DNA of 64,000 nucleotides from Dokdonella sp. (lineage in GTDB: Bacteria; Pseudomonadota; Gammaproteobacteria; Xanthomonadales; Rhodanobacteraceae). The notes beneath the pieces are model-generated. The model saw only the letters and a program-made list of their open reading frames with translations. It was not told the DNA's origin and did not search any database. Positions 1-64,000 of this stretch are shown here, in pieces. The position numbers and the translations under genes are program-made. Location: assembly GCA_023228465.1 (NCBI GenBank), contig JALOBC010000009.1:1-64000 (forward strand), in the 5' to 3' direction. The number at the start of each line of letters is the position of its first letter. Positions within the stretch are counted from its first letter, which is position 1.

Positions 1-107
1 GCGGGAGGGACTTCAGCCCCGATGCCCGGAAAATCCGCTTCCGTGGGAGGGACTTCAGTCCCGATGCTCCTGGGCCTCGAAAGCATCGCGGCTGAAGCCG
101 CTCCCAC
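1..107. repeat. REP-like elements at window start
   Basis: Three elements of the window-wide repeat family are present: a partial copy at 1-24, a direct copy at 43-67 (core GGGACTTCAGTCCC) and the inverted partner at 83-107 (core GCGGCTGAAGCCGC). The direct and partner copies are imperfect reverse complements separated by a short linker, giving a paired BIME-like unit. The rest of the stretch up to 352 shows no convincing gene; the frames open there are antisense or out-of-frame shadows. Confidence 0.85.
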
Positions 108-352
108 GAATCACGAGCTCGATCCCGCTGCCAGAACACCCGGCTGGTGCAGGAGGGCTGGAAGGCCCGACCCTCGTTTCGTGCCTGTGCGCGCCCGGTC
201 GCGGCTGCCGCTCCTGCAACGAAATGCGGGGCATTCCGACGCAACGGGGCGCCTGCCCGGGACCGATCACAGCATCACAAGGCGACCAAGTATGATGACA
301 AGCCTCGCATGCTCCAATCGACAGGAGCGGGTCCAATATCACGGGTGCAGCA

Positions 353-709
353 ATGACCGCATCGGCATGGCTTTGGTATCTCACGTTCGCTTTCGTTCTG
401 GGTGCCTTCGGACAGTTGATTCGTGTGGCAATAGGGCTCAAGAAGCTGTCCGAGAAGAACGCCTCCCGGGATGAAAAGACCCCGTTCGATCCGAAAAAAT
501 TCTGGATAAGCATGGTGCTGGGCGCGCTGGCGGCCGTCATCACCGCCGTCGTTCAATGGAACGGTGCGGCCGACGATCTTGACCGCGACTTCGTATTCAC
601 CATGATGGCCGCCGGCTACGCAGGCTCGGACATCATAGAAGGCCTCATCGCACGGTGGACAAAAGTGCCGACCATGGTTCCCCCGGACACACCGAAGCTT
701 CCGCAATGA
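353..709 (+). CDS. small hypothetical membrane protein
   Basis: A 118-residue protein of unknown function. It shows a hydrophobic N-terminal segment at about residues 5-27, a second at about 50-69, and a weaker third at about 80-100. A charged linker (KKLSEKNASRDEK) lies between the first two and a short Pro-rich tail follows. The start at 353 is the first ATG giving a full first membrane segment, although its ribosome binding site is weak. It stands alone, with 296 bases without a recognisable gene between it and the next CDS, so context does not assign a role. A small inner-membrane protein is the only supported description. Confidence 0.6.
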   Translation: MTASAWLWYLTFAFVLGAFGQLIRVAIGLKKLSEKNASRDEKTPFDPKKFWISMVLGALAAVITAVVQWNGAADDLDRDFVFTMMAAGYAGSDIIEGLIARWTKVPTMVPPDTPKLPQ

Positions 710-1005
710 CGGGCACGGATCGGGCTTGCGGCGCAAGGGCGGGGTGAGGCGAAGTGCCTAGATTCCGTGCCGAAGTCGCGGCGTCTTCCGCTTCAGTCCA
801 CGTGCACGCGCGAGCAGCAGCGCGGCGCGGTCCGGTTCCGTCCGGCGTGGGCAAGCCGACCACCTGACTTCAGGCGCGGCCACGCCTGACCGCACATATC
901 CCAAGATCCCTTGGACGAGTGCCGTCGCAGTGCCGAAATACTCACAATCGACCGCGACGCATCCGGGCTCCAGGCCGCGGTAAGATGCTGCGCCAGGAGG
1001 ATTCC

Positions 1006-1377
1006 ATGCGTCCACGCCGCACCGCCAGCCCGAAAAGAAAGCTGCGCCAGCGGATTACCGATCCGGCGGCGACCGAGCAGCTCAACGACCTTGCCCGCCG
1101 TGCGTCGTACGGTGGCAACCCCGAGCACAAGCGCAACCCGGGCGACTTCGGCCTGAGCCCGCCCGCATTGCCTCGCCAGGGAAAATCCCTGTGCGATGAC
1201 ACCGGCATCGTTCGGCGCCAGGATGCGGTGGCATTGCTCAAACATGCGTTCGAGCGTGGATTGGTGAGCGTGCAAGAGCGCAACGGCTGGCCACAGAACA
1301 TCTGGGCGGTCACTGACGAGGGCATCGCCGTCGAAGGGATGCTTGAGAACCCCACAAGCGGCGCATATCACGGCTAA
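1006..1377 (+). CDS. small basic protein, partner of the ImmA-like gene; probably truncated
   Basis: A 123-residue protein of unknown function. The start is set by AGGAGG at 995-1000, five bases before ATG 1006. It has an Arg/Lys-rich N-terminus (about residues 1-20), a conserved-looking GNPEHKRNPGDFGL block near residue 41, and a C-terminal part ending GAYHG. The frame stops at TAA 1375-1377 but continues sensibly for 19 more codons (Pro, then MPSSDPLAAEVRARWSTR) to TGA 1435-1437. That second stop would overlap the next gene's ATG (1434) as ATGA. This suggests the gene formerly ended at 1437 and that TAA replaced a Tyr codon. The arrangement points to a co-translated pair with the next gene. 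No function is claimed. Confidence 0.65.
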   Translation: MRPRRTASPKRKLRQRITDPAATEQLNDLARRASYGGNPEHKRNPGDFGLSPPALPRQGKSLCDDTGIVRRQDAVALLKHAFERGLVSVQERNGWPQNIWAVTDEGIAVEGMLENPTSGAYHG

Positions 1378-1433
1378 CCCATGCCTTCCAGCGACCCACT
1401 TGCCGCGGAAGTTCGGGCCCGATGGAGCACGCG

Positions 1434-2753
1434 ATGAACTTCTCCATTGCCTGGCAATGGCTGTCTTCCATCCACGAACCCGCCGAAGTCAGGGAGACTG
1501 GGGCCAACCTGAAAATGAGGCTCGGCCACGACACCCTCACCCGCAATGTGGATGATTGGTCCGGAACGGTCCGCGATGAAGCGCGTTTGTCGGCATACCC
1601 GCTGGCGCTCTGGCTGGCAGCCAACTGGTGGCGCTTGCGCTGGGAATCCCTGCCTTCCCGACAGCCGGATCTTGCGTGGCGGATGTCCCATGAAATGGTG
1701 GCTGCCGGGTTCGGATATGTCTGGCCGCAAATCGTGATGGCGTCGGATGGCGAGTCGATCCAGTTATGGGCGGCTGCCACAGGCGAAGAGGCGACGTCGC
1801 CCATTCGCTACTTGACAAGCACGCACGGAACGATCCCGGCAGATGAATTCGAGCGCGTACTCGACGATTTCTTCGTTGGCACCATTGCGCGTCTGGATGC
1901 ACGAAACGTTGCCGATACGGCGCTTCATGGACTTCTGAAGGAATTGTCCGAGGAGCGCTCTGATCCCGAGCTGGCCCGGTACCGGCGCCTGGAAGCGATT
2001 GCAGGATTCGACGCCGGCGAAGGCCCCGCGGACCTGCTGGATGAACTCGAGGGCCTGGTGGCGCAGGCAGGCATCGATGCAACGCAGGAAATTGCAGCCA
2101 TACAGACTGGAACGGAACCTACGGCTGCGATCGCAGCTGCCAACCGCATGGCCGCGCAACATGGCGTGCAGGCAAAACCGCTGGACGCGATTCGCCAGGC
2201 AGCGCAGTCCGTGTCCGTTGCCACCCCCGCATGGCTGCGCGGGAGGGAACTTGCAAACAAGTTGCGGGAGAGCCTGCAGCTTGACGGTCAGCCGATCACC
2301 GACCAGCAACTTCACGAGATCATGGGCGTCTCAACGGCGCAGCTTGCAATGCTCCCCGAAGCCGAACGCACCCCCCTCAGCCTTGCGATTCGCAGTGCAA
2401 ATGAAGTGCTCACGCTGCATTTGCGCAAGCGCAGACCCGACTCCCAGCGCTTCGAACTGGCGCGGCTTCTCGCCGACCAGGCCCTTGCGAGCGAATCCGA
2501 CCGGTGGTTACCCAGCACCGACGCCAAAACTTCCAGGCAAAAAACGCAGCGCGCATTTGCTGCCGAGTTTCTTTGTCCTTTCGACAGCTTGAAGCACTAT
2601 CTCGGCGACGACCTGTCCGAGGACGCGATGGATGATGCCGCGCATCACTTCGATGTCAGCTCGCTCGCGGTACGTGCTCAACTGGTCAACCACGGCGCGC
2701 TGCCACGCGAACAACTGGCCGACACGGTGCTGTTCCCCTACCCCGTCACCTGA
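1434..2753 (+). CDS. protein with degenerate ImmA/IrrE-like domain
   Basis: A 439-residue protein. ATG 1434 is preferred over ATG 1422 because TGGAG (1423-1427) sits six bases upstream and because it would form ATGA with the ancestral stop of the preceding gene. The N-terminal half (to about residue 200) has no domain I can name; it holds a Trp-rich stretch (SAYPLALWLAANWWRLRWE). The C-terminal quarter resembles ImmA/IrrE metallopeptidases: RFELARLLAD at residues 339-348 aligns with the RFxxAHELGH zinc site, followed by QRAFAAEFLCP, like the family's (E/R)xxANxFAAxLLMP. The HExxH residues are replaced, so zinc peptidase activity is not expected. It may be a binding or regulatory protein paired with the upstream product. 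Confidence 0.7.
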   Translation: MNFSIAWQWLSSIHEPAEVRETGANLKMRLGHDTLTRNVDDWSGTVRDEARLSAYPLALWLAANWWRLRWESLPSRQPDLAWRMSHEMVAAGFGYVWPQIVMASDGESIQLWAAATGEEATSPIRYLTSTHGTIPADEFERVLDDFFVGTIARLDARNVADTALHGLLKELSEERSDPELARYRRLEAIAGFDAGEGPADLLDELEGLVAQAGIDATQEIAAIQTGTEPTAAIAAANRMAAQHGVQAKPLDAIRQAAQSVSVATPAWLRGRELANKLRESLQLDGQPITDQQLHEIMGVSTAQLAMLPEAERTPLSLAIRSANEVLTLHLRKRRPDSQRFELARLLADQALASESDRWLPSTDAKTSRQKTQRAFAAEFLCPFDSLKHYLGDDLSEDAMDDAAHHFDVSSLAVRAQLVNHGALPREQLADTVLFPYPVT

Positions 2754-2780
2754 ACGTACGGCGATGACGACGCGAAGAGA

Positions 2781-3046
2781 TCAGAGATCCCGACCCGAAC
2801 TGCCGCGCGCTGCATTTTCGCGTGCCCGGCCGCGGCGGGCCGGGCGCAGCTCGATGCCCGCATTCAAGGAAACATGCGGATAACCACCCAGCCGATCCAC
2901 GTTCAAGATCACGGCCCGCTGCGCCTCACTGCAATGCAGTCCGGTCATGTCCAGCTCCGGGGCATGACCGATGCAGGCGTACATGCGCGCGAAATGCTGG
3001 ATCGAGCGAAAGTTGGCCGTGGCGATACGAAAAGGCTTCTTGCCCG

Positions 3047-3050
<4 letters not shown>
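2781..3050 (-). CDS. small hypothetical protein translationally coupled to uxs
   Basis: An 89-residue reading frame whose ATG (3048-3050) overlaps the uxs stop as ATGA, the usual sign of coupled translation. The N-terminal 70 residues ([23 protein letters not shown] and on) look protein-like. The last 20 residues are very Arg/Ala-rich and are encoded by a GC palindrome at 2824-2845. I do not recognise a family. It ends 28 bases from the convergent ImmA-like gene. It may be a real accessory gene of the polysaccharide cluster or a chance frame; the precise overlap and absence of an alternative gene favour the former. Confidence 0.45.
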
Positions 3051-4009
<959 letters not shown>

Positions 4010-4129
4010 TGTGTTCTCATTGAACCGCCTCGGGATTGCGCGGGCGACCAAAGGTCAGCCGCACAAGCATCTAGCGTCGTGTGGGGGGACGCGCTGCCAT
4101 CACGCTTCAGCCCAGATGCCAGCGCGCCG

Positions 4130-4879
4130 TCAGGACTTCTTGACCGCCCTGACCAATATCAACGAAGCAGGCAGCATCCAAAATGTGGCCGCCGGGAGTG
4201 TCGGATCGAAGAAGGCTACCTTGTCGACCTGCATTCCAAGTCGCTCTAGTACTGTTACGATTCCTTGGCGCGTGTAGGTGGTGCGGGACGTATCAAGGTA
4301 CGCATAGCGCCGAGTGATGTGGGCACGCCGGAGCATACTTTGAACGTGACGAATGAGGGAATGGTAGTTTGCGACCGACAAGAAGAGATGTCCGCCCGGC
4401 TTCAGTACTCGGACCAGCTCCTGTAGGGCTTGCTCTGGCGCCTCCACATACTCAATAACGCTGGAGCACAGCACACCATCAAAGTTCGCATCTTCAAACT
4501 CGAGCCGTTCGATGGTTTCGACCACCCCAAAACTAAAGGCGCCTGCTGGGTCAATCCGATTCTGCTCTTCGCGTGCACGCCGAATCATGCCGGGCGAGCC
4601 GTCGATTGCCTCCCCGCTCGCGCCAAGCTCATTAAGGACGCGTGTGAGGATGCCCGAGCCACATCCCGCATCTAGCCAATGGGAGCCAGGCAAAACCATA
4701 CTCCCAAGTTCCCTTACTATAACCTCCAGGCGCTTACGAAATCCGCGCTTTGCATATCCTGCAGTCCACGTACCCGCAAGCCCCTCGTGATACCGGGCGC
4801 CCGCAGCCAACGTCTGCCCGCACCTCGCCTTCTCCAAGCTATTCTCCATTTCGAATTCGCGCCCCAACCGATCCAACAT
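4130..4879 (-). CDS. class I SAM-dependent methyltransferase
   Basis: About 249 residues. Motif I (LDAGCGSG), an acidic post-I region and a FDGVLCSSVIEYVEAPEQAL / VRVLKPGGHLFLSV stretch identify a Rossmann-fold methyltransferase. The C-terminus is hydrophobic (TFWMLPASLILVRAVKK). The frame is open to 4924, overlapping the upstream glycosyltransferase; ATG 4879, just after that gene's stop, is used here, but ATG 4921 or the downstream ATG of MENSLEK cannot be excluded. Its place among glycosyltransferases suggests methylation of a sugar or of a lipid-linked glycan. The acceptor is unknown. Confidence 0.8.
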   Translation of the reverse strand: MLDRLGREFEMENSLEKARCGQTLAAGARYHEGLAGTWTAGYAKRGFRKRLEVIVRELGSMVLPGSHWLDAGCGSGILTRVLNELGASGEAIDGSPGMIRRAREEQNRIDPAGAFSFGVVETIERLEFEDANFDGVLCSSVIEYVEAPEQALQELVRVLKPGGHLFLSVANYHSLIRHVQSMLRRAHITRRYAYLDTSRTTYTRQGIVTVLERLGMQVDKVAFFDPTLPAATFWMLPASLILVRAVKKS

Positions 4880-4883
4880 GTAG

Positions 4884-5690
4884 TCACTTATGCAAATCAA
4901 CGCCATCCTTCTCCACGCCATCAATACGTGCCGCCAGGCCCGTACGGTACATAACCGCTTCCGCGATCATTCGATCCATAGCGTAAAGGATCCCCAACCG
5001 CCCAGATCGGAACCCCAACTTAAGCAGCAGCGAAAATAACGGTGTAAGTAGAACAAACAACGGTGTGGTTACGCGAAGGCGATCACGAGGGCGCACAGCC
5101 CCCAACTGATATCGCTGAACAAGCTTCTGCGCATAGCGCACCTGTGACGCTAGAAAGCTGGCGTATGGTTTGCGATCGTCATGCACCAAAGGATGTATGA
5201 GCTTAACTATCCGCGCGCCCGCAACCGGCGCCTCCGCATGTCCGGTCCCGACGAACAAAGCGCGCCCCGGCCGGAAGACGAAGGCTTTCGGCGGGCACAG
5301 GGAGCCTGCCTTCAACGCATGTCCATCGACCCACATTTCAATCGGGGCACACAGAACGTCCCATTGCATCGAAATCGAACCCACATATCCCTCCACCTCA
5401 TCGCGCAAGGTTGGCGAGACGATCATATCCGCATCGAGCACGACCACGGCATCAAACTGGCCCCCGGCACACGAAATCACATCGTTGTACGCGGTACAAT
5501 GGTCCACATATCCATAGCTTTCACACCGAATCCCATCGAACGTCTCCACGATTGCGCGCGTATTGTCAGTTGAACCCGAATCCAGTACATGTATCCTCCA
5601 CCCCGTCTGCTCCAGCGCAGCGAGGCATCGGCCGATATTGCTTGCCTCGTCCTTGGCCAGGACATACGCTCCAATCAATACGCGAGACAT
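4884..5690 (-). CDS. family 2 glycosyltransferase
   Basis: A 268-residue GT-A enzyme. It begins with the typical LIGAYVLAKDEASNIGRCLAAL, continues with HVLDSGSTDNTRAIV, and has the metal-binding DAD in VVVLDADMIVSP. Two hydrophobic segments near the C-terminus (LFVLLTPLFSLLLKLGF) suggest membrane association. The start at ATG 5690 gives the normal family N-terminus. It resembles WaaE/KdtX-like transferases of LPS loci in its opening motif, but donor and acceptor cannot be read from sequence. Its stop lies five bases from the start chosen for the next methyltransferase gene. Confidence 0.85.
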   Translation of the reverse strand: MSRVLIGAYVLAKDEASNIGRCLAALEQTGWRIHVLDSGSTDNTRAIVETFDGIRCESYGYVDHCTAYNDVISCAGGQFDAVVVLDADMIVSPTLRDEVEGYVGSISMQWDVLCAPIEMWVDGHALKAGSLCPPKAFVFRPGRALFVGTGHAEAPVAGARIVKLIHPLVHDDRKPYASFLASQVRYAQKLVQRYQLGAVRPRDRLRVTTPLFVLLTPLFSLLLKLGFRSGRLGILYAMDRMIAEAVMYRTGLAARIDGVEKDGVDLHK

Positions 5691-5751
5691 ATGGGCCGCC
5701 CTACTCCAACCGAAATTTTCCAAGTCGTCCCTTCACGCAGCGGACGCGAAA

Positions 5752-6879
5752 TCAGTCCAGCCGCACGCAATCAGGTGGCGAGCCACCGAAGACAATCCAG
5801 TGATAGGCGGCATGTAACTGTCCTGCGATCGTGCTCCAACCAAAGTCCCGGCCCATCCATCGACGCCCATTTCGTCCCATGATGGCCAGCGACTCCGGCG
5901 TCAGGGCCAACGCGTGGTCGAGCGTTGCGTGAAGAACATCCAAATCGTTCTCTATCCACCAACCACATTGCTCGCTTTCGAGCCCACTCCAAGGGGCGCC
6001 ATGCGTGACCACAGCCGGGCAGCCTCGCGCCAACGCTTCGGCCACCACCATCGCAAAATTCTCCGAATACGTCGGCAGCACGAACAAAGACGCGCCATCA
6101 TAAGCCGCATCCTTGGCCGCACCGTAGGCCGGTCCTGTGAAAACAACTCTTTGCACGTCAAGTCGTGCGGCCAGGGCCTTCACGTGCGCAACGTGCTCTG
6201 CCTCGCCAGCACCCACGATCTCCAGCCGCCAATTGGGGTGGTGCCTTTCGAGCCGTTGCCAGGCACACAATAATGTATCAATCCCCTTCTTTGGATGAAT
6301 GCGACTTAAGAAAAGAAGCGTTCTCATCGCTTCGGCGCGCACCGCTACGGATGCTTCCGGAATGTCGATCCCGTTCGGAACGATCGCAACAGGTACGCGC
6401 AACTTGAGCGCCCTGACCTCCTGATACTCATCCTCGGAAGTTACATGGATCAAATCCGCGCGAGTCAGCGCGAGTCGCTGCGCCGGCCACAAGATCCGCT
6501 TGATTACTCGACGTCGATTGAGGGCCCAAGTCGACAATGTCCCATGCGGCGACGTGACGAGTTTCGCCTTTCGACCAAAATTCACAACGCCAGAGGCCAC
6601 ATTGACCATTGACCAGAGGCTGTGGTTGTGCAGAACGTCAACCTCACCAGCCGCATGGCGCATCGCTCGCATCATGTCGCTGGATACAGCGAACCGCGGC
6701 AGGATCCCCCACTGTTGATGAACACTGAGCTTCACTCCGGGGATCGGCGCACCCGCCGCAAGGCATTTCAGTTCAACGGAATCGCCCAGCTCAGCCAATG
6801 CCTCGCACAACCGATATAAAACGTAGGTGGGACCCGAGGCTTCTTGGTCAATATGTGGAACGATCTGGAGCAATTTCAT
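5752..6879 (-). CDS. GT4-type glycosyltransferase
   Basis: A 375-residue GT-B enzyme. The N-terminus MKLLQIVPHIDQEASGPTY is followed by LHNHSLWSM. The C-terminal nucleotide-sugar domain has LFLSRIHPKKGIDTLLCAWQRL, IVGAGE and the EX7E-type signature in SENFAMVVAEALARGCPAVVT. ATG 6879 is chosen; the 60 open codons upstream have no family similarity. It is part of the co-directional polysaccharide cluster, where it should transfer one sugar to the growing lipid-linked repeat unit. Specificity unknown. Confidence 0.87.
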   Translation of the reverse strand: MKLLQIVPHIDQEASGPTYVLYRLCEALAELGDSVELKCLAAGAPIPGVKLSVHQQWGILPRFAVSSDMMRAMRHAAGEVDVLHNHSLWSMVNVASGVVNFGRKAKLVTSPHGTLSTWALNRRRVIKRILWPAQRLALTRADLIHVTSEDEYQEVRALKLRVPVAIVPNGIDIPEASVAVRAEAMRTLLFLSRIHPKKGIDTLLCAWQRLERHHPNWRLEIVGAGEAEHVAHVKALAARLDVQRVVFTGPAYGAAKDAAYDGASLFVLPTYSENFAMVVAEALARGCPAVVTHGAPWSGLESEQCGWWIENDLDVLHATLDHALALTPESLAIMGRNGRRWMGRDFGWSTIAGQLHAAYHWIVFGGSPPDCVRLD

Positions 6880-7068
6880 TGAATCCACCTTATCCGTAAC
6901 CGGTAGGGCGTACCCATAGCGGAACCCCCCCTGCTTAAAACGCGGCGAAACGAGCAAGTTCTTCGCAGCGGAAGATGTGCGCAATCTCGCCATCAGTGCG
7001 CCATACCTATGCTGGACAACGCCCAACTGGTTGCCTTCCGCGAACAGCAGCGGGCCCACGATCTGCAG

Positions 7069-8349
7069 TCAAGGAGCAAACCTCCTACCCTCCATACGCG
7101 AGGCCCTCCCAACTATATCTCTCCGCTCAAGCAGCCTATGCCAGACATCCGAGTAAACCGCTCGACACATCCGCTCTTCAAAGAACTTCTCGACAGTCGC
7201 GCGTGCAGCCCGACCCATGGCATCATTCGACACAGGATCGACGAGGAGCGACTGTAGTCTGTCGCGAAATGTTGCTGCATCGTCTCGCGGTACGAGATAA
7301 CCATCCTGGCCATCCGAAATGATTTCTTCCGGTCCACCACACCGCGTTGCCACCGCCGGCACTCCGCACGCCATTGCCTCGATCAGCACCATCCCGAACC
7401 CCTCCTCGTCCGACGACATCGCAAAGGCCGCAGCGTTCTGATAGAGCTGCAGCAAGCCTGCATCGTCCGGTCGCTCAATGAATTTTACCTGTTGGCGCAG
7501 GCCCAACGCTTCGCATCGTCGCCAGAAGGCCTGGGACGGTCCACTTGATCCTGCGAGTACCAACCCCACCCTTCCCAACGTTGCCGGAGGAAGCATCGCG
7601 TAAGCCTCCAGCAAGAGATCGACGTTCTTGCGCGGGTCGTCTAGTCGACCAACGCATAACAGATAGGGCCTTTGCCAGCGTCGACATGTTTCGACTGGGC
7701 GGAAGTGCTCGCAATCAACCCCAGGTGGAGCGAAACGGATGTCCCTGTGCCCGGCCGCATTGCGCCGCCTTGAGTAATCCAACATCCAGCGATTCTCCAC
7801 GAGTATCGCGTCCGCTACATCCAAGCCCAAATCATCCAGATGCCGCGTCACCCTCGTCATCCTTCGGCGCCACCAGCCCATCGCGCCAATTGGGTTGCTC
7901 GCGTGTCTCCGTCGCTCCACGGTGGCGAGAGTCGCGACCTGCAATGCAACGGGCTTACCGAGATCGGCCACCACATTTGCCCAAGCTGGCGTACCACACA
8001 CCACCTGGATAAGATCGCAATTCGACAGTTCCGCGCTCAACACCTTGCGTGGCATATATCGTTGGAACTCAAGTTCGCACGCCATTGCGCCGACATGCAC
8101 GAAACCGTCGCAATCCCGTGCTTCATGTCGCACCCGGACACCTCGAGCCCAGGTGCTAGGGCGCACAATTCTCACACTCGCATCATCCGACGCGGAAGTC
8201 GCCAAGGACACCTGCAGTAGGTCGAACACGCCTGCATCAAGAATGGCTCTCCGGACGAAAGCCGCGACGGTCGCAACTCCACCACTCAGACGAAGGTCGG
8301 GAACGAGCAATCCGATTCGCGGCCTCCTCGCGACACTATCAACTTTCAT
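7069..8349 (-). CDS. GT4-type glycosyltransferase
   Basis: A 426-residue GT-B enzyme. PRIGLLVPDLRLSGGVATVAAFVRRA is a typical acceptor-domain opening. PYLLCVGRLDDPRKNVDLLLEAY, LVLAGSSGPS and the EEGFGMVLIEAMACGVPAVAT signature mark the GT4 donor domain. The start is ATG 8349; one codon upstream is TTG. A 238-base stretch separates it from wzy; I see no convincing gene there, only a frame starting with TTG that overlaps the wzy stop. The gap could hold an internal promoter. Confidence 0.87.
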   Translation of the reverse strand: MKVDSVARRPRIGLLVPDLRLSGGVATVAAFVRRAILDAGVFDLLQVSLATSASDDASVRIVRPSTWARGVRVRHEARDCDGFVHVGAMACELEFQRYMPRKVLSAELSNCDLIQVVCGTPAWANVVADLGKPVALQVATLATVERRRHASNPIGAMGWWRRRMTRVTRHLDDLGLDVADAILVENRWMLDYSRRRNAAGHRDIRFAPPGVDCEHFRPVETCRRWQRPYLLCVGRLDDPRKNVDLLLEAYAMLPPATLGRVGLVLAGSSGPSQAFWRRCEALGLRQQVKFIERPDDAGLLQLYQNAAAFAMSSDEEGFGMVLIEAMACGVPAVATRCGGPEEIISDGQDGYLVPRDDAATFRDRLQSLLVDPVSNDAMGRAARATVEKFFEERMCRAVYSDVWHRLLERRDIVGRASRMEGRRFAP

Positions 8350-8590
8350 CAATGCCGCGCCGGAACCAAGTCAAAACTTGCGAAACGGCTATACTCGCCA
8401 CGCTCTGCCTCCAACTTTTCGCGACTGCAACGTGGCAGGCATGACTCGGGAATGTAGCCTGTAGTCAGGAGCTGATCACCAAACGTTAGCAAGCGCATGA
8501 ACACTCCCTGCGACGAAAGAGGCGGCGGCAAGCAAAATGCCAGTGGCGCGTGTGTCGCATGGACGCTGCACACGACCACGGTCGAAAGAT

Positions 8591-10057
8591 TCAAACGGCA
8601 CCTCCAAGATTGACCTGCATTCTGCGCATGACGCGGATAAGGAATAACGCAATCGACACTGAGATCCAGGTAATTATTACTCCACCAAAAGTGAGAGAAA
8701 GGTTGCTCTCAGGAAAAAAGAACACCGAGGCCAACGTGATTCCAAATGCCACCTCAACGGGTGACTTGACCCGGTCAAGAATCCCCTTCTTCAAGAGCCC
8801 GATCAGAAAGCCAATGCACAAACTCAGACCGCAGACACCCGTCCAGCCGAAGTTCATGTACATCTCCGGCAGCCATGGAAGATTGTAGGATGTAGCGTAA
8901 TCGTCGGAGGCCACGAATCCATACTCACGTCCCCATCGGTTCCCAAGGTCCTCTGTGGGCTTTTCTGGCCAGATGCCCCGCGGAATCCACTTCGTCAAGA
9001 TTGGAAGGTAGGTTCTTCCATACTCAAACCGATCCTCTCTGGACGTCGTCAGGATGATCGCTGACGTTGTCGCCAAGTGATTGAGTCGCCCATAAGCGTT
9101 CTGCAACTGATCATCCAAACTTCCATCGCGGGTGGCGTCAATCGCCGCGGCGAACGCCTCATCGGCAACCAAATCGAGCCGCTCTTGAACGGAAGTAGAA
9201 GAGCCCTCTTTCCAAATCACATCGCGGAACTTGCCCTTTACCGGCTGGAGGACAAGAAGTGCCACGACTCCAACAAGTGCAATCTGCCAAAGAACCCGGC
9301 GCCGGCAAACCGCGTAACACACCATAATCAATTCGCCATAAGACAGCAGCCCATATAACGCACCACTCAGGAGAAAGTTGCCAAACAATAGGATCTCGAT
9401 GGGTGCGATGGTCAAGAGCACGTACCATCTCAGCGGGCGTGTAATGCTTCCGCTCCACGCTGCACACAAGGCCCAGGTAAACGCGAACAATCTCACCGAT
9501 GGGACAACCTGATCGAGCGCGGTAATCTGATAGTATTTGGTCGCGACCGACACCACGACGGCTGCAGGATAGACACAAAGAATTGCGATCGAATCGGCCC
9601 TCACCGGAAACCTCGGTGCCATCCGCGCAAGAAGATTGCCTCGGAATCGACTGGCCAAGCCGTAGCCGATAAACTCGAACGCAATGGCAACGATCACCGC
9701 AAGCAGTCCCACGGTATAGGAGTGTTCATCAACACCCAGAAGCCTACTCACACGCCGCAGCGGGTCGATGTATGCAGCCAATCCGAAGCAGATGGCAAAA
9801 AATGCGAGGTGAAGCTCGAATACCGGAATTTTGCTAAGGTCAGTGGAGCGCAACCACCGGTCGAGCGGCCAGAGCGACGCGACCAGTATCGTCGTACCGA
9901 GAAGTATGTGAAGTGGCGGCTTGTGGTACGGATTGGCAATCACCACGAAGGAGACAATTCCGCAAACGGCCAAGCGCAGGAAGTTCGAGGCAGCCCTGCC
10001 GCCCGATGTCGATCGGACCTCTTGCAGCCAATGTGAGACGCGAGAATTCGCTATCAT
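8591..10057 (-). CDS. wzy: O-antigen/EPS polymerase-like membrane protein
   Basis: A 488-residue integral membrane protein with about eleven to thirteen hydrophobic segments and a large hydrophilic loop at roughly residues 275-400 (WKEGSSTSVQERLD to GREYGFVASDD). The late segment has PWLPEMYMNFGWTGVCGLSLCIGFLIGLL, a pattern common in Wzy/O-antigen polymerases. Wzy proteins are poorly conserved, so the call rests on topology, this loop and the Wzx, AsnB and glycosyltransferase context. It would polymerise undecaprenyl-linked repeat units at the periplasmic face. Its ATG overlaps the stop of the upstream gene as ATGA. Confidence 0.75.
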   Translation of the reverse strand: MIANSRVSHWLQEVRSTSGGRAASNFLRLAVCGIVSFVVIANPYHKPPLHILLGTTILVASLWPLDRWLRSTDLSKIPVFELHLAFFAICFGLAAYIDPLRRVSRLLGVDEHSYTVGLLAVIVAIAFEFIGYGLASRFRGNLLARMAPRFPVRADSIAILCVYPAAVVVSVATKYYQITALDQVVPSVRLFAFTWALCAAWSGSITRPLRWYVLLTIAPIEILLFGNFLLSGALYGLLSYGELIMVCYAVCRRRVLWQIALVGVVALLVLQPVKGKFRDVIWKEGSSTSVQERLDLVADEAFAAAIDATRDGSLDDQLQNAYGRLNHLATTSAIILTTSREDRFEYGRTYLPILTKWIPRGIWPEKPTEDLGNRWGREYGFVASDDYATSYNLPWLPEMYMNFGWTGVCGLSLCIGFLIGLLKKGILDRVKSPVEVAFGITLASVFFFPESNLSLTFGGVIITWISVSIALFLIRVMRRMQVNLGGAV

Positions 10058-11142
10058 GTCAGGGACCGACCTTCAGCCTCCGGATCCCTACCTGTGACCG
10101 ACACCAATTTGGCAAGGTGTGCCACGATCGCCTCTGCTCTCTGATCCATCGAGTAGGCCGGTACGGCACGTGCGTGCGCAGCCGCACTCATTTCCAAGCG
10201 CTCTTCGGGATGCGCAAGATAATACCGGATCTTGTCGGCCAGCTCGTGCGCATTATCGAACATCGGTACTTCGGTGCTTTCATCGTAGACAGTCTGTAGG
10301 AACGCGGTGCGCCTATGTATGAAGAAGCAATGGGCCGCGGCCAGCTCATAGCTTCGTGTGGTATCTACGTCACCCGGTTGATGGGTGCCCCCCACTATCA
10401 TTTCTCGATGGAGAGGTGCAATACAGATTCGTCCCAACCTGAGGGCGCTGGTGTAGTACCTGCCCTTTGCATCGCCAAGAATGTGCCAATGCGCCGGCAG
10501 CTGCTTACGCAGCGTCTCCCATCCCTTGCCACCCACCGCAACACTGATATCCGACGCGCCGAGCTCAGCGGCAAGGTCGATCATCAGATCGCGGTATTGC
10601 TCACGCAAGGTGGCGACCATTACCACATCGAAGCGGAATCGATCTGGCGCGTGGGTTAGGAGATGAAGGGACGGGTCATAGCCTTGGGGTACGTAAACAC
10701 AGCGATTCCGGTATCCATAGACTGTCGGCCACAATTCCTGATGAAACGGTTTCGATGAAATCACGAGGTCGTACAATCCGACCGCTTCGCGATGAGCGGC
10801 GCCATGCCCATGAGGTGAGTTATCCGGGTAAACATTAACAGTAGGTATTCCCGCCGTGCGAAGAAGCTGAAGCAGTTCCGGATGCAGGTGATACCCCTTA
10901 TAGGCCACCAGCACGTCGGGGGGCTGCTTGCTGACCCGATCCAGGATGTGTCGCGTAAGCTCCCTGTGATAGGCAGATGCGGTAATCCGGTTCAAGACCC
11001 GAAGCCAGACGGAAGTGGGGCGAGGGAACCACGCATCCTCGCTCAGGTCATCCAGTTCAAGATCGGGCCGGCGCGCGAGCGCCTCGCGCAAGCTGCGTGC
11101 ACATGAACCCAGCCATGTCTCGCCAACAAAAAGGATTTTCAT
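10054..11142 (-). CDS. CgeB-like glycosyltransferase
   Basis: A 362-residue protein. MKILFVGETWLGSCARSLREAL, PDVLVAYKGYHLHPELLQLLRTAGIPTVNVYPDNSP and the C-terminal TRSYELAAAHCFFIHRRTAFLQTVYDESTEVPMFDNAHELADKI layout match the CgeB family of GT-B-like glycosyltransferases. ATG 11142 is used; upstream codons are Pro/Ser-rich and unlike the family. The gene overlaps the wzy start by ATGA. These proteins often sit in glycan loci, but their substrates are mostly uncharacterised. Confidence 0.78.
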   Translation of the reverse strand: MKILFVGETWLGSCARSLREALARRPDLELDDLSEDAWFPRPTSVWLRVLNRITASAYHRELTRHILDRVSKQPPDVLVAYKGYHLHPELLQLLRTAGIPTVNVYPDNSPHGHGAAHREAVGLYDLVISSKPFHQELWPTVYGYRNRCVYVPQGYDPSLHLLTHAPDRFRFDVVMVATLREQYRDLMIDLAAELGASDISVAVGGKGWETLRKQLPAHWHILGDAKGRYYTSALRLGRICIAPLHREMIVGGTHQPGDVDTTRSYELAAAHCFFIHRRTAFLQTVYDESTEVPMFDNAHELADKIRYYLAHPEERLEMSAAAHARAVPAYSMDQRAEAIVAHLAKLVSVTGRDPEAEGRSLT

Positions 11143-11250
11143 AGGCGACGGAATGGATGGCGGAGAAGGAAGCGGCGCTAAAGTCGAACGTGTCGGGCTC
11201 ACGGCGACGTGCGGATAGACGATGAATGAAGACACAGAGATCCGCAGCGG

Positions 11251-12000
11251 TCACTGCGCCTTGTGCAAGCGCATGAGCATGTCTGCGGTATAAACCCCAC
11301 CCTTCGTGCTGGCAAGTTCGACGAGCAGGCGCAGTTTGATCGCAGCGCGCACGCCTTGCCACAACAGATAGCGGATCGTGCTCGTCGGTCCGTGCGGAAC
11401 CGGCCCACATTCGCGGAACTCCACCTGTTCAGCAAATCCGCACAGACGCGCCATCTGACGCACGCTACTGGGAGTGAATGCGTTGAGATGGGTGATGTCC
11501 CAGTAGCGCGTCATACTGCCGTAGGGGGAAGTGGCATTCGGCACCATGGCAACCAGCGTGCCGCCCGGTCGAAGGACCCGACGCGCGCCTTCGAGCACCC
11601 GCGCCAACTTGTCCTTATCCAGGTGTTCCAGGATGTTGAGCGCGAAGACGCGGTCGAAGCTGGCACGCTCGCAGCCATCCAGAAACTCTGCGATGTCTGA
11701 ACAGACGAAATGAGCATCGACCTGATTGCGAGCAAAGTCGATTTCGCCCTGGCTGAGATTGACACCGACGACGCGTGCGGCCCCGGCGTCATGGCAAACC
11801 CGACACGTTTCACCAAGACCGGAGCCGAGATCGAGGACGTCCTTGCCTGCCACATCCAGCCAAGGACCCAGACGGCGGCGCAAACCGGCCAGCGTCGAAG
11901 CCGACAATTCAGCGCCCGTACCGGACGCAATCGAGGTGGTGCGCAGGTAGTCGTTGATCACACGCTGGTGCGTAGAGACATCTGTCAAGGGATCATTCAC
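11251..12000 (-). CDS. class I SAM-dependent methyltransferase
   Basis: A 249-residue methyltransferase with motif I VLDLGSGLGETC, FDRVFALNILEHLDKDKLARVLEGARRVLRPGGTLVAMVPN, and SPYGSMTRYWDITHLNAFTPSSVRQMARLCGF, a pattern frequent in methyltransferases of polysaccharide clusters. The start is GTG 12000, which overlaps the upstream glycosyltransferase stop as GTGA; the longer open frame would run 58 bases into that gene. Acceptor unknown, probably a sugar hydroxyl or carboxyl. Confidence 0.83.
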   Translation of the reverse strand: MNDPLTDVSTHQRVINDYLRTTSIASGTGAELSASTLAGLRRRLGPWLDVAGKDVLDLGSGLGETCRVCHDAGAARVVGVNLSQGEIDFARNQVDAHFVCSDIAEFLDGCERASFDRVFALNILEHLDKDKLARVLEGARRVLRPGGTLVAMVPNATSPYGSMTRYWDITHLNAFTPSSVRQMARLCGFAEQVEFRECGPVPHGPTSTIRYLLWQGVRAAIKLRLLVELASTKGGVYTADMLMRLHKAQ

Positions 12001-13196
12001 AGCTTTTTTCCAGTTTCGGCGAGTACAGTTTCGAGCTGACGCGTTTGATTCGCCCAAGCGTAGCAGGTGAGCTGCGCTGCAGCAGGACTCGGCGCGGGCG
12101 GGCGGAGTTCAAAGAAGCTCCTTGAAAGGACTTCGAACGTGCCGGCCACTTCGTTCGGCGTCGATGGGACGAAGAACGTTGCACCCGCTGTCGCGGCCAG
12201 GTCAATCGATTCCCTACTTTCGCCGGGGAACGCCATCACCGGACGGTTGCAGGCAAGCAGCTCCAGCAGCTTGTGGTGGAAGTTCGCCGAATGGTGAATG
12301 TACACATTGATGCCCGCCTGCTGACACAGGCGCGCCATTTCGGAGGGCGACACATATCCGGGCGCCTCCACGGCCAGCCCAGGCACAGTTCGCGCGCACA
12401 ACTCATGTACGAGGTCACCCTGAGCGCCGATGTGACGAAGACACACTCGCGACTGTTGCCCCGCCGTCAGTTGCACATACCACACACGGATACCTCTCAG
12501 CAGCCCCTCGAGTAGATCTGGAAAGTACAGACTGCCGACGAGATTGATCACGAAGCGATCGGTGGCTGGGACGTGCGATGGCGCGAAGTAGCAATCGTCC
12601 ACCCCGCTGTAGATTACCCGCGCGTCAGTGCCGAGCCACTTTTCAGCAAGCTCGCGGGTTCGTTCTGCATTCGACGTGCTCGCACCGAAGCCACGTACCC
12701 GCCACGCCATGAGCCGCCGCAACCCACGGGGCACATACAGCTCCCAATTGTCCTTGATGTCGAGCACCCAAGGCTTCTGGATACGTCGTGCAACCCGCCG
12801 CGTGACAATCACGGCTTCCATCTGTCCGAAGGTAGTCCAGAGCACGTCAGGCACGAAGACAGGCGCGAGGGCCTTCGCTGCCGCTTCGGCCGCGCGTACC
12901 CACTCCGCTTCCGCCCCACCCCTGGTGAGCATACGCCATGCCGTCTTTGCTTTACGCGCGACGCTCGGTAGGTGAGCCCCACGAGGCGATGCCCCCATGT
13001 GGCAAGCCAACACCAGCGGCTCCCGCCAAGCATGATCAGCTGAGGACGGCAGCACCGTGTTGGCCGCGCCCCGGTCGCCGGTGAGCAGCACAACCCGATG
13101 CCCGAAACCTGCCAGGCACTGTGCGAAGCGCCATGCGCGAACCGCAGAAATGTGTGGCGTGGCCGGGTGGGTCGGATTGACCATAAGGATGTTCAA
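11997..13196 (-). CDS. GT4-like glycosyltransferase
   Basis: A 399-residue GT-B protein. The opening ILMVNPTHPATPHISAVRAWRFAQCLAGFGHRVVLLTG and later RFVINLVGSLYFPDLLEGLLRGIRVWY and LLELLACNRPVMAFPGESRESIDLA fit the group that includes WcaI-like transferases. The start is TTG 13196 with GAGGA a few bases upstream, at the end of asnB; ATG 13184 is an alternative. It lies three bases after asnB and overlaps the next methyltransferase gene by GTGA, so the three are probably one transcript. Confidence 0.8.
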   Translation of the reverse strand: MNILMVNPTHPATPHISAVRAWRFAQCLAGFGHRVVLLTGDRGAANTVLPSSADHAWREPLVLACHMGASPRGAHLPSVARKAKTAWRMLTRGGAEAEWVRAAEAAAKALAPVFVPDVLWTTFGQMEAVIVTRRVARRIQKPWVLDIKDNWELYVPRGLRRLMAWRVRGFGASTSNAERTRELAEKWLGTDARVIYSGVDDCYFAPSHVPATDRFVINLVGSLYFPDLLEGLLRGIRVWYVQLTAGQQSRVCLRHIGAQGDLVHELCARTVPGLAVEAPGYVSPSEMARLCQQAGINVYIHHSANFHHKLLELLACNRPVMAFPGESRESIDLAATAGATFFVPSTPNEVAGTFEVLSRSFFELRPPAPSPAAAQLTCYAWANQTRQLETVLAETGKKL

Positions 13197-13199
13197 TGC

Positions 13200-15113
13200 T
13201 CAATCCTCAGCGCGGCCGCGCGATGCGCACAGCCGCTCATGAAAATGCCGACGCCAAAATTCGATTATCAATGGTCCCCACAGCGCGCCATTCAACCCGG
13301 ACTCGCCATGCTCGATGCGAGCAAGGGCGTCCTTCCACCATGGAGCCAGCCAATAGGGGCTAGCCTCAAAACTTGCGGACGAGAAGGTGTCGCTCGCCAT
13401 TTCTCGAAAGCGCGGCGTCCGGAACCAGTCCTCCTGAGGTGGTCGAAAACCCTGCTTGTTCCAGCGTGTGCGTATGCCCTCCGGCAACACGCCTCGAAGC
13501 GACTCCCTGAGGACGCGCTTCGTCTGGACTTCTCCCATTAGCATCTGAGGAGGGAGACGCATGACAAATTCAGCGATGCGATGATCGCAGAACGGCAAGC
13601 GCACCTCTCTGGAGTGTGCCATGGAGTTTCGGTCGCCATAGCGAAGCAAAGTTGTGAGGAAGCGCCCAAAGCTGTCCTGCAGCAGCACGTTCCCTAGCGG
13701 ACTGAAACCACCACAAGCCGCGAGCCGACTCGCGCGGCTGACCTGTTCGGCAATATCCCTGCGCAGGCCATAGAGTAGACTTGTGCCCATCCCCCGCCAG
13801 TTTGCCACCCAATGCCGAAATCGGAACGGCAACCGGTCACGTAGCGTCCGCGAAGCCGGGGCCAATGCGAGCGGATAACGCATCTGAATCCGCGGCAACT
13901 CGCGAGCTAACCGCTCACCCTCACCCAGAAGGCGTAGCGTTTGCAAATACTGCGCAAAATACTGTTCGTACCCACCAAGAATTTCGTCCGAACCCTGTCC
14001 ATCCAGAAGGACCGTGACTCCACACTCCTTGGCCAGGCGAAATACACACCATTGAGCATACTGACTGGACCCACCAACTGGAATTTCATTAAACCACATG
14101 AACTCCGGCAAGTCGTCAATAAACCCGTCCGCTGTGGGCTCGACCACATGACTTGTGACCGCGGTTGTGTCAATTACCTGCGTGGCATACTCCCACTCGT
14201 CAGCCGCCGTGCCGGGGAAGCGCCCGGTGAACGTCATATAGGGCACATCATCGCCCAGCAGACTTCGAGCGATGCAGACGATCGCGCTGGAATCCAAACC
14301 TCCGGATAGGCACGATCCAACGGCCACGTCGCTACGAAGACGCAAGCGAACAGAATCTGTAAGAATTTCTCTGAACTCGGAAAAAATCTCCCCCTCCGGA
14401 CGGCAGTCATATCCGACGGGCGCGGCGATCTCCCAGTAACGCCAGATGCGTTGCTTCAACGTTCTGACATCTACTTCCATCGCCTCGCCCGGCAAAAGCT
14501 GGTGCACCGCGTGGTAGAGGGTCTGACGATCGCAATCGAGTCCAGTGCTCGCGTTGTATGCCGCGCGCAGAAGACGCATCTCATCAAACTCGAGCGACAA
14601 CCCCGGATGCTGGAGCAACGCCTTGTATTCGGAAGCGAAGGCAAAGAATTCACTTCCCGTACCGAACAGGAATGGCTTCTCCCCGTAGCGATCGCGCGCA
14701 CAGAGAAGGATTCCGCGGACGCCGTCGTAAAGAGCAAAGGCGAACATGCCGTTGAATCGATCTAGACAACCCGTTCCCCAGCGCTTGTAGGCCTCGAGCA
14801 CAACTTCGGTATCGCCGTGTGTTCTAAACACAACCCCACCCGCCACAAGCTCAGCGGCAAGCTCACGATAGTTGTAGATTTCTCCGTTATAGGTCAGCGC
14901 GAATCGACCCGAAACATCGAGCATGGGTTGGCTGTTACCACCGGACAAGTCGATTATCGACAGCCGCCTATGCCCCAAGGTAACAGGATCGCCACTCGGC
15001 GCACTCCAGACGCCAGAGCCATCCGGGCCACGATGCACCTGCAACGATAGCATCCTGGCCACCTGCCGCGCCCCGCCTTCCGGCGATCCAACGATTCCAG
15101 CAATTCCGCACAT
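13200..15113 (-). CDS. asnB: asparagine synthase-like glutamine amidotransferase
   Basis: A 637-residue two-domain protein. Residues 1 to about 210 form a class II glutaminase domain with catalytic Cys2 (MCGIAGIVG), HRGPDG, YNGEIYN and GDTE motifs. The rest is the ATP-pyrophosphatase synthetase domain with SGGLDSSA and LLDGQGSDEILGGY. In free metabolism it makes asparagine, but within polysaccharide loci homologues such as WbpS are linked to amidation of uronic acids. With uxs nearby, which uses a glucuronate nucleotide, amidation of a uronic acid residue is a reasonable inference, not a demonstrated role. Confidence 0.88.
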   Translation of the reverse strand: MCGIAGIVGSPEGGARQVARMLSLQVHRGPDGSGVWSAPSGDPVTLGHRRLSIIDLSGGNSQPMLDVSGRFALTYNGEIYNYRELAAELVAGGVVFRTHGDTEVVLEAYKRWGTGCLDRFNGMFAFALYDGVRGILLCARDRYGEKPFLFGTGSEFFAFASEYKALLQHPGLSLEFDEMRLLRAAYNASTGLDCDRQTLYHAVHQLLPGEAMEVDVRTLKQRIWRYWEIAAPVGYDCRPEGEIFSEFREILTDSVRLRLRSDVAVGSCLSGGLDSSAIVCIARSLLGDDVPYMTFTGRFPGTAADEWEYATQVIDTTAVTSHVVEPTADGFIDDLPEFMWFNEIPVGGSSQYAQWCVFRLAKECGVTVLLDGQGSDEILGGYEQYFAQYLQTLRLLGEGERLARELPRIQMRYPLALAPASRTLRDRLPFRFRHWVANWRGMGTSLLYGLRRDIAEQVSRASRLAACGGFSPLGNVLLQDSFGRFLTTLLRYGDRNSMAHSREVRLPFCDHRIAEFVMRLPPQMLMGEVQTKRVLRESLRGVLPEGIRTRWNKQGFRPPQEDWFRTPRFREMASDTFSSASFEASPYWLAPWWKDALARIEHGESGLNGALWGPLIIEFWRRHFHERLCASRGRAED

Positions 15114-15172
15114 TTAGAAAATTCATTCCATACACTTAGATATATGTTGCAAGCATGCAGCAGCCCATCACC

Positions 15173-15838
15173 TTACAGGTTAGGCGCTCCGCGGCGATAA
15201 ATATACGACCACTCCTTGAACCAGGTCGCTACATCATTCTCACAAGCAACCCGACGCAGTTCAGCAGTCTTCACATCATCACACGTAAAACCGAGCATAT
15301 TGAAATGTCGATCCCAGTAGCTACGCGGCTTACAATTGATGTGATCCGTACCCGGGGTGCCCGGAGGCGCCGCCGTGAACAACACCAATTCGCGGGCGCT
15401 CTCGCAAATGGATCGAACCAATGTCGCCGCCGATCGATGTGGAAGGTGTTCTGCCACCTCAATGCACATGACGAGTCCAAACCTGAGGTTGGTGACAAGG
15501 GGTGAACGAAGGTCATGCTGCATCGCCAGAACAGTTAGCGGAACTCGAGCGACGCCAGAAGAGCTTCCTTCAATGCCGAGGACGAAACATCCAGCCGCCG
15601 AGAAGTGATTCAAATAATTCCCCATCCCACAACCGACGTCGAGCACGGAATCGGGCGCGTACTTCTGCATCAGATACCCCGTAATGACTTTCGCGGTGCG
15701 CTCAGTCTCATTAAAACCCCCGTCGGTATAGAACTCGTCACCATACACTGTGTCCGGCGACGCCCCAAAACGTGCGGAAACAATGAAACGACGCGCTCGA
15801 ATATAAGCTGATCGCAGTTTGCGTATCAAAATGTTCAT
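15173..15838 (-). CDS. class I SAM-dependent methyltransferase
   Basis: A 221-residue methyltransferase with VLDVGCGMGNYL (motif I), LGIEGSSSGV, and FGLVMCIEVAEHLPHRSAATLVRSICESARELVLFTAAPPGTPGTDHINCKPRSYW. That last region resembles small FkbM-unrelated methyltransferases found beside glycosyltransferases. ATG 15838 begins the natural N-terminus, which is basic (ILIRKLRSAYIRARRFIVSARFG) and could bind membrane. It lies between wzx and asnB. Confidence 0.8.
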   Translation of the reverse strand: MNILIRKLRSAYIRARRFIVSARFGASPDTVYGDEFYTDGGFNETERTAKVITGYLMQKYAPDSVLDVGCGMGNYLNHFSAAGCFVLGIEGSSSGVARVPLTVLAMQHDLRSPLVTNLRFGLVMCIEVAEHLPHRSAATLVRSICESARELVLFTAAPPGTPGTDHINCKPRSYWDRHFNMLGFTCDDVKTAELRRVACENDVATWFKEWSYIYRRGAPNL

Positions 15839-15877
15839 CAGTCGATGGCCCTTCAAATCAACCAGGCAATTAGCAAA

Positions 15878-17218
15878 TTACTCACGGATTCCTACAGGTT
15901 TCGTACGCGCACGCGCCTCAGCGTCCCTTTGACCTTCGATATAACTGGAGATCAGCACATGGACAGCAAATACCAACGCGCCGGCGAGAATCGCACACGC
16001 AAAGCCCAATTCATGTAAGTCCGGAACGAGAATACAAATACCAATCAGGGTCGTCAAAAGATACGGCAAATTCAACCATAATGTATGCCACATCCTCGCT
16101 GCGCCAACCAACTGCTGCATATACATCTGCGCAACCGCAAGTGGAATCATCGAAAGTGAGATGATGTCGAACGCGAGCTTGCCTGAGGAAAACTCCGTGC
16201 CGTACAGGGCAAGAATAAAGTCTGAAAGCACGACCAATGCCAACACAATAGCCGTCGTTATGATTAAACTAAAATAGGTCAGCTTCCGCCGAAAGTCGTT
16301 CGTTTCTCGCTGATTACCAGCTGCATGCATGCGACTGAACAAAGGTAAGGCAACCGCGCCTATCGAAGACAGCAGAAGCAGCACCGGACCGCGCCACTGC
16401 AGGCCGGTGTTCACGATGGCTACGCCATCAAAACCGTTGGATTGCCTCGAAAGCATGAACAGCCCGAACCACATTACAACGCCCAGACCCAAGCTGATAA
16501 GCATGGATGGAAGTGCAAAGCTCGCCACGAGCGAATGCAGACTCACGCCAGCACCGCGACTCGGAAGACCGAAGGTGCGCCGTGCTCGTGCGACGTAGCA
16601 TTGAAGCCCAAAGTACTTGAGCAAGAGTCCAAGCAGAATCACGATCAGCACCCCGCTAAGACCGAGCCAGTGCGCAGCGGGTAGAATGACCGAAAGCACG
16701 AGGAGGGCGGACAATACGCTGAGGATTGCAAGCGGCTTGAATAGCTCCAGGCCCTGCACCACGCCGTCCTGAATGCCACTAACGACGGAGGCACCCACAA
16801 AGACGCACGCCAAGACGACGGCAATCGCATAATCCGGGGAGCCTAGCAAGTAAGTCGAAATCGTCTGAGATATGGGTACAGCGATGACGATAAAGACAAT
16901 CGCAACCCCCCATCCAAAGCGCGAAACCACGGAGATAACCGCTGCGGCCTTGACGGGTTCGCGCTCCTTGTAACGCGCCACGAAGACCGTGCCGGCAAGT
17001 CCAAGCTGCAAACCTGCAGTCGAGGCGACGAGACCAATCGTTCCGAACAGTAACCCGTAAACGCCATATTCCGTAATCCCGAGAGCGCGGGCAATTAGTA
17101 TAGTTTGCACCATGGCCGCGGCACGCTGCGCGCCTGTCAGGCCCGTGAACCACAATGTGTTGCGCTGAAATTCGGAACGGGCAACCGCACGCCAGCGCGC
17201 GCGCAAGACGACGAGCAT
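15878..17218 (-). CDS. wzx: polysaccharide flippase, Wzx/MATE-like
   Basis: A 446-residue membrane protein with about twelve hydrophobic segments. The opening RNTLWFTGLTGAQRAAAMVQTILIARALGITEYGVYGLLFGTIGLVASTAGLQLGLAGTVFVAR is a classic Wzx/RfbX pattern (transporter of lipid-linked oligosaccharides). It would move undecaprenyl-linked repeat units to the periplasm for Wzy. ATG 17218 is selected; the frame is open 80 codons further upstream, overlapping the next gene, but that extension has no membrane-protein character. Confidence 0.87.
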   Translation of the reverse strand: MLVVLRARWRAVARSEFQRNTLWFTGLTGAQRAAAMVQTILIARALGITEYGVYGLLFGTIGLVASTAGLQLGLAGTVFVARYKEREPVKAAAVISVVSRFGWGVAIVFIVIAVPISQTISTYLLGSPDYAIAVVLACVFVGASVVSGIQDGVVQGLELFKPLAILSVLSALLVLSVILPAAHWLGLSGVLIVILLGLLLKYFGLQCYVARARRTFGLPSRGAGVSLHSLVASFALPSMLISLGLGVVMWFGLFMLSRQSNGFDGVAIVNTGLQWRGPVLLLLSSIGAVALPLFSRMHAAGNQRETNDFRRKLTYFSLIITTAIVLALVVLSDFILALYGTEFSSGKLAFDIISLSMIPLAVAQMYMQQLVGAARMWHTLWLNLPYLLTTLIGICILVPDLHELGFACAILAGALVFAVHVLISSYIEGQRDAEARARTKPVGIRE

Positions 17219-17351
17219 GCTCACAGTGCTACCAAGTCCAGGCGTTCTACAATAACCGGGATATGCGTGAATACGTCTTTCCGCCGTTGTGCGCACTTCG
17301 ATCTTGGGATACTGCAATTTTCGATGATCATGGTGAGCATTGGCAGGCGCC

Positions 17352-18602
17352 TCACTGCAAACCGCACAACGAGTTGTCGCCATATGCGTTTGCCGTTGGG
17401 GCACAAATAACTCGATCTGCCCACCAACCGGCAAGACTCTCCGCCGTGTAGCCAGCACGAACTGCTCCCCAAGCGGGCGCGAACGCGGCCAGACTGGCGG
17501 GATTGCTCGCCAATTCAGACATCACCTTGCTGGCACCTGCGATGTCGTCTGCATCGACCACGAACCGCGAGAGGTTGCCAGCCAGATGACAAACCCCCGC
17601 GCCGACCTTGCTCGATGTAATCAACCCCATTCGTGCGACAAGCGCGTCTTGTGCGGATCCACCCCACGGCTCATTGTTCGCAAGATGCACGAAAACATCA
17701 CTCATCCAGAATGCGAGGTGCAGCTTCTCATAGGGCAGATAGCCCGTAAAGACCACTGAATCCTCAATCCGCAAGACCTCACAGGCGTTTCTCAAGGCGC
17801 ATTCCAGCGACCCCGCGCCGACGAGGACGAGGCGCGTATTGGCATGATTTTTGCGGACACGCGCAAATGCCTTGATCACCGCTTGCGGGTTCTCTCTATC
17901 GACAAACTTTGCCACTGAGAGATAAACAAGAGTATCCCGCGCAATTCCAAGGCGCTCACGCTCTGCATAACGGTGCTCGTTGTAGGATTCATTGCGCGCG
18001 AACTTAGCTTCCGATGAAGGGTATGGGAAAGGCCAGATGGTTGTCTGATCACGCCAGCAATAGTAATTCGCCGTGAGAGGACTGACTGGAGCCAAATTGC
18101 CAAATCCGGCCTTCACGAAGCAGCCTTCCAGCCAACGCAAGGGCAGCGTGCGAGCACGCGCGGAAATGTAGTTCTTGTCAGAGCGGACGATTGCCCTCGC
18201 TTCGATGGCACGACACGCCAAGGCAATCTTCAGTTTTCCCTTCCATGTCTGATCTTGCATCACGACGTGCGTTGGTCGCCACTGCCTGATACAGTCGATC
18301 GCAGCCGCGATGCCACCATCTTCCTCGGCTGCCAACGCCAAGGCCGGATAGGTCCCATCAAATGACGGAAAGATCGGGGTAAAGCCAAGCTCCGGATCGA
18401 TTACGTGTCGATCCTCCCGGCCGCCGTTAAGATACAAGACGACGAATTGGCGTGTTCGTGTCGCAAGTTGAGCATAGAACGGCCCATCAAGTTGCGAGGG
18501 AGCCGATTGTACGAAAACCAACAAAGGTCTAACGGAACTCTTCGAATTGAAAGGTCCGGACGATCCTCCGACTATCGAATGGGCATGCAGTGACTGTTTC
18601 AT
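17352..18602 (-). CDS. GT4-like glycosyltransferase
   Basis: A 416-residue protein. The C-terminal half has TLVYLSVAKFVDRENPQAVIKAFARVR, LVLVGAGSLECALRNACEVL, VVFTGYLPYEKLHLAFWMSDVFVHLANNEPWGGSAQDALVARMG, the GT4 donor-site region with Glu in NEPWGGS. The N-terminal 25 residues are low-similarity. The gene starts with ATG 18602. The 269 bases up to the wecB stop contain no recognisable gene; open frames there are Arg/Ser-rich and unlike known families, so the stretch is probably a promoter or leader region. Confidence 0.8.
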   Translation of the reverse strand: MKQSLHAHSIVGGSSGPFNSKSSVRPLLVFVQSAPSQLDGPFYAQLATRTRQFVVLYLNGGREDRHVIDPELGFTPIFPSFDGTYPALALAAEEDGGIAAAIDCIRQWRPTHVVMQDQTWKGKLKIALACRAIEARAIVRSDKNYISARARTLPLRWLEGCFVKAGFGNLAPVSPLTANYYCWRDQTTIWPFPYPSSEAKFARNESYNEHRYAERERLGIARDTLVYLSVAKFVDRENPQAVIKAFARVRKNHANTRLVLVGAGSLECALRNACEVLRIEDSVVFTGYLPYEKLHLAFWMSDVFVHLANNEPWGGSAQDALVARMGLITSSKVGAGVCHLAGNLSRFVVDADDIAGASKVMSELASNPASLAAFAPAWGAVRAGYTAESLAGWWADRVICAPTANAYGDNSLCGLQ

Positions 18603-18871
18603 TATTCAGCCAAGCCGGTTGGAAGTGCTCGCCACCATGGCATGGAACAAGTGAACCAAATTCTGCAGCGCTCGCTGCGCGTTAGAAGGTCTCGCACTCG
18701 ACGCGAGTTCGGTATCGTATCGACGCCCCCTCCCGATCGTGTTGCGCTCCGCTGATTTGCGGCCGCAAGATTCGACCTGCGTCCTGCGCCCGCGCTGCTT
18801 CTCGTCCCGTGACGATCTTGGCCGAATGACATCGGCGCGGGAGATTTTGATATTGGCGCGAGCCGTGCCAC

Positions 18872-20209
18872 TCATCCGAGTAACCATGCGACGAGATCAG
18901 TGACAATGCGCTCGGCTGCGTGCCCATCCCACGTTTCCGGGCGGCGGCCGCTTTTGCCGTTTCCGCTCAGCGCCTGCGTGACACCGGCACGAATTGCTTG
19001 CGGGTCGGTGCCGACCAGGGTGTTGGTGCCCTGGGTGAGGGTGATCGGGCGTTCGGTGTTCTCGCGCAGGGTAACGCAGGGTACGCCGAGCGCGGTGGTT
19101 TCTTCCTGCATGCCGCCGGAGTCGGTGAGGACGACTGTCGCGTCGCTCATCATGCCGAGCATCTCGAAATAGCCGATGGGCGGCAGGGCGAGGATTTGCG
19201 GATTGTCGAAGAAGTTGCCGAGTCCTGCCGATTGGATTTTTTGCCGGGTGCGCGGGTGTATGGGGAAAACGATGGGGAGGTCGCGGCTGATTCCGGTCAA
19301 CGTATCGAGGAGGCGTTTGAGCGTGGCGGGGTCGTCGACGTTGGAGGGGCGATGCAGGGTGAGGACGGCGTAGCCGGTGGGGGACTGGAGGAAGGTGGCC
19401 GGATCCTTGGGGGCCGTTGCTTCCGATGTGACGGAAGGCACTGGATCCAGGCGTTCGCCGGGATGACGAGGTGTGGGAGGTTCGACCGAATGAACAGCAT
19501 CGCGGCTGAAGCCGCTCCCACGGGGGTCTGCTATGGATTGCGCAAGCGCTGTGGGAGGGACTTCAGTCCCGATGCTCGGCCCTGCCGTGCGGGCGGCATC
19601 GCGGCTGAAGCCGCTCCCACAGGGTGCGGCGGCTTCGATGGTGGTGCGGGCGGGCACGGCGCGGGCGCGGCTGGCGAGGAGGGTGTCGATCATGACGTTA
19701 CCGGCGAAGACCACCTTGTCGGCGTCGATACCTTCTGCACGCAGGTTGTCGAGGGCGTCGGCTTCGGTCGTGTAAAGGCGGTCGGATAGCTGGTCGGTCA
19801 GGATGCGGTTGATTTCCTCGGGCATGCTGCGATCGCGCGAGCGCAGGCCGGCTTCCACGTGGACGATCTTCACGCCCTTCTTCGCTGCCACCAGGGCACA
19901 GGCGATGGTGGAATTGACGTCGCCCACGACCAGCACGCAATCGGGCTGCTCGGTGTCCAGCACCTCTTCGAAGCGGGTCATGATCTCGGCGGTCTGGCGC
20001 GCATGGCTGCCGGAACCCACCTCGAGCGAAATGTCCGGCGCCGGGATGCCGAGCTGCTCGAAGAACGCCTCGTTCATGGCGTAGTCGTAGTGCTGGCCGG
20101 TGTGGACCAGCTTCGCCTGGACCTGTGGAGCGTGTTCACGGAACGCGCGCAGGATCGGCGCGATCTTCATGAAGTTTGGCCGTGCGCCAACCACGCAGAC
20201 GACCTTCAT
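18872..20209 (-). CDS. wecB: UDP-N-acetylglucosamine 2-epimerase with in-frame REP insertion
   Basis: A 445-residue non-hydrolysing epimerase interconverting UDP-GlcNAc and UDP-ManNAc. Family motifs are intact: VGARPNFMKIAPI, HTGQHYDYAMN, VVGDVNST, HVEAGLRSRDRSMPEEINRILTDQLSD, TLHRPSNVDD, LTDSGGMQEE, LGVPCVTLRENTERP. The usual length is about 375-380. The excess of roughly 70 residues lies at about 196-268, between NVMIDTLL and the second Rossmann domain, and is encoded by REP-type elements (GSGFSRDA appears twice, with IGTEVPPTA between). The start ATG 20209 precedes MKVVCVVGARPNF. All catalytic blocks flank the insertion and the frame is preserved, so the enzyme is probably functional. Confidence 0.92.
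   Translation of the reverse strand: MKVVCVVGARPNFMKIAPILRAFREHAPQVQAKLVHTGQHYDYAMNEAFFEQLGIPAPDISLEVGSGSHARQTAEIMTRFEEVLDTEQPDCVLVVGDVNSTIACALVAAKKGVKIVHVEAGLRSRDRSMPEEINRILTDQLSDRLYTTEADALDNLRAEGIDADKVVFAGNVMIDTLLASRARAVPARTTIEAAAPCGSGFSRDAARTAGPSIGTEVPPTALAQSIADPRGSGFSRDAVHSVEPPTPRHPGERLDPVPSVTSEATAPKDPATFLQSPTGYAVLTLHRPSNVDDPATLKRLLDTLTGISRDLPIVFPIHPRTRQKIQSAGLGNFFDNPQILALPPIGYFEMLGMMSDATVVLTDSGGMQEETTALGVPCVTLRENTERPITLTQGTNTLVGTDPQAIRAGVTQALSGNGKSGRRPETWDGHAAERIVTDLVAWLLG
19438..19620. repeat. palindromic repeats inside wecB
   Basis: Three REP elements sit inside the coding sequence: inverted copies at 19497-19521 and 19596-19620 (core GCGGCTGAAGCCGC) and a direct copy at 19551-19575 (core GGGACTTCAGTCCC). 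Adjacent, 19441-19468, is a second palindromic family (GGCGTTCGCC centre, ending GGATGACG), also found near 36081-36108 and 36137-36162. Total added length is a multiple of three and introduces no stop in the wecB frame. Confidence 0.9.
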
Positions 20210-20447
20210 GGTGCCGCAGGTGCCCGGCATGCGCGCGAGCGTGCCTGTTCGTCGTTCTCAGGCCCGCGCCGATGCGCTCCGTGCGCCTCGTCCATGATCC
20301 GGGCCCGCCTTGTGCGGTGGCTGCCTGCCATGACTCCCCCTAAAGTCTTCCGAACGCGTGGGCATCCACGCCGGAATCCGTTGAAGTATACCTTTCGCGC
20401 CGCCTGGTGTGGATAGGTTCAGGATCCATCGTGCGTCCGTGGCCGAT

Positions 20448-21680
20448 CTATGATGTGCCGGCCCGCGGCTCGTGCAGCAGTGCGCACAAGGTTTCGAACG
20501 CGCCACCGTCCAGCCACGGGCTGTTGGATACGGTCAGGGTGGTCGCGGCCAGCTTTCGCGCGTTCGGCACATCGGCCTCATCCACGATGCCGCGCAGGTA
20601 GGCGTAGTCCGGCAGCGCATGGATGAACAGGCGGCTGACACCGAGGCCGCGGGTCCACAAGCGCGTGAGCGCCGCATCGCGCGCGGCTTCATCACGCAGT
20701 TGCAGCCACAGGAACGGCCAGGTGCCCTGGGCGCCGGGCGGATCGCCGAGCACGCGCACGCCCTTGATGCGCGCCAGGCGGGCCACGTGCCGGGCCGCCC
20801 GCGCCGTGCAGTCGGCCTGGAACGCCGGCCAGCGTGCGAAGGCGCGCGCGGCCACGCCCTGGCGCCAGGTTCCCAGCGGATGCAAGGGAATCTTCGGCCC
20901 GAAATCGTCCCCCACGGCGGCCACCGCGTCACCGCGGCGCAGCGCGCGCCGCAGCGGCCGCCCGTACGCCAAACGCAGCAGGCGCGGGCGGTAGGCGATG
21001 TGATAGCCGAGCAATTCCAGCGAACGGCGCAGTTCCCAGCCGCGCTGCCGCTGCACGATGCCGCTGTGGGTGCGCTGGAACTCGCGGCGCAACACGGCAT
21101 CACGCGTCACCAGCACGCCGCCTTCGAAAGTGGTCAGGCCCTTCCCCACCGCGAGGCTGAAGAAGCCCGCATCGCCCGCCAGCCCCACCGATTCGCCCGC
21201 CTGGCGCGCGCCCAGCGCCTGGGCCGCATCTTCGATGACGAAGGCGCCGACGCGTTCGGCGATGCCGCGTGCGGTTGCGATATCGGCCACCCGGCCGCCG
21301 AGGTGGGTGGGAATGACGGCCAGCGTCTGCGCATCGCAGCAGCGTTCAAGGGCTGTGGCGTCCAGGTCGATGGAATCGGCCGCCAGGTCGCACAGCCGCA
21401 GCCGCAGGCCGCAATGGGCGACCGCCAGCGCCACCAGCGGGCAGGTATAGGCCGGCACCACCACCACCCGCCGCCCGGACAGCCGATGCAGCGTGGTCAG
21501 GGCGACAATCAGCGCCGCGGTGCCGGAGCACTCCAGTTGCACGGCCTCCACACCGATGAAACCGGCCAGCGCATCCGCCAGGCTCGCATCCGCTGGCCGC
21601 CACGGCGCCAGATCGCGCCAGGCTGGCGGCAGGCCGGCGGTGGGCGGCACCTCGTGGCGGGGCGTGCCGGAAATGCTCAT
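20448..21680 (-). CDS. DegT/DnrJ/EryC1/StrS-type PLP aminotransferase
   Basis: A 410-residue fold-type I PLP enzyme. CSGTAALIVAL, VVVPAYTCPLVALAV, VIEDAAQALGA (Asp151 contacting the PLP pyridine) and FFSLAVGKGLTTFEGG (Lys180, Schiff-base lysine) follow the sugar aminotransferase family order. Such enzymes usually aminate keto sugars on nucleotides. No matching dehydratase or reductase is beside it. It lies upstream of wecB in the same direction, with 238 bases between them, and downstream of the twin EamA genes. It may belong to the polysaccharide cluster or to the EamA/ACP locus. Confidence 0.82.
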   Translation of the reverse strand: MSISGTPRHEVPPTAGLPPAWRDLAPWRPADASLADALAGFIGVEAVQLECSGTAALIVALTTLHRLSGRRVVVVPAYTCPLVALAVAHCGLRLRLCDLAADSIDLDATALERCCDAQTLAVIPTHLGGRVADIATARGIAERVGAFVIEDAAQALGARQAGESVGLAGDAGFFSLAVGKGLTTFEGGVLVTRDAVLRREFQRTHSGIVQRQRGWELRRSLELLGYHIAYRPRLLRLAYGRPLRRALRRGDAVAAVGDDFGPKIPLHPLGTWRQGVAARAFARWPAFQADCTARAARHVARLARIKGVRVLGDPPGAQGTWPFLWLQLRDEAARDAALTRLWTRGLGVSRLFIHALPDYAYLRGIVDEADVPNARKLAATTLTVSNSPWLDGGAFETLCALLHEPRAGTS

Positions 21681-21758
21681 CCCGCAAGCACCATTTCGTA
21701 GCCAGGCCTCTGTTTCAGAACGGGAGAATGCAGCGCCATCGGATCCAGACCCTGGCCG

Positions 21759-22184
21759 TCAAGGCCGCAGCGGAAGGCTGGGCGCCGCTTCGGCCGGCCG
21801 CTTCTTTTCGGCCTCGGTTTCACTGATGGCCAGGCAGATGATGCCGGCGATGATCAGCGCGCCGCCCACCAGTTGCGCCGTGCCGATGTGCTCGCCGAAC
21901 AGCACCACCGACAGGGCCATCACGCTGATCACTTCCAGGTGCGAGGCGGCGAAGGCCGGGCCGATGGGGGCGCGCTCGAGCAGGGTCATCCACGTGATGA
22001 AGGCACCGATGTAGCAGGCAATGGCGCTGTACACCCAGGGCGAAGCCGCCACGCGCAGCAGCCAGGCCAGGTTCGGCTCCGGCGGCATGGCCGCGTTGGC
22101 GGTCAGCTTGAAGCACACCTGGGCGAAGGTGTCGAAGCTCACCAGCGCGAAGAAGCCGATCAGGTAGAAGCGCCGCAGGCCCAT
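21759..22184 (-). CDS. EamA/SMR-like small transporter, second of a pair
   Basis: A 141-residue protein with four hydrophobic segments (YLIGFFALVSFDTFAQVCFKL, PWVYSAIACYIGAFITWMTLL, EVISVMALSVVLFGEHIG, LVGGALIIAGIICLAIS) and a charged Pro-rich tail. It is a half-size member of the drug/metabolite transporter superfamily. Its ATG shares one base with the stop of the upstream partner (TGATG), which suggests that the two form a heterodimer, as ArnE/ArnF do for undecaprenyl-phosphate aminoarabinose. Substrate unknown. Confidence 0.8.
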   Translation of the reverse strand: MGLRRFYLIGFFALVSFDTFAQVCFKLTANAAMPPEPNLAWLLRVAASPWVYSAIACYIGAFITWMTLLERAPIGPAFAASHLEVISVMALSVVLFGEHIGTAQLVGGALIIAGIICLAISETEAEKKRPAEAAPSLPLRP

Positions 22185-22540
22185 CAGGCGATCCCCACCA
22201 CCGCCACGCCCGCGGCGATCAGCAGGATGCCGGTGGTGCGCAGGGCGGAAAAGCGCTCGTTGAACAGCAGGCGCCCGGCAATCATCACCGCCACGATGTT
22301 GATCGAACCCAGCAGCACGCCCTCGGACAGCGGCACCAGCGACAGGAACGCCAGCCAGGCCAGGAACTCACCTACATAACAGGCCACCCCGCTCCAGATC
22401 CACGGCCGCCGCGCCATGCCACGCCAGCGCGCCAGGCCTTCGCCCAACCCGGTTTCCGCAGCCGCCGCCTTGAACGAAAGCTGCCCGACAGTATCGAGCA
22501 GTACGTTGAGCATCCAGAGAGTAATGACGGTGGCGGACAT
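22184..22540 (-). CDS. EamA/SMR-like small transporter, first of a pair
   Basis: A 118-residue protein with four hydrophobic segments and the pattern LNVLLDTVGQLSFKAAA ... PWIWSGVACYVGEFLAWLAFLSLVPLSEGVLLGSINIVAVMIAGRLLFNERFSALRTTGILLIAAGVAVVGIA, typical of SMR/EamA half-transporters. It is divergent from the ACP gene, with 263 bases between the starts, in which no other gene is seen. The pair with the next gene and the DegT aminotransferase downstream recall lipid-linked amino-sugar flippases, but this is inference from size and context. Confidence 0.8.
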   Translation of the reverse strand: MSATVITLWMLNVLLDTVGQLSFKAAAAETGLGEGLARWRGMARRPWIWSGVACYVGEFLAWLAFLSLVPLSEGVLLGSINIVAVMIAGRLLFNERFSALRTTGILLIAAGVAVVGIA

Positions 22541-22803
22541 GGGCGTGTGGGCATCCGGGCAGCAGTGCGTAGCCTAGTCTGCCGTGCGGACACCGGTACG
22601 TCACGGGTCGCGCGCCGACGCTTGCGTTCGTGTTGCAGGCCGCCGCCGGCCGTGCGGGATCGATCTGCGGCACGCCAGGCGTCGGGGCGACACGCCCGAC
22701 CCGAGCGCTTGAAACCTGCCGGCGTGGCGGCGATCATGCCTCGCTTCCGCTTCGCATGCACCGTCAGGCCGCTTGCGCGACCGCAACCCGAGGGAGAGCT
22801 GGA

Positions 22804-23061
22804 ATGAGCAGCGTGCAGGACACCGTGTTCGACATCATCGCCCGCGAGACTGGCAAGGATCGTGCCCTCATCACCCGCGACGCCACCCTGAAGGGCCTGG
22901 ACATCCAGTCGCTCGACGCCGTGCAGATCATTTTCGAGATCGAGGACCACTTCGACATCGAGATGCCCGACCAGAACCCGGATTTCGATACCGGCTCGGT
23001 CGGCGGACTGGTCGATGCGGTGGAGAAGCTCATCGCCGCGCGCCCGTCCGCGCCAAGCTGA
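22804..23061 (+). CDS. acyl carrier protein
   Basis: An 85-residue acidic protein. AGGGAG at 22791-22796 precedes ATG 22804. Ser36 in LDIQSLDAVQI is the expected 4'-phosphopantetheine site; the usual DSL is QSL here. Helix III follows with EIEDHFDIEMPD. It is distinct from housekeeping AcpP and is followed nine bases later by a ketosynthase, so the two are likely to work together on a dedicated acyl chain or polyketide. Confidence 0.87.
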   Translation: MSSVQDTVFDIIARETGKDRALITRDATLKGLDIQSLDAVQIIFEIEDHFDIEMPDQNPDFDTGSVGGLVDAVEKLIAARPSAPS

Positions 23062-23069
23062 TCGCCAGC

Positions 23070-24284
23070 ATGCAGCGCGTCGTCATCACCGGCATGGGCG
23101 CGGTCACGCCGCTTGGCGCCACTGCAGGCGCCACCTGGGCCGCGATGCGCGAAGGCCGCGGTGCCATCGGCCCGATCACCAGCCTGCCCGCCGCGGAGCT
23201 GCGCTTTGGCATTGCCGCCGAGGTGCAGGATTTCGACCCGGCGCCGCACTTCGACCCCAAGCAGCTGGTTCTGCTCGACCGTTTTTCGCAGTTCGCCCTG
23301 GTGGCGGCGCGTGAAGCGATCGGCCAGGCCGGCATCGACTTTGCCGCCGATGGGCTGGGCGGCAACACCGCCGTCATCGTCGGCACCGGCATCGGCGGCG
23401 AGCAGACCCACGACGCCGCCTCGCGGCGCATGTATGGCGACGGCAGCCCGCGCACGCACCCGCTGACCATCGTGCGCCTGATGGCCAACGCACCGTCCAG
23501 CCACATCAGCATCGAACATGGACTGACCGGCCCGGCGTTTGCCACCTCCAGCGCCTGCGCCTCGTCCAACCACGCACTCGCGCAGGCCTTCCACATGGTG
23601 CGCAGCGGCGTGGCCAGCGCGGCCGTGGCCGGCGGCAGCGAAGCCTGCATCACCCTGGGCGTGGTGCGCGCCTGGGAAGCCATGCGCGTGATGGCCGACG
23701 ACACCTGTCGCCCATTCTGCAAGCAACGCCACGGCATGGTGCTGGGCGAAGGCGCGGCCATGTTCGTGCTGGAAACGCTGGAACACGCGCAGGCGCGCGG
23801 CGCCACCATCCTGGCCGAGTTCGCCGGTGCCGGCATGTCGGCCGATGCCGGCGACATCGTGTTTCCCTCGGCCAGCGGCGCGGCCCTGGCCATCTCGCGC
23901 GCACTCGCCGATGCGGGCCTGGCGCCGGGGGACATCGACTACATCAATGCGCACGGCACCGGCACGCCGGGCAACGATCCCACCGAAACGCAGGCGATTC
24001 GCCAGGTGTTCGGCGCCGACGCCGACCGCCTGGCAGTGTCATCCACCAAGTCGATGCACGCTCATGCGCTCGGCGCCGCCGGCGCGATCGAGCTGGTCGC
24101 GGTCATCGGCGCCCTGCGTGAAGGCGTCGTGCCGCCCACCATCAACTTCCTCGAACGCGACCCGGAATGCGACCTGGACTACGTGCCCAACAGCGCCCGC
24201 GAACTGCCCGTGCGCGCCGCCCTCAGCAATTCCTTCGCCTTCGGCGGCCTCAACGCCGTCCTCGCACTGCGCCGCGCACCCTGA
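23070..24284 (+). CDS. beta-ketoacyl-ACP synthase, FabF/KAS II type
   Basis: A 404-residue thiolase-fold condensing enzyme. The Cys-His-His triad is Cys163 (SSACASSNHAL), His295 (INAHGTGTPGNDPTE) and His332, with Lys327 in KSMHAHALGAAG. The common KSMTGH is KSMHAH, but the catalytic His is kept. GMVLGEGAAMFVLE and PTINFLERDPECDLDYVPN are standard. It is adjacent to the ACP. No reductase, dehydratase or acyltransferase of the pathway is next to it. It is more like NodE or secondary FabF paralogues than FabB/F of the main fab operon. Downstream begins a large repeat block. Confidence 0.9.
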   Translation: MQRVVITGMGAVTPLGATAGATWAAMREGRGAIGPITSLPAAELRFGIAAEVQDFDPAPHFDPKQLVLLDRFSQFALVAAREAIGQAGIDFAADGLGGNTAVIVGTGIGGEQTHDAASRRMYGDGSPRTHPLTIVRLMANAPSSHISIEHGLTGPAFATSSACASSNHALAQAFHMVRSGVASAAVAGGSEACITLGVVRAWEAMRVMADDTCRPFCKQRHGMVLGEGAAMFVLETLEHAQARGATILAEFAGAGMSADAGDIVFPSASGAALAISRALADAGLAPGDIDYINAHGTGTPGNDPTETQAIRQVFGADADRLAVSSTKSMHAHALGAAGAIELVAVIGALREGVVPPTINFLERDPECDLDYVPNSARELPVRAALSNSFAFGGLNAVLALRRAP

Positions 24285-24324
24285 CCCGCGCCGCGTTATC
24301 TCGTTGCCGGATTGACCTGCTGTC

Positions 24325-25007
24325 GTGGGAGGGACTTCAGTCCCGATGCCGCGTGAAAGTCCGCTGCTGTGGGAGGGACTTCAGTCCCGATGCGCCTGCG
24401 CCTCGAAAGCATCGCGGCTGAAGCCGCTCCCACAAGGCAAGCGGGATCGCAACGCATGTAGGAGGGGCTTCAGTCCCGATGCCGCGTGAAAGTCCGATGC
24501 TGTGGGAGGGACTTCAGTCCCGATGCCGCGTGAAAGTCCGCTGCTGTGGGAGGGACTTCAGTCCCGATGCGCCTGCGCCTCGAAGGCATCGCGGCTGAAG
24601 CCGCTCCCACAAGGCAAGCGGGATCGCAACGCACGTGGGAGGGACTTCAGTCCCGATGCTGCGTGAAAGTCCGCTGCTGTGGGAGGGACTTCAGTCCCGA
24701 TGCTGCGTGAAAGTCCGCTGCTGTGGGAGGGACTTCAGTCACGATGCCGCGTGAAAGCCCGCTGCTGTGGGAGGGACTTCAGTCCCGATGCCGCGTGAAA
24801 GCCCGCTGCTGTGGGAGGGACTTCAGTCCCGATGCCGCGTGAAAGTCCGCTGCTGTGGGAGGGACTTCAGTCCCGATGCCGCGTGAAAGTCCGCTGCTGT
24901 GGGAGGGACTTCAGTCCCGATGCCGCGTGAAAGTCCGCTGCTGTGGGAGGGACTTCAGTCCCGACGCGCCTGCGCCTCGAAGGCATCGCGGCTGAAGCCG
25001 CTCCCAC
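24325..25007. repeat. dense REP block with exact 44-bp tandem array
   Basis: Thirteen direct-orientation REP elements begin at 24325, 24369, 24458, 24502, 24546, 24635, 24679, 24723, 24767, 24811, 24855, 24899 and 24943. The last eight (24635 onward) are spaced exactly 44 bp, a 25-bp element plus an almost invariant 19-bp linker (GCGTGAAAGTCCGCTGCT type). Three inverted partners (core GCGGCTGAAGCCGC) sit near 24410-24434, 24587-24611 and 24983-25007. The block fills the 799-base space between the convergent ketosynthase and outer-membrane protein genes and contains no credible CDS. Confidence 0.93.
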
Positions 25008-25083
25008 GAATCGCGCGCTCGATCCTGCTGCGCGCCACCGGCGCCCGCGGGTCGGCCCTGTGCGGTCAACGCGGGCCGCGGCG

Positions 25084-25896
25084 TCAGAAGCGCAGGCGCA
25101 GGAACAGCGATGGGCCGTGGAAATCGGTGTTGAGCGCCGCCCTGAAGTCATTGTCGCGATCGCGCCGCAGGCTGAGCTTGCTCTTGCCGTATTCCGCGGC
25201 CAGGCCCACGTTGGTCCACGGGAACCACTCCAGGCCCGCGCGCACGTCGTAGATGTGCCCCGACAGCGTCCCGCCGTTCTTCTTCAGGCCGCCGGCATCG
25301 GCGTACAGGCGGAAGGAATCGGAGAAGGCATGCTTGTAGGCCAGGGTCAGCACCGGCGCGACCGCGCTGTCGCTCCAGCGCGCGGATTGCGAAAGCTGCT
25401 CGCCTTCGATGTTGGCGGCGCCATTCAGTTTCAGGCTGGCGCGGTAGTAGGCACCGCCGAGGCCGATGCCGAACACGTCGGTGTCGCTGCCAAACCACCA
25501 GCGCCACGAGGCGCTGCCGATATCGACATTCAGCTTGGTATGCAGGCTGGCTTCCAGGTCGAACGGGATGCCCTGGAAATTGAACTCGCCGGAGTAGCTG
25601 TTGGTCTTGTCGCGTCCGACCGAGTAGTAGTCGAAGGTCAGGCCCTGGGCATCGAACAGCAGCAGATCCAGGCGCGCATGGCCGATGGTCTGGTCGCCGG
25701 TGCCCAGATCCAGCTTGTCCAGGCCATTGGCCGGCACGGTATCGGCCTCCAGGGTGGCGGTGGCATCCATCGACGAACCACCGATCCAGAAGCTGATCCG
25801 ATCCAGCGCGGACGATTGGCGCGCCTGCGCCGTGCCGCAACAGGCCATGACCAGGCCCGCCAGTCCTGCCACCTTCCACGCACTGCCAGATTTCAT
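25084..25896 (-). CDS. outer-membrane beta-barrel protein
   Basis: A 270-residue protein. Residues 1 to about 25 form a signal peptide (KVAGLAGLVMACCGTAQA before RQSS). The rest alternates polar and apolar residues in short amphipathic strands (ARLDLLLFDAQGLTFDYYSVGRD, VFGIGLGGAYYRASLKL, NVGLAAEYGKSKLSLRR) and ends in LFLRLRF, the terminal Phe expected for BAM-assembled barrels. No enzymatic motif is seen; ligand unknown. It follows the TraB/GumN gene by ten bases, so the two are probably co-transcribed. Confidence 0.75.
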   Translation of the reverse strand: MKSGSAWKVAGLAGLVMACCGTAQARQSSALDRISFWIGGSSMDATATLEADTVPANGLDKLDLGTGDQTIGHARLDLLLFDAQGLTFDYYSVGRDKTNSYSGEFNFQGIPFDLEASLHTKLNVDIGSASWRWWFGSDTDVFGIGLGGAYYRASLKLNGAANIEGEQLSQSARWSDSAVAPVLTLAYKHAFSDSFRLYADAGGLKKNGGTLSGHIYDVRAGLEWFPWTNVGLAAEYGKSKLSLRRDRDNDFRAALNTDFHGPSLFLRLRF

Positions 25897-25905
25897 GTCG
25901 CCCCC

Positions 25906-27156
25906 TTAGTCTTGTCTTGACGCGAAACCATGGATGTTGCCCCGTTCCGGAGTGGATTGCACGGGTCTGGCCTGCTCCGCCGCTCCAGGAGCGCGCCTGG
26001 CGTCGCCCGACGACAGGCCCGGCGACGGTGTTTCCGCCGGTAGCGCGTCGTCGGCGTCCGGTGCCTCGATGCTGCAACCCGAGTCGGCGCAGAGCCGGGC
26101 AAGGTCGCCGTCATCGCGCAGCAACTCGCTGATGGGCAGCAGGGCGAACGTGACCTGGTTGCGTTCCAGTGAGGTTCGCGCGGCATCCAGCCACGCCTGC
26201 CGCACGCGCTCCTCGACATCCACCACCCCACGCGAGCGCAGGAAGCTCGCTTCCGTGAGCACCTCGCTGCAGCGTCGCCACTGGCTTTCGAGCGGCAGCG
26301 TGCGCAACGCGGCAAGGTCGCCCGTGGCCCAGGCGTTGGCGGCGGCAGTCATCGCGCCGAGGTCGCTTTCCAGGTAGTCCAGCGTGCGCCGCAGACAGTC
26401 CTGGTCGTCCAGCGAGGCGCGCTTGAAGTCCTTCAGCGCCGCCTTGGGATCCTTGATCTCGTAGGTCACGCGAATCTTCGTTTCGGCGATGCCGGCCTTC
26501 TTCGCCACCTTGCGCAGGCGGTCTTCGACGATGTCGTCGGTCGTCAGTCCGGTCTTCTTCAATGCCGCTTCGTAGAGCTTCATGGCGGCGAGGATGGGCC
26601 GCCAGCGCTCGATCGCGTCGTTGCGGCCGATGTACTTTGCCTTCAGGGCCGCCCAGCGCGCATGGAGCTCGGCGGGCAGGAGGGTGTCCAGGTGCACGTG
26701 GCCCGGATTCTCGCGCACGCCGAGCAGGGCCGGCAGCAGGGCGAGGCGGCCGAAGAACCCGATCTTCGAATTGATGCTGACGCCCGGTTCGCGCAGCAGT
26801 TCCTGGGCGCTGAGGAGCGTCGCCTCGACCTCGCCCGACTGCCATTGCATGCGCCTGGGCAGGGGCGTGAGGGTGCCGAGCACCCACAGCACATGTTCGC
26901 CCTGCGTGACCTTCCACAGCCCCGGTCCCGGTTGCGCACCGGTGACGACGATGGTGTCCAGCTGCGCCACACCGGGTTCCGCTGGCGGGGCGGCCTGTCC
27001 CGCCGCCACCCGCGCCGGCGGCGGCGCGCTGTCCCCCGTTTCGGCGCGGGCAGCCACGCTCTCGGCGTGAGCCGCCTTCGCCGGCGAATCCGCGCCGGCC
27101 AGGCCGGGTAGCAACAAGCACCACGTCGTCAACAGACACAAAGCCGAACCACGCAT
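25906..27156 (-). CDS. TraB/GumN family protein
   Basis: A 416-residue exported protein. It has a signal peptide (RGSALCLLTTWCLLLPGLAGA), a low-complexity Ala/Pro region to about residue 65, then the family core: GLWKVTQGEHVLWVLGTLTPLPRRMQW, corresponding to the SxxxGTxH region of TraB proteins. His of that motif is replaced by a TLTPLP sequence. The C-terminal part is helical and charged. ATG 27156 is used because the upstream codons come from repeat-like or non-coding sequence. GumN is named from the xanthan locus of Xanthomonas, but the family's biochemical role there is unclear; some relatives are metalloproteases. Confidence 0.75.
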   Translation of the reverse strand: MRGSALCLLTTWCLLLPGLAGADSPAKAAHAESVAARAETGDSAPPPARVAAGQAAPPAEPGVAQLDTIVVTGAQPGPGLWKVTQGEHVLWVLGTLTPLPRRMQWQSGEVEATLLSAQELLREPGVSINSKIGFFGRLALLPALLGVRENPGHVHLDTLLPAELHARWAALKAKYIGRNDAIERWRPILAAMKLYEAALKKTGLTTDDIVEDRLRKVAKKAGIAETKIRVTYEIKDPKAALKDFKRASLDDQDCLRRTLDYLESDLGAMTAAANAWATGDLAALRTLPLESQWRRCSEVLTEASFLRSRGVVDVEERVRQAWLDAARTSLERNQVTFALLPISELLRDDGDLARLCADSGCSIEAPDADDALPAETPSPGLSSGDARRAPGAAEQARPVQSTPERGNIHGFASRQD

Positions 27157-27237
27157 GCAGCACTCCCTTGGATGACAGGACGCGCAGTGTCCCCATTGCA
27201 ACGCCGATCCGCGTGAAGATTTCATTGCGAAAATGCT

Positions 27238-27756
27238 GTGGGAGGGACTTCAGCCCCGATGCGCCTGTGCCTCGAAAGCATCGCGGCTGAAGCCGCTCCC
27301 ACGAACCGCGCACTCGGCCCCGCTGCGAGATGACCTGGCTGCTGTGGGAGGGACTTCAGCCCCGATGCGCCTGTGTCTCGAAGGCATCGCGGCTGAAGCC
27401 GCTCCCACAAGGCAAGGGGGATCGCAACGCATGTGGGGGGGGCTTCAGTCCCGACGCCGCGTGAAAGTCCGATGCTGTGGGAGGGACTTCAGTCCCGATG
27501 CTGCGGGAAGTCCCCTGCCGTGGGAGGGACTTCAGTCCCGATGCGCCTGCGCCTCGAAGGCATCGCGGCTGAAGCCGCGCCCACGAACCGCGCACTCGCC
27601 CCCGCTGCGAGATGACCTGGCTGCTGTGGGAGGGACTTCAGCCCCGATGCGCCCGTGCCTCGAACGCATCGCGGCTGAAGCCGCGCCCACGAACCGCGCA
27701 CTCGCCCCCGCTGCGAGATGACCTGGCTGCTGTGGGAGGGACTTCAGCCCCGATGC
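27238..27756. repeat. REP block between TraB gene and aminotransferase
   Basis: Direct elements start at 27238, 27344, 27433, 27477, 27520, 27626 and 27732; inverted partners at 27278, 27384, 27560 and 27666. Direct copies are of two subtypes, core GGGACTTCAGCCCC or GGGACTTCAGTCCC. They alternate with partner copies in a head-to-tail BIME-like layout, and the linkers between units are themselves duplicated (the CTGCGAGATGACCTGGCTGC segment recurs near 27320, 27605 and 27712). With flanks, 27157-27887 holds no gene. Confidence 0.92.
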
Positions 27757-27805
27757 CTTCCCCCAGGAACCCAATGCATCGCCGGTTGCCCCGATCGGCG
27801 AAATG

Positions 27806-27836
27806 CACTGGGCCCCGGCGCAGGCCGGGGCCAGTG
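27806..27836. terminator. strong hairpin downstream of the class III aminotransferase
   Basis: GGCCCCGGC-GCAG-GCCGGGGCC at 27811-27832 is a perfect 9-bp stem with a 4-base loop; the flanks CACTG and CAGTG extend it with one bulged G. It lies about 55 bases after the minus-strand aminotransferase stop. There is no clear U-tract, so it could be a Rho-assisted terminator or 3' stabilising stem, or a member of the second palindromic repeat family. Confidence 0.4.
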
Positions 27837-27887
27837 ACTTGCGGCGGGGTGCGGCCGCGGCTGCTGATGTTGCCGCCGCGCCAGTCG

Positions 27888-29291
27888 TCAGCCGCGCTTG
27901 GCCTTCACCAGCAGCTGGTCGAGCAGGGCGAGGCCGAGGTCGATTTCCTCGGTGGTGATATGCAGCGATGGCGCCAGCGTGATGACGTTCTTGTAGTAGC
28001 CGCCCACATCGAGCACCAGGCCCATCTTGCGACCCTGGTGTTCCAGTTCGCCGGCAAGACCGATATCCACCATGCGGTCGAGCAGCTTGCGATTGGGCGT
28101 AAAGCCGTCCGCTTCGCAGATCTCCGCGCGCAGCGCCAGGCCCAGGCCATCCACGTCGCCGATCTCCGGGTGGCGCTTCTGCAGATCCTTGAGGCCGTCC
28201 AGGAAGTGCGCGCCCTTGGACATCACCATGGACTCGTAATCGGTTTCGGCCAGCATCTTCATCGTTTCCAGGCCCACCGCGGTGCCGAGCGGGTTGGAGG
28301 CAAACGTGGAATGGGTGGAACCGGGCGGGAACACTTCGGGGCTGATCAGCTCCTCGCGCGCCCACACGCCGGCCAGCGGATTGAGGCCGTTGGTGAGCGC
28401 CTTGCCGAATACCAGTACATCCGGCTGCACGCCGAAATGCTCGATCGCCCACAGCTTGCCGGTGCGGAAGAAGCCCATCTGGATCTCGTCCACCACCAAC
28501 AGGATGCCGTGCTGGTCGAGCACGCGCTTGATGCCAGTGAAGAAGTTCGGCGGCGGGATGACGTAGCCGCCGGTGCCCTGGATCGGCTCGATGTAGAACG
28601 CGGCGTACTCGCACTGGCCGGCCTTGGGATCCCACACACCGTTGTATTCGGTCTCGAACAGGCGCTCGAACTTGGCCACGCAGTATTCGCCGTACTCTTC
28701 CTTGCTCATGCCCCTGGGGCCGCGGAAGTGGTAGGGGAATTCGATGAACTGCGCGCGATCGAAGTGCCCGTAGCGACGCCGGTAGCGGTAGCTGGAGGTG
28801 ATCGCCGAGGCGCCGAGGGTGCGCCCGTGGTAGCCGCCCTCGAAGGCGAACATCAGGCTCTTGCCGTGGCATGCGTTGCGCACGATCTTGAGCGAGTCCT
28901 CGACCGACTGCGAACCGCCGACATTGAAGTGCACGCGGCCCTTGCGGCCCCACTTGCGCTCGGCGTCCTGGGCAATCGTCCGGGCCAGCTCGATCTTGGT
29001 CGGGTGCAGGTACTGGCTGGCGACCTGCGGCAGGATGTCGATCTGGCGCTTGAGCACGTCGTTCAGGCGCGGATTGGCGTAGCCGAAGTTGACCGCCGAA
29101 TACCACATCTGCAGGTCGAGGAACTGCGTGCCGGCGCCGTCGTAGAGATAGCTGCCCTCGCAGTGGGCGAAGATCTTCGGCGGCTCGGTGTAATGCACGG
29201 TGTCACCGAACGAACAGTAGCGCGCCTCGTCGGCCAGCAAGGCGGCGTCATCGGCCGCGGCCAGCACGGCTTTGGGCAATTCAAGATTCAA
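27888..29291 (-). CDS. class III PLP aminotransferase
   Basis: A 467-residue fold-type I transaminase. VHFNVGGSQSVEDSLKIVRNA, FEGGYHGRTLGASAITSSYRYR, FYIEPIQGTGGYVIPP, LLVVDEIQMGFFRTGKLWAIEH (Asp268) and DVLVFGKALTNGLNPLAGV (Lys297, PLP lysine) are the class III signature blocks. The start is the TTG at 29289-29291 with AGGAGA (29297-29302) five bases upstream; no in-frame ATG gives the N-terminus expected. Omega-amino acids, diamines or lysine are typical substrates for the class; which applies here is not visible. The HAD phosphatase gene lies directly upstream. Confidence 0.85.
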   Translation of the reverse strand: MNLELPKAVLAAADDAALLADEARYCSFGDTVHYTEPPKIFAHCEGSYLYDGAGTQFLDLQMWYSAVNFGYANPRLNDVLKRQIDILPQVASQYLHPTKIELARTIAQDAERKWGRKGRVHFNVGGSQSVEDSLKIVRNACHGKSLMFAFEGGYHGRTLGASAITSSYRYRRRYGHFDRAQFIEFPYHFRGPRGMSKEEYGEYCVAKFERLFETEYNGVWDPKAGQCEYAAFYIEPIQGTGGYVIPPPNFFTGIKRVLDQHGILLVVDEIQMGFFRTGKLWAIEHFGVQPDVLVFGKALTNGLNPLAGVWAREELISPEVFPPGSTHSTFASNPLGTAVGLETMKMLAETDYESMVMSKGAHFLDGLKDLQKRHPEIGDVDGLGLALRAEICEADGFTPNRKLLDRMVDIGLAGELEHQGRKMGLVLDVGGYYKNVITLAPSLHITTEEIDLGLALLDQLLVKAKRG

Positions 29292-29344
29292 GGCAGTCTC
29301 CTGGAATGGCCGGACGCTTGCCGGCTGCAATGGTTGGCATCGCC

Positions 29345-30007
29345 TCAGGCGGCAACCGATGCGTCGCCTGCGAGCAGCGGCAACAGATCGATGGCGTCGG
29401 CGAAGCCGGTGATGGCGCGGTGCGGGATCGCCGCCGCAAGGCAATGTTCGACCAGGCGATCCTTGGCAAACACCAGGTCGGCCTCGCCGGCGACACAGAA
29501 ATCCGAGGCCCCGTCGCCGATCAACAGCACGCGCTGGCGATCGACATGCGCCCGCCCGGCAACCGCGCACTTGCAGTTGCCACTGCTGCAGGTTGCGACC
29601 GCGTACGGGAAGGCCAGGCGCCAGCTGCGCTCGCCGTGCGCCTCCAGGCGGTTGGCAAGCACCGGCAGGTGGCCGAGCGCATGCCGTTCCAGGACGCGCC
29701 GGATGGCGTGGTCGATGCCGTCGCTGACGACGGTCAGGCTGATGCCGGCCTCCTGCACCGCCGTCACGAAGGCCGGAAAGGCCGGATCGATCGGCAGCTC
29801 ATCGAGGAAGGCATCCAGTTCGGCGCGGTCGGCATCGAGCAGGGCCACCTGACCCGCCATGCACGCGCGCGAACCGATCTCACCGCGTTGCCAGGCCGTC
29901 TCCAGCGCACGCCAGCCCGGCTGGCCAAAACGCTCCAGCAGGGCATCGGTGACATCGGCAAGCGAAATCGTGCCGTCGAAATCGCACAGGATGATCCACG
30001 CAGACAA
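29345..30007 (-). CDS. HAD-family phosphatase, MtnX/SerB-like
   Basis: A 220-residue HAD hydrolase. Motif I CDFDGTISLADVT gives nucleophile Asp9 and acid/base Asp11, motif II is TVVSDG, and motif IV is LLIGDGASDFCVA. The helical cap and the CSSGNCKCAVAG insertion resemble the HAD-IB group of MtnX and phosphoserine phosphatases. The start appears to be TTG 30007; no ATG precedes motif I. It is 53 bases upstream of the aminotransferase start and co-directional, so the phosphatase may act in the same small-molecule pathway. Confidence 0.8.
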   Translation of the reverse strand: MSAWIILCDFDGTISLADVTDALLERFGQPGWRALETAWQRGEIGSRACMAGQVALLDADRAELDAFLDELPIDPAFPAFVTAVQEAGISLTVVSDGIDHAIRRVLERHALGHLPVLANRLEAHGERSWRLAFPYAVATCSSGNCKCAVAGRAHVDRQRVLLIGDGASDFCVAGEADLVFAKDRLVEHCLAAAIPHRAITGFADAIDLLPLLAGDASVAA

Positions 30008-30189
30008 GCCGATACTTCCGGTAATCCGATCGTCGACGAGCCTAGCGGCGCGCGTCTTTCCGGCGGCTTTCGTCGCGCGCCATCCTCCCTGGGCGCGCCG
30101 TGCGAGCCATCGGTTGGCCGCGCAGGGCCGACCTGCGCAACACGCCCATCCGCCCGGCCCCGACGCAGGCTTGCGCCGCCGCCGCGACC

Positions 30190-31086
30190 TCAGCCGGGGT
30201 TTTTCGGGAAGCGCACGAGGACGCGTTGCCCGATGCGCAGCGTCGATGCCTCATCGAGTTCCAGCACGCATTCCACCTCGCGCGCGCTGGCGCGCTCGAC
30301 CGGGTCCTCGGCGAGGCGGCTGGGGCCGAAGACCTCGCCCACGCGCAGAACGGTCGCCTGGACGCTCGGACCGACGCCGGAATCGCGCACCACGCTGGCC
30401 GTCATGCCGGGCTTGACCACATCCACCCAGGCCTCGTCGAGTTCGGCGCGCACGATGCGCTGGCGTTCCGGGAGCAGGGTGAACAGCGGCGTGCCGGCGT
30501 GCGCGGACACGGTGTCGCCGACGCCCGCCGAACGCGCCACGATGCGCCCGGCGACGGGTGCGCGGATCAGGCCGGCATCCAGTTCCAGGCGCGCCGCGGC
30601 GAGCTGCGCGTGCGCCATCTTCACCGCGGCGTCTGCCGCGCCGGCTTCGGCGTCGAGCACGGCAAGGTTGGTCTGCGCTTCATCCGCGGCCTGGCCGGTG
30701 GCGGCGCCGGTGGCTGCCGCCTCGCCCAGCCGCCGCGCGGCAACCCGCGCCTGCGGCAGGTGCGCGCGCGCCACCCTGGCACGGGCCTCGGCTTCGGCCA
30801 GGGCCGCTTCGGCCGTGGCCACCTCGGCCTCGGCGTGGCGCTGGTCCAGACTGGCCAGCACCGCACCGGCGACGACCGTCTCGCCCGCCTGCGCCGTCAC
30901 GCTGGCCAACTGGCCATCGCGCTGTGCCACCACGTGCACCAGGCCGCCTTCCACGTCCACCTGCCCGCGGGCCATGGCCAGCCAGGCACCGGGTGGTGGC
31001 GTCGTGGGCGGCGCCGGGCCGCCGGAACACGCCACCAGCAGCGCACACAGCGCAGCGGCCAGCCAGCGGACGCGGGTCATGCTCAT
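30190..31086 (-). CDS. periplasmic adaptor (HlyD/MFP) lipoprotein of an ABC exporter
   Basis: A 298-residue membrane fusion protein. A lipoprotein signal ends at LLVACSGG (Cys20). It continues with a biotinyl-lipoyl half motif (VHVVAQRDGQLASVTAQAGETVVAGAVLASLD), a long Ala-rich coiled-coil hairpin (about residues 85-170), the second lipoyl half (LIRAPVAGRIVARSAGVGDTV), and a beta-barrel part. ATG 31086 overlaps the ATPase stop as ATGA; ATG 31080 is also possible. It should link the permease to the outer-membrane channel encoded in the same operon. Confidence 0.87.
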   Translation of the reverse strand: MSMTRVRWLAAALCALLVACSGGPAPPTTPPPGAWLAMARGQVDVEGGLVHVVAQRDGQLASVTAQAGETVVAGAVLASLDQRHAEAEVATAEAALAEAEARARVARAHLPQARVAARRLGEAAATGAATGQAADEAQTNLAVLDAEAGAADAAVKMAHAQLAAARLELDAGLIRAPVAGRIVARSAGVGDTVSAHAGTPLFTLLPERQRIVRAELDEAWVDVVKPGMTASVVRDSGVGPSVQATVLRVGEVFGPSRLAEDPVERASAREVECVLELDEASTLRIGQRVLVRFPKNPG

Positions 31087-31796
31087 CGGATATCCCCCTT
31101 GGCGGCCGCAGGCGCGGGCCGCGAATCAGACAGTATCGTGCCATCCTCCATGGCCAGCACGCGATCGGCATGCGCGACCAGGCGCGGATCGTGGCTGACG
31201 CACAGCACCGTGGCGCCGTGCTCGCGGGCAATGGCGTGCAGGATACCGATGATGATCTGGCCGTTGCCGGCATCCAGCGCGCTGGTCGGCTCATCGGCGA
31301 ACAGCAGCTGCGGTTCCTTGGCCAGCGCACGCGCGATCGCCACGCGCTGCTTCTCGCCACCGGAAAGTTCGGCCGGGCGCAGGCGCATGCGCGAGCCCAA
31401 GCCGACTTCCTCCAGCGCGGCGACGGCGCGGCGCCGGGCCAGCCCATCGCTCATGCCCAGGTAACCGAGCGGCAGGGCGACCTGCTCCACCGCGTTCAGG
31501 GCCGGAAACAGGTTGAAGCCCTGGAACACGAAACCCGTATGCAGCAGGCGGAAGCGCTCCAGTTCGCGCGCCCCGAGCCGGCCGAGATCCTCGCCCAGCG
31601 CCAGCACCCGGCCGGCGTCCGGGCGCAGCAGCCCGCTCAGGATCGCCAGCAGCGTGCTCTTGCCGCAACCCGAGGGCCCGGAAACCAGGGTCAGTTCGCC
31701 CGCCTCCATCGCTACCGAAAGCGCGCGCAGCACGTCGGTGCGCACCTTGCCGGTGACGAAGGACTTGACCAGACCCTCGGCGATCAGCGCGGCCAT
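31083..31796 (-). CDS. ABC transporter ATP-binding protein, MacB/DevA/LolD type
   Basis: A 237-residue ATPase with Walker A GPSGCGKST, Q-loop FVFQGFNLFPAL, signature LSGGEKQRVAIARALA and Walker B LLFADEPTSALD. Its length and motif spacing match the LolD/MacB group, which pairs with FtsX-fold permeases. It shares a base with the permease stop (TGATG), so translation is coupled. It powers mechanotransmission in tripartite exporters of this class. Confidence 0.92.
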   Translation of the reverse strand: MAALIAEGLVKSFVTGKVRTDVLRALSVAMEAGELTLVSGPSGCGKSTLLAILSGLLRPDAGRVLALGEDLGRLGARELERFRLLHTGFVFQGFNLFPALNAVEQVALPLGYLGMSDGLARRRAVAALEEVGLGSRMRLRPAELSGGEKQRVAIARALAKEPQLLFADEPTSALDAGNGQIIIGILHAIAREHGATVLCVSHDPRLVAHADRVLAMEDGTILSDSRPAPAAAKGDIR

Positions 31797-32926
31797 CAGC
31801 GCAGCAAGGTGGCCGGATCGGCGCGGTTGAGGGTGCGCATTGCCATCAGGCCGGACACCAGCGCGATGCCCATCACCAGCACGGCGCAGACGACCACGAT
31901 GATCGGATCGAGCTGGGCCGGCACGTCATTGCGGTGCGCCAGCGCCATGACCAGCACGGTGGCAATGCCGCCTGCGACCAGGCCGCAGGCGCCGACCCAG
32001 GCGGCCTGCTCCACCACCACGCGACGCAGCGCCGCGAACCCCACGCCGAGTGCGTGCAGGGTGGCGTATTCGCGGATCGAGCCCGCCACGGCGCCCATCA
32101 GGGTCTGGCTGGTGATCACGGCGCCAACCAGGAACACCACCAGGGCGAGGAACAGCACGCCGACACCGGCGCCGGTTTCGAACATCCAGTAGGTCATGGC
32201 ACGCCGCGCGAAATCGTCGCGCGTCCAGACCTGATAGCGCGGTGTCGCGCCGCCGGGCTGCAGGCGCGCGGCCACCGCCTCGGCCTGCGCCGGATCGCGC
32301 AGCTTCACCACGTAGTAGGCCACCTCATCGTCCGTCGCATCCACATCGAGCCGCGCGGCGGTCGCCAGCGAGGTGAGGATGTTGACCCCGCCCAGCGCGC
32401 GCAGGCCGTTGCCCACGCCCACCACGTGCACCGGCTGGCCGTTGATGATCGCCCTGCCGCCCACGCCGAGCCCGAGCTTGTCCAGATCGGCGCGATCCAC
32501 CACCACGCCGCCCGGCTCGTCCAGCCGTGCGCGCAGCGGCGGGGACAAGACTTCGGAAAACATCAGCGCATCGGGGCGCGTGTCGATGCCGGAAACGAAC
32601 ACCGAAACGCCGCCCTTGTCGGCCGGGCCGCGCCAGTCGCCATCCACCCAGCGGAACGGTTCCACGCGCAATACATCCGGATCCATCAGGGCGCGCAGGC
32701 GGGCCTCGTGCGGGATCGACCGGCCAAGCTCCACCGTCTGCGTGCCCGGATAGCCGATCCACAGATCCCCGCCGGAGCGGTCGATGTACACGGCCGCGCT
32801 GCCGAAGATGCCGAGCACCAGCGCCGCCTGCACCAGCAGCAGCAGGCCGCAGAAGGCCACCGCCACCGCCGAGGGCAGGAAGCGGCGCCATTCGTACAGC
32901 AGGGTCTTGCGCGCCAGCGGCACCAT
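31796..32926 (-). CDS. ABC transporter permease, FtsX/MacB (DevC-like) fold
   Basis: A 376-residue permease with one N-terminal transmembrane helix (LPSAVAVAFCGLLLLVQAALVLGIFG), a periplasmic domain of about 210 residues, then three helices (VGVLFLALVVFLVGAVITSQTL; AWVGACGLVAGGIATVLVMAL; IIVVVCAVLVMGIALVSGLMAM), the topology of MacB-type permeases. The C-terminus reads MRTLNRADPATLLR, typical for the family. DevC-like proteins export glycolipids or lipophilic compounds in cyanobacteria; substrate here unknown. Confidence 0.88.
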   Translation of the reverse strand: MVPLARKTLLYEWRRFLPSAVAVAFCGLLLLVQAALVLGIFGSAAVYIDRSGGDLWIGYPGTQTVELGRSIPHEARLRALMDPDVLRVEPFRWVDGDWRGPADKGGVSVFVSGIDTRPDALMFSEVLSPPLRARLDEPGGVVVDRADLDKLGLGVGGRAIINGQPVHVVGVGNGLRALGGVNILTSLATAARLDVDATDDEVAYYVVKLRDPAQAEAVAARLQPGGATPRYQVWTRDDFARRAMTYWMFETGAGVGVLFLALVVFLVGAVITSQTLMGAVAGSIREYATLHALGVGFAALRRVVVEQAAWVGACGLVAGGIATVLVMALAHRNDVPAQLDPIIVVVCAVLVMGIALVSGLMAMRTLNRADPATLLR

Positions 32927-34347
32927 CAGGGCGTGACCCCGGCAGGCAGCGGCGCGCCGCCGAGCGCCTTGTACAGTGCAATGAAGGCCAGGCTGTGGGC
33001 GCGTTGCGCGGCGCTGGCTTCCAGGCGCGCTTCGACCAGCGCCGTGCCGGTGGCCACCCGCTCGCTGCCGTCGGCCAGGCCCAGTGCCTTGCGCTGCGCG
33101 CTGGCCGCATCGGCGCCGGCGCGGGCATCCACCACGCGTGCCAGCGCCGCGGCACGGGCGCGCTGCTGTTCCAGGGTGGCCAGCGCGGTTTCCACTTCCG
33201 CCACGCCCTGCAGCACGGCCTGGCGATAGGCCAGCACGCTGGCCTCCAGCTCGCGTCCGCGCGCATCCGCCAGCGCCTGGCGCATGCCCCAGTCGAACAG
33301 CGGCATGTCGATGGCCGGGCCGATGCTGACGATGCTGTCGGTGGTTGACAGGCGTGACCCGCCGAGCGCCTTGGACGAGTAGGTCAGCGAGCCGCCCAGG
33401 CCGATGCGCGGAAAGCGGTCGGCGCTGGCCAGGCCGGCCTTGCCGGCCGCTTCGAGCACGGCGAACTCGGCCTGGCGGATCTCCGGGCGGGTACGCAGCA
33501 GCTCGACCGGTGGCGTGCCGACGGCCGTCGCCGCCACCACCAGGGGCGGTCCGGGTTCGGCCCAGGCCGGATCGGGACGGTCACGCCCGAGCAGCACGGC
33601 CAGTTGTTGCAGGGTCGTGTCGATGGCCAGGCGCGGCTCATGCAGCGCCGCCTCCGCGGTCGCCACGGCTGCCGTGGCGTTCGCCAGGTCGGTCGCCGAG
33701 GCCAGCCGCAGGCGCTGGCGCGTGGCGACCAGGGCGCGTTCGTCGGTCGCCAGCGTGGCGGCCCGCTGCAAGAGGTCCAGGCGCTGTTCGGCGGCGCGCA
33801 GCTCCACGCAGGCGCGCACGACCTCGGCCACCGTGCTGACGCGCGCCGCCTGCGCCGCGGTTTCGGCCAGGCCAAGGTTCGCATCGGCAAGCCGATGCCG
33901 GCTTTCCCCACGACCGAACAGGGCAAGCTCCCACCTCGCGTCGAAGCCGAACTGGAAATAGCTCGCGCTGCTGTCCGGCGTCGGTTCGGACTGGGTGTGC
34001 GCGCTCAGCAGCGGACGATACGGCGTGCCCGCGTGCGCGGCCAGCAGACGTGCCGCCTCGATGCGCAGCACCGCCTCGCCGATGGCCAGGTTGTCCGCCA
34101 GGGCCGCATTCACCAATGCATCCAGCCGCGGGTCGTCAAACGCGTGCCACCAGCCTCGCAGGTCAGGTGCCGGCGCCGCATTCGCCTGCAGCGCATGCTG
34201 CCAGGCGGCAGGCATTTCCTGGGGCAGCTTCGGCACATTGACGGCGCAACCGGCCAGCAGCGCCAACCCCGACACCAGCGCCAGTACCGGCAGGCACCGG
34301 CGAAGCCCCACGAACCGGACGAGCGGACAGGATCGTGCGGGTTTCAT
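32926..34347 (-). CDS. outer-membrane efflux factor (NodT/OprM-like lipoprotein)
   Basis: A 473-residue TolC-fold protein. A lipoprotein signal with lipobox LLAGC is followed by the family's PQEMPAAWQHAL and WWHAFDDPRLDALVNAALADNLAIGEAVLRIEAARLLA opening and by two repeats of long Ala-rich helices. It is the first gene of the four-gene exporter operon OMF-permease-ATPase-adaptor, each overlapping the next by one to four bases. A complete tripartite pump in one operon, including its own outer-membrane channel, suggests a dedicated substrate. The 229 bases upstream (34348-34576) hold no clear gene. Confidence 0.9.
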   Translation of the reverse strand: MKPARSCPLVRFVGLRRCLPVLALVSGLALLAGCAVNVPKLPQEMPAAWQHALQANAAPAPDLRGWWHAFDDPRLDALVNAALADNLAIGEAVLRIEAARLLAAHAGTPYRPLLSAHTQSEPTPDSSASYFQFGFDARWELALFGRGESRHRLADANLGLAETAAQAARVSTVAEVVRACVELRAAEQRLDLLQRAATLATDERALVATRQRLRLASATDLANATAAVATAEAALHEPRLAIDTTLQQLAVLLGRDRPDPAWAEPGPPLVVAATAVGTPPVELLRTRPEIRQAEFAVLEAAGKAGLASADRFPRIGLGGSLTYSSKALGGSRLSTTDSIVSIGPAIDMPLFDWGMRQALADARGRELEASVLAYRQAVLQGVAEVETALATLEQQRARAAALARVVDARAGADAASAQRKALGLADGSERVATGTALVEARLEASAAQRAHSLAFIALYKALGGAPLPAGVTP

Positions 34348-34576
34348 GCCGACGCGGGAATCCAGACACGGAAAGCCTGAAGTTTAGCCGCTTCCGTGGC
34401 GGACGGAGGCGCGGCCGCGCGGCGAAGTCGCGCAAGCACCCGCCCCTGCGCGGCCATCGCCGGCAAGGCGCCAGGCCACCGCGCTGCGTTGGGCACGCGC
34501 AGGGTGGGCAGCCCTGCGCCGATGGCGGGGCCGCGCCCGCGCCAGCACGCGCGCGCAGGGTGCGCCCGATATCCGC

Positions 34577-36913
<2,337 letters not shown>

Positions 36914-37012
36914 GCTCCGCGCGCGCCGCGATGCCTTCCACGCAAGCGTGCCACCGCGTCGTCCCGGCGCACGCCGGGACCCAGGGCCTGAATCGGCCCG
37001 CCCGCCCGCGAC

Positions 37013-37198
37013 TCAGCGCACGAACTGCAGCAGTACCAGGCCGACGCCGACCATGCCGCCGCCGATGATGCGCAGCGTGCGCCCGTCGAGCTGGCGCATC
37101 TGTTCGGCCATGCGCTTCCAGTGGTCGGGGGCAACCAGCAGGAACAGACCTTCGATCACCGCCACCAGGCACAATGCAGCGAACAGCTCGCTCCACAT
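37013..37198 (-). CDS. DUF2065 small membrane protein
   Basis: A 61-residue protein with two hydrophobic helices (FAALCLVAVIEGLFLLVAP and IIGGGMVGVGLVLLQFV) around the conserved WKRMAEQMRQLDGRTLRIIGG segment of DUF2065. It is found between hflC and purA in many gammaproteobacteria. Function unknown. It begins ten bases after the hflC stop, in the same direction. Confidence 0.9.
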   Translation of the reverse strand: MWSELFAALCLVAVIEGLFLLVAPDHWKRMAEQMRQLDGRTLRIIGGGMVGVGLVLLQFVR

Positions 37199-37208
37199 GG
37201 GGCCGCCG

Positions 37209-38069
37209 CTACTTGCTTTCGATCAGGAAGTGCAGGAACTCGGATTTGGAATCGAGCACGAAGGTCCCGTTGCTGGCATTGAAGGCCGTTCGATAGGCCT
37301 CCAGGCTGCGATAGAAGGCATAGAACTCGGGGTTGCGCCCATAGGATGCGGCGTAGATTTCCGATGCCTGCCCGTCACCCTCACCGCGTGATTCCTGCGC
37401 GTCACGGTAGGCTTCCGCGTTGAGGATCTGCACCTGGCGGTTGGCGTCGGCGCGCAGCGTCTTGGCGGTTTCCGAGCCCTCCGCGCGCAACTGGTTGGCG
37501 ACCTTCTTGCGCTCCGAACGCATGCGTTCGTAAACCGAACCGATGACCGTGCCGTCTTCGGGCAGGTCGATGCGCTTGATGCGCAGGTCCACGATCTGGA
37601 TGCCCAGGCTCTGCGTGGCACGGCTCACCTCGCTGACCAGGTGCTGGGTCATGTCCGAACGGCCGCCGGACACCAGTTCCTGCAGCGTGCGCGAGTTGAC
37701 CGCGGTACGCAGGCCTTCCTTGACGATCGGCCCGATGCGCTGCTGCGCGCGGGTTTCGTCGCCGGCGACGGAAACGAAGAACTTGGCCGGATCCTCGATG
37801 CGCCACTTGACGAAGAAGTCGATGTTGACGTCCTTCTTCTCCGAGGTCAGGTAGCGCTCGGGCGCCGATTCCAGGGTCAGGATGCGCTTGTCGAAGTGCA
37901 TCACGTTCTGCACGAAGGGCAGCTTGAAATGCAGCCCCGGCGCGTAGCCGGTCTGGGCGATCCGACCGAGCTGCACCTTGATCGCCATCTGCCCTTCGTT
38001 CACCACGAACACGGAGTTGGCGCCGATCAGCAGCACGGCCAGCACGGCGATGATCCATCCGATGCGCAT
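37209..38069 (-). CDS. hflC: HflC, SPFH-domain partner of HflK
   Basis: A 286-residue inner-membrane protein. An N-terminal helix (IGWIIAVLAVLLIGANSVFVV) is followed by the SPFH/band 7 domain (NEGQMAIKVQLGRI to RIKRIDLPEDG) and a coiled coil rich in Glu/Arg/Ala (SERKKVANQLRAEGSETAKTLRADANRQ). HflK and HflC form a large membrane assembly that controls FtsH proteolysis. ATG 38069 shares a base with the hflK stop (TGATG); a GTG one codon earlier is possible. Confidence 0.95.
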   Translation of the reverse strand: MRIGWIIAVLAVLLIGANSVFVVNEGQMAIKVQLGRIAQTGYAPGLHFKLPFVQNVMHFDKRILTLESAPERYLTSEKKDVNIDFFVKWRIEDPAKFFVSVAGDETRAQQRIGPIVKEGLRTAVNSRTLQELVSGGRSDMTQHLVSEVSRATQSLGIQIVDLRIKRIDLPEDGTVIGSVYERMRSERKKVANQLRAEGSETAKTLRADANRQVQILNAEAYRDAQESRGEGDGQASEIYAASYGRNPEFYAFYRSLEAYRTAFNASNGTFVLDSKSEFLHFLIESK

Positions 38070-39118
38070 CACTGCCCCCCCTTGTTCTGGTTGTCCGCGT
38101 TCACGGCTTCGTTCACGACGGCCGCGTTGCCGGCCTGCGGCGCACGCGGCCCCAGCGGCAGGTTGAGGATGTTCTTGCCCGAAGACAGGTCGATGACCTT
38201 GGGCGTGTGCTGCACGACGTCTTCCATGGTTTCCAGGTACAGGCGCTTGCGCGTGACCTCGGGCGCGGCGCGGTATTGCGCCTCGACCAGGTTGAAGCGC
38301 GCCGCGTCACCCTGGGCGCGGGCGATGCGCTCGCTGCGGTAGCCTTCCGCTTCGGCGCGGATGATGGCGGCGTCACCGCGCGCCTCGGGCACCACGCGGC
38401 TGGCGTAGGCCTTGGCTTCCTCTTCCACGCGCTGCTTGTCTTGCAGGGCGCGGTTGGCGTCGTCGAAGGCATCCTTCACTTCCGGTGGCGGGCGCACGTT
38501 CTGGAAGTTGAGTTCGGTCAGCACCAGCCCGGTCTTGTACTGGTCCAGCGTCGCCTGGAGGATCTCCTTGGCCCGGGCCATCAGTTCGGTGCGCTGGCCG
38601 GACAGGATGGTGTCCATGCTGTTGCCGCCGATCACCGCGCGCACGGCGCTTTCGGCGGCCTGGCCGAGGGTGGCATCCGGGTCGCGCACGCCGAAGGCGA
38701 ACTGCTCGGCATCACGCACCTGGTACTGCACGTTGAAATCGACCAGCACGATGTTCTCGTCGCGGGTCAGCATGCGGACCTGGTCGGTGGTCTGGCGCAC
38801 CTGGCCCACATCCACGCGCACCACCGATTCGATGGGACGCGGGAACTTGAAGCTGATGCCCGGCGTCATCAGGCGCGAGAACTCGCCGAAACGCAGCACG
38901 ATCGCGCTTTCGCTCGCGTTCACGCGCACCACGCTGTCGAACACGCACCAGGCGATGAAGATGCCGATGATGGCAATGCCGATGCCACCCCCGCTGCCGC
39001 CGCCAAAGCGGTTGAACAGCGCGCGAAGCCGCTTCAGCAGCGCTTCCCACTCCTGTGAGCCGCCGCCATCGCGCCATGGATCGCGCTGCTTGCCGCCGCC
39101 CGGTTCATTCCAAGCCAT
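38069..39118 (-). CDS. hflK: HflK, SPFH-domain regulator of FtsH
   Basis: A 349-residue protein. A Gly-rich cytoplasmic N-terminus (MAWNEPGGGKQRDPWRDGGG) precedes a transmembrane helix (GIGIAIIGIFIAWCVFDSVVRV), the SPFH domain (NASESAIVLRFGEFSRLMTPGISFKFPRPIE) and a long coiled coil. The tail is Asn/Gly/Gln-rich. It is translationally coupled to hflC. The complex encircles FtsH in the inner membrane. Confidence 0.95.
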   Translation of the reverse strand: MAWNEPGGGKQRDPWRDGGGSQEWEALLKRLRALFNRFGGGSGGGIGIAIIGIFIAWCVFDSVVRVNASESAIVLRFGEFSRLMTPGISFKFPRPIESVVRVDVGQVRQTTDQVRMLTRDENIVLVDFNVQYQVRDAEQFAFGVRDPDATLGQAAESAVRAVIGGNSMDTILSGQRTELMARAKEILQATLDQYKTGLVLTELNFQNVRPPPEVKDAFDDANRALQDKQRVEEEAKAYASRVVPEARGDAAIIRAEAEGYRSERIARAQGDAARFNLVEAQYRAAPEVTRKRLYLETMEDVVQHTPKVIDLSSGKNILNLPLGPRAPQAGNAAVVNEAVNADNQNKGGQ

Positions 39119-39325
39119 CGCTCATACCTCTTTCGCCGCCAGCCGGCCACGTCGGGAAAACAGTTGGAGGGGTGACGCCTGGACGCCCGCGTCGGTGTGT
39201 GTGGCAGCCCGGGGGCCACGTCGCCGGTCGGCGACCCGGCGCGCCAGCCGGCAACGGTCGCGCGCCACCCTGTGGGGGTTGCAGGATTGTAGGGAGCGCC
39301 TTGCCGGGCAGCAAGCCGGCGGGTC

Positions 39326-40717
39326 TCATCCGACGTGTCGTCGCAGCCATTCGCCGTCGCCGTGCGGCAGGCCGAACAGCGGCTCCACCAGGTTGCGCGG
39401 TGCGTCGATGCGGATGCGCCAGCCGCTTTCTTCGGCCGCCTCGCCGGCGACCAGGCCCTGCGCATGCAGGCGTGCGCGCAGGCGCCCGCAGTCGGACGGC
39501 AGGTGCAGGTCGGCCTGCACGCGCTGCGCGCCCAGGCAGCCGGCGATGGCCTCGCGCAGGCCATCCAGGCCCACGCCGTCGCGCGCGGACAGCCAGGCGC
39601 GGGGCAACCGCCCGCCATCCAGATAATCCAGTCGCGGCGTGATGCTGCTCGGCGTGTTTCGCGCCTGCGGCGCACCAGCCTCGCCGTCGGCGGGCTCGGC
39701 ATCCAGCAGGTCGATCTTGTTGAACACCAGCACCTGCGGCAGGTCGCCCGCGCCGATTTCGGCCAGCACGGTCTCGACGTCGGCGATGCGCTGATCGCGT
39801 TCGCCGTCGCCGGCATCGACGACATGCAGCAGCAGATCCGCATCGCGCGCCTCGGCCAGGGTCGAGCGGAAGGCTGCCACCAGGTCATGCGGCAGGTCGC
39901 GGATGAAGCCTACCGTGTCGGCCAGCAGGATCGGCCCGCAGGCCAGGCCATCCAGGCGCCGCAGGGTCGGATCGAGAGTGGCGAACAGCTGGTCGGCGGC
40001 ATACACGTCGGCGCCGGTCAGGGTATTGAACAGCGTGGACTTGCCGGCGTTGGTGTAGCCCACCAGGGCCACCACCGGCAAGGCATTGCGACTGCGCGAG
40101 CGGCGTGCGGTGGCGCGCTGGGTCTCGACCTTCTGCATGCGCCTTTGCAGCTGCTTGACGCGCTCGCCGAGCAGGCGGCGGTCCATTTCCAGCTGGGTTT
40201 CACCCGGGCCACGCAGGCCGATCGCGCCGCCGCGCTGGCGCTCCAGGTGGGTCCAGCCGCGCACCAGGCGCGTGGACATGTGCTTGAGCTGGGCCAGCTC
40301 CACCTGCAGCTTGCCCTCGTGCGAACGGGCGCGCTGGGCAAAGATGTCGAGGATGAGGCCGGTGCGATCGACCACGCGGCATTCGGTGAGCCGCTCGAGG
40401 TTGCGTTCCTGCACCGGGCTCAGGGCGTGGTTGACGAGGATGAGGTCCGCGTCCAGCGCCTGGCGGTGCATCTTCAGTTCCTCGGCCTTGCCGCTGCCGA
40501 CGAAATAGCGCGGGTTTATCCGCTCGATGCGCGCGCCCAGGCTGCCGACCACGCTGGCACCGGCCGAGCGTGCCAGTTCGGTGAACTCGACAAGCGCGGC
40601 GGGATCGTGCGCGCCGGCCAGCTGCGGCAGCAGCAGCAAGGCGCGTTCACCCTTCCTGGATCGTTCGAACAGTGGGCTATCCCCCGATTGGGTCAGAGCG
40701 GAACCGGGCGCAGGCAT
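39326..40717 (-). CDS. hflX: HflX ribosome-associated GTPase
   Basis: A 463-residue GTPase. The N-terminal HflX domain (FVGSGKAEELKM, LSPVQERNLERLTECRVVDRTGLILDIFAQRARSHEGKLQVELAQL) and a Gly-rich linker (RGGAIGLRGPGETQLEMDRR) precede the G domain with GYTNAGKST (G1), DTVGF (G3) and NKIDL (G4). It splits or rescues ribosomes under stress. The start ATG 40717 gives about 20 extra residues before FERSRKGERALLLLPQ; the true start could be nearer. It lies in the hfq-hflX-hflKC order. Confidence 0.95.
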   Translation of the reverse strand: MPAPGSALTQSGDSPLFERSRKGERALLLLPQLAGAHDPAALVEFTELARSAGASVVGSLGARIERINPRYFVGSGKAEELKMHRQALDADLILVNHALSPVQERNLERLTECRVVDRTGLILDIFAQRARSHEGKLQVELAQLKHMSTRLVRGWTHLERQRGGAIGLRGPGETQLEMDRRLLGERVKQLQRRMQKVETQRATARRSRSRNALPVVALVGYTNAGKSTLFNTLTGADVYAADQLFATLDPTLRRLDGLACGPILLADTVGFIRDLPHDLVAAFRSTLAEARDADLLLHVVDAGDGERDQRIADVETVLAEIGAGDLPQVLVFNKIDLLDAEPADGEAGAPQARNTPSSITPRLDYLDGGRLPRAWLSARDGVGLDGLREAIAGCLGAQRVQADLHLPSDCGRLRARLHAQGLVAGEAAEESGWRIRIDAPRNLVEPLFGLPHGDGEWLRRHVG

Positions 40718-40830
40718 GCGACCGGGCAGTGCTCCCCTTCATGCGGGCATCCGCAGGGGATTCAAGCGTGCACCGGCGCAGTCCCGACCTGCGCTGCCGG
40801 GTGCGCTGCACCCCGCGAGCCGGGTTCTGC

Positions 40831-41193
<363 letters not shown>

Positions 41194-41220
41194 TCAAGCC
41201 GCATTCAGCCACACGGCATC

Positions 41221-42207
41221 TTAGCGGCTTGCCGCAGGGAAGAAAACGTCGCCGGCGCTCGCCGCGCCGGCGGGCAGGAAGCGCGCCACGGCATCCACCG
41301 CCCTGGCAGTGAGGTCGGGCCTGTCCGGGTCCAGCCAGCGCGCATCGAGCTCGCTGCGCAGCCAGGTGATCTGGCGCTTGGCAAGTTGGCGCGTGGCATG
41401 GATGGCCCGCTCGCGGAATTGCGCCTGATCGACCTGGCCATCGAGGAAGGCAAAGGCCTGGCGATAGCCGACCGCGCGCATCGCCGGCAGGTCGGCGTGC
41501 CAGCCGGGCAGTGCGCGCAGGCGCGCGGCCTCGGCGAGGAAACCGGCCGCCAGCATGGCGTCGAAGCGTTCGCCGATGCGCTGGCGCAGGGGGCCACGCT
41601 CGACCGGCACCAGCGCCAGCTTGAGGATGCGCCAGGGCAGGCGCGGCCGCGGCGCGCCCTGCTGCGCGGACAGCGGGCGGCCGCTCAGGGTGATCACCTC
41701 CAGCGCGCGCTGGATGCGCTGTGCATCATCCGCGCCGATGCGCGCGGCGGCGCGCGGATCGAGCCGCGCCAGGCGCGCATGCAGGGCGCGCCAGCCGGAA
41801 CATTCGGCCTCGGCCGCCAGCGCCGCGCGCAGGGCCGGATCGGCCGCCGGCAGGTCGGAGAGGCCACGCTCCAGCGCCCTGAAATAGAGCCCGGTGCCAC
41901 CGACCAGCAGCGGCACCGCGCCGGCGCGCGTGATGTCCGCCATCGCCGCCAGCGCATCGTCGCGGAACCCGGCCGCCGAGTAGGCATCGGTGGGCTCGCG
42001 GATGTCGATCAGGCGGTGCGGATGACGCGCCAGGGTCGCCGCATCCGGCTTAGCCGCACCGATGTCCAGGCCGCGGTACACCAGGGCCGAATCCACGCTC
42101 ACGAGCTGCAGTCCGAACTGCTCGGCGAGCCGGCAGGCAAGCGCCGTCTTGCCGCTCGCGGTCGGTCCCATCAGGAAGATCGCAGGCGGTCGCAGGTCCT
42201 CGGGCAT
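41221..42207 (-). CDS. miaA: tRNA dimethylallyltransferase
   Basis: A 328-residue enzyme that prenylates A37 of tRNAs reading UNN codons. [18 protein letters not shown] (P-loop, residues about 14-21), [33 protein letters not shown] and [19 protein letters not shown] are family blocks; the [10 protein letters not shown] segment binds tRNA. First gene of the miaA-hfq-hfl operon; divergent from tdh with 99 bases between the starts. Confidence 0.95.
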
Positions 42208-42306
42208 GGCCGGATTGTTCCACGAACGGCCGTGGATCGCCCGGCCCGGCGCATCGCGCGTGCCCGGCAGTCCCTATAATCGCAGGCTCTCCAGCGGGAG
42301 TACGAA

Positions 42307-43341
42307 ATGCAAGCGACGATGAAGGCCCTGGTCAAGCGCGACGCCGCCAGGGGGATGTGGATGGAAGAAGTGCCGGTGCCCGAGATCGGCCCCAACGAGG
42401 TGCTGATCAAGGTCGAGAAGACCGCCATCTGCGGCACGGACCTGCACATCTACCGATGGGACGAGTGGAGCCAGCGCACCATCAAGCCAGGGCTGGTGAT
42501 CGGCCATGAGTTCGTCGGCAAGATCGCCGACATCGGCCCGGGCGTGCGCGGCTACGCGCTCGGCCAGCGGGTATCCGCCGAGGGCCACATCGTGTGCGGC
42601 GTGTGCCGCAACTGCCGCGCCGGGCGCCAGCACCTGTGTCCGAACACGGTCGGCATCGGCGTCAACCGCAACGGCGCGTTCGCCGAATACGTTGCCGTGC
42701 CGGCCTCGAACCTGTGGCCCATCCCCGACCAGGTGCCGAGCGAGCTGGCCGCCTTCTTCGATCCCTACGGCAATGCCGCCCACTGCGCGCTGGAGTTCGA
42801 CCTGATCGGCGAGGACGTGCTGATCACCGGCGCCGGCCCGATCGGCATCATCGCCGCCGGCATCTGCAAGCACGTGGGCGCGCGCAACGTCGTGGTCACC
42901 GACATCAACGACTATCGGCTCAAGCTCGCCGCCGACATGGGCGCCACGCGCGTGGTCAACGTCTCGCAGCAGTCGGTGAAGGACGTCGTCAAGGACCTGC
43001 ACATGGAAGGCTTCGACGTGGGCCTGGAAATGAGCGGCAACCCGCGCGCCTTCAACGACATGCTCGGTTGCATGTACCACGGCGGCAAGGTGGCCATGCT
43101 CGGCATCCTGCCCAATGGCGCGGGCATCGACTGGGACAAGGTGATCTTCAAGGGCCTCACCCTGCACGGCATCTACGGTCGGCGCATGTACGAGACCTGG
43201 TACAAGATGACCCAGATGCTGCTGTCGGGTTTTCCGCTCGGCAAGGTGCTGACCCATCAGTTGCACATCGACGACTTCCAGAAGGGCTTCGACCTGATGG
43301 ATGCCGGCCATTGCGGCAAGATCGTGTGTTCGTGGGGCTGA
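42307..43341 (+). CDS. tdh: L-threonine 3-dehydrogenase
   Basis: A 344-residue zinc-dependent medium-chain dehydrogenase oxidising threonine to 2-amino-3-ketobutyrate. Catalytic zinc residues lie in [12 protein letters not shown] and GHEF; the structural zinc site is [15 protein letters not shown]; the Rossmann motif is [14 protein letters not shown]. It ends [22 protein letters not shown] about six bases before ATG 42307 supports that start. The usual partner kbl is not adjacent. Confidence 0.95.
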
Positions 43342-43357
43342 GCGGCAACGCGACCCC

Positions 43358-44737
43358 ATGAAGACCGATGACCGCGCGCCCGGACCGGCACGCGGGATGA
43401 CGCCGCCCCTCGCGCGCGCCATCGGCAGCGGGCTGGCCACGCTGCCAGCCGGCGGCCTGCTGGTCGCCTACAGCGGCGGCATGGATTCGACCCTGCTGCT
43501 GCACGTGCTTGCGCACTGCCCGCAGGCGCGCCGCCGCGGCCTGCGCGCCGTGCACGTGGATCACGGCCTGCAGCCGGCCAGCCGCGCCTGGGCCGAGCAC
43601 TGCCGCGCCGCGGCCGCCGCGCTGGACGTCGCGCTGATCGTGCAGGCGGTCAGCGTGCCTGAAACCGCCGGGCTGGGCCTGGAAGCGCGCGCCCGCCGCG
43701 CCCGCCATGCCGCGCTCCGCGCGACCCAGCATGCGGGCGAGATCATCGTCTTCGCCCAGCACCTGGACGACCAGGCGGAAACCGTGCTGCTCAAGCTGCT
43801 GCGCGGCGCCGGCCCGGAAGGCCTGGGCGCCATGCGACCGCTGCGCCGCTTCGGCGCCGGCCATGCCTGGCGGCCGTGGCTGGACGTGCCGCGCGCCACC
43901 CTGCGCGCCGCGGCCGAGGCTGCGGCACTGCAGTGGATCGACGACCCGACCAACCACGACCCGGCGATCGACCGCAGCTTCCTGCGGGTGGACATCCTGC
44001 CGCGGCTCACCCGGCGCTGGCCGGCGGCCACCGCCAGCCTCGCGCAGAGCGCGCTGTGGGCGCGCCAGGCGGCGGACTTCATCGACGCGCAGGCGCGCCA
44101 GGCCCTGGAGCGCATCCGCGGCAGCGACCCGGCCACGCTGCACTGGGCGGCCTGGCTGGCCCTGCCCGAAGCCCTGCGTGATCCGGTGCTGCGGCACTGG
44201 CTGCGCGCGTTGGCGCTGCCGCCACCCACGCGCCACCAGGTCGCCGAGCTGGCGCGCCAGCTGCAGGGGGCGCGCGAGGATCGCCTGCCCTGCGTGCGCT
44301 GGCGCGACGCCGAACTGCGGCGCTACCGCGAACGCCTCTACGCACTGCCCCCCTTGCAGATGCCAGCGCCCGGCTGGCAGGCCGCCTTCGCCGGCGCCGA
44401 GCTCGTCCTGCCCGCCGACCTCGGCCGCCTGCGCCTGGTCGGCGCCGGCCAGCCGGTGCGCCTGGCGCGGCCGCTCACGGTGCGCTTTCGCAGCGGCGGT
44501 GAAAGCCTGCGCCTGCACGCCGATGGCCCGCGTCGCGCACTGCGCGACCTGCTGCAGGAGGCCGGCATTCCGCCCTGGCAGCGCGCGCGCCTGCCGCTGC
44601 TCTTCGACCACGAAGGACGCCTGCTTGCCGTGGCCGACCTGTGGCTGGATGTGGCGGGCGCCGAACTCCTGGCGACCGCGGGGGCACGCCTGGAGTGGTT
44701 GCGCGGGCCGTCGGCACGCGCCGCGCAGGCCCGCTGA
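43358..44737 (+). CDS. tilS: tRNA(Ile)-lysidine synthase
   Basis: A 459-residue ATP-pyrophosphatase enzyme that modifies C34 of the AUA-reading tRNA(Ile). The PP-loop SGGMDST starts at about residue 40, followed by VHVDHGLQPASRAWAEHC, AQHLDDQAETVLLKLLRGAGPEGLGAM and DPTNHDPAIDRSFLR. A C-terminal TilS domain (LRDLLQEAGIPPWQRARLPLLFDHEGRLLAVADLW) is present. ATG 43358 follows the tdh stop by 16 bases. Likely co-transcribed with xseB and ispA. Confidence 0.94.
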   Translation: MKTDDRAPGPARGMTPPLARAIGSGLATLPAGGLLVAYSGGMDSTLLLHVLAHCPQARRRGLRAVHVDHGLQPASRAWAEHCRAAAAALDVALIVQAVSVPETAGLGLEARARRARHAALRATQHAGEIIVFAQHLDDQAETVLLKLLRGAGPEGLGAMRPLRRFGAGHAWRPWLDVPRATLRAAAEAAALQWIDDPTNHDPAIDRSFLRVDILPRLTRRWPAATASLAQSALWARQAADFIDAQARQALERIRGSDPATLHWAAWLALPEALRDPVLRHWLRALALPPPTRHQVAELARQLQGAREDRLPCVRWRDAELRRYRERLYALPPLQMPAPGWQAAFAGAELVLPADLGRLRLVGAGQPVRLARPLTVRFRSGGESLRLHADGPRRALRDLLQEAGIPPWQRARLPLLFDHEGRLLAVADLWLDVAGAELLATAGARLEWLRGPSARAAQAR

Positions 44738-44786
44738 GCGCCGCGCATGATTGATCTTGCGGCCCTGCTGAGCTAGCGTGCGGGCC

Positions 44787-45038
44787 ATGCCGAAGACCCC
44801 TGACGACACGTCGCAGATCGCCCGCTTCGAAGCCTCGCTCGATGAACTCGAGCGCCTGGTGCAGCGCATGGAACAGGGCGAGCTCAGTCTCGACGATTCC
44901 CTGCAGTCCTTCGAACGCGGCGTGGCCCTGTACCGCGATTGCCAGGGCGCGCTGGAAGAAGCCCGGCTGCGCGTGAACGTGCTGCTCGATCCGGGTGCGC
45001 CCGAAACCGCCCAGCCGTTGCCCCCCGACACGCCCTGA
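44787..45038 (+). CDS. xseB: exodeoxyribonuclease VII small subunit
   Basis: An 83-residue helical protein with IARFEASLDELERLVQRMEQGELSLDDSLQSFERGVALYRDCQGALEEARLRVNVLL, the full XseB signature. ATG 44787 is taken; a GTG nine bases upstream is in frame. It forms exonuclease VII with XseA, encoded elsewhere. The ispA ATG begins one base after its stop, so translation is probably coupled. Confidence 0.95.
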   Translation: MPKTPDDTSQIARFEASLDELERLVQRMEQGELSLDDSLQSFERGVALYRDCQGALEEARLRVNVLLDPGAPETAQPLPPDTP

Positions 45039-45039
45039 G

Positions 45040-45930
45040 ATGCAACTTGGTGCCGCCCTGCAGGCGCTGCGCGTGCGCGCCAACGATGCGCTCGCGCGTG
45101 CCCTGCCCGGCGCCGACCAGCCGCCCACCGACCTGCACCGCGCCATGCGCTACGCCGTGCTCGGCGGCGGCAAGCGCCTGCGTCCGTTGCTGGTCTATGC
45201 CAGCGGCCGCGCCTGCGGGGCCGGCCTCGACACACTCGATGCCGCTGCGGTGGCGGTCGAGTTCGTGCATGCCTATTCGCTCATCCATGACGACCTGCCC
45301 GCCATGGACGACGACGCGCTGCGCCGCGGCCAGCCGACCTGCCACATCGTGTTTGGCGAAGCGACGGCCATCCTCGCCGGCGACGCGCTGCAGGCGCTCG
45401 CCTTCGAGCTGCTGGCCAATGATGCGGCGCTGGCCGTGGATGCACCCACGCGCCTGGACATGCTGCGCAGCCTGGCGGTGGCCTGCGGCTCGCAGGGCAT
45501 GGCCGGCGGCCAGGCCTTCGACCTGGCGGCGGTCGGCGTGGTTCTCGATGCGCGCGAGCTGGAACGCATGCACGTGTACAAGACCGGCGCGCTGATCCGC
45601 GCATCGGTGCGCCTGGGCGCACTCGCCGCCGGCTGCCACGACGACGCCACGCTCGCCGCGCTCGACCGCTACGGACACGCCATCGGCCTGGCCTTCCAGA
45701 TTCGCGATGATCTGCTCGACGTCGAAGGCGGCAGCCAGCAGATCGGCAAGACCGCCGGCAAGGACGCCGCAGCGCGCAAGCCCACCTATCCCGCCGTCCT
45801 TGGCCTGGAGGCTTCGCGCGCGCAACTGGACCAGCTCACGGCCGCCGCGTTGGCCGCCATCACGCCGCTGGGCCAGGCCGCGCAATGCCTGCACGAGCTG
45901 GCCCACTACGCCGCCGAGCGCGACCACTGA
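45040..45930 (+). CDS. ispA: farnesyl diphosphate synthase
   Basis: A 296-residue trans-prenyltransferase. GGGKRLRPLLVYA, the first Asp-rich motif HDDLPAMDDDALRRG with a two-residue FARM insertion typical of bacterial FPP synthases, GGQAFDLAAVG, KTGALIRASVRLG and the second motif FQIRDDLLDVEG are all present. It supplies the C15 diphosphate for ubiquinone and undecaprenyl phosphate. It follows xseB as in E. coli, but no dxs follows. Confidence 0.95.
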   Translation: MQLGAALQALRVRANDALARALPGADQPPTDLHRAMRYAVLGGGKRLRPLLVYASGRACGAGLDTLDAAAVAVEFVHAYSLIHDDLPAMDDDALRRGQPTCHIVFGEATAILAGDALQALAFELLANDAALAVDAPTRLDMLRSLAVACGSQGMAGGQAFDLAAVGVVLDARELERMHVYKTGALIRASVRLGALAAGCHDDATLAALDRYGHAIGLAFQIRDDLLDVEGGSQQIGKTAGKDAAARKPTYPAVLGLEASRAQLDQLTAAALAAITPLGQAAQCLHELAHYAAERDH

Positions 45931-45993
45931 AGGCGACCTGCGCGATCCAGGTGTCGCGCACCTGCACGCGCGCGCCCGCCAGGCGGCGCCGGA

Positions 45994-46404
45994 CTATTTC
46001 ACCAGGCGCAGGCTGAAGGGATAACGGTAGGCCACGCCTTCGTTCGCCTTCAGCGCCGCGATGATCGTGAGCACGAACCAGCCGACCGCGAGCACGGCTC
46101 CGATCGGCCAGGCAATGATCAGGCCGATGCCGAAGGTGATGATGCTGAACAGGGCCAGCGCGCACATGGCGATGGCCAGCGTGATGTTGAAGTTCAGCGC
46201 CTCCCTGGCCTGATCGGCGGCAAAGGGCATGCTGTCGCGCTTGATCAGCCACACGACCAGCGGCCCGATCACGCAGCCGATGCCCCCGGTGATGAAGGCC
46301 GCGAACGCGGACAGGTGGCCGATCAGGGCCCAGGTACGCTCCTCGTCCGAGGCGGGCGTCAGGACCGGCGGCGACTCGGTGGTGAGGGTGTCTTCTTCGC
46401 TCAT
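45994..46404 (-). CDS. DUF4870 membrane protein
   Basis: A 136-residue protein with three to four hydrophobic segments. WALIGHLSAFAAFITGGIGCVIGPLVVWLIKRDSMPFAADQAREALNFNITLAIAM is the DUF4870 (Tic20-like) signature. The acidic Thr/Ser-rich N-terminus is probably cytoplasmic. Function unknown. Its 3' end faces ispA; upstream, about 100 bases separate it from pmbA. Confidence 0.9.
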   Translation of the reverse strand: MSEEDTLTTESPPVLTPASDEERTWALIGHLSAFAAFITGGIGCVIGPLVVWLIKRDSMPFAADQAREALNFNITLAIAMCALALFSIITFGIGLIIAWPIGAVLAVGWFVLTIIAALKANEGVAYRYPFSLRLVK

Positions 46405-46504
46405 GGCGGTGCTCCGCTGATGAATGATCCACTCTTTCGCGCGTGGATCGGGGTGTCAAGTGCCGACCGCATCGGGCTGGGCCCGGTTCATGGGCGCCGG
46501 CAGC

Positions 46505-47863
46505 TCAGGCCTCGCCGGCCACGGTCAGGCGTTCGAGCAGGATCGAGCCGGTGAGGATGTGCGAACGCCGATCGACGTCGGCGCCGACGGCGACGATGCG
46601 GGAAAACATGTCGGCCAGGTTGCCGGCGATGGTGATCTCTTCCACCGGGTAGGCGATCTCGCCCTGCTCCACCCAGAAGCCGCTCGCGCCGCGCGAATAA
46701 TCGCCGGTGATCAGCGACACGCCCTGCCCCATCAGCTCGGTCACCAGCAGCCCGGTGCCCAGGCGCCCGAGCATGGCGGCGAAATCATCCGCGCCCGGCT
46801 TGACCAGCACGTTGTGCACGCCGCCGGCGTTGCCGGTACTTTGCAGGCCGAGCTTGCGCGCCGAGTAGCTGCCAAGGATGTAGCGGGCCAATACCCCGTC
46901 GGTGACGAGATCGGAATCGTGCGTGGCCACGCCTTCGGCATCGAAGGCACTGGAGGCCAGGCCACGCGGGATGTGCGGGCGCTCGGCGATCTGCATCCAG
47001 TTCGGGAACACCGGCTTGCCGAGCTGATCGAGCAGAAAGCTCGCGCGGCGGTAGAGGGCGCCGCCGCTGACCGCGCCGATGAAGTGGCCGATCAGGCTGC
47101 GCGCGACTTCCGGCGCGAACAGCACCGGGTATTCGCCGGTACGCACGCGCCGCGCGCCGAGCCTGGCGATGCTGCGTTCGGCCGCCTTGCGTCCGATCTG
47201 CGCGACGGGCACCAGGTCGGCGGCCGAGCGCACGCTGTCATACCAGTAATCGCGCTGCATGCCGTTGGCATCGCTGGCGATCAGCGCCACCGACAGCGAA
47301 TGGTGGGTGCCCCGCTCGGCGCCCGCGAAGCCATGCGAATTCGCATAGGCCGCCAGCGTGGCGCTGGCCTGCACGGATGCGCCATCGGAATTGTCGATGC
47401 GCGCATCCACGGCGCGGCCGGCGTCCTCCATTTCCACCGCCAGGCGCACCGCTTCCTCGGCGGTGATGTCCCAGGGGTGCCACAGGTCCAGGTCCGGGAA
47501 GTCGCGCGCCAGCAGGGCCGGATCGGCCAGGCCGTTGGCCGGGTCGTCCTCGGTATGGCGGGCGATCGCACAGGCGTGCTCCACGGTCTGCGCGATCGAG
47601 GCGGGGTCGAGGTCGGCGGTACTGGCCGAACCCTTGCGCTTGCCGAACCACACCGTGAGCGCCACGCCGCGGTCGCGCGTGTGCTCGATGGTCTCCACTT
47701 CGCCAAGGCGTACATTGACGCTCAGGCCGGTATCGATGGTCGCCGCCACGTCCGCCTCGCTGGCACCGGCCGCCTTGCAGCGACGCAGCACGTCGGCGGA
47801 GATTTCCTGCAGGCGGCCGAGGTCGGTCAAGCTGGTATCTTTGTCGAGGACGATGGCGTTCAC
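46505..47863 (-). CDS. pmbA: PmbA/TldE subunit of the TldD/TldE protease
   Basis: A 452-residue protein of the TldD/PmbA family. It carries ADVAATIDTGLSVNVRLGEVETIEHTRDRGVALTVWFG and the C-terminal block GVLARYILGSYSARKLGLQSTGNAGG and GASGFWVEQGEIAYPVEEITIAGNL, and lacks the HExxH zinc site of TldD, as expected for TldE. The start is GTG 47863. It is divergent from darP by 20 bases and is a partner of TldD at 48490-49929. The heterodimer degrades unfolded peptides and matures some modified peptides such as microcin B17. Confidence 0.93.
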   Translation of the reverse strand: MNAIVLDKDTSLTDLGRLQEISADVLRRCKAAGASEADVAATIDTGLSVNVRLGEVETIEHTRDRGVALTVWFGKRKGSASTADLDPASIAQTVEHACAIARHTEDDPANGLADPALLARDFPDLDLWHPWDITAEEAVRLAVEMEDAGRAVDARIDNSDGASVQASATLAAYANSHGFAGAERGTHHSLSVALIASDANGMQRDYWYDSVRSAADLVPVAQIGRKAAERSIARLGARRVRTGEYPVLFAPEVARSLIGHFIGAVSGGALYRRASFLLDQLGKPVFPNWMQIAERPHIPRGLASSAFDAEGVATHDSDLVTDGVLARYILGSYSARKLGLQSTGNAGGVHNVLVKPGADDFAAMLGRLGTGLLVTELMGQGVSLITGDYSRGASGFWVEQGEIAYPVEEITIAGNLADMFSRIVAVGADVDRRSHILTGSILLERLTVAGEA

Positions 47864-47883
47864 TTGCTGGCTACCCTCAGGCG

Positions 47884-48411
47884 ATGCACGAAGACGAAAT
47901 GTTGGAAGATCCGCGGCCGCCCAGTCGCAGCCAGAAGCGCCGCGAGGCGCTGGACGTGCTCCGGCTGGCCGAAACCCTGACCGCCATGAGCGAGGCGGAA
48001 CTCGCGCGCGTGCCGCTGGAGGAAGCCCTGCGCGATGAGGTGCGGCGCACCCGCGCGATCAGTTCGCACGGCGCTCGGAAACGTGAAAACCAGTTCCTTG
48101 CCAAGCAGTTGCGCAAACTTGATGAGGAGTCACTCGAAGCCATTCGGCGGATCATCGCGCACGACCGCAGCGAAACCCATCGCGTGGCCGCGGCCCTGCA
48201 CCGGCTGGAGACCTGGCGCGAGCGCCTGCTCGACGGCGGCGACGAGGCGCTGAACGAGTTCATGGTCGCGTACCCGCACGCCGACCGCCAGCAGCTGCGC
48301 CAGCTGGTCCGCAACGCGCTGGCCGAGCGCAAGGCCGACAAGCCGCCGCATGCGTTTCGCGAGCTGTTCCGCTACCTGCGCGGAGTGCAGCCGGACGCGC
48401 AGGCCAGCTAG
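47884..48411 (+). CDS. darP: DarP (YjgA) ribosome biogenesis factor
   Basis: A 175-residue DUF615 protein: PPSRSQKRREALDVLRLAETL, TRAISSHGARKRENQFLAKQLRKLDEESLEAIRRII and DKPPHAFRELFRYLR are characteristic. It acts late in 50S subunit assembly. It stands between the tldD and pmbA genes, as commonly found. Very helical and basic, with no catalytic motif. Confidence 0.94.
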   Translation: MHEDEMLEDPRPPSRSQKRREALDVLRLAETLTAMSEAELARVPLEEALRDEVRRTRAISSHGARKRENQFLAKQLRKLDEESLEAIRRIIAHDRSETHRVAAALHRLETWRERLLDGGDEALNEFMVAYPHADRQQLRQLVRNALAERKADKPPHAFRELFRYLRGVQPDAQAS

Positions 48412-48489
48412 GCAGCCGCGCAGCGCCGGCGCGCATGTCGGGCACACCCGGCAGCCCGCATCGATCAGCCGCGCGCCCACCCTTGCGGC

Positions 48490-49929
48490 TCACGCGGTCC
48501 CGCCCACGGTCATGGCATCGATGCGCAGCGTGGGCTGGCCGACGCCGACCGGCACGCTCTGGCCGTCCTTGCCGCACACGCCCACGCCCTCGTCGAGCTT
48601 GAGGTCGTTGCCGATCATCGACACGCGCTTGAGCACTTCGGCGCCCGAACCGATCAGGGTCGCGCCCTTCACCGGGCGCGTCACCTTGCCGTTCTCGATC
48701 AGGTAGGCCTCGCTGGCCGAGAAGGTGAACTTGCCGTTGGTGATGTCCACCTGGCCACCGCCGAAGTTGACGGCGTACAGGCCGCGCTGCACCGAGGCGA
48801 TGATCTCGCCCGGATCGCGCTCGCCGGGCAGCATGTAGGTGTTGGTCATGCGCGGCATCGGCAGGTGGGCGAAGGATTCGCGCCGGCCGTTGCCGGTCGG
48901 CGCCATGCCCATCAGGCGTGCGTTGAGCTTGTCCTGCATGTAGCCCTTCATCACGCCGTTCTCGACCAGCACCGTGCAGCGGGTCGGCGTGCCTTCGTCA
49001 TCGATCGAAAGCGAGCCGCGGCGCCCCGCCAGCGTGCCGTCATCCACCACGGTGACGCCATCGGCAGCGACCCTTTCGCCGAGCATGCCGGCGAAGGCCG
49101 AGGTGCCCTTGCGGTTGAAATCGCCCTCGAAGCCGTGGCCGATCGCCTCGTGCAGCAGCACGCCGGGCCAGCCCGGTCCGAGCACCACCGGCATCACGCC
49201 GGCCGGCGCCGGTACCGATTCCAGGTTGACCAGCGCCACGCGCACGGCCTCGCGGGCGAACGCCTGCGCGCGCCCGTTGGCGAGCAGTTCCGGGAAACCG
49301 TAACGCCCGCCGCCGCCGCTGGTGCCGACCTCGCGCCGACCGCCCGCTTCGGCGATGACCTGCACGCTCATGCGCACCAGCGGACGCACGTCGGCCGCCA
49401 GAGTGCCGTCGGAATGGGCGATCAGCACCGTGTCATGGCTGGCCGACAGGCTGACGATCACCTGCCGGATGCGCGGATCGGCCGCGCGACAGGCCGCATC
49501 GACCTCGCGCAGGGCGGCCAGCTTGGCTTCGGTGGAAAGGGTATCCACCGGATCATCCGCAGGATAGAGCGCGCGCACCGGCGCCAGTGCCAGCGGCCTG
49601 CCGACACCGCTGGCGCCCGCGCGGGCGATGGCGCGGGCCGAACCGGCCGCTGCCAGCAGCGCCGGCAGCACGATCTCGTCGGAATAGGCGAAACCGGCCT
49701 TTTCACCGGCCAGCGCACGCACGCCCACGCCCTGCTCGATGGCATGGTTGCCATCCTTGACGATGCCATCCTCCAGCACCCAGGACTCGCTTCGCGAATG
49801 CTGGAAGTAGAGATCCGCCGCATCGATGGCAGGCCCCATCAGGCGCGCGAAGATGCCGTCGAGGTCGGAAGTGGCGAGGCCGCCGGGACGCAGCAGGCGC
49901 TGCTCGGCGCTGGCAATCAGTTCGGTCAT
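48490..49929 (-). CDS. tldD: TldD metalloprotease subunit
   Basis: A 479-residue protein. The zinc motif HEAIGH is at residues 260-265 ([20 protein letters not shown]), with [22 protein letters not shown] and [40 protein letters not shown] downstream. It forms the active heterodimer with PmbA/TldE. It follows yhdP in the same direction, about 240 bases downstream, with no gene in the gap. Confidence 0.95.
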
Positions 49930-50171
49930 GGGCTGGGGGTCTGGAAAGGGGGAGGCCGCGGCAGGCCGCGCCCGGCAATGTCAGGCCCATCACGTGGGGG
50001 CACGCATGCTCGAGCACAACCGGCGCCGGCGCAAACGGCGCCGGGAAACCCGTCCGGATGCAGCCCGGTCCTGGGCGGCCGACGGATTGCCGCAGCGGCG
50101 TCGCCAGGGCCGGTCGGGCGCGTGGCCCCGGCCTGCGACGCTGCGCCGGGCCGGGCCACGCAAGCCGGGCC

Positions 50172-53100
50172 TCAACGCGGCCCTGGCGGGCGCCGCGCGG
50201 GGGCGGTCTTCACCTGGGTCACCTGGGGATCGGCCCAGTCGCCGGTGACGTGGTAGCGGCGCGCCACGGCCTTGCCGAGCGGCTTGTTGAGCAGGCCCTG
50301 GGCCACCAGGCCGGCGGCGGCGCCGACCGGGCCGGCGGCCAGCGCGCCGACCACCGGCAGGGCACTGCCGGCGTGCGGGGTCACGTCCATGTACTGGTCG
50401 TAATCGTGCGCGCGCAGGCCGGTGCGTCCGCTGACCACGATGTCGGCCGCCGGGCCCTTGATGGTCAGGCCGTCGGTGTAGGCATTGCCATCGGCCAGGC
50501 GAAACGCGCCGGCGATGGAGCTGAAGGTGAAGCCGGACTTGAACAGGTCGCTGAAATCCAGGCTGAGCCGGCGCGGAATCTCGGCCAGCGAGAACAGGCC
50601 GAGGATGCGCCCGGCGCCGGGATCGACGTTGGGGATGCGGCCCTCGCCGATGTCGATGGCCAGCGTGCCATCGAGCTTGGCCAGGGCGAAGCCGGAGGGC
50701 GGACCGGGCCAGGCCGCGTCGATGGTCGCGCGGGTATGACCGCCGTCGATCAGGCCGGGAAAACCCAGCGCCGTCATCATGGCGCCGAGGTTCCCGGCCG
50801 ACAGCACGATGGTGAACTTCGAGCGGTCGCTGCCGGGCAAGCCGGTCCAGTCCCCGCGCGCGGTCATGTCGATGTTGGGCGAATGCGCTTCCAGCATGTC
50901 GATGCGCATCCCGTCCGCCACCGGGTGGGCCTGCAGCATCGCTGAACCAAAGCGCGCCTCGCCGAGGCGGAAATCATCGATGGCCACGCGCAAGGGGGGC
51001 AGCGAAGCCGGTGCCACGTCACCGAGGAATGCCGCGCTGTCCTCCACGCCCTCCGGCAGGTCCGGCCAGTGCAGGCGGCTGAAGCGCGCATCCACGCTGG
51101 CGCCGGCGGCATCTGGCAGCTTGATGCGCCCCTCCAGTGCCGGCGCGTCGAAACGCAGGGTGGTGGCGCCGGCATCCTCGCTGAGCACCAGATGCACGGC
51201 GGCGAACTGGCGCCCGGACAGCAGCAGGTCGTCGATGCGCAGGTCCGCGCCGCGCAGCAGCCGCGTACCACCGTCCGCACGGCTGCGCTGCAGCCATGCG
51301 CCGCCCGCCAGCGTGCCAAGGTGGCCGCCGAGGACCACGCCTTCGGCCGGCAGGCCGGTACTGGCGGCGACGCCGCCAAACTCGACCCGCGCGGCAAACG
51401 GCTGCGACGGCGACGGCACGCGCCCGGTGATGGTCGCCAGGTCGCCCAGGCTGGCCACGAAGGTCTGGCCAAGTGGCGGCAGCGGCAGATCCAGGTGGAA
51501 AGGCAGGCTCGCCCAGGCGCCCTTGGCCAGCGGCGCGGGCAGGTCGAAGGCAATGCCGCGCAGGTCGCTGTCCACCTGCAGCCTGGCGCTGCCGCCGGCC
51601 GCCGCCGCGGGTATCGCCAGCTGCGCCGTCCAGGCGGCCGTCCCGCTGATGTCGGCCAGTGCCGGGGCCAGCGCCGGCACGTCCGCCAGCGCGACCTGCG
51701 CCGTGTAGTTGCCATCCAGCGCGGCTTCCAGCACATGTGCGGGATCGCGCACCGCGCTGCTGCCGATGGCCAGCGAAAGCCGCGCCGGGGCTTTGCGGAA
51801 GCCCACCTCCAGCCCCTTGGCGGCCACGCCCGCCTGGTCGAAGCGCACCTCGCCGCGTGCATCGTCGAACACCAGCCCCCAGCCCTTTTCCGCGAGGCGC
51901 GCGCCCTGCAGCGCGACCCGGCCATCGAGCGCGAGCGCAGCGGTGTCATCGATCGGCAGGGTCAGGGCCAGCTGTACCTCGCCCTTGCCATCCACCGTGA
52001 CGTCCTTGAGCTGGTCACGGTAGCGCGCACCAATGGGCGTGGCGCGCAGGTAGTCGATCAGCCGCGTGCCGCCGCCCTGGCCGGCGACGCTGAGTTCCAG
52101 CACCGGATCGCCCAGGTTGGCGATGCCGGCCTCGGCCTGGCGCACACCCACACCCAGGGTTTCGCCTGCGCTGGCCTGGATGTGCATGCCGTCGTTGACG
52201 AACTCGGCGACCGCCTCCAGGCCGGTGGCAACCGGCCAGTCGGCGGCAAACTCCAGGCGCGCATCGGCCACCTCGGCGCGCGCGATCATGCGCCCGCCAC
52301 GGCCTTGGAACGGCCACTCGGCCAGGTCGCCGCGCAGTGCGGCGCGCCCGCCGGTGACCCGTCCGCCCACCAGTCCGCGATCCAGCCAGGCCACCGCCGA
52401 GGGCGGCATGACGTTGATCGGCCAGAAGCGGTGCGATGCGGTCACCGTGGCGCGCGTGACCACGGCCTGGAGGTCGAGAAAGGGCTTGCGCCCGGCCGCC
52501 AGCAGCACGTCGCCACGCAGCTCGCCGGCGTAGTCCGCAGCCTCGAAGGCCAGGCGGTCGGTGCCCAGGTGCCTGCCATCGCCCTCCTGCCAGGTCACCA
52601 CGTCGCCGCCGAACGAGGTGAACGCGAACGGCTGGCGAAAGACGTGCGGGTAGTTGACGATGAGCGCCTGGGCAGGCATGTGCAGCCACAGTGCCTGTGC
52701 GTCACCGGCCAGGTCGAGATCGAGGCCTGCGACACCGGGCACCGCGCCGGCGGGCGCCAGCACGAGTGCGCGCAGCGACGCGCTCAGCGCATGTCGCTCC
52801 GGCCCGCTCCAGGTGAACGTTGCCGAGGCCAGGGTGCCGTGCGGGGCGGCCTCTTGCAGCCAGTGGCGTGCTCCGGCCGGCAACGGCGGCGCCAGCGCGG
52901 CCAGTGCCGCCACGGGGCCCAGCGCGACATCGCGGGCGCCGGCACGCCAGCGCGCCGTCGCGCCCCCGCGCCGCTCGATGGCGATGCGTCCGGACGCGCT
53001 GGCAGCCTCGCCGCCCAGCCTGGCGACGTCGAGATTCCAGCCGTCATCTGCCTGCTGCCAGCGCGCCGTGAAGGCCAGGCGCGCAAGTGCCACCTGCGCC

Positions 53101-53966
53101 TGCGCACCTGCATCCGGCGCAGCGCCGGGCGCTGCGGATGGCTGCAGCGCAAGTTCGGCCAGGTCCACGCGGGTGCGCACATCGACCAGCTGCGCTGCCT
53201 GCACGTGCAGCCACGCCTCGACATTGCCGCGGCCACTGCGCGCGCGCACCCCGGTCAGTGCCGGCAACATGTCCAGACGGGCGAGGTCGAGCTGCTCGCT
53301 GCCCAGGTAGACCACACCCGAGCGCGTCGCCGGCGCGAAATCGGCCACCAGACGCAGGCCCGGCGCGTCGGCGCCGGCAAGATACAGGCGTCCGGCGGCG
53401 CGCAGCGTGTCGCCGCGCTGGAACACGCGCAGTGTCGGCACCGTGAGTGCGACCTCCACGTCGCGTGCCGGGATCGCGACCTTGAGCCTGAGATCGCGCA
53501 CTTCCAGCGCGTCCAGCGCGCCGAGCGAGACCGCTTCCGAGCCGCCGCCCAGCTCCAGCCCCTGCAGTCGCCAGCTGCCGGCGTCATGCACCAGGTCCAG
53601 ATCCAGCCCGCGCATGCGGAACACGACCAGGGCGCCGCCACGGCGCAGCGGGCCAAACAGGTCGAAGGCCAGTTCCGCCTGCGGCACGCGCAGGCCCGGT
53701 GCGCCGTTGCCGGCGCCGATCTCCACGCCGTCCAGTTGCAGCACCGGCCCGCCGACCACCCAGGCGCCGTCCACGCGTTCGACATGCACGGGCCGCCCCA
53801 GGCGCTGCGCAAGCCAGTGCTCGACGTGTCCGGGATGACCCGCAAGCCAGGGCATGACCAGCTGGGTCAGCCCGGCCAGCACGCCCAGCGTGATCACCAG
53901 CGCGGTCAACACGCCCAGCAGTCCCAGGCGCAGCCGGCGCAGGCACCACTTGCCGGATCGCTTCAT
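50172..53966 (-). CDS. yhdP: YhdP-family AsmA-like protein
   Basis: A 1264-residue protein with one N-terminal transmembrane helix (LGLLGVLTALVITLGVLAGLTQLVMPWLAGHP) and then a very long repetitive beta-rich periplasmic body. The C-terminal DUF3971/AsmA-like part has DIVVSGRTGLRAHDYDQYMDVTPHAGSALPVVGALAAGPVGAAAGLVAQGLLNKPLGKAVARRYHVTGDWADPQV. Relatives form hydrophobic grooves bridging inner and outer membrane and carry phospholipids. ATG 53966 (MKRSGKW) precedes the basic N-terminus. The order maf-rng-yhdP-tldD is conserved. Confidence 0.94.
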   Translation of the reverse strand: MKRSGKWCLRRLRLGLLGVLTALVITLGVLAGLTQLVMPWLAGHPGHVEHWLAQRLGRPVHVERVDGAWVVGGPVLQLDGVEIGAGNGAPGLRVPQAELAFDLFGPLRRGGALVVFRMRGLDLDLVHDAGSWRLQGLELGGGSEAVSLGALDALEVRDLRLKVAIPARDVEVALTVPTLRVFQRGDTLRAAGRLYLAGADAPGLRLVADFAPATRSGVVYLGSEQLDLARLDMLPALTGVRARSGRGNVEAWLHVQAAQLVDVRTRVDLAELALQPSAAPGAAPDAGAQAQVALARLAFTARWQQADDGWNLDVARLGGEAASASGRIAIERRGGATARWRAGARDVALGPVAALAALAPPLPAGARHWLQEAAPHGTLASATFTWSGPERHALSASLRALVLAPAGAVPGVAGLDLDLAGDAQALWLHMPAQALIVNYPHVFRQPFAFTSFGGDVVTWQEGDGRHLGTDRLAFEAADYAGELRGDVLLAAGRKPFLDLQAVVTRATVTASHRFWPINVMPPSAVAWLDRGLVGGRVTGGRAALRGDLAEWPFQGRGGRMIARAEVADARLEFAADWPVATGLEAVAEFVNDGMHIQASAGETLGVGVRQAEAGIANLGDPVLELSVAGQGGGTRLIDYLRATPIGARYRDQLKDVTVDGKGEVQLALTLPIDDTAALALDGRVALQGARLAEKGWGLVFDDARGEVRFDQAGVAAKGLEVGFRKAPARLSLAIGSSAVRDPAHVLEAALDGNYTAQVALADVPALAPALADISGTAAWTAQLAIPAAAAGGSARLQVDSDLRGIAFDLPAPLAKGAWASLPFHLDLPLPPLGQTFVASLGDLATITGRVPSPSQPFAARVEFGGVAASTGLPAEGVVLGGHLGTLAGGAWLQRSRADGGTRLLRGADLRIDDLLLSGRQFAAVHLVLSEDAGATTLRFDAPALEGRIKLPDAAGASVDARFSRLHWPDLPEGVEDSAAFLGDVAPASLPPLRVAIDDFRLGEARFGSAMLQAHPVADGMRIDMLEAHSPNIDMTARGDWTGLPGSDRSKFTIVLSAGNLGAMMTALGFPGLIDGGHTRATIDAAWPGPPSGFALAKLDGTLAIDIGEGRIPNVDPGAGRILGLFSLAEIPRRLSLDFSDLFKSGFTFSSIAGAFRLADGNAYTDGLTIKGPAADIVVSGRTGLRAHDYDQYMDVTPHAGSALPVVGALAAGPVGAAAGLVAQGLLNKPLGKAVARRYHVTGDWADPQVTQVKTAPARRPPGPR

Positions 53967-54113
53967 CGACGCGTCGCGAGCGCGCCATCGCAGCGGCCGG
54001 CGGGCACGGCCGCAAGTCCGCGGCGCGTGCAGGTCCATCCGGCCGGCGCGCCGCCTGACGCTGCGGGCTGCGGCGCGCTGCGCCAGCGGGCCAGGCGACC
54101 GTGCGCAGGCCTG

Positions 54114-55913
54114 CTACAGCAGCACCACATCGTACTGCTCCTGCGAATAGTGCTCTTCGGGCTGGAAGCGGATGGTCTTGCCGATGAACTCTTCCAGCTC
54201 GGCGACGGCGGCCGAATCTTCCTCGAGGATGCGGTTGACGACCTGGGGCGCAGCCAGCACGAGCAACTGCTTGGCCTCGAACTGGCGCACGGCGCGCGTG
54301 ATTTCGCGGAAGATCTCATAGGTGACCGTTTCGGCGGTCTTGAGGATGCCGCGGCCCGAACAGGTCGGACAGGGCTCGCACAGCTGGCGGGCGAGGCTCT
54401 CGGTGGTGCGCTTGCGCGTCATCTCCACCAGGCCCAGCGCCGACATGTCATAGACGGTTGCCTTGGCGCGGTCGCGCGCCATCGCCTTGTGCAACTGGCG
54501 CAGCACCTGGCGGCGGTGTTCCTCGTCGGCCATGTCGATGAAATCGACGATGACGATGCCGCCGAGGTTGCGCAGGCGCAGCTGCCGCGCCGCCGCCTGG
54601 GCCGCCTCCAGGTTGGTGCGGAAGACGGTTTCCTCCAGGTTGCGCGAACCGAGGAAGGCCCCGGTATTGACGTCGATGGTGGTCATCGCCTCGGTCTGGT
54701 CGATGACCAGGTGGCCGCCGGACTTCAGCGGGACTTCCTTGCGCAGGGCCTTCTGGATCTCGTCCTCGACGCCGTAGAGATCGAAGATCGGGCGCTCGCC
54801 CGGGTAATGCTCGACGCGGTCGACCAGCTCGGGCATGAAGCGGCGCACGAAGTCGAGCGCGCGCTCCAGCGTCTCGCGCGAATCGATGCGCACGCTTTCC
54901 ACCGACGGGCGCATCAGGTCGCGCAGCGCGCGCAACGGCAGGTTGAGGTCTTCATAGACGCGCTCGCCGACGCTCGCGCGGGCAATGTTCTCCTGCACCA
55001 CGCTCCACAGGCGGCCGAGGTAGGCGATGTCTTCGGCCAGGGCCTCGCGCGGCTGCCCCTCGGCGTTGGTACGCACGATGTAGCCGAACCGATCGACGGG
55101 CGCCGGCACCGGCCGCAGGGCGGGCGCGGCGACGCTCCCGGGTGCCGCCAGGGGCGCCGCCGGCTGCGCCAGACCGGCAAGCCGGGGCTGCGCGTTGGCA
55201 GGATTCGTGATGGGTGGCGGGCCGGCCTGTGGCCAGCCGACCTCCGGGTCGCCACGCGCCGCCGCGCTCAGGGCGGCCACCAGCGGCCGCGGCGTCAGGC
55301 CGGCGGCAAGTGCACGCGGGGGCGGCAGCAGCGCCACCTCGGGCGGCTCGGGCACGCCGTGCCGGGCAGCCGGCGGGGCCGGGTCGTTTGCCGCCGGTTC
55401 GGCCTGGCCGGAAGTGAGTTCCACCAGCAGCTCCTTCAGGCGCTGGCGCTCGCTCTCGTCCTCGATGCGCACCGAGACGCCGAGGACCTTGCTGTATGGC
55501 AGCAGCACCAGGTAGCGCGAGGGGATGGACAGGTGGGTCGTCAGGCGCGCGCCCTTGGTCCCGATGGGATCCTTCACCACCTGCACGATGATTTCCTGGC
55601 CGTCGCGCAGCAGTTCGTTGATCGGTGGTGTCGGCAGCGGCGCGCCAGGCGGGGCTTCGCCGCCATCCTCGGGCAGCGGCGCGGTCGGCCGCACGATGTC
55701 CGAGGCATGCAGGAAGGCGGCACGATCCAGGCCGATCTCGACGAAGGCCGCCTGCATGCCGGGCATCACGCGGCTGACCTTGCCCTTGTAGATGTTGCCG
55801 ACATAGCCGCGGCGGCTGGCGCGCTCGACGTGCACTTCCTGCAGCATGCCGTTCTCGACCAGCGCCACGCGCGTTTCGCGCGGGGTCACGTTGATCAGGA
55901 TTTCCTCGGACAT
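54114..55913 (-). CDS. rng: ribonuclease G with an internal Pro/Ala-rich insertion
   Basis: A 599-residue endoribonuclease of the RNase E/G family. It has an S1 domain at about residues 35-130 (GYVGNIYKGKVSRVMPGMQAAFVEIGLDRAAFLHASD), the catalytic DNase I-like part (VIDQTEAMTTIDVNTGAFLGSRNLEETVFRTNLEAA, IVIVDFIDM) and the CEPCPTCSGRG zinc link. Usual RNase G is about 490-500 residues. The extra length is mostly a Pro/Ala-rich, probably disordered stretch at about 170-273, just after the AR/5' sensor-proximal ESERQRLKELL, plus a small Pro-rich loop at about 77-97 in the S1 domain. ATG 55913 (MSEEILINVTPRETRVA) is the family start. Confidence 0.94.
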   Translation of the reverse strand: MSEEILINVTPRETRVALVENGMLQEVHVERASRRGYVGNIYKGKVSRVMPGMQAAFVEIGLDRAAFLHASDIVRPTAPLPEDGGEAPPGAPLPTPPINELLRDGQEIIVQVVKDPIGTKGARLTTHLSIPSRYLVLLPYSKVLGVSVRIEDESERQRLKELLVELTSGQAEPAANDPAPPAARHGVPEPPEVALLPPPRALAAGLTPRPLVAALSAAARGDPEVGWPQAGPPPITNPANAQPRLAGLAQPAAPLAAPGSVAAPALRPVPAPVDRFGYIVRTNAEGQPREALAEDIAYLGRLWSVVQENIARASVGERVYEDLNLPLRALRDLMRPSVESVRIDSRETLERALDFVRRFMPELVDRVEHYPGERPIFDLYGVEDEIQKALRKEVPLKSGGHLVIDQTEAMTTIDVNTGAFLGSRNLEETVFRTNLEAAQAAARQLRLRNLGGIVIVDFIDMADEEHRRQVLRQLHKAMARDRAKATVYDMSALGLVEMTRKRTTESLARQLCEPCPTCSGRGILKTAETVTYEIFREITRAVRQFEAKQLLVLAAPQVVNRILEEDSAAVAELEEFIGKTIRFQPEEHYSQEQYDVVLL

Positions 55914-55997
55914 GGCGGTGCGGGAAGGGAAAGGGACACCCCTTATAGCGGCCCGCACGCACGATTGTCGATATGCGCCGGGGGCCCGGCCGCCGCC

Positions 55998-56570
55998 TCA
56001 GAACACGCCGAAGTGCCGCAGCAGCATGGCCGTCTCGTGCAGCGGCAGGCCCATGACACCGGAATGGCTGCCTTCCAGGCGGCGGATGAACGCCGCCGCG
56101 CGGCCCTGGACGGCATACGCGCCCGCCTTGCCGAAGGGTTCGCCGGTGGCCACATAGGCGGCAATGTCGGCCTCGTCCAGCGGCGCGAACTCGACGCTGG
56201 ACACACACAGGGCCGATTCCCTGCGCGAGCCCGCCATGCACCACAGCGCAGACAGCACCTGGTGGCGGCGCGCGGAAAGCCGGCGCAGCATGTCGGCCGC
56301 GGCCGCCGCATCGGCCGGCTTGCCGAAGATGGCATCGTCCAGCACCACTTCGGTATCGGCGCCGAGCACGACCGCACCGGGCAGCGCGCCGACCTGCGCC
56401 AGTCCGGCGGCAGTCTTGTCGCGCGCCACGCGCAGCACGTAGTCGCGCGGCGCTTCGCCGGCGCGCGGCTGTTCTTCGACTTCCACGTCCAGGACCTCGA
56501 ACGGGACTTCGATCTGGCGCAGCAGTTCGGCACGCCGCGGCGATCGCGAGGCAAGGAACAGGCGGGGCAC
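55998..56570 (-). CDS. maf: Maf-family nucleotide pyrophosphatase
   Basis: A 190-residue protein that would hydrolyse dTTP/UTP or modified nucleotides to monophosphates. LFLASRSPRRAELL, VLGADTEVVLDD, GKPADAAAAADMLRRLSARRHQVLSAL and IRRLEGSHSGVMGLPLHET are the family blocks. The start is GTG 56570, giving VPRLFLASRSPRR; the longer open frame upstream is antisense to a plus-strand gene. It precedes rng, as in E. coli. Divergent from the esterase gene with 216 bases between. Confidence 0.93.
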   Translation of the reverse strand: MPRLFLASRSPRRAELLRQIEVPFEVLDVEVEEQPRAGEAPRDYVLRVARDKTAAGLAQVGALPGAVVLGADTEVVLDDAIFGKPADAAAAADMLRRLSARRHQVLSALWCMAGSRRESALCVSSVEFAPLDEADIAAYVATGEPFGKAGAYAVQGRAAAFIRRLEGSHSGVMGLPLHETAMLLRHFGVF

Positions 56571-56786
56571 GGCAGGCTCGGCAGTCGTGAAGCGCGACAG
56601 TCTAGCGCGCGCTGCGCATCGGCCGGTCGGGCAGGCGCAGCGTGCACGGCCGGACCGGCGCCCGGGACTTTGCCCCGCCATGCGGGCCCCAGGGCATGCG
56701 GAAAGCCGCCCGAAAGACGCCCGGCGCATGCTGGTCGTTGCGCACAGGCGTGTCCCTGGCGCCCGCTCCGTGCCTGCAATCGAGCA

Positions 56787-57650
56787 ATGATCAAACCCAG
56801 CGAGTTCCATCTCCCGGGCGGCCGTTCCGGCGTCCTCCTGATCCACGGCCTGACCGGCACCCCGACGGAAATGCGCTTCGTCGGCAACGGCCTCAACCGT
56901 GCCGGCTTCAGCGTGTTCGGTGCGCAGCTCGCCGGCCATTGCGGCGACAGCGCCGATCTTCTGGCCACCGGCTGGAAGGATTGGCAGGCCAGCGTGGTCG
57001 CCGCGGCGGAACGCTTCCGCCCGCAGGTCGATCACCTGTTCGTGGCGGGCCTGTCGATGGGCGCGCTGCTGGCGCTCAAGCTGGCCATCGACCGGCCGCG
57101 CCTGGTCGATGGCCTGGGGCTCTACGGCACCACGTTCTTCCACGACGGCTGGGCGACGCCGCGCATCGGCCGGCTGGCCTTCCTGCTGCCGCTGGTGACC
57201 GCGTTCGGCATCGGCCGCGGGCGCTACTCGCCCGAAGTCGAGCCCTATGGCATCAAGGACGAGCGCATCCGCCGGCGCATCGTGGAGGCCATGTTTTCCG
57301 GCGACAGCCAGGCGGCGGGCCTGGCCGGCTTCCCGTGGCCGGCCCTGGCCGAGTTCCAGCGCCTCTCGCGTCATGTACGCGCACGCCTGGGCCGCGTGCG
57401 CACGCCCTGCCTGGCGGTGCATTCCTCGCACGACGACGTGGCCAGCCTGCGCAACGTGCGCGTGCTCGAGCGCGGCGTGGGCGCGCGGGTGGAAACCCTG
57501 CTGCTCGATGACAGCTACCACATGGTCACGGTCGACCGCCAGCGCGGCGCGCTGGTCGAACGCTCGGCGGCCTTCTTCGGCGCGATCGCCCGGCAGCGCG
57601 AGGCCCATCCCGTCGAAGCGGTGCGCATGGTCGCCGCGCTGCACGGCTGA
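56787..57650 (+). CDS. alpha/beta hydrolase, carboxylesterase-like
   Basis: A 287-residue hydrolase. GVLLIHGLTGTPTEMRFVGNGLNRAGF gives the oxyanion HGL motif, GLSMG holds nucleophile Ser90, Asp in SSHDDVA and His in DSYHMVTVD complete the triad. It resembles Est30-type carboxylesterases and monoacylglycerol lipases. ATG 56787 follows a weak GAGCA. It starts a three-gene plus-strand operon with the FemAB-like and arginase-like genes; the next ATG is 13 bases after its stop. Confidence 0.85.
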   Translation: MIKPSEFHLPGGRSGVLLIHGLTGTPTEMRFVGNGLNRAGFSVFGAQLAGHCGDSADLLATGWKDWQASVVAAAERFRPQVDHLFVAGLSMGALLALKLAIDRPRLVDGLGLYGTTFFHDGWATPRIGRLAFLLPLVTAFGIGRGRYSPEVEPYGIKDERIRRRIVEAMFSGDSQAAGLAGFPWPALAEFQRLSRHVRARLGRVRTPCLAVHSSHDDVASLRNVRVLERGVGARVETLLLDDSYHMVTVDRQRGALVERSAAFFGAIARQREAHPVEAVRMVAALHG

Positions 57651-57663
57651 GGGCGCCACGGCC

Positions 57664-58737
57664 ATGCTGCCGGCGCTGCACAACCTGCTCGAACCGCCGG
57701 GCCTGGTCGGCCACTTCCTCGCCCACCCGCCGGCCGGCTTTGCCGCGAGTGCGCTGCCTTCGGGGACGCCGGCCTTCGAAGCCCCTTTCGACCTGCTGAC
57801 CACCGCCGACGCGGAGCTGCGCCGGCGCGTGACGCGCCTGCCCCTGTATCGCTGGTGGGGACGGTGCCTGCGCCCGCGCACGGCCTTCCTCGGCAGCACC
57901 GTTTCCGAGTATGCGCTGCTTCCGGCCGCGGTCGCCGCCGACACGCTGCTCGGTGAATGGATGGCTGCGCGCGCGCGCCACCACGCCTTCCTGATCGTCA
58001 AGGACATCCCGCAGGAATCGCCCCTGCTCGACCGCGCCAGCAATGCCGCCTCGCGCGCCATGGCCGCGGCCTGCGCAGCGCGCGATTTCGTGCTGCTCGA
58101 GGGCCAGGCGCTGGCCTGGGCGCCGATCGACTTCGACTCGACCGACGAGTACCTGGCGCGCCTCTCGGCCGCGCGGCGCAAGGACATCCGCCGCAAGCTG
58201 CGCGCGCGGGCAGGCCTGCAGATCGACGCGTATCGGACCGGTGACCCGGTGCTGGCCGACCCGGCGCTGCGCGAGGCGATCTATGCGCAGTACCTGCAGG
58301 TCTACGCACAAAGTGAAATCCATTTCGACCTGCTCACGCGCGCATTCTTCGACAGCGTGCTGCAGGATGCCGGGCTCGGCGGCACGCTGTTCACCTATCG
58401 GGCTGCGGGGCGGCTGATCGGCTGGAACCTCTGCTTCACGGTCGGCGAGACGCTGGTGGACAAGTACGTCGGCTTCGACTACCCCGCCGCACGCGAGTGG
58501 AACCTCTATTTCGTGAGCTGGATGCACAACCTCGAGTACGCGCGGCGCCACCAGCTGGCCTGCTACATCGCCGGCTGGACCGACCCGGAAATCAAGGCCA
58601 GCCTGGGCGCGCGCTTCACCTTCACCCGCCATGCGGTACGCCCGCGCAGCCGCCTGCTGCGCGCGGCACTGCGCCGGCTGGCGCCGCGCTTCGAGAGCGA
58701 CCGGGCCTGGGCGGAGCAGCGCGGGGCCGGGGCATGA
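57664..58737 (+). CDS. FemAB/GNAT-like acyltransferase
   Basis: A 357-residue protein with a C-terminal GNAT-fold pattern: STDEYLARLSAARRKDIRRKLRARAGLQIDAY, EIHFDLLTRAFFDSVLQDAGLGGTLFTYRAAGRLIGWNLCFTVGETLVDKYVGFDYPAAREWNLYFVSWMHNLEYARRHQLACYIAGW. This fits the FemAB-like / peptidogalycan biosynthesis group, which transfer amino acids or acyl groups. Arg/Lys-rich tail. ATG 57664 is chosen, 13 bases after the upstream stop. The stop overlaps the next gene's ATG (ATGA). Substrate unknown. Confidence 0.7.
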   Translation: MLPALHNLLEPPGLVGHFLAHPPAGFAASALPSGTPAFEAPFDLLTTADAELRRRVTRLPLYRWWGRCLRPRTAFLGSTVSEYALLPAAVAADTLLGEWMAARARHHAFLIVKDIPQESPLLDRASNAASRAMAAACAARDFVLLEGQALAWAPIDFDSTDEYLARLSAARRKDIRRKLRARAGLQIDAYRTGDPVLADPALREAIYAQYLQVYAQSEIHFDLLTRAFFDSVLQDAGLGGTLFTYRAAGRLIGWNLCFTVGETLVDKYVGFDYPAAREWNLYFVSWMHNLEYARRHQLACYIAGWTDPEIKASLGARFTFTRHAVRPRSRLLRAALRRLAPRFESDRAWAEQRGAGA

Positions 58738-59606
58738 ACGCGCCGCTGGTGCTGGATTTCGACGGCTCGGTCGGCCGCCTGCCCGGCGAGCAGCGCCTCG
58801 CCCTCGGCGACTGGCAGGAAGCCATCCGCTTCGGTAGCCGCCTGCGCACCTTCAATGCCCTGCGTGGCGCGCTCGAGGCGCGCATGCCGGCCCGCTACGG
58901 CACGGTCTTCCTCGGCAGCGGCGACTTTCATCACCTCACCTGGCCGCTGGTCGAGCGCGTGGCGCAGGCCCGACCCTTCGAGGTGGTGGTGCTGGACAAC
59001 CACCCGGACAACATGCGCTTCCCGTTCGGCGTGCACTGCGGGTCGTGGGTGCGCCGCGTCGCCGGCCTGCCGCAGGTGGCGAAGGTGCACGTGCTCGGCA
59101 TCACCTCCGGCGACGTATCGCGCGCGCATGCCTGGGAAAACCATCTGCTGCCGCTGGCGCGTGGCCGGCTGTGCTACTGGACGCTGGGCGTGGATACCGG
59201 CTGGGCACGGCGGCTGGGGCTGGCGCGCGCGTTCCGCGCCTTCGACTCGGCCGACGCCCTGCTCGAGCGCTTCGTGGAGGAGCGGCGCGCGCACCCCCGG
59301 CCGACCTACCTGTCCATCGACAAGGACGTGCTGGCACCGGAGGTGGCGCGCACCAACTGGGATCAGGGCCGATTCGGCGAGGCGCACCTGGTGACGGCGA
59401 TCCGCGCCCTGGCCGGAAGCCTGGTCGGCAGCGACGTCACCGGCGATGTGTCTGCCTATCGCTACCGCAGCTGGTGGAAGCGACGCCTGAGTGCGCTGGA
59501 CGGGCAGCCCGAGATCGCCGCCTGCGAGCTGGCGGACTGGCAAGGCCAGCAGCACGCCCTCAACCTGCGCCTGCTCGATCACCTGAACGCGGCCGCCGCG
59601 GCCTGA
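58734..59606 (+). CDS. arginase/agmatinase-fold hydrolase
   Basis: A 290-residue protein. Three short blocks match the ureohydrolase metal ligands: GSGDFHHL at residues 61-68 (GGDHS position), LDNHPD at 87-92 (DAHxD position) and SIDKDVLAPE at 194-203 (SxDxDxxDP position, Asp196/Asp198). The rest diverges from true arginases. It overlaps the FemAB-like gene by ATGA and overlaps the 3' end of convergent lpxK by 47 bases. A manganese hydrolase acting on guanidino or amide compounds is plausible; the histone-deacetylase-like branch is an alternative. Confidence 0.72.
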   Translation: MNAPLVLDFDGSVGRLPGEQRLALGDWQEAIRFGSRLRTFNALRGALEARMPARYGTVFLGSGDFHHLTWPLVERVAQARPFEVVVLDNHPDNMRFPFGVHCGSWVRRVAGLPQVAKVHVLGITSGDVSRAHAWENHLLPLARGRLCYWTLGVDTGWARRLGLARAFRAFDSADALLERFVEERRAHPRPTYLSIDKDVLAPEVARTNWDQGRFGEAHLVTAIRALAGSLVGSDVTGDVSAYRYRSWWKRRLSALDGQPEIAACELADWQGQQHALNLRLLDHLNAAAAA

Positions 59607-60600
59607 TCCGGCCGCCCGCGATGCGCGCCGGTTCGCGCAGGCGCGCGGCGAGGGCATCCAGGAACTCGGCGGGCAGCACCGCCCGCACCGGCACCGACCA
59701 CCACGCGTGGCGTGCGAAGGGCGCGCATTTGACGGCATCCTTTTCCGTCATCAGCAGCGGCAGTCCATCGTCGAAGGAGAAATCCTCGACGCTGAAGGCG
59801 TGATGGTCGGGAAACGGATGCGCCACCACCTCGATCCCGCGTGCCTGCAGGCTGGCGAAGAAGCGCTGCGGGTTGCCGATGGCCGCGACGGCATGCACGC
59901 GCTGCCCGGCGAAGTCGGCAAGCGGCCGGCGCACGCCGGCGTCGGCGAGGGCCACCGCCGTGTCCCCATCCAGGGTCATGGGAATCTCCCCTGGCCCGGG
60001 CGTGCCGCCGTTGCAGACCCGGAAGGGAATCGAGGCCAGGCGCGAGAGCGGCTCGCGCAGCGGTCCGGCGGGCAGCAGGCGGCCGTTGCCGAACCGGCGC
60101 CGGCCGTCGATCACGCAGATCTCCAGATCGCGGGCCAGCGCCGGATTCTGCAGGCCGTCATCGGCGATCACCAGGTCCACACCCTGGGCCGGCAGCAGTG
60201 CTGCGGCGCGTGGGCGGTCGCGCCCGATCGCGACCGGCGCGCCGGTGCGGCGCCGGATCAGGCAGGGCTCGTCGCCCACCGTCGCCGGCGTGGAGCCTGC
60301 GTCCACCAGCAGCGGCCCGGGCGCGCTGCCGCCATGGCCGCGGCTGACCACGCCGGGTCGGAAGCCACGTTCGCGCAATGCTTCGACCAGGGCGATCACC
60401 AACGGCGTCTTGCCGCTGCCGCCGACCGTGAGATTGCCCACCACCAGCACCGCCAGCGGCAGGCGCACGGGCTGGCGCCAGCCCAGTCGCCAGGGTGCCA
60501 GGTGCAGCGCGCGCAGGCCGCGATAGACCGGCACCAGGGCGCGCAGCCACCACGGTGCGGGATGGTCCTCGTACCAGATGTGCAGGAGGGAGCGGGACAT
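59560..60600 (-). CDS. lpxK: tetraacyldisaccharide 4'-kinase
   Basis: A 346-residue enzyme phosphorylating the lipid A disaccharide. WYEDHPAPWWLRALVPVYRGLRAL, LVVGNLTVGGSGKTPLVIALVEALRERGFRPGVVSRGHGG (P-loop), VGDEPCLIRRRTGAPVAIGRDR, IADDGLQNPALARDLEICVIDG and MTEKDAVKC are characteristic. It starts 16 bases after msbA; the Arg/Gly/Pro-rich last 25 residues overlap the convergent arginase-like gene and may be dispensable. Confidence 0.95.
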   Translation of the reverse strand: MSRSLLHIWYEDHPAPWWLRALVPVYRGLRALHLAPWRLGWRQPVRLPLAVLVVGNLTVGGSGKTPLVIALVEALRERGFRPGVVSRGHGGSAPGPLLVDAGSTPATVGDEPCLIRRRTGAPVAIGRDRPRAAALLPAQGVDLVIADDGLQNPALARDLEICVIDGRRRFGNGRLLPAGPLREPLSRLASIPFRVCNGGTPGPGEIPMTLDGDTAVALADAGVRRPLADFAGQRVHAVAAIGNPQRFFASLQARGIEVVAHPFPDHHAFSVEDFSFDDGLPLLMTEKDAVKCAPFARHAWWSVPVRAVLPAEFLDALAARLREPARIAGGRIRPRRPRSGDRAGAG

Positions 60601-60616
60601 GAGCGCGGTGGCCGTG

Positions 60617-62392
60617 CTAGTCGGCGGCGGCGGGTTCGCCCTCGCCGAACTGCGTCCGGTGCAGCGCCGCGTAGGCGCCGCCGCGTGCCAGCAGGTCGGC
60701 GTGCCGGCCCTGTTCGACGATGCGGCCGCCATCGAGCACCACGATGTTGTCGGCATGCTCGATGGTGGACAGGCGGTGCGCAATGACGATCACGGTGCGC
60801 TCGTGCATGAGCCGCTGCAGCGCCGCCTGGATCAGGCGTTCGGATTCGTTGTCGAGTGCACTGGTGGCCTCGTCGAGGATCAGGATCGGCGCGTTCTTGA
60901 GCAGTGCCCGGGCAATGGCGATGCGCTGGCGCTGGCCGCCGGACAGCAGGCCGCCGCGTTCGCCGACGCGTGCATGGATGCCGCCCGGCAGCTGGCCGAT
61001 GAACTCCATCGCGTTGGCGGCCTCGGCGGCGGCGATGATGTCGGCCTCGCTGGCACCGGCGAGCGCCCCGTAGGCGATGTTGTGCGCCACCGTGTCGTCG
61101 AACAGGGCCACCGTCTGACCCACCCAGGCGATCTGCCGGCGCAGGCTGGCCAGCGTGTACTCGTCGAGCGGGTGGCCGTCGAGCAGGATCTGGCCGGCGC
61201 TGGGCTCGCGCAGGCGCGGGATGAGACTGGCCAGGGTCGATTTGCCGCTGCCCGAGCGGCCCACCAGGGCGGTCACGCTGCCACGCGGACAGATCAGGTC
61301 GATGCCGCGCAGGGCCACGCGCCGATCCGTTCCATAGGACATCGATACGTCGCGGAACTCGAGTGCATCGCGTACGCCGGTGAGCTCGCGCCAGCCGCTG
61401 TCGCGTTCGCCCGGCCGGTCGATCAGCGCGAAGATCTCCTCCGCTGCGGCCAGGCCGCGCTGCAGGTTGGCCTGTACCGTGGTGAGCCGCTTGAGCGAAG
61501 GCAGGATGCCGCCCATGGCCAGCACCAGCGAGGTGAAGTCGCCCGGGGTGAGCTGGTCGAGCATGCCGGGGCGCGTGGCCATGAACACGATGAGCGCCAG
61601 CGAAATCGCCGCGATGAGCTGCACCAGGGAACTGGCCAGCCCATTGGTGGCAGCCACCTTCACGCCCAGCCGGCGGGTGTGCTCGGCCACAGCGTTGAAG
61701 CGCGCCGATTCGTAGTCCTGGCCGCCGAACACCTTGACTTCGCGGTGCGCACCGACGACCTCCTCGATCACCCCGGCGACCGTGCCCATCGAGCCCTGGA
61801 TGGTGCGGCTGATGCGCCGGTAGCGGCGTCCGACCGCGACCACCAGCAGGCCGACCAGCGGCACCATGACCAGCAGGGCAACCGTGAGATACACGCTCGC
61901 CATGAGCATGACGATGACGTAGAACACGATGCTCAGGCCATCGACCACGGCGGTCTTGAGCGCGTCGGTGCTGGCCTGGGCGACCTGCTCGGAACTGTAG
62001 GTGATGCGCGAGATCTGCTGGCCGGCGGGTTCGGCGTCGAAGAACGCCGAGGGCAGCACCAGGTAGCGGTCGAACACCAGCTGGCGCAACTGCTGCACCA
62101 CGCCGCGGCCGATGTAGGCCATGCCGTAATCGGTGACGTAGGTGGCGATGCTGCGCGCGAGGAAGATGGCGACGATGATGATCGGCATCCAGAAGATGGT
62201 CTGCGCATCGCGTGCGATGAACAGGTTGTCCAGCATCGGCTTGATCGCGCGCGCGAAGATGCCCATGCAGGCCGCATCGACCACCATGCCGATGACCGCC
62301 AGCACGGCCACCGGCCAGTAGCGCCGCACGTGCCGCAGCAGGCGCGCATACAGCGCCAGTCCCGACGGACGTGGCGCGGCGGCCCTGCTCAC
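60617..62392 (-). CDS. msbA: lipid A flippase MsbA
   Basis: A 591-residue ABC exporter half-transporter: a six-helix membrane domain (to about residue 330), then the ATPase with Walker A GRSGSGKST, signature LLSGGQRQRIAIARALL and Walker B ILILDEATSALD. Moves core-lipid A across the inner membrane. The start is GTG 62392, overlapping the exbD/tolR stop as GTGA. Conserved tolQ-like, tolR-like, msbA, lpxK order. Confidence 0.95.
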   Translation of the reverse strand: MSRAAAPRPSGLALYARLLRHVRRYWPVAVLAVIGMVVDAACMGIFARAIKPMLDNLFIARDAQTIFWMPIIIVAIFLARSIATYVTDYGMAYIGRGVVQQLRQLVFDRYLVLPSAFFDAEPAGQQISRITYSSEQVAQASTDALKTAVVDGLSIVFYVIVMLMASVYLTVALLVMVPLVGLLVVAVGRRYRRISRTIQGSMGTVAGVIEEVVGAHREVKVFGGQDYESARFNAVAEHTRRLGVKVAATNGLASSLVQLIAAISLALIVFMATRPGMLDQLTPGDFTSLVLAMGGILPSLKRLTTVQANLQRGLAAAEEIFALIDRPGERDSGWRELTGVRDALEFRDVSMSYGTDRRVALRGIDLICPRGSVTALVGRSGSGKSTLASLIPRLREPSAGQILLDGHPLDEYTLASLRRQIAWVGQTVALFDDTVAHNIAYGALAGASEADIIAAAEAANAMEFIGQLPGGIHARVGERGGLLSGGQRQRIAIARALLKNAPILILDEATSALDNESERLIQAALQRLMHERTVIVIAHRLSTIEHADNIVVLDGGRIVEQGRHADLLARGGAYAALHRTQFGEGEPAAAD

Positions 62393-62823
62393 TGCGCTTC
62401 CGCGGCCTGCTGCGCTGGCGTGGTCGCGATCGACAGCCGCGCGAAGCCGAGCTCACCGAGCGCATCCATGGCCGTCACCACCGCTTGGTGCGGCGTCATG
62501 GCGTCGGCGCGCAGCGTCACCGGCCGCGTGGTGCTGTCGCCGGCGACGCGGCGGATGGCTTCCTTGAGCGAATCCAGACCCGGGTTCAGCACTTCCTGGT
62601 TGTCGATGAAGTAGCGCCCGTCACGGTCGATCAGCACGGTCAGCGTGTCGACCGCCTGCGCCTGGTCGCTGGCCGCCGCCTTGGGCAGGGTCACCTTCAT
62701 GCCGGATTGCTGCACGAAGGTGGTGGTCAGCACGAAGAACATCAGCAGCGTCAGCAGCACGTCGATCAGCGAGATCACGTTGATCTCGAAATCGTCTTCG
62801 CGGCGGGCGGAAGCCAGGCGCAT
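62389..62823 (-). CDS. ExbD/TolR-family biopolymer transport protein
   Basis: A 144-residue protein. The N-terminal EDDFEINVISLIDVLLTLLMFFVLTTTFVQQSGMKVTLPKA carries the essential Asp in the single membrane helix; the C-terminal part (FIDNQEVLNPGLDSLKEAIRRVAG, TPHQAVVTAMDALGELGFARLSIAT) is the periplasmic dimer domain. It starts directly after the ExbB stop and overlaps msbA. Energises an outer-membrane process; which (TonB or Tol-like) is not determined. Confidence 0.92.
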   Translation of the reverse strand: MRLASARREDDFEINVISLIDVLLTLLMFFVLTTTFVQQSGMKVTLPKAAASDQAQAVDTLTVLIDRDGRYFIDNQEVLNPGLDSLKEAIRRVAGDSTTRPVTLRADAMTPHQAVVTAMDALGELGFARLSIATTPAQQAAEAQ

Positions 62824-63486
62824 TCAGACCGCCTGCGCGGCTGCGCGGGCGACGCGCGGCGCGGCGCCCTGCGGCGCCAGCTCGACGGTCGCGGTCAGCT
62901 CGTCGGTGAGCAGAAACACCTGGCGCTCCATCTCGTCCACCAGGTCCGTGACCTTGCCGCGGAAATAGCGGTGGAACGCGTAGGCCGGGATCGCCACCAC
63001 CAAGCCCGCCGCCGTGCAGACGAGCGCTTCGCCGATGCCGCCGGCCATCTTCATCGGGTCGCCGACGCCGCTCATCATCACGGCCAGGAACATCTTGATG
63101 AGACCGAACACAGTGCCGAGCAGGCCAAGCAGGGGCGAGATCAGGGCGATGGTGCCCAGCGTGTTGAGGAAGCGCTCCAGCCGGTGCACGACGTGGCGGC
63201 CGGTATCCTCGACCCGCTCCTTGATGATCTCGCGCGGGCGATGGCGCACGCTCAGGGCGGCGGCCAGCAGCTCCCCGAGCGGCGAATTGGTGCGCAGCGC
63301 CTCGATGTGCGCCGGGTCGAGCCGGCGCGTGTGGGCCCACTCGCGCACTTCGACACCCAGCCCCGGCGGCACCACGGACTTGCGCCGCAAGCTCCAGAAT
63401 CTTTCGAGGATGATCGCCAGCGCGATCGCGGAACACAGCAGGATCGGCACCATCGCCCATCCGCCGGCCATCAGGAGTTCCAGCAC
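62824..63486 (-). CDS. ExbB/TolQ-family MotA-like protein
   Basis: A 220-residue protein with three transmembrane helices: LLMAGGWAMVPILLCSAIALAIILERFWSL; FLNTLGTIALISPLLGLLGTVFGLIKMFLAV; IGEALVCTAAGLVVAIPAYAFHRYF, with GTVxGLI and ALxxTAxGLxVAIPA signatures of the proton channel. The start is GTG 63486. Partner of the adjacent ExbD-like protein. This pair next to msbA-lpxK is frequent in Lysobacterales and pseudomonads. Confidence 0.93.
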   Translation of the reverse strand: MLELLMAGGWAMVPILLCSAIALAIILERFWSLRRKSVVPPGLGVEVREWAHTRRLDPAHIEALRTNSPLGELLAAALSVRHRPREIIKERVEDTGRHVVHRLERFLNTLGTIALISPLLGLLGTVFGLIKMFLAVMMSGVGDPMKMAGGIGEALVCTAAGLVVAIPAYAFHRYFRGKVTDLVDEMERQVFLLTDELTATVELAPQGAAPRVARAAAQAV

Positions 63487-63567
63487 GAGCCCACCCTTGC
63501 ACCACTCAATCGACAGGCGCGCATGATAACAGCGCGCGCAGCGCGGACTGTGCGGCGGGTGGCAAAC

Positions 63568-64000
63568 TCACTCGCGCCAGTAGCGGCGCTGCCGATCGCG
63601 TTCGTAGGCAAGCAGGCGTGGCGCGGCGTCGGCGGGGAACGCGACCCACAGGGCGCCATGCTCGGCGGTGTTGTGCAGCGGCGCGCCGTAATGGGCGTAG
63701 CGTTCGACCACTTCCGGATGCGGATGGCCAAAACGGCTGCGCCAGCCGGCCGACACCAGCGCCAGCGCCGGCTTGAGCGTGGCCAGGAAGGCGGCGCTGG
63801 ATGAACTCCGGCTGCCGTGGTGCGGGGCCACCAGCACCAGCGGCGGGCCGCTGCCGACCGCGGCGGCGACGGCGGGCTCGAAGCGGCGGCCGATATCGCC
63901 GGTGAGCAGCAGGCGGCCGCCCTGCCCTTCGACCAGCAGCACGCAGGAGCGGTCGTTGGCGCGCGCGGCCGTGCGGCCGGCGAGTGCCTGCGCATGCGGA
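63568..64000 (-). CDS. comEC: ComEC/Rec2 DNA uptake channel, C-terminal fragment
   Basis: Partial gene running off the window end. The visible C-terminal portion of about 143 residues is metallo-beta-lactamase-like: NDRSCVLLVEGQGGRLLLTGDIGRRFE, LVLVAPHHGSRSSSSAAFLATLKPALALVSAGWRSRFGHPHPEVVERY, the typical ComEC tail. The frame stays open to 64000. It would transport single-stranded DNA across the inner membrane during transformation. It faces the same direction as the exbB-lpxK operon, 81 bases upstream of it. Confidence 0.88.
   Translation of the reverse strand, partial: PHAQALAGRTAARANDRSCVLLVEGQGGRLLLTGDIGRRFEPAVAAAVGSGPPLVLVAPHHGSRSSSSAAFLATLKPALALVSAGWRSRFGHPHPEVVERYAHYGAPLHNTAEHGALWVAFPADAAPRLLAYERDRQRRYWRE

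Follow-up and report, generated by a model that had tools for sequence, protein, structure and literature searches.

In 2013, Di Nocera, De Gregorio and Rocco described GTAG and CGTC REPs lying inside the coding regions of several species (PMC3733652). According to the accessible text of that paper, intragenic REPs often occur as dimers or clusters, the clusters sometimes encode 43–82 residues, and flexible linkers are proposed as the sites at which they are tolerated; recB of X. campestris and of X. oryzae carries different REPs at about one site. The GTAG-1 family delineated there includes GTRG variants and GTGG. In-frame mobile repeats are reviewed in PMC2229807, the available part of which describes an RPE-bearing guanylate kinase that is translated and active with a changed affinity, and the available part of PMC12306157 has REPs overlapping coding regions only seldom. 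The wecB gene analyzed here belongs to this already reported class; because in-frame REPs were published in 2013 (PMC3733652), it is another case of a known phenomenon. The sequence-only reading that drew attention to the locus had set it apart from the palindromic elements of Rickettsia, a contrast that fails, as RPE-4 and RPE-6 are themselves CGTC REPs according to PMC3733652.

The gene lies in a 64,000-nucleotide stretch of DNA, hereafter the window, at 18872..20230 on the minus strand and, by Pfam and NCBIfam, encodes a non-hydrolysing UDP-N-acetylglucosamine 2-epimerase of 452 residues. The Pfam family Epimerase_2 matches with an E value of 2.2e-100, and the NCBIfam model TIGR00236 (wecB) scores 300.1 bits, above its cut-off of 210.15, with the match falling into two stretches. 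The closest solved structures are UDP-diNAcGlcA and UDP-GlcNAc 2-epimerases. The neighbors of wecB are polysaccharide genes, encoding a glycosyltransferase, a polysaccharide synthesis protein and a DegT aminotransferase. Dense REP arrays of the GTGG family, none with a spanning frame of 120 codons, lie 4–17 kb from wecB at 24325..25007 (16 elements), 27238..27756 (11 elements) and 36082..36983 (19 elements in all, CGTC-type elements at the ends included), and a GTGG-family cluster of three elements occupies the start of the contig at 1..107. REP arrays also adjoin exopolysaccharide genes in Thauera, as reported in PMC3733652.

A repeat-derived insert separates the two Rossmann domains of WecB at 19437..19623 (minus strand); its ends, placed by reference to homologues, are approximate. 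The insert contains four palindromic elements. The first REP copy, at 19596..19620 (minus), is an exact match to the consensus GTGGGAGCGGCTTCAGCCGCGATGC, is GTAG-1-like with a GTGG tag, and encodes GSGFSRDA. The second, at 19551..19575 (plus), is inverted, has a variant stem, reads IGTEVPPTA on the coding strand, and pairs with the copy at 19596. The third, at 19497..19521 (minus), is again exactly GTGGGAGCGGCTTCAGCCGCGATGC, lies 99 nt from the first, and likewise encodes GSGFSRDA. The fourth element is a CGTC-type palindrome at 19442..19468 (minus), recognized by the class features of PMC3733652, which encodes RHPGERLDP. Three REP copies and one palindrome of a second family had been read from the DNA initially; all four are present, with only two of the REPs exact and the third an inverted variant, and the accompanying remark that the same element encodes GSGFSRDA twice holds, GTEVPPTA being encoded once. 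In the window, GTGGGAGCGGCTTCAGCCGCGATGC has 19 matches at up to 3 mismatches; 100 shuffles yielded 0 matches, which rules out a chance origin of these copies.

The layout of the wecB REP is GTGG-GA-GCGGC-TTCA-GCCGC, with the GTGG tag preceding the stem. It thus displays the unpaired GTAG-like tag at one end of a short palindrome, the GW dinucleotide between tag and stem, the 5–13 bp stem and the 2–20 nt loop of the GTAG-1 family. The element at 19442-19468 reads CGTC-ATCCCGGC-GAAC-GCCTGGAT-CCA and forms an 8-bp stem with one mismatch, a 4-nt loop and a CCA tail; in tag, stem, loop and tail it agrees with the CGTC-1 family, one mismatch away from an ideal CGTC palindrome. Under the feature definitions of PMC3733652, we class the GTGG element as GTAG-1-like and the second palindrome as CGTC-1-like.

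The linker between D182 and T291 measures 108 residues in this WecB; in every one of 109 homologues it is 26–57 residues long (median 29). Of this set, from which none was dropped, 29 were loci listed out of matches that spanned 90 of 233 genomes, and a second genome scan supplied the other 80. The excess is about 79 residues over the homologue median and approximately 62–70 residues relative to the nearest relatives by alignment, in keeping with the extra segment of about 70 residues that had been proposed to sit between the Rossmann domains. When WecB is aligned with L038, L039 and L040, the three nearest relatives found (67–70% identity), a step suggested earlier for setting the ends of the insert, the extra segment appears as one gap starting at about residue 203. 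A search of related genomes for wecB without the insert, likewise suggested, returned exactly that: the insert is absent from all 109 homologues compared, and the segment is thereby ruled out as an ancestral part of WecB. As this comparison rests on homologues of at most 70% identity rather than on an empty allele of the same species, we infer the insertion event from it.

Despite its added length, the wecB frame (18872-20230, minus) runs through 452 codons without a stop or a frameshift, and of the positions that at least 97% of the 109 homologues conserve, 75 of 75 are intact, in agreement with the sequence-only reading on both the preserved frame and the family motifs to either side. An AlphaFold2 model of WecB built with 70 homologues has a mean pLDDT of 85.5 and a pTM of 0.83, and Foldseek matches it to solved epimerases. 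Both Rossmann domains are modeled with high confidence; residues 209–272 are the sole segment of at least 3 residues with pLDDT below 50, and the insert is therefore predicted to be a disordered loop between the domains. These data bear on whether the insert has inactivated the enzyme, in which case wecB would be an early pseudogene with its frame still open. The window is rich in REP arrays, and a repeat-bearing gene of another genome illustrates that repeats can accompany broken genes: in one of 14 relatives of an MmeI-like protein discussed below (L232, genome G032), the conserved C-terminal motif continues in another frame after the repeats, the sole frame shift among the 14. The L232 frame shift suggests that repeat inserts can break genes; L232 is possibly a gene so broken, or it possibly carries a sequencing error. 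For wecB, inactivation is nonetheless unlikely given the fully retained conserved positions in an uninterrupted frame, the confident prediction of both domains, and the outcome of a genome search for a second wecB that could relieve selection, which returned one full match and six others that are short stretches within REP arrays. An intact paralogue, which the sequence-only reading had named, together with a non-functional WecB, as grounds against itself, was thus not found in the genome. Most likely, the long WecB is translated and still an active epimerase, and the insert is neutral.

The GTGG elements in wecB are part of a family dispersed throughout the genome. A 193-base query spanning the insert gave 106 genome matches, itself counted, and a REP pattern search of the genome gave 80 (46 forward, 34 reverse) with 0 for the control. 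Across 260,163 bases, comprising the window and 36 fetched stretches chosen because they surround a match to one of the two repeats or a transposase gene, we counted 167 GTGG-type elements in 32 clusters at up to 4 mismatches. Three of the 32 clusters, those in wecB, IcmF and the MmeI-like gene, were judged to lie inside proteins, the other 29 not each being established as intergenic, and the family is in this sense mostly extragenic, as had been stated. The CGTC type stands out less distinctly as a family: its pattern has 39 genome matches at up to 3 mismatches, as compared to 5 for a reversed control; the wecB copy alone is exact and the others carry 2–3 mismatches. The Y1 transposase has 3 genome matches. 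The one that we looked at in detail, L159:2994-3695, scores 132.2 bits over residues 85–222 against the REP-associated tyrosine transposase model NF047646 (cut-off 80), and it is flanked on both sides by REPs that differ by 0–1 mismatches from the two forms present in wecB, some of which overlap the frame.

Array periods vary by site (L155, L157, L169–L172 and the window), measuring 99 nt in wecB and the MmeI-like gene and 94, 96, 100 or ~133 nt elsewhere, with the L171 array showing periods of 99 and 132 nt. The periods of intragenic arrays are multiples of three, as are those of some other arrays; the arrays are too few for a test. Contigs C27, C70, C68 and C65, as well as C59 at its start, terminate in REP arrays, indicating that the assembly breaks at these repeats. 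As draft contigs often end in these repeats, the repeat copy number within the insert could be wrong. The contig ends (C27, C70, C68, C65 and the start of the window) also give some weight to a more radical reading, that the insert is an artefact in which a repeat was misjoined inside wecB. We consider this highly improbable: the sequences flanking the insert make up a single gene whose halves follow each other correctly and share a frame, the insert sits at a natural linker, and the pattern recurs in two other proteins of the genome and in separately assembled relatives.

The first of these two proteins is the IcmF fused mutase (L165:1179-5117, 1313 residues), which carries a REP with 3 mismatches at residues 614–622, between the GTPase and mutase domains, followed immediately by a second REP as judged from the peptide. 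The stretch between aligned blocks is 70 residues long here and 27 in solved IcmF, and the linker recurs in the repeat-selected sample of the genome (8 matches, best 1.1e-6). The second is an MmeI-like restriction-modification protein (L169:2625-6701, 1359 residues), in which five GTGG elements spaced 99 nt apart, together with inverted partners, cover residues 1069–1224, after the target recognition domain; the part beyond the array has no Pfam match, yet aligns with relatives. In the same protein, residues 684–693, located between the methyltransferase domain and the recognition domain, correspond to a weak CGTC-type element (6 mismatches); the segment containing it recurs in the repeat-selected sample (7 matches, best 4.8e-10). 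We scanned 30 frames spanning other REP clusters with Pfam, and 22 had no family. The frames of an aconitase, a DUF192 protein, an S24 peptidase and signal peptidase II were not counted, as the repeat precedes the domain and, on inspection, the probable start. The frame spanning the L171 cluster has DUF6053 as its sole Pfam match. This model scores REP translation, at 32.1 bits in the MmeI-like array (L169:2625-6701) and 46.3 bits in L171:5803-6504, with a weak match in WecB (E 0.037); we accordingly rejected DUF6053 as a genuine domain. With its 34 positions, DUF6053 may model repeat DNA of the genus rather than a protein domain. A literature search found no paper naming the model, and inspection of the frames of its matches in relatives, performed without a family search, found no clear repeat-decorated conserved protein.

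We compared the linkers of these two enzymes across related genomes. IcmF was matched in 15 of 16 genomes of the genus, this genome included, and the alignment comprised this genome and 13 others (G040, without a match, and G042, with fragments, were left out). Linker 2 spans 17–20 residues in 6 of the 13 relatives (among them G031, which is poorly aligned there), 35–70 residues in the remaining 7, and 43 residues here. Linker 2 of G036 holds a CGTC-like peptide pair that recurs in the G036 sample; linker 1 of G029 holds a GTGG-like segment that recurs in the G029 sample; and linker 1 of G032 holds GTGG-like peptides, with no recurrence in the G032 sample. In 14 relatives of the MmeI-like protein (L222–L235), site S1 ranges over 9–89 residues and site S2 over 28–211 with differing repeats, the value of 28 coming from L223, a frame ended by the contig end. 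Perfect hairpins with a stem of at least 8 occur at 8/14 S1 and 2/14 S2 sites; among 182 tiles of 180 nt from the same genes, 8 contain such a hairpin (Fisher 7e-7 for S1). By inspection of peptides and hairpins, at least three kinds of repeat occupy the linkers: GTGG-like, CGTC-like and CCCTCCCC/CCCTTCTCCC-like.

Recurrence of the linkers elsewhere in their own genomes was evaluated with samples of 100 kb each taken at arbitrary places in four other genomes, the sample of the window's genome being chosen around repeats. The limit was tightened post hoc to 1e-5, since a limit of E 1e-3 let through many control tiles as well. When the window's genome was included and tiles of 150 nt were used, 9 of 21 linkers recurred as compared to 5 of 162 tiles (Fisher 8e-7). 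Upon rerunning the test on the four arbitrarily sampled genomes alone with same-length controls, 5 of 15 linkers recurred at E 1e-5 as compared to 8 of 383 tiles, with a Fisher value of 4e-5 that is rough because tiles were reused across lengths and are non-independent; the other 10 linkers showed no recurrence in the 100-kb samples, a point against reading these linkers as sites of dispersed repeats, as is the L232 frame shift.

Two lines of evidence could suggest that the repeats are kept for a function of the extra segment or of an mRNA hairpin, such as regulation or partner binding: i) the insert contains a strong RNA hairpin, and ii) the same linkers bear repeats in several species. Compared with 200 shuffled sequences, the insert RNA (coding strand) has a stronger fold than 199 (z −3.19), and such folding could lower wecB expression. 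However, repeats at a given linker differ by species, and the linker is short in several orthologues, which fits tolerance better, and we regard a retained function as quite unlikely. The C-terminal linker at S2 of one MmeI-like relative, L228:1-2811 (+) of genome G213, bears at residues 644–745 a whole DUF559 domain in frame (PF04480, E 9.3e-33), with repeat hairpins of the CCCTTCTCCC/GGGAGAAGGG type beside it. The domain may mark the mobilizer of this repeat family. A literature search for DUF559 combined with repeats returned nothing relevant, nor did one for repeats in linkers. A broader and tentative proposal, which we hold to be possible but doubtful, is that the linkers of modular enzymes in this bacterial family are shared landing sites that unrelated palindrome families with mobilizers of their own enter in frame repeatedly, driving fast linker growth; as a complete DUF559 domain adjoins the repeat in one MmeI-like linker, a DUF559 nuclease may mobilize the CCCTTCTCCC...GGGAGAAGGG type.

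Taken together, the data very probably reflect a REP cluster that was inserted into the wecB interdomain linker and kept, with the protein most likely an active epimerase bearing an unstructured segment and the insert most likely neutral. By this account, the linker would have received, either at once or over several steps, a small cluster made up of three GTGG REPs of the RAYT type and a single CGTC-type palindrome. For the GTGG REPs, the most likely origin is placement by the REP-associated tyrosine transposase of the genome or copying from other REP clusters; for CGTC repeats, PMC3733652 found no associated transposase. The insert would then have persisted because its length preserves the frame, because the frames of the REP are mostly open (5 of 6 are stop-free), and because the linker can accommodate a long unstructured loop. 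Clusters of at least 3 elements have 0–4 of 6 frames open, and those of 3–4 elements have 1–4; with one length in three keeping the frame, chance survival of a linker insertion would not be rare. Most other gene positions would presumably not tolerate such an insertion. The earlier suggestion that REP mobilization can produce new protein segments stands insofar as the insert is in frame in an intact wecB and a transposase gene is present; it is preceded by PMC3733652 as to novelty, and translation of the segment is presumed, its usefulness conjectural.

The wecB gene is a clear-cut natural example of a conserved enzyme gaining a loop from a mobile repeat, with the likely transposase present in the genome, and in two other enzymes the same linkers hold different repeats in different species. 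The idea that interdomain linkers act as tolerated sinks in which short mobile palindromes collect, and are a source of change in linker length, thereby becomes testable. The Pfam model DUF6053 carries a warning, as it scores translated REPs. Beyond the recB remark in PMC3733652, our literature search found neither use of the same linker by different repeats nor mixed GTGG and CGTC inserts, which is weak evidence of absence.

Among described systems, the locus resembles REPtrons, in which a REP-associated tyrosine transposase gene is flanked by REPs, in that L159:2994-3695 matches NF047646 and has REPs on both sides; the wecB insert, in contrast, consists of REPs only, without a transposase gene. 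With the Rickettsia palindromic elements it shares palindromic repeats lying in frame within conserved proteins, and one of the wecB elements is CGTC by its features; this resemblance is one of class (CGTC) only, and the bulk of the wecB insert is RAYT-type GTGG REP rather than RPE. It also resembles the intragenic GTAG and CGTC REPs of PMC3733652, which as described there likewise lie wholly within the frames of known proteins, often as dimers or clusters, with flexible linkers suggested as tolerated sites. Relative to what the accessible text of that paper describes, the present case differs in that GTGG-type and CGTC-type elements occur together in one insert, and in that two modular enzymes carry repeats at shared linker positions in several species, these being of at least three kinds on inspection.
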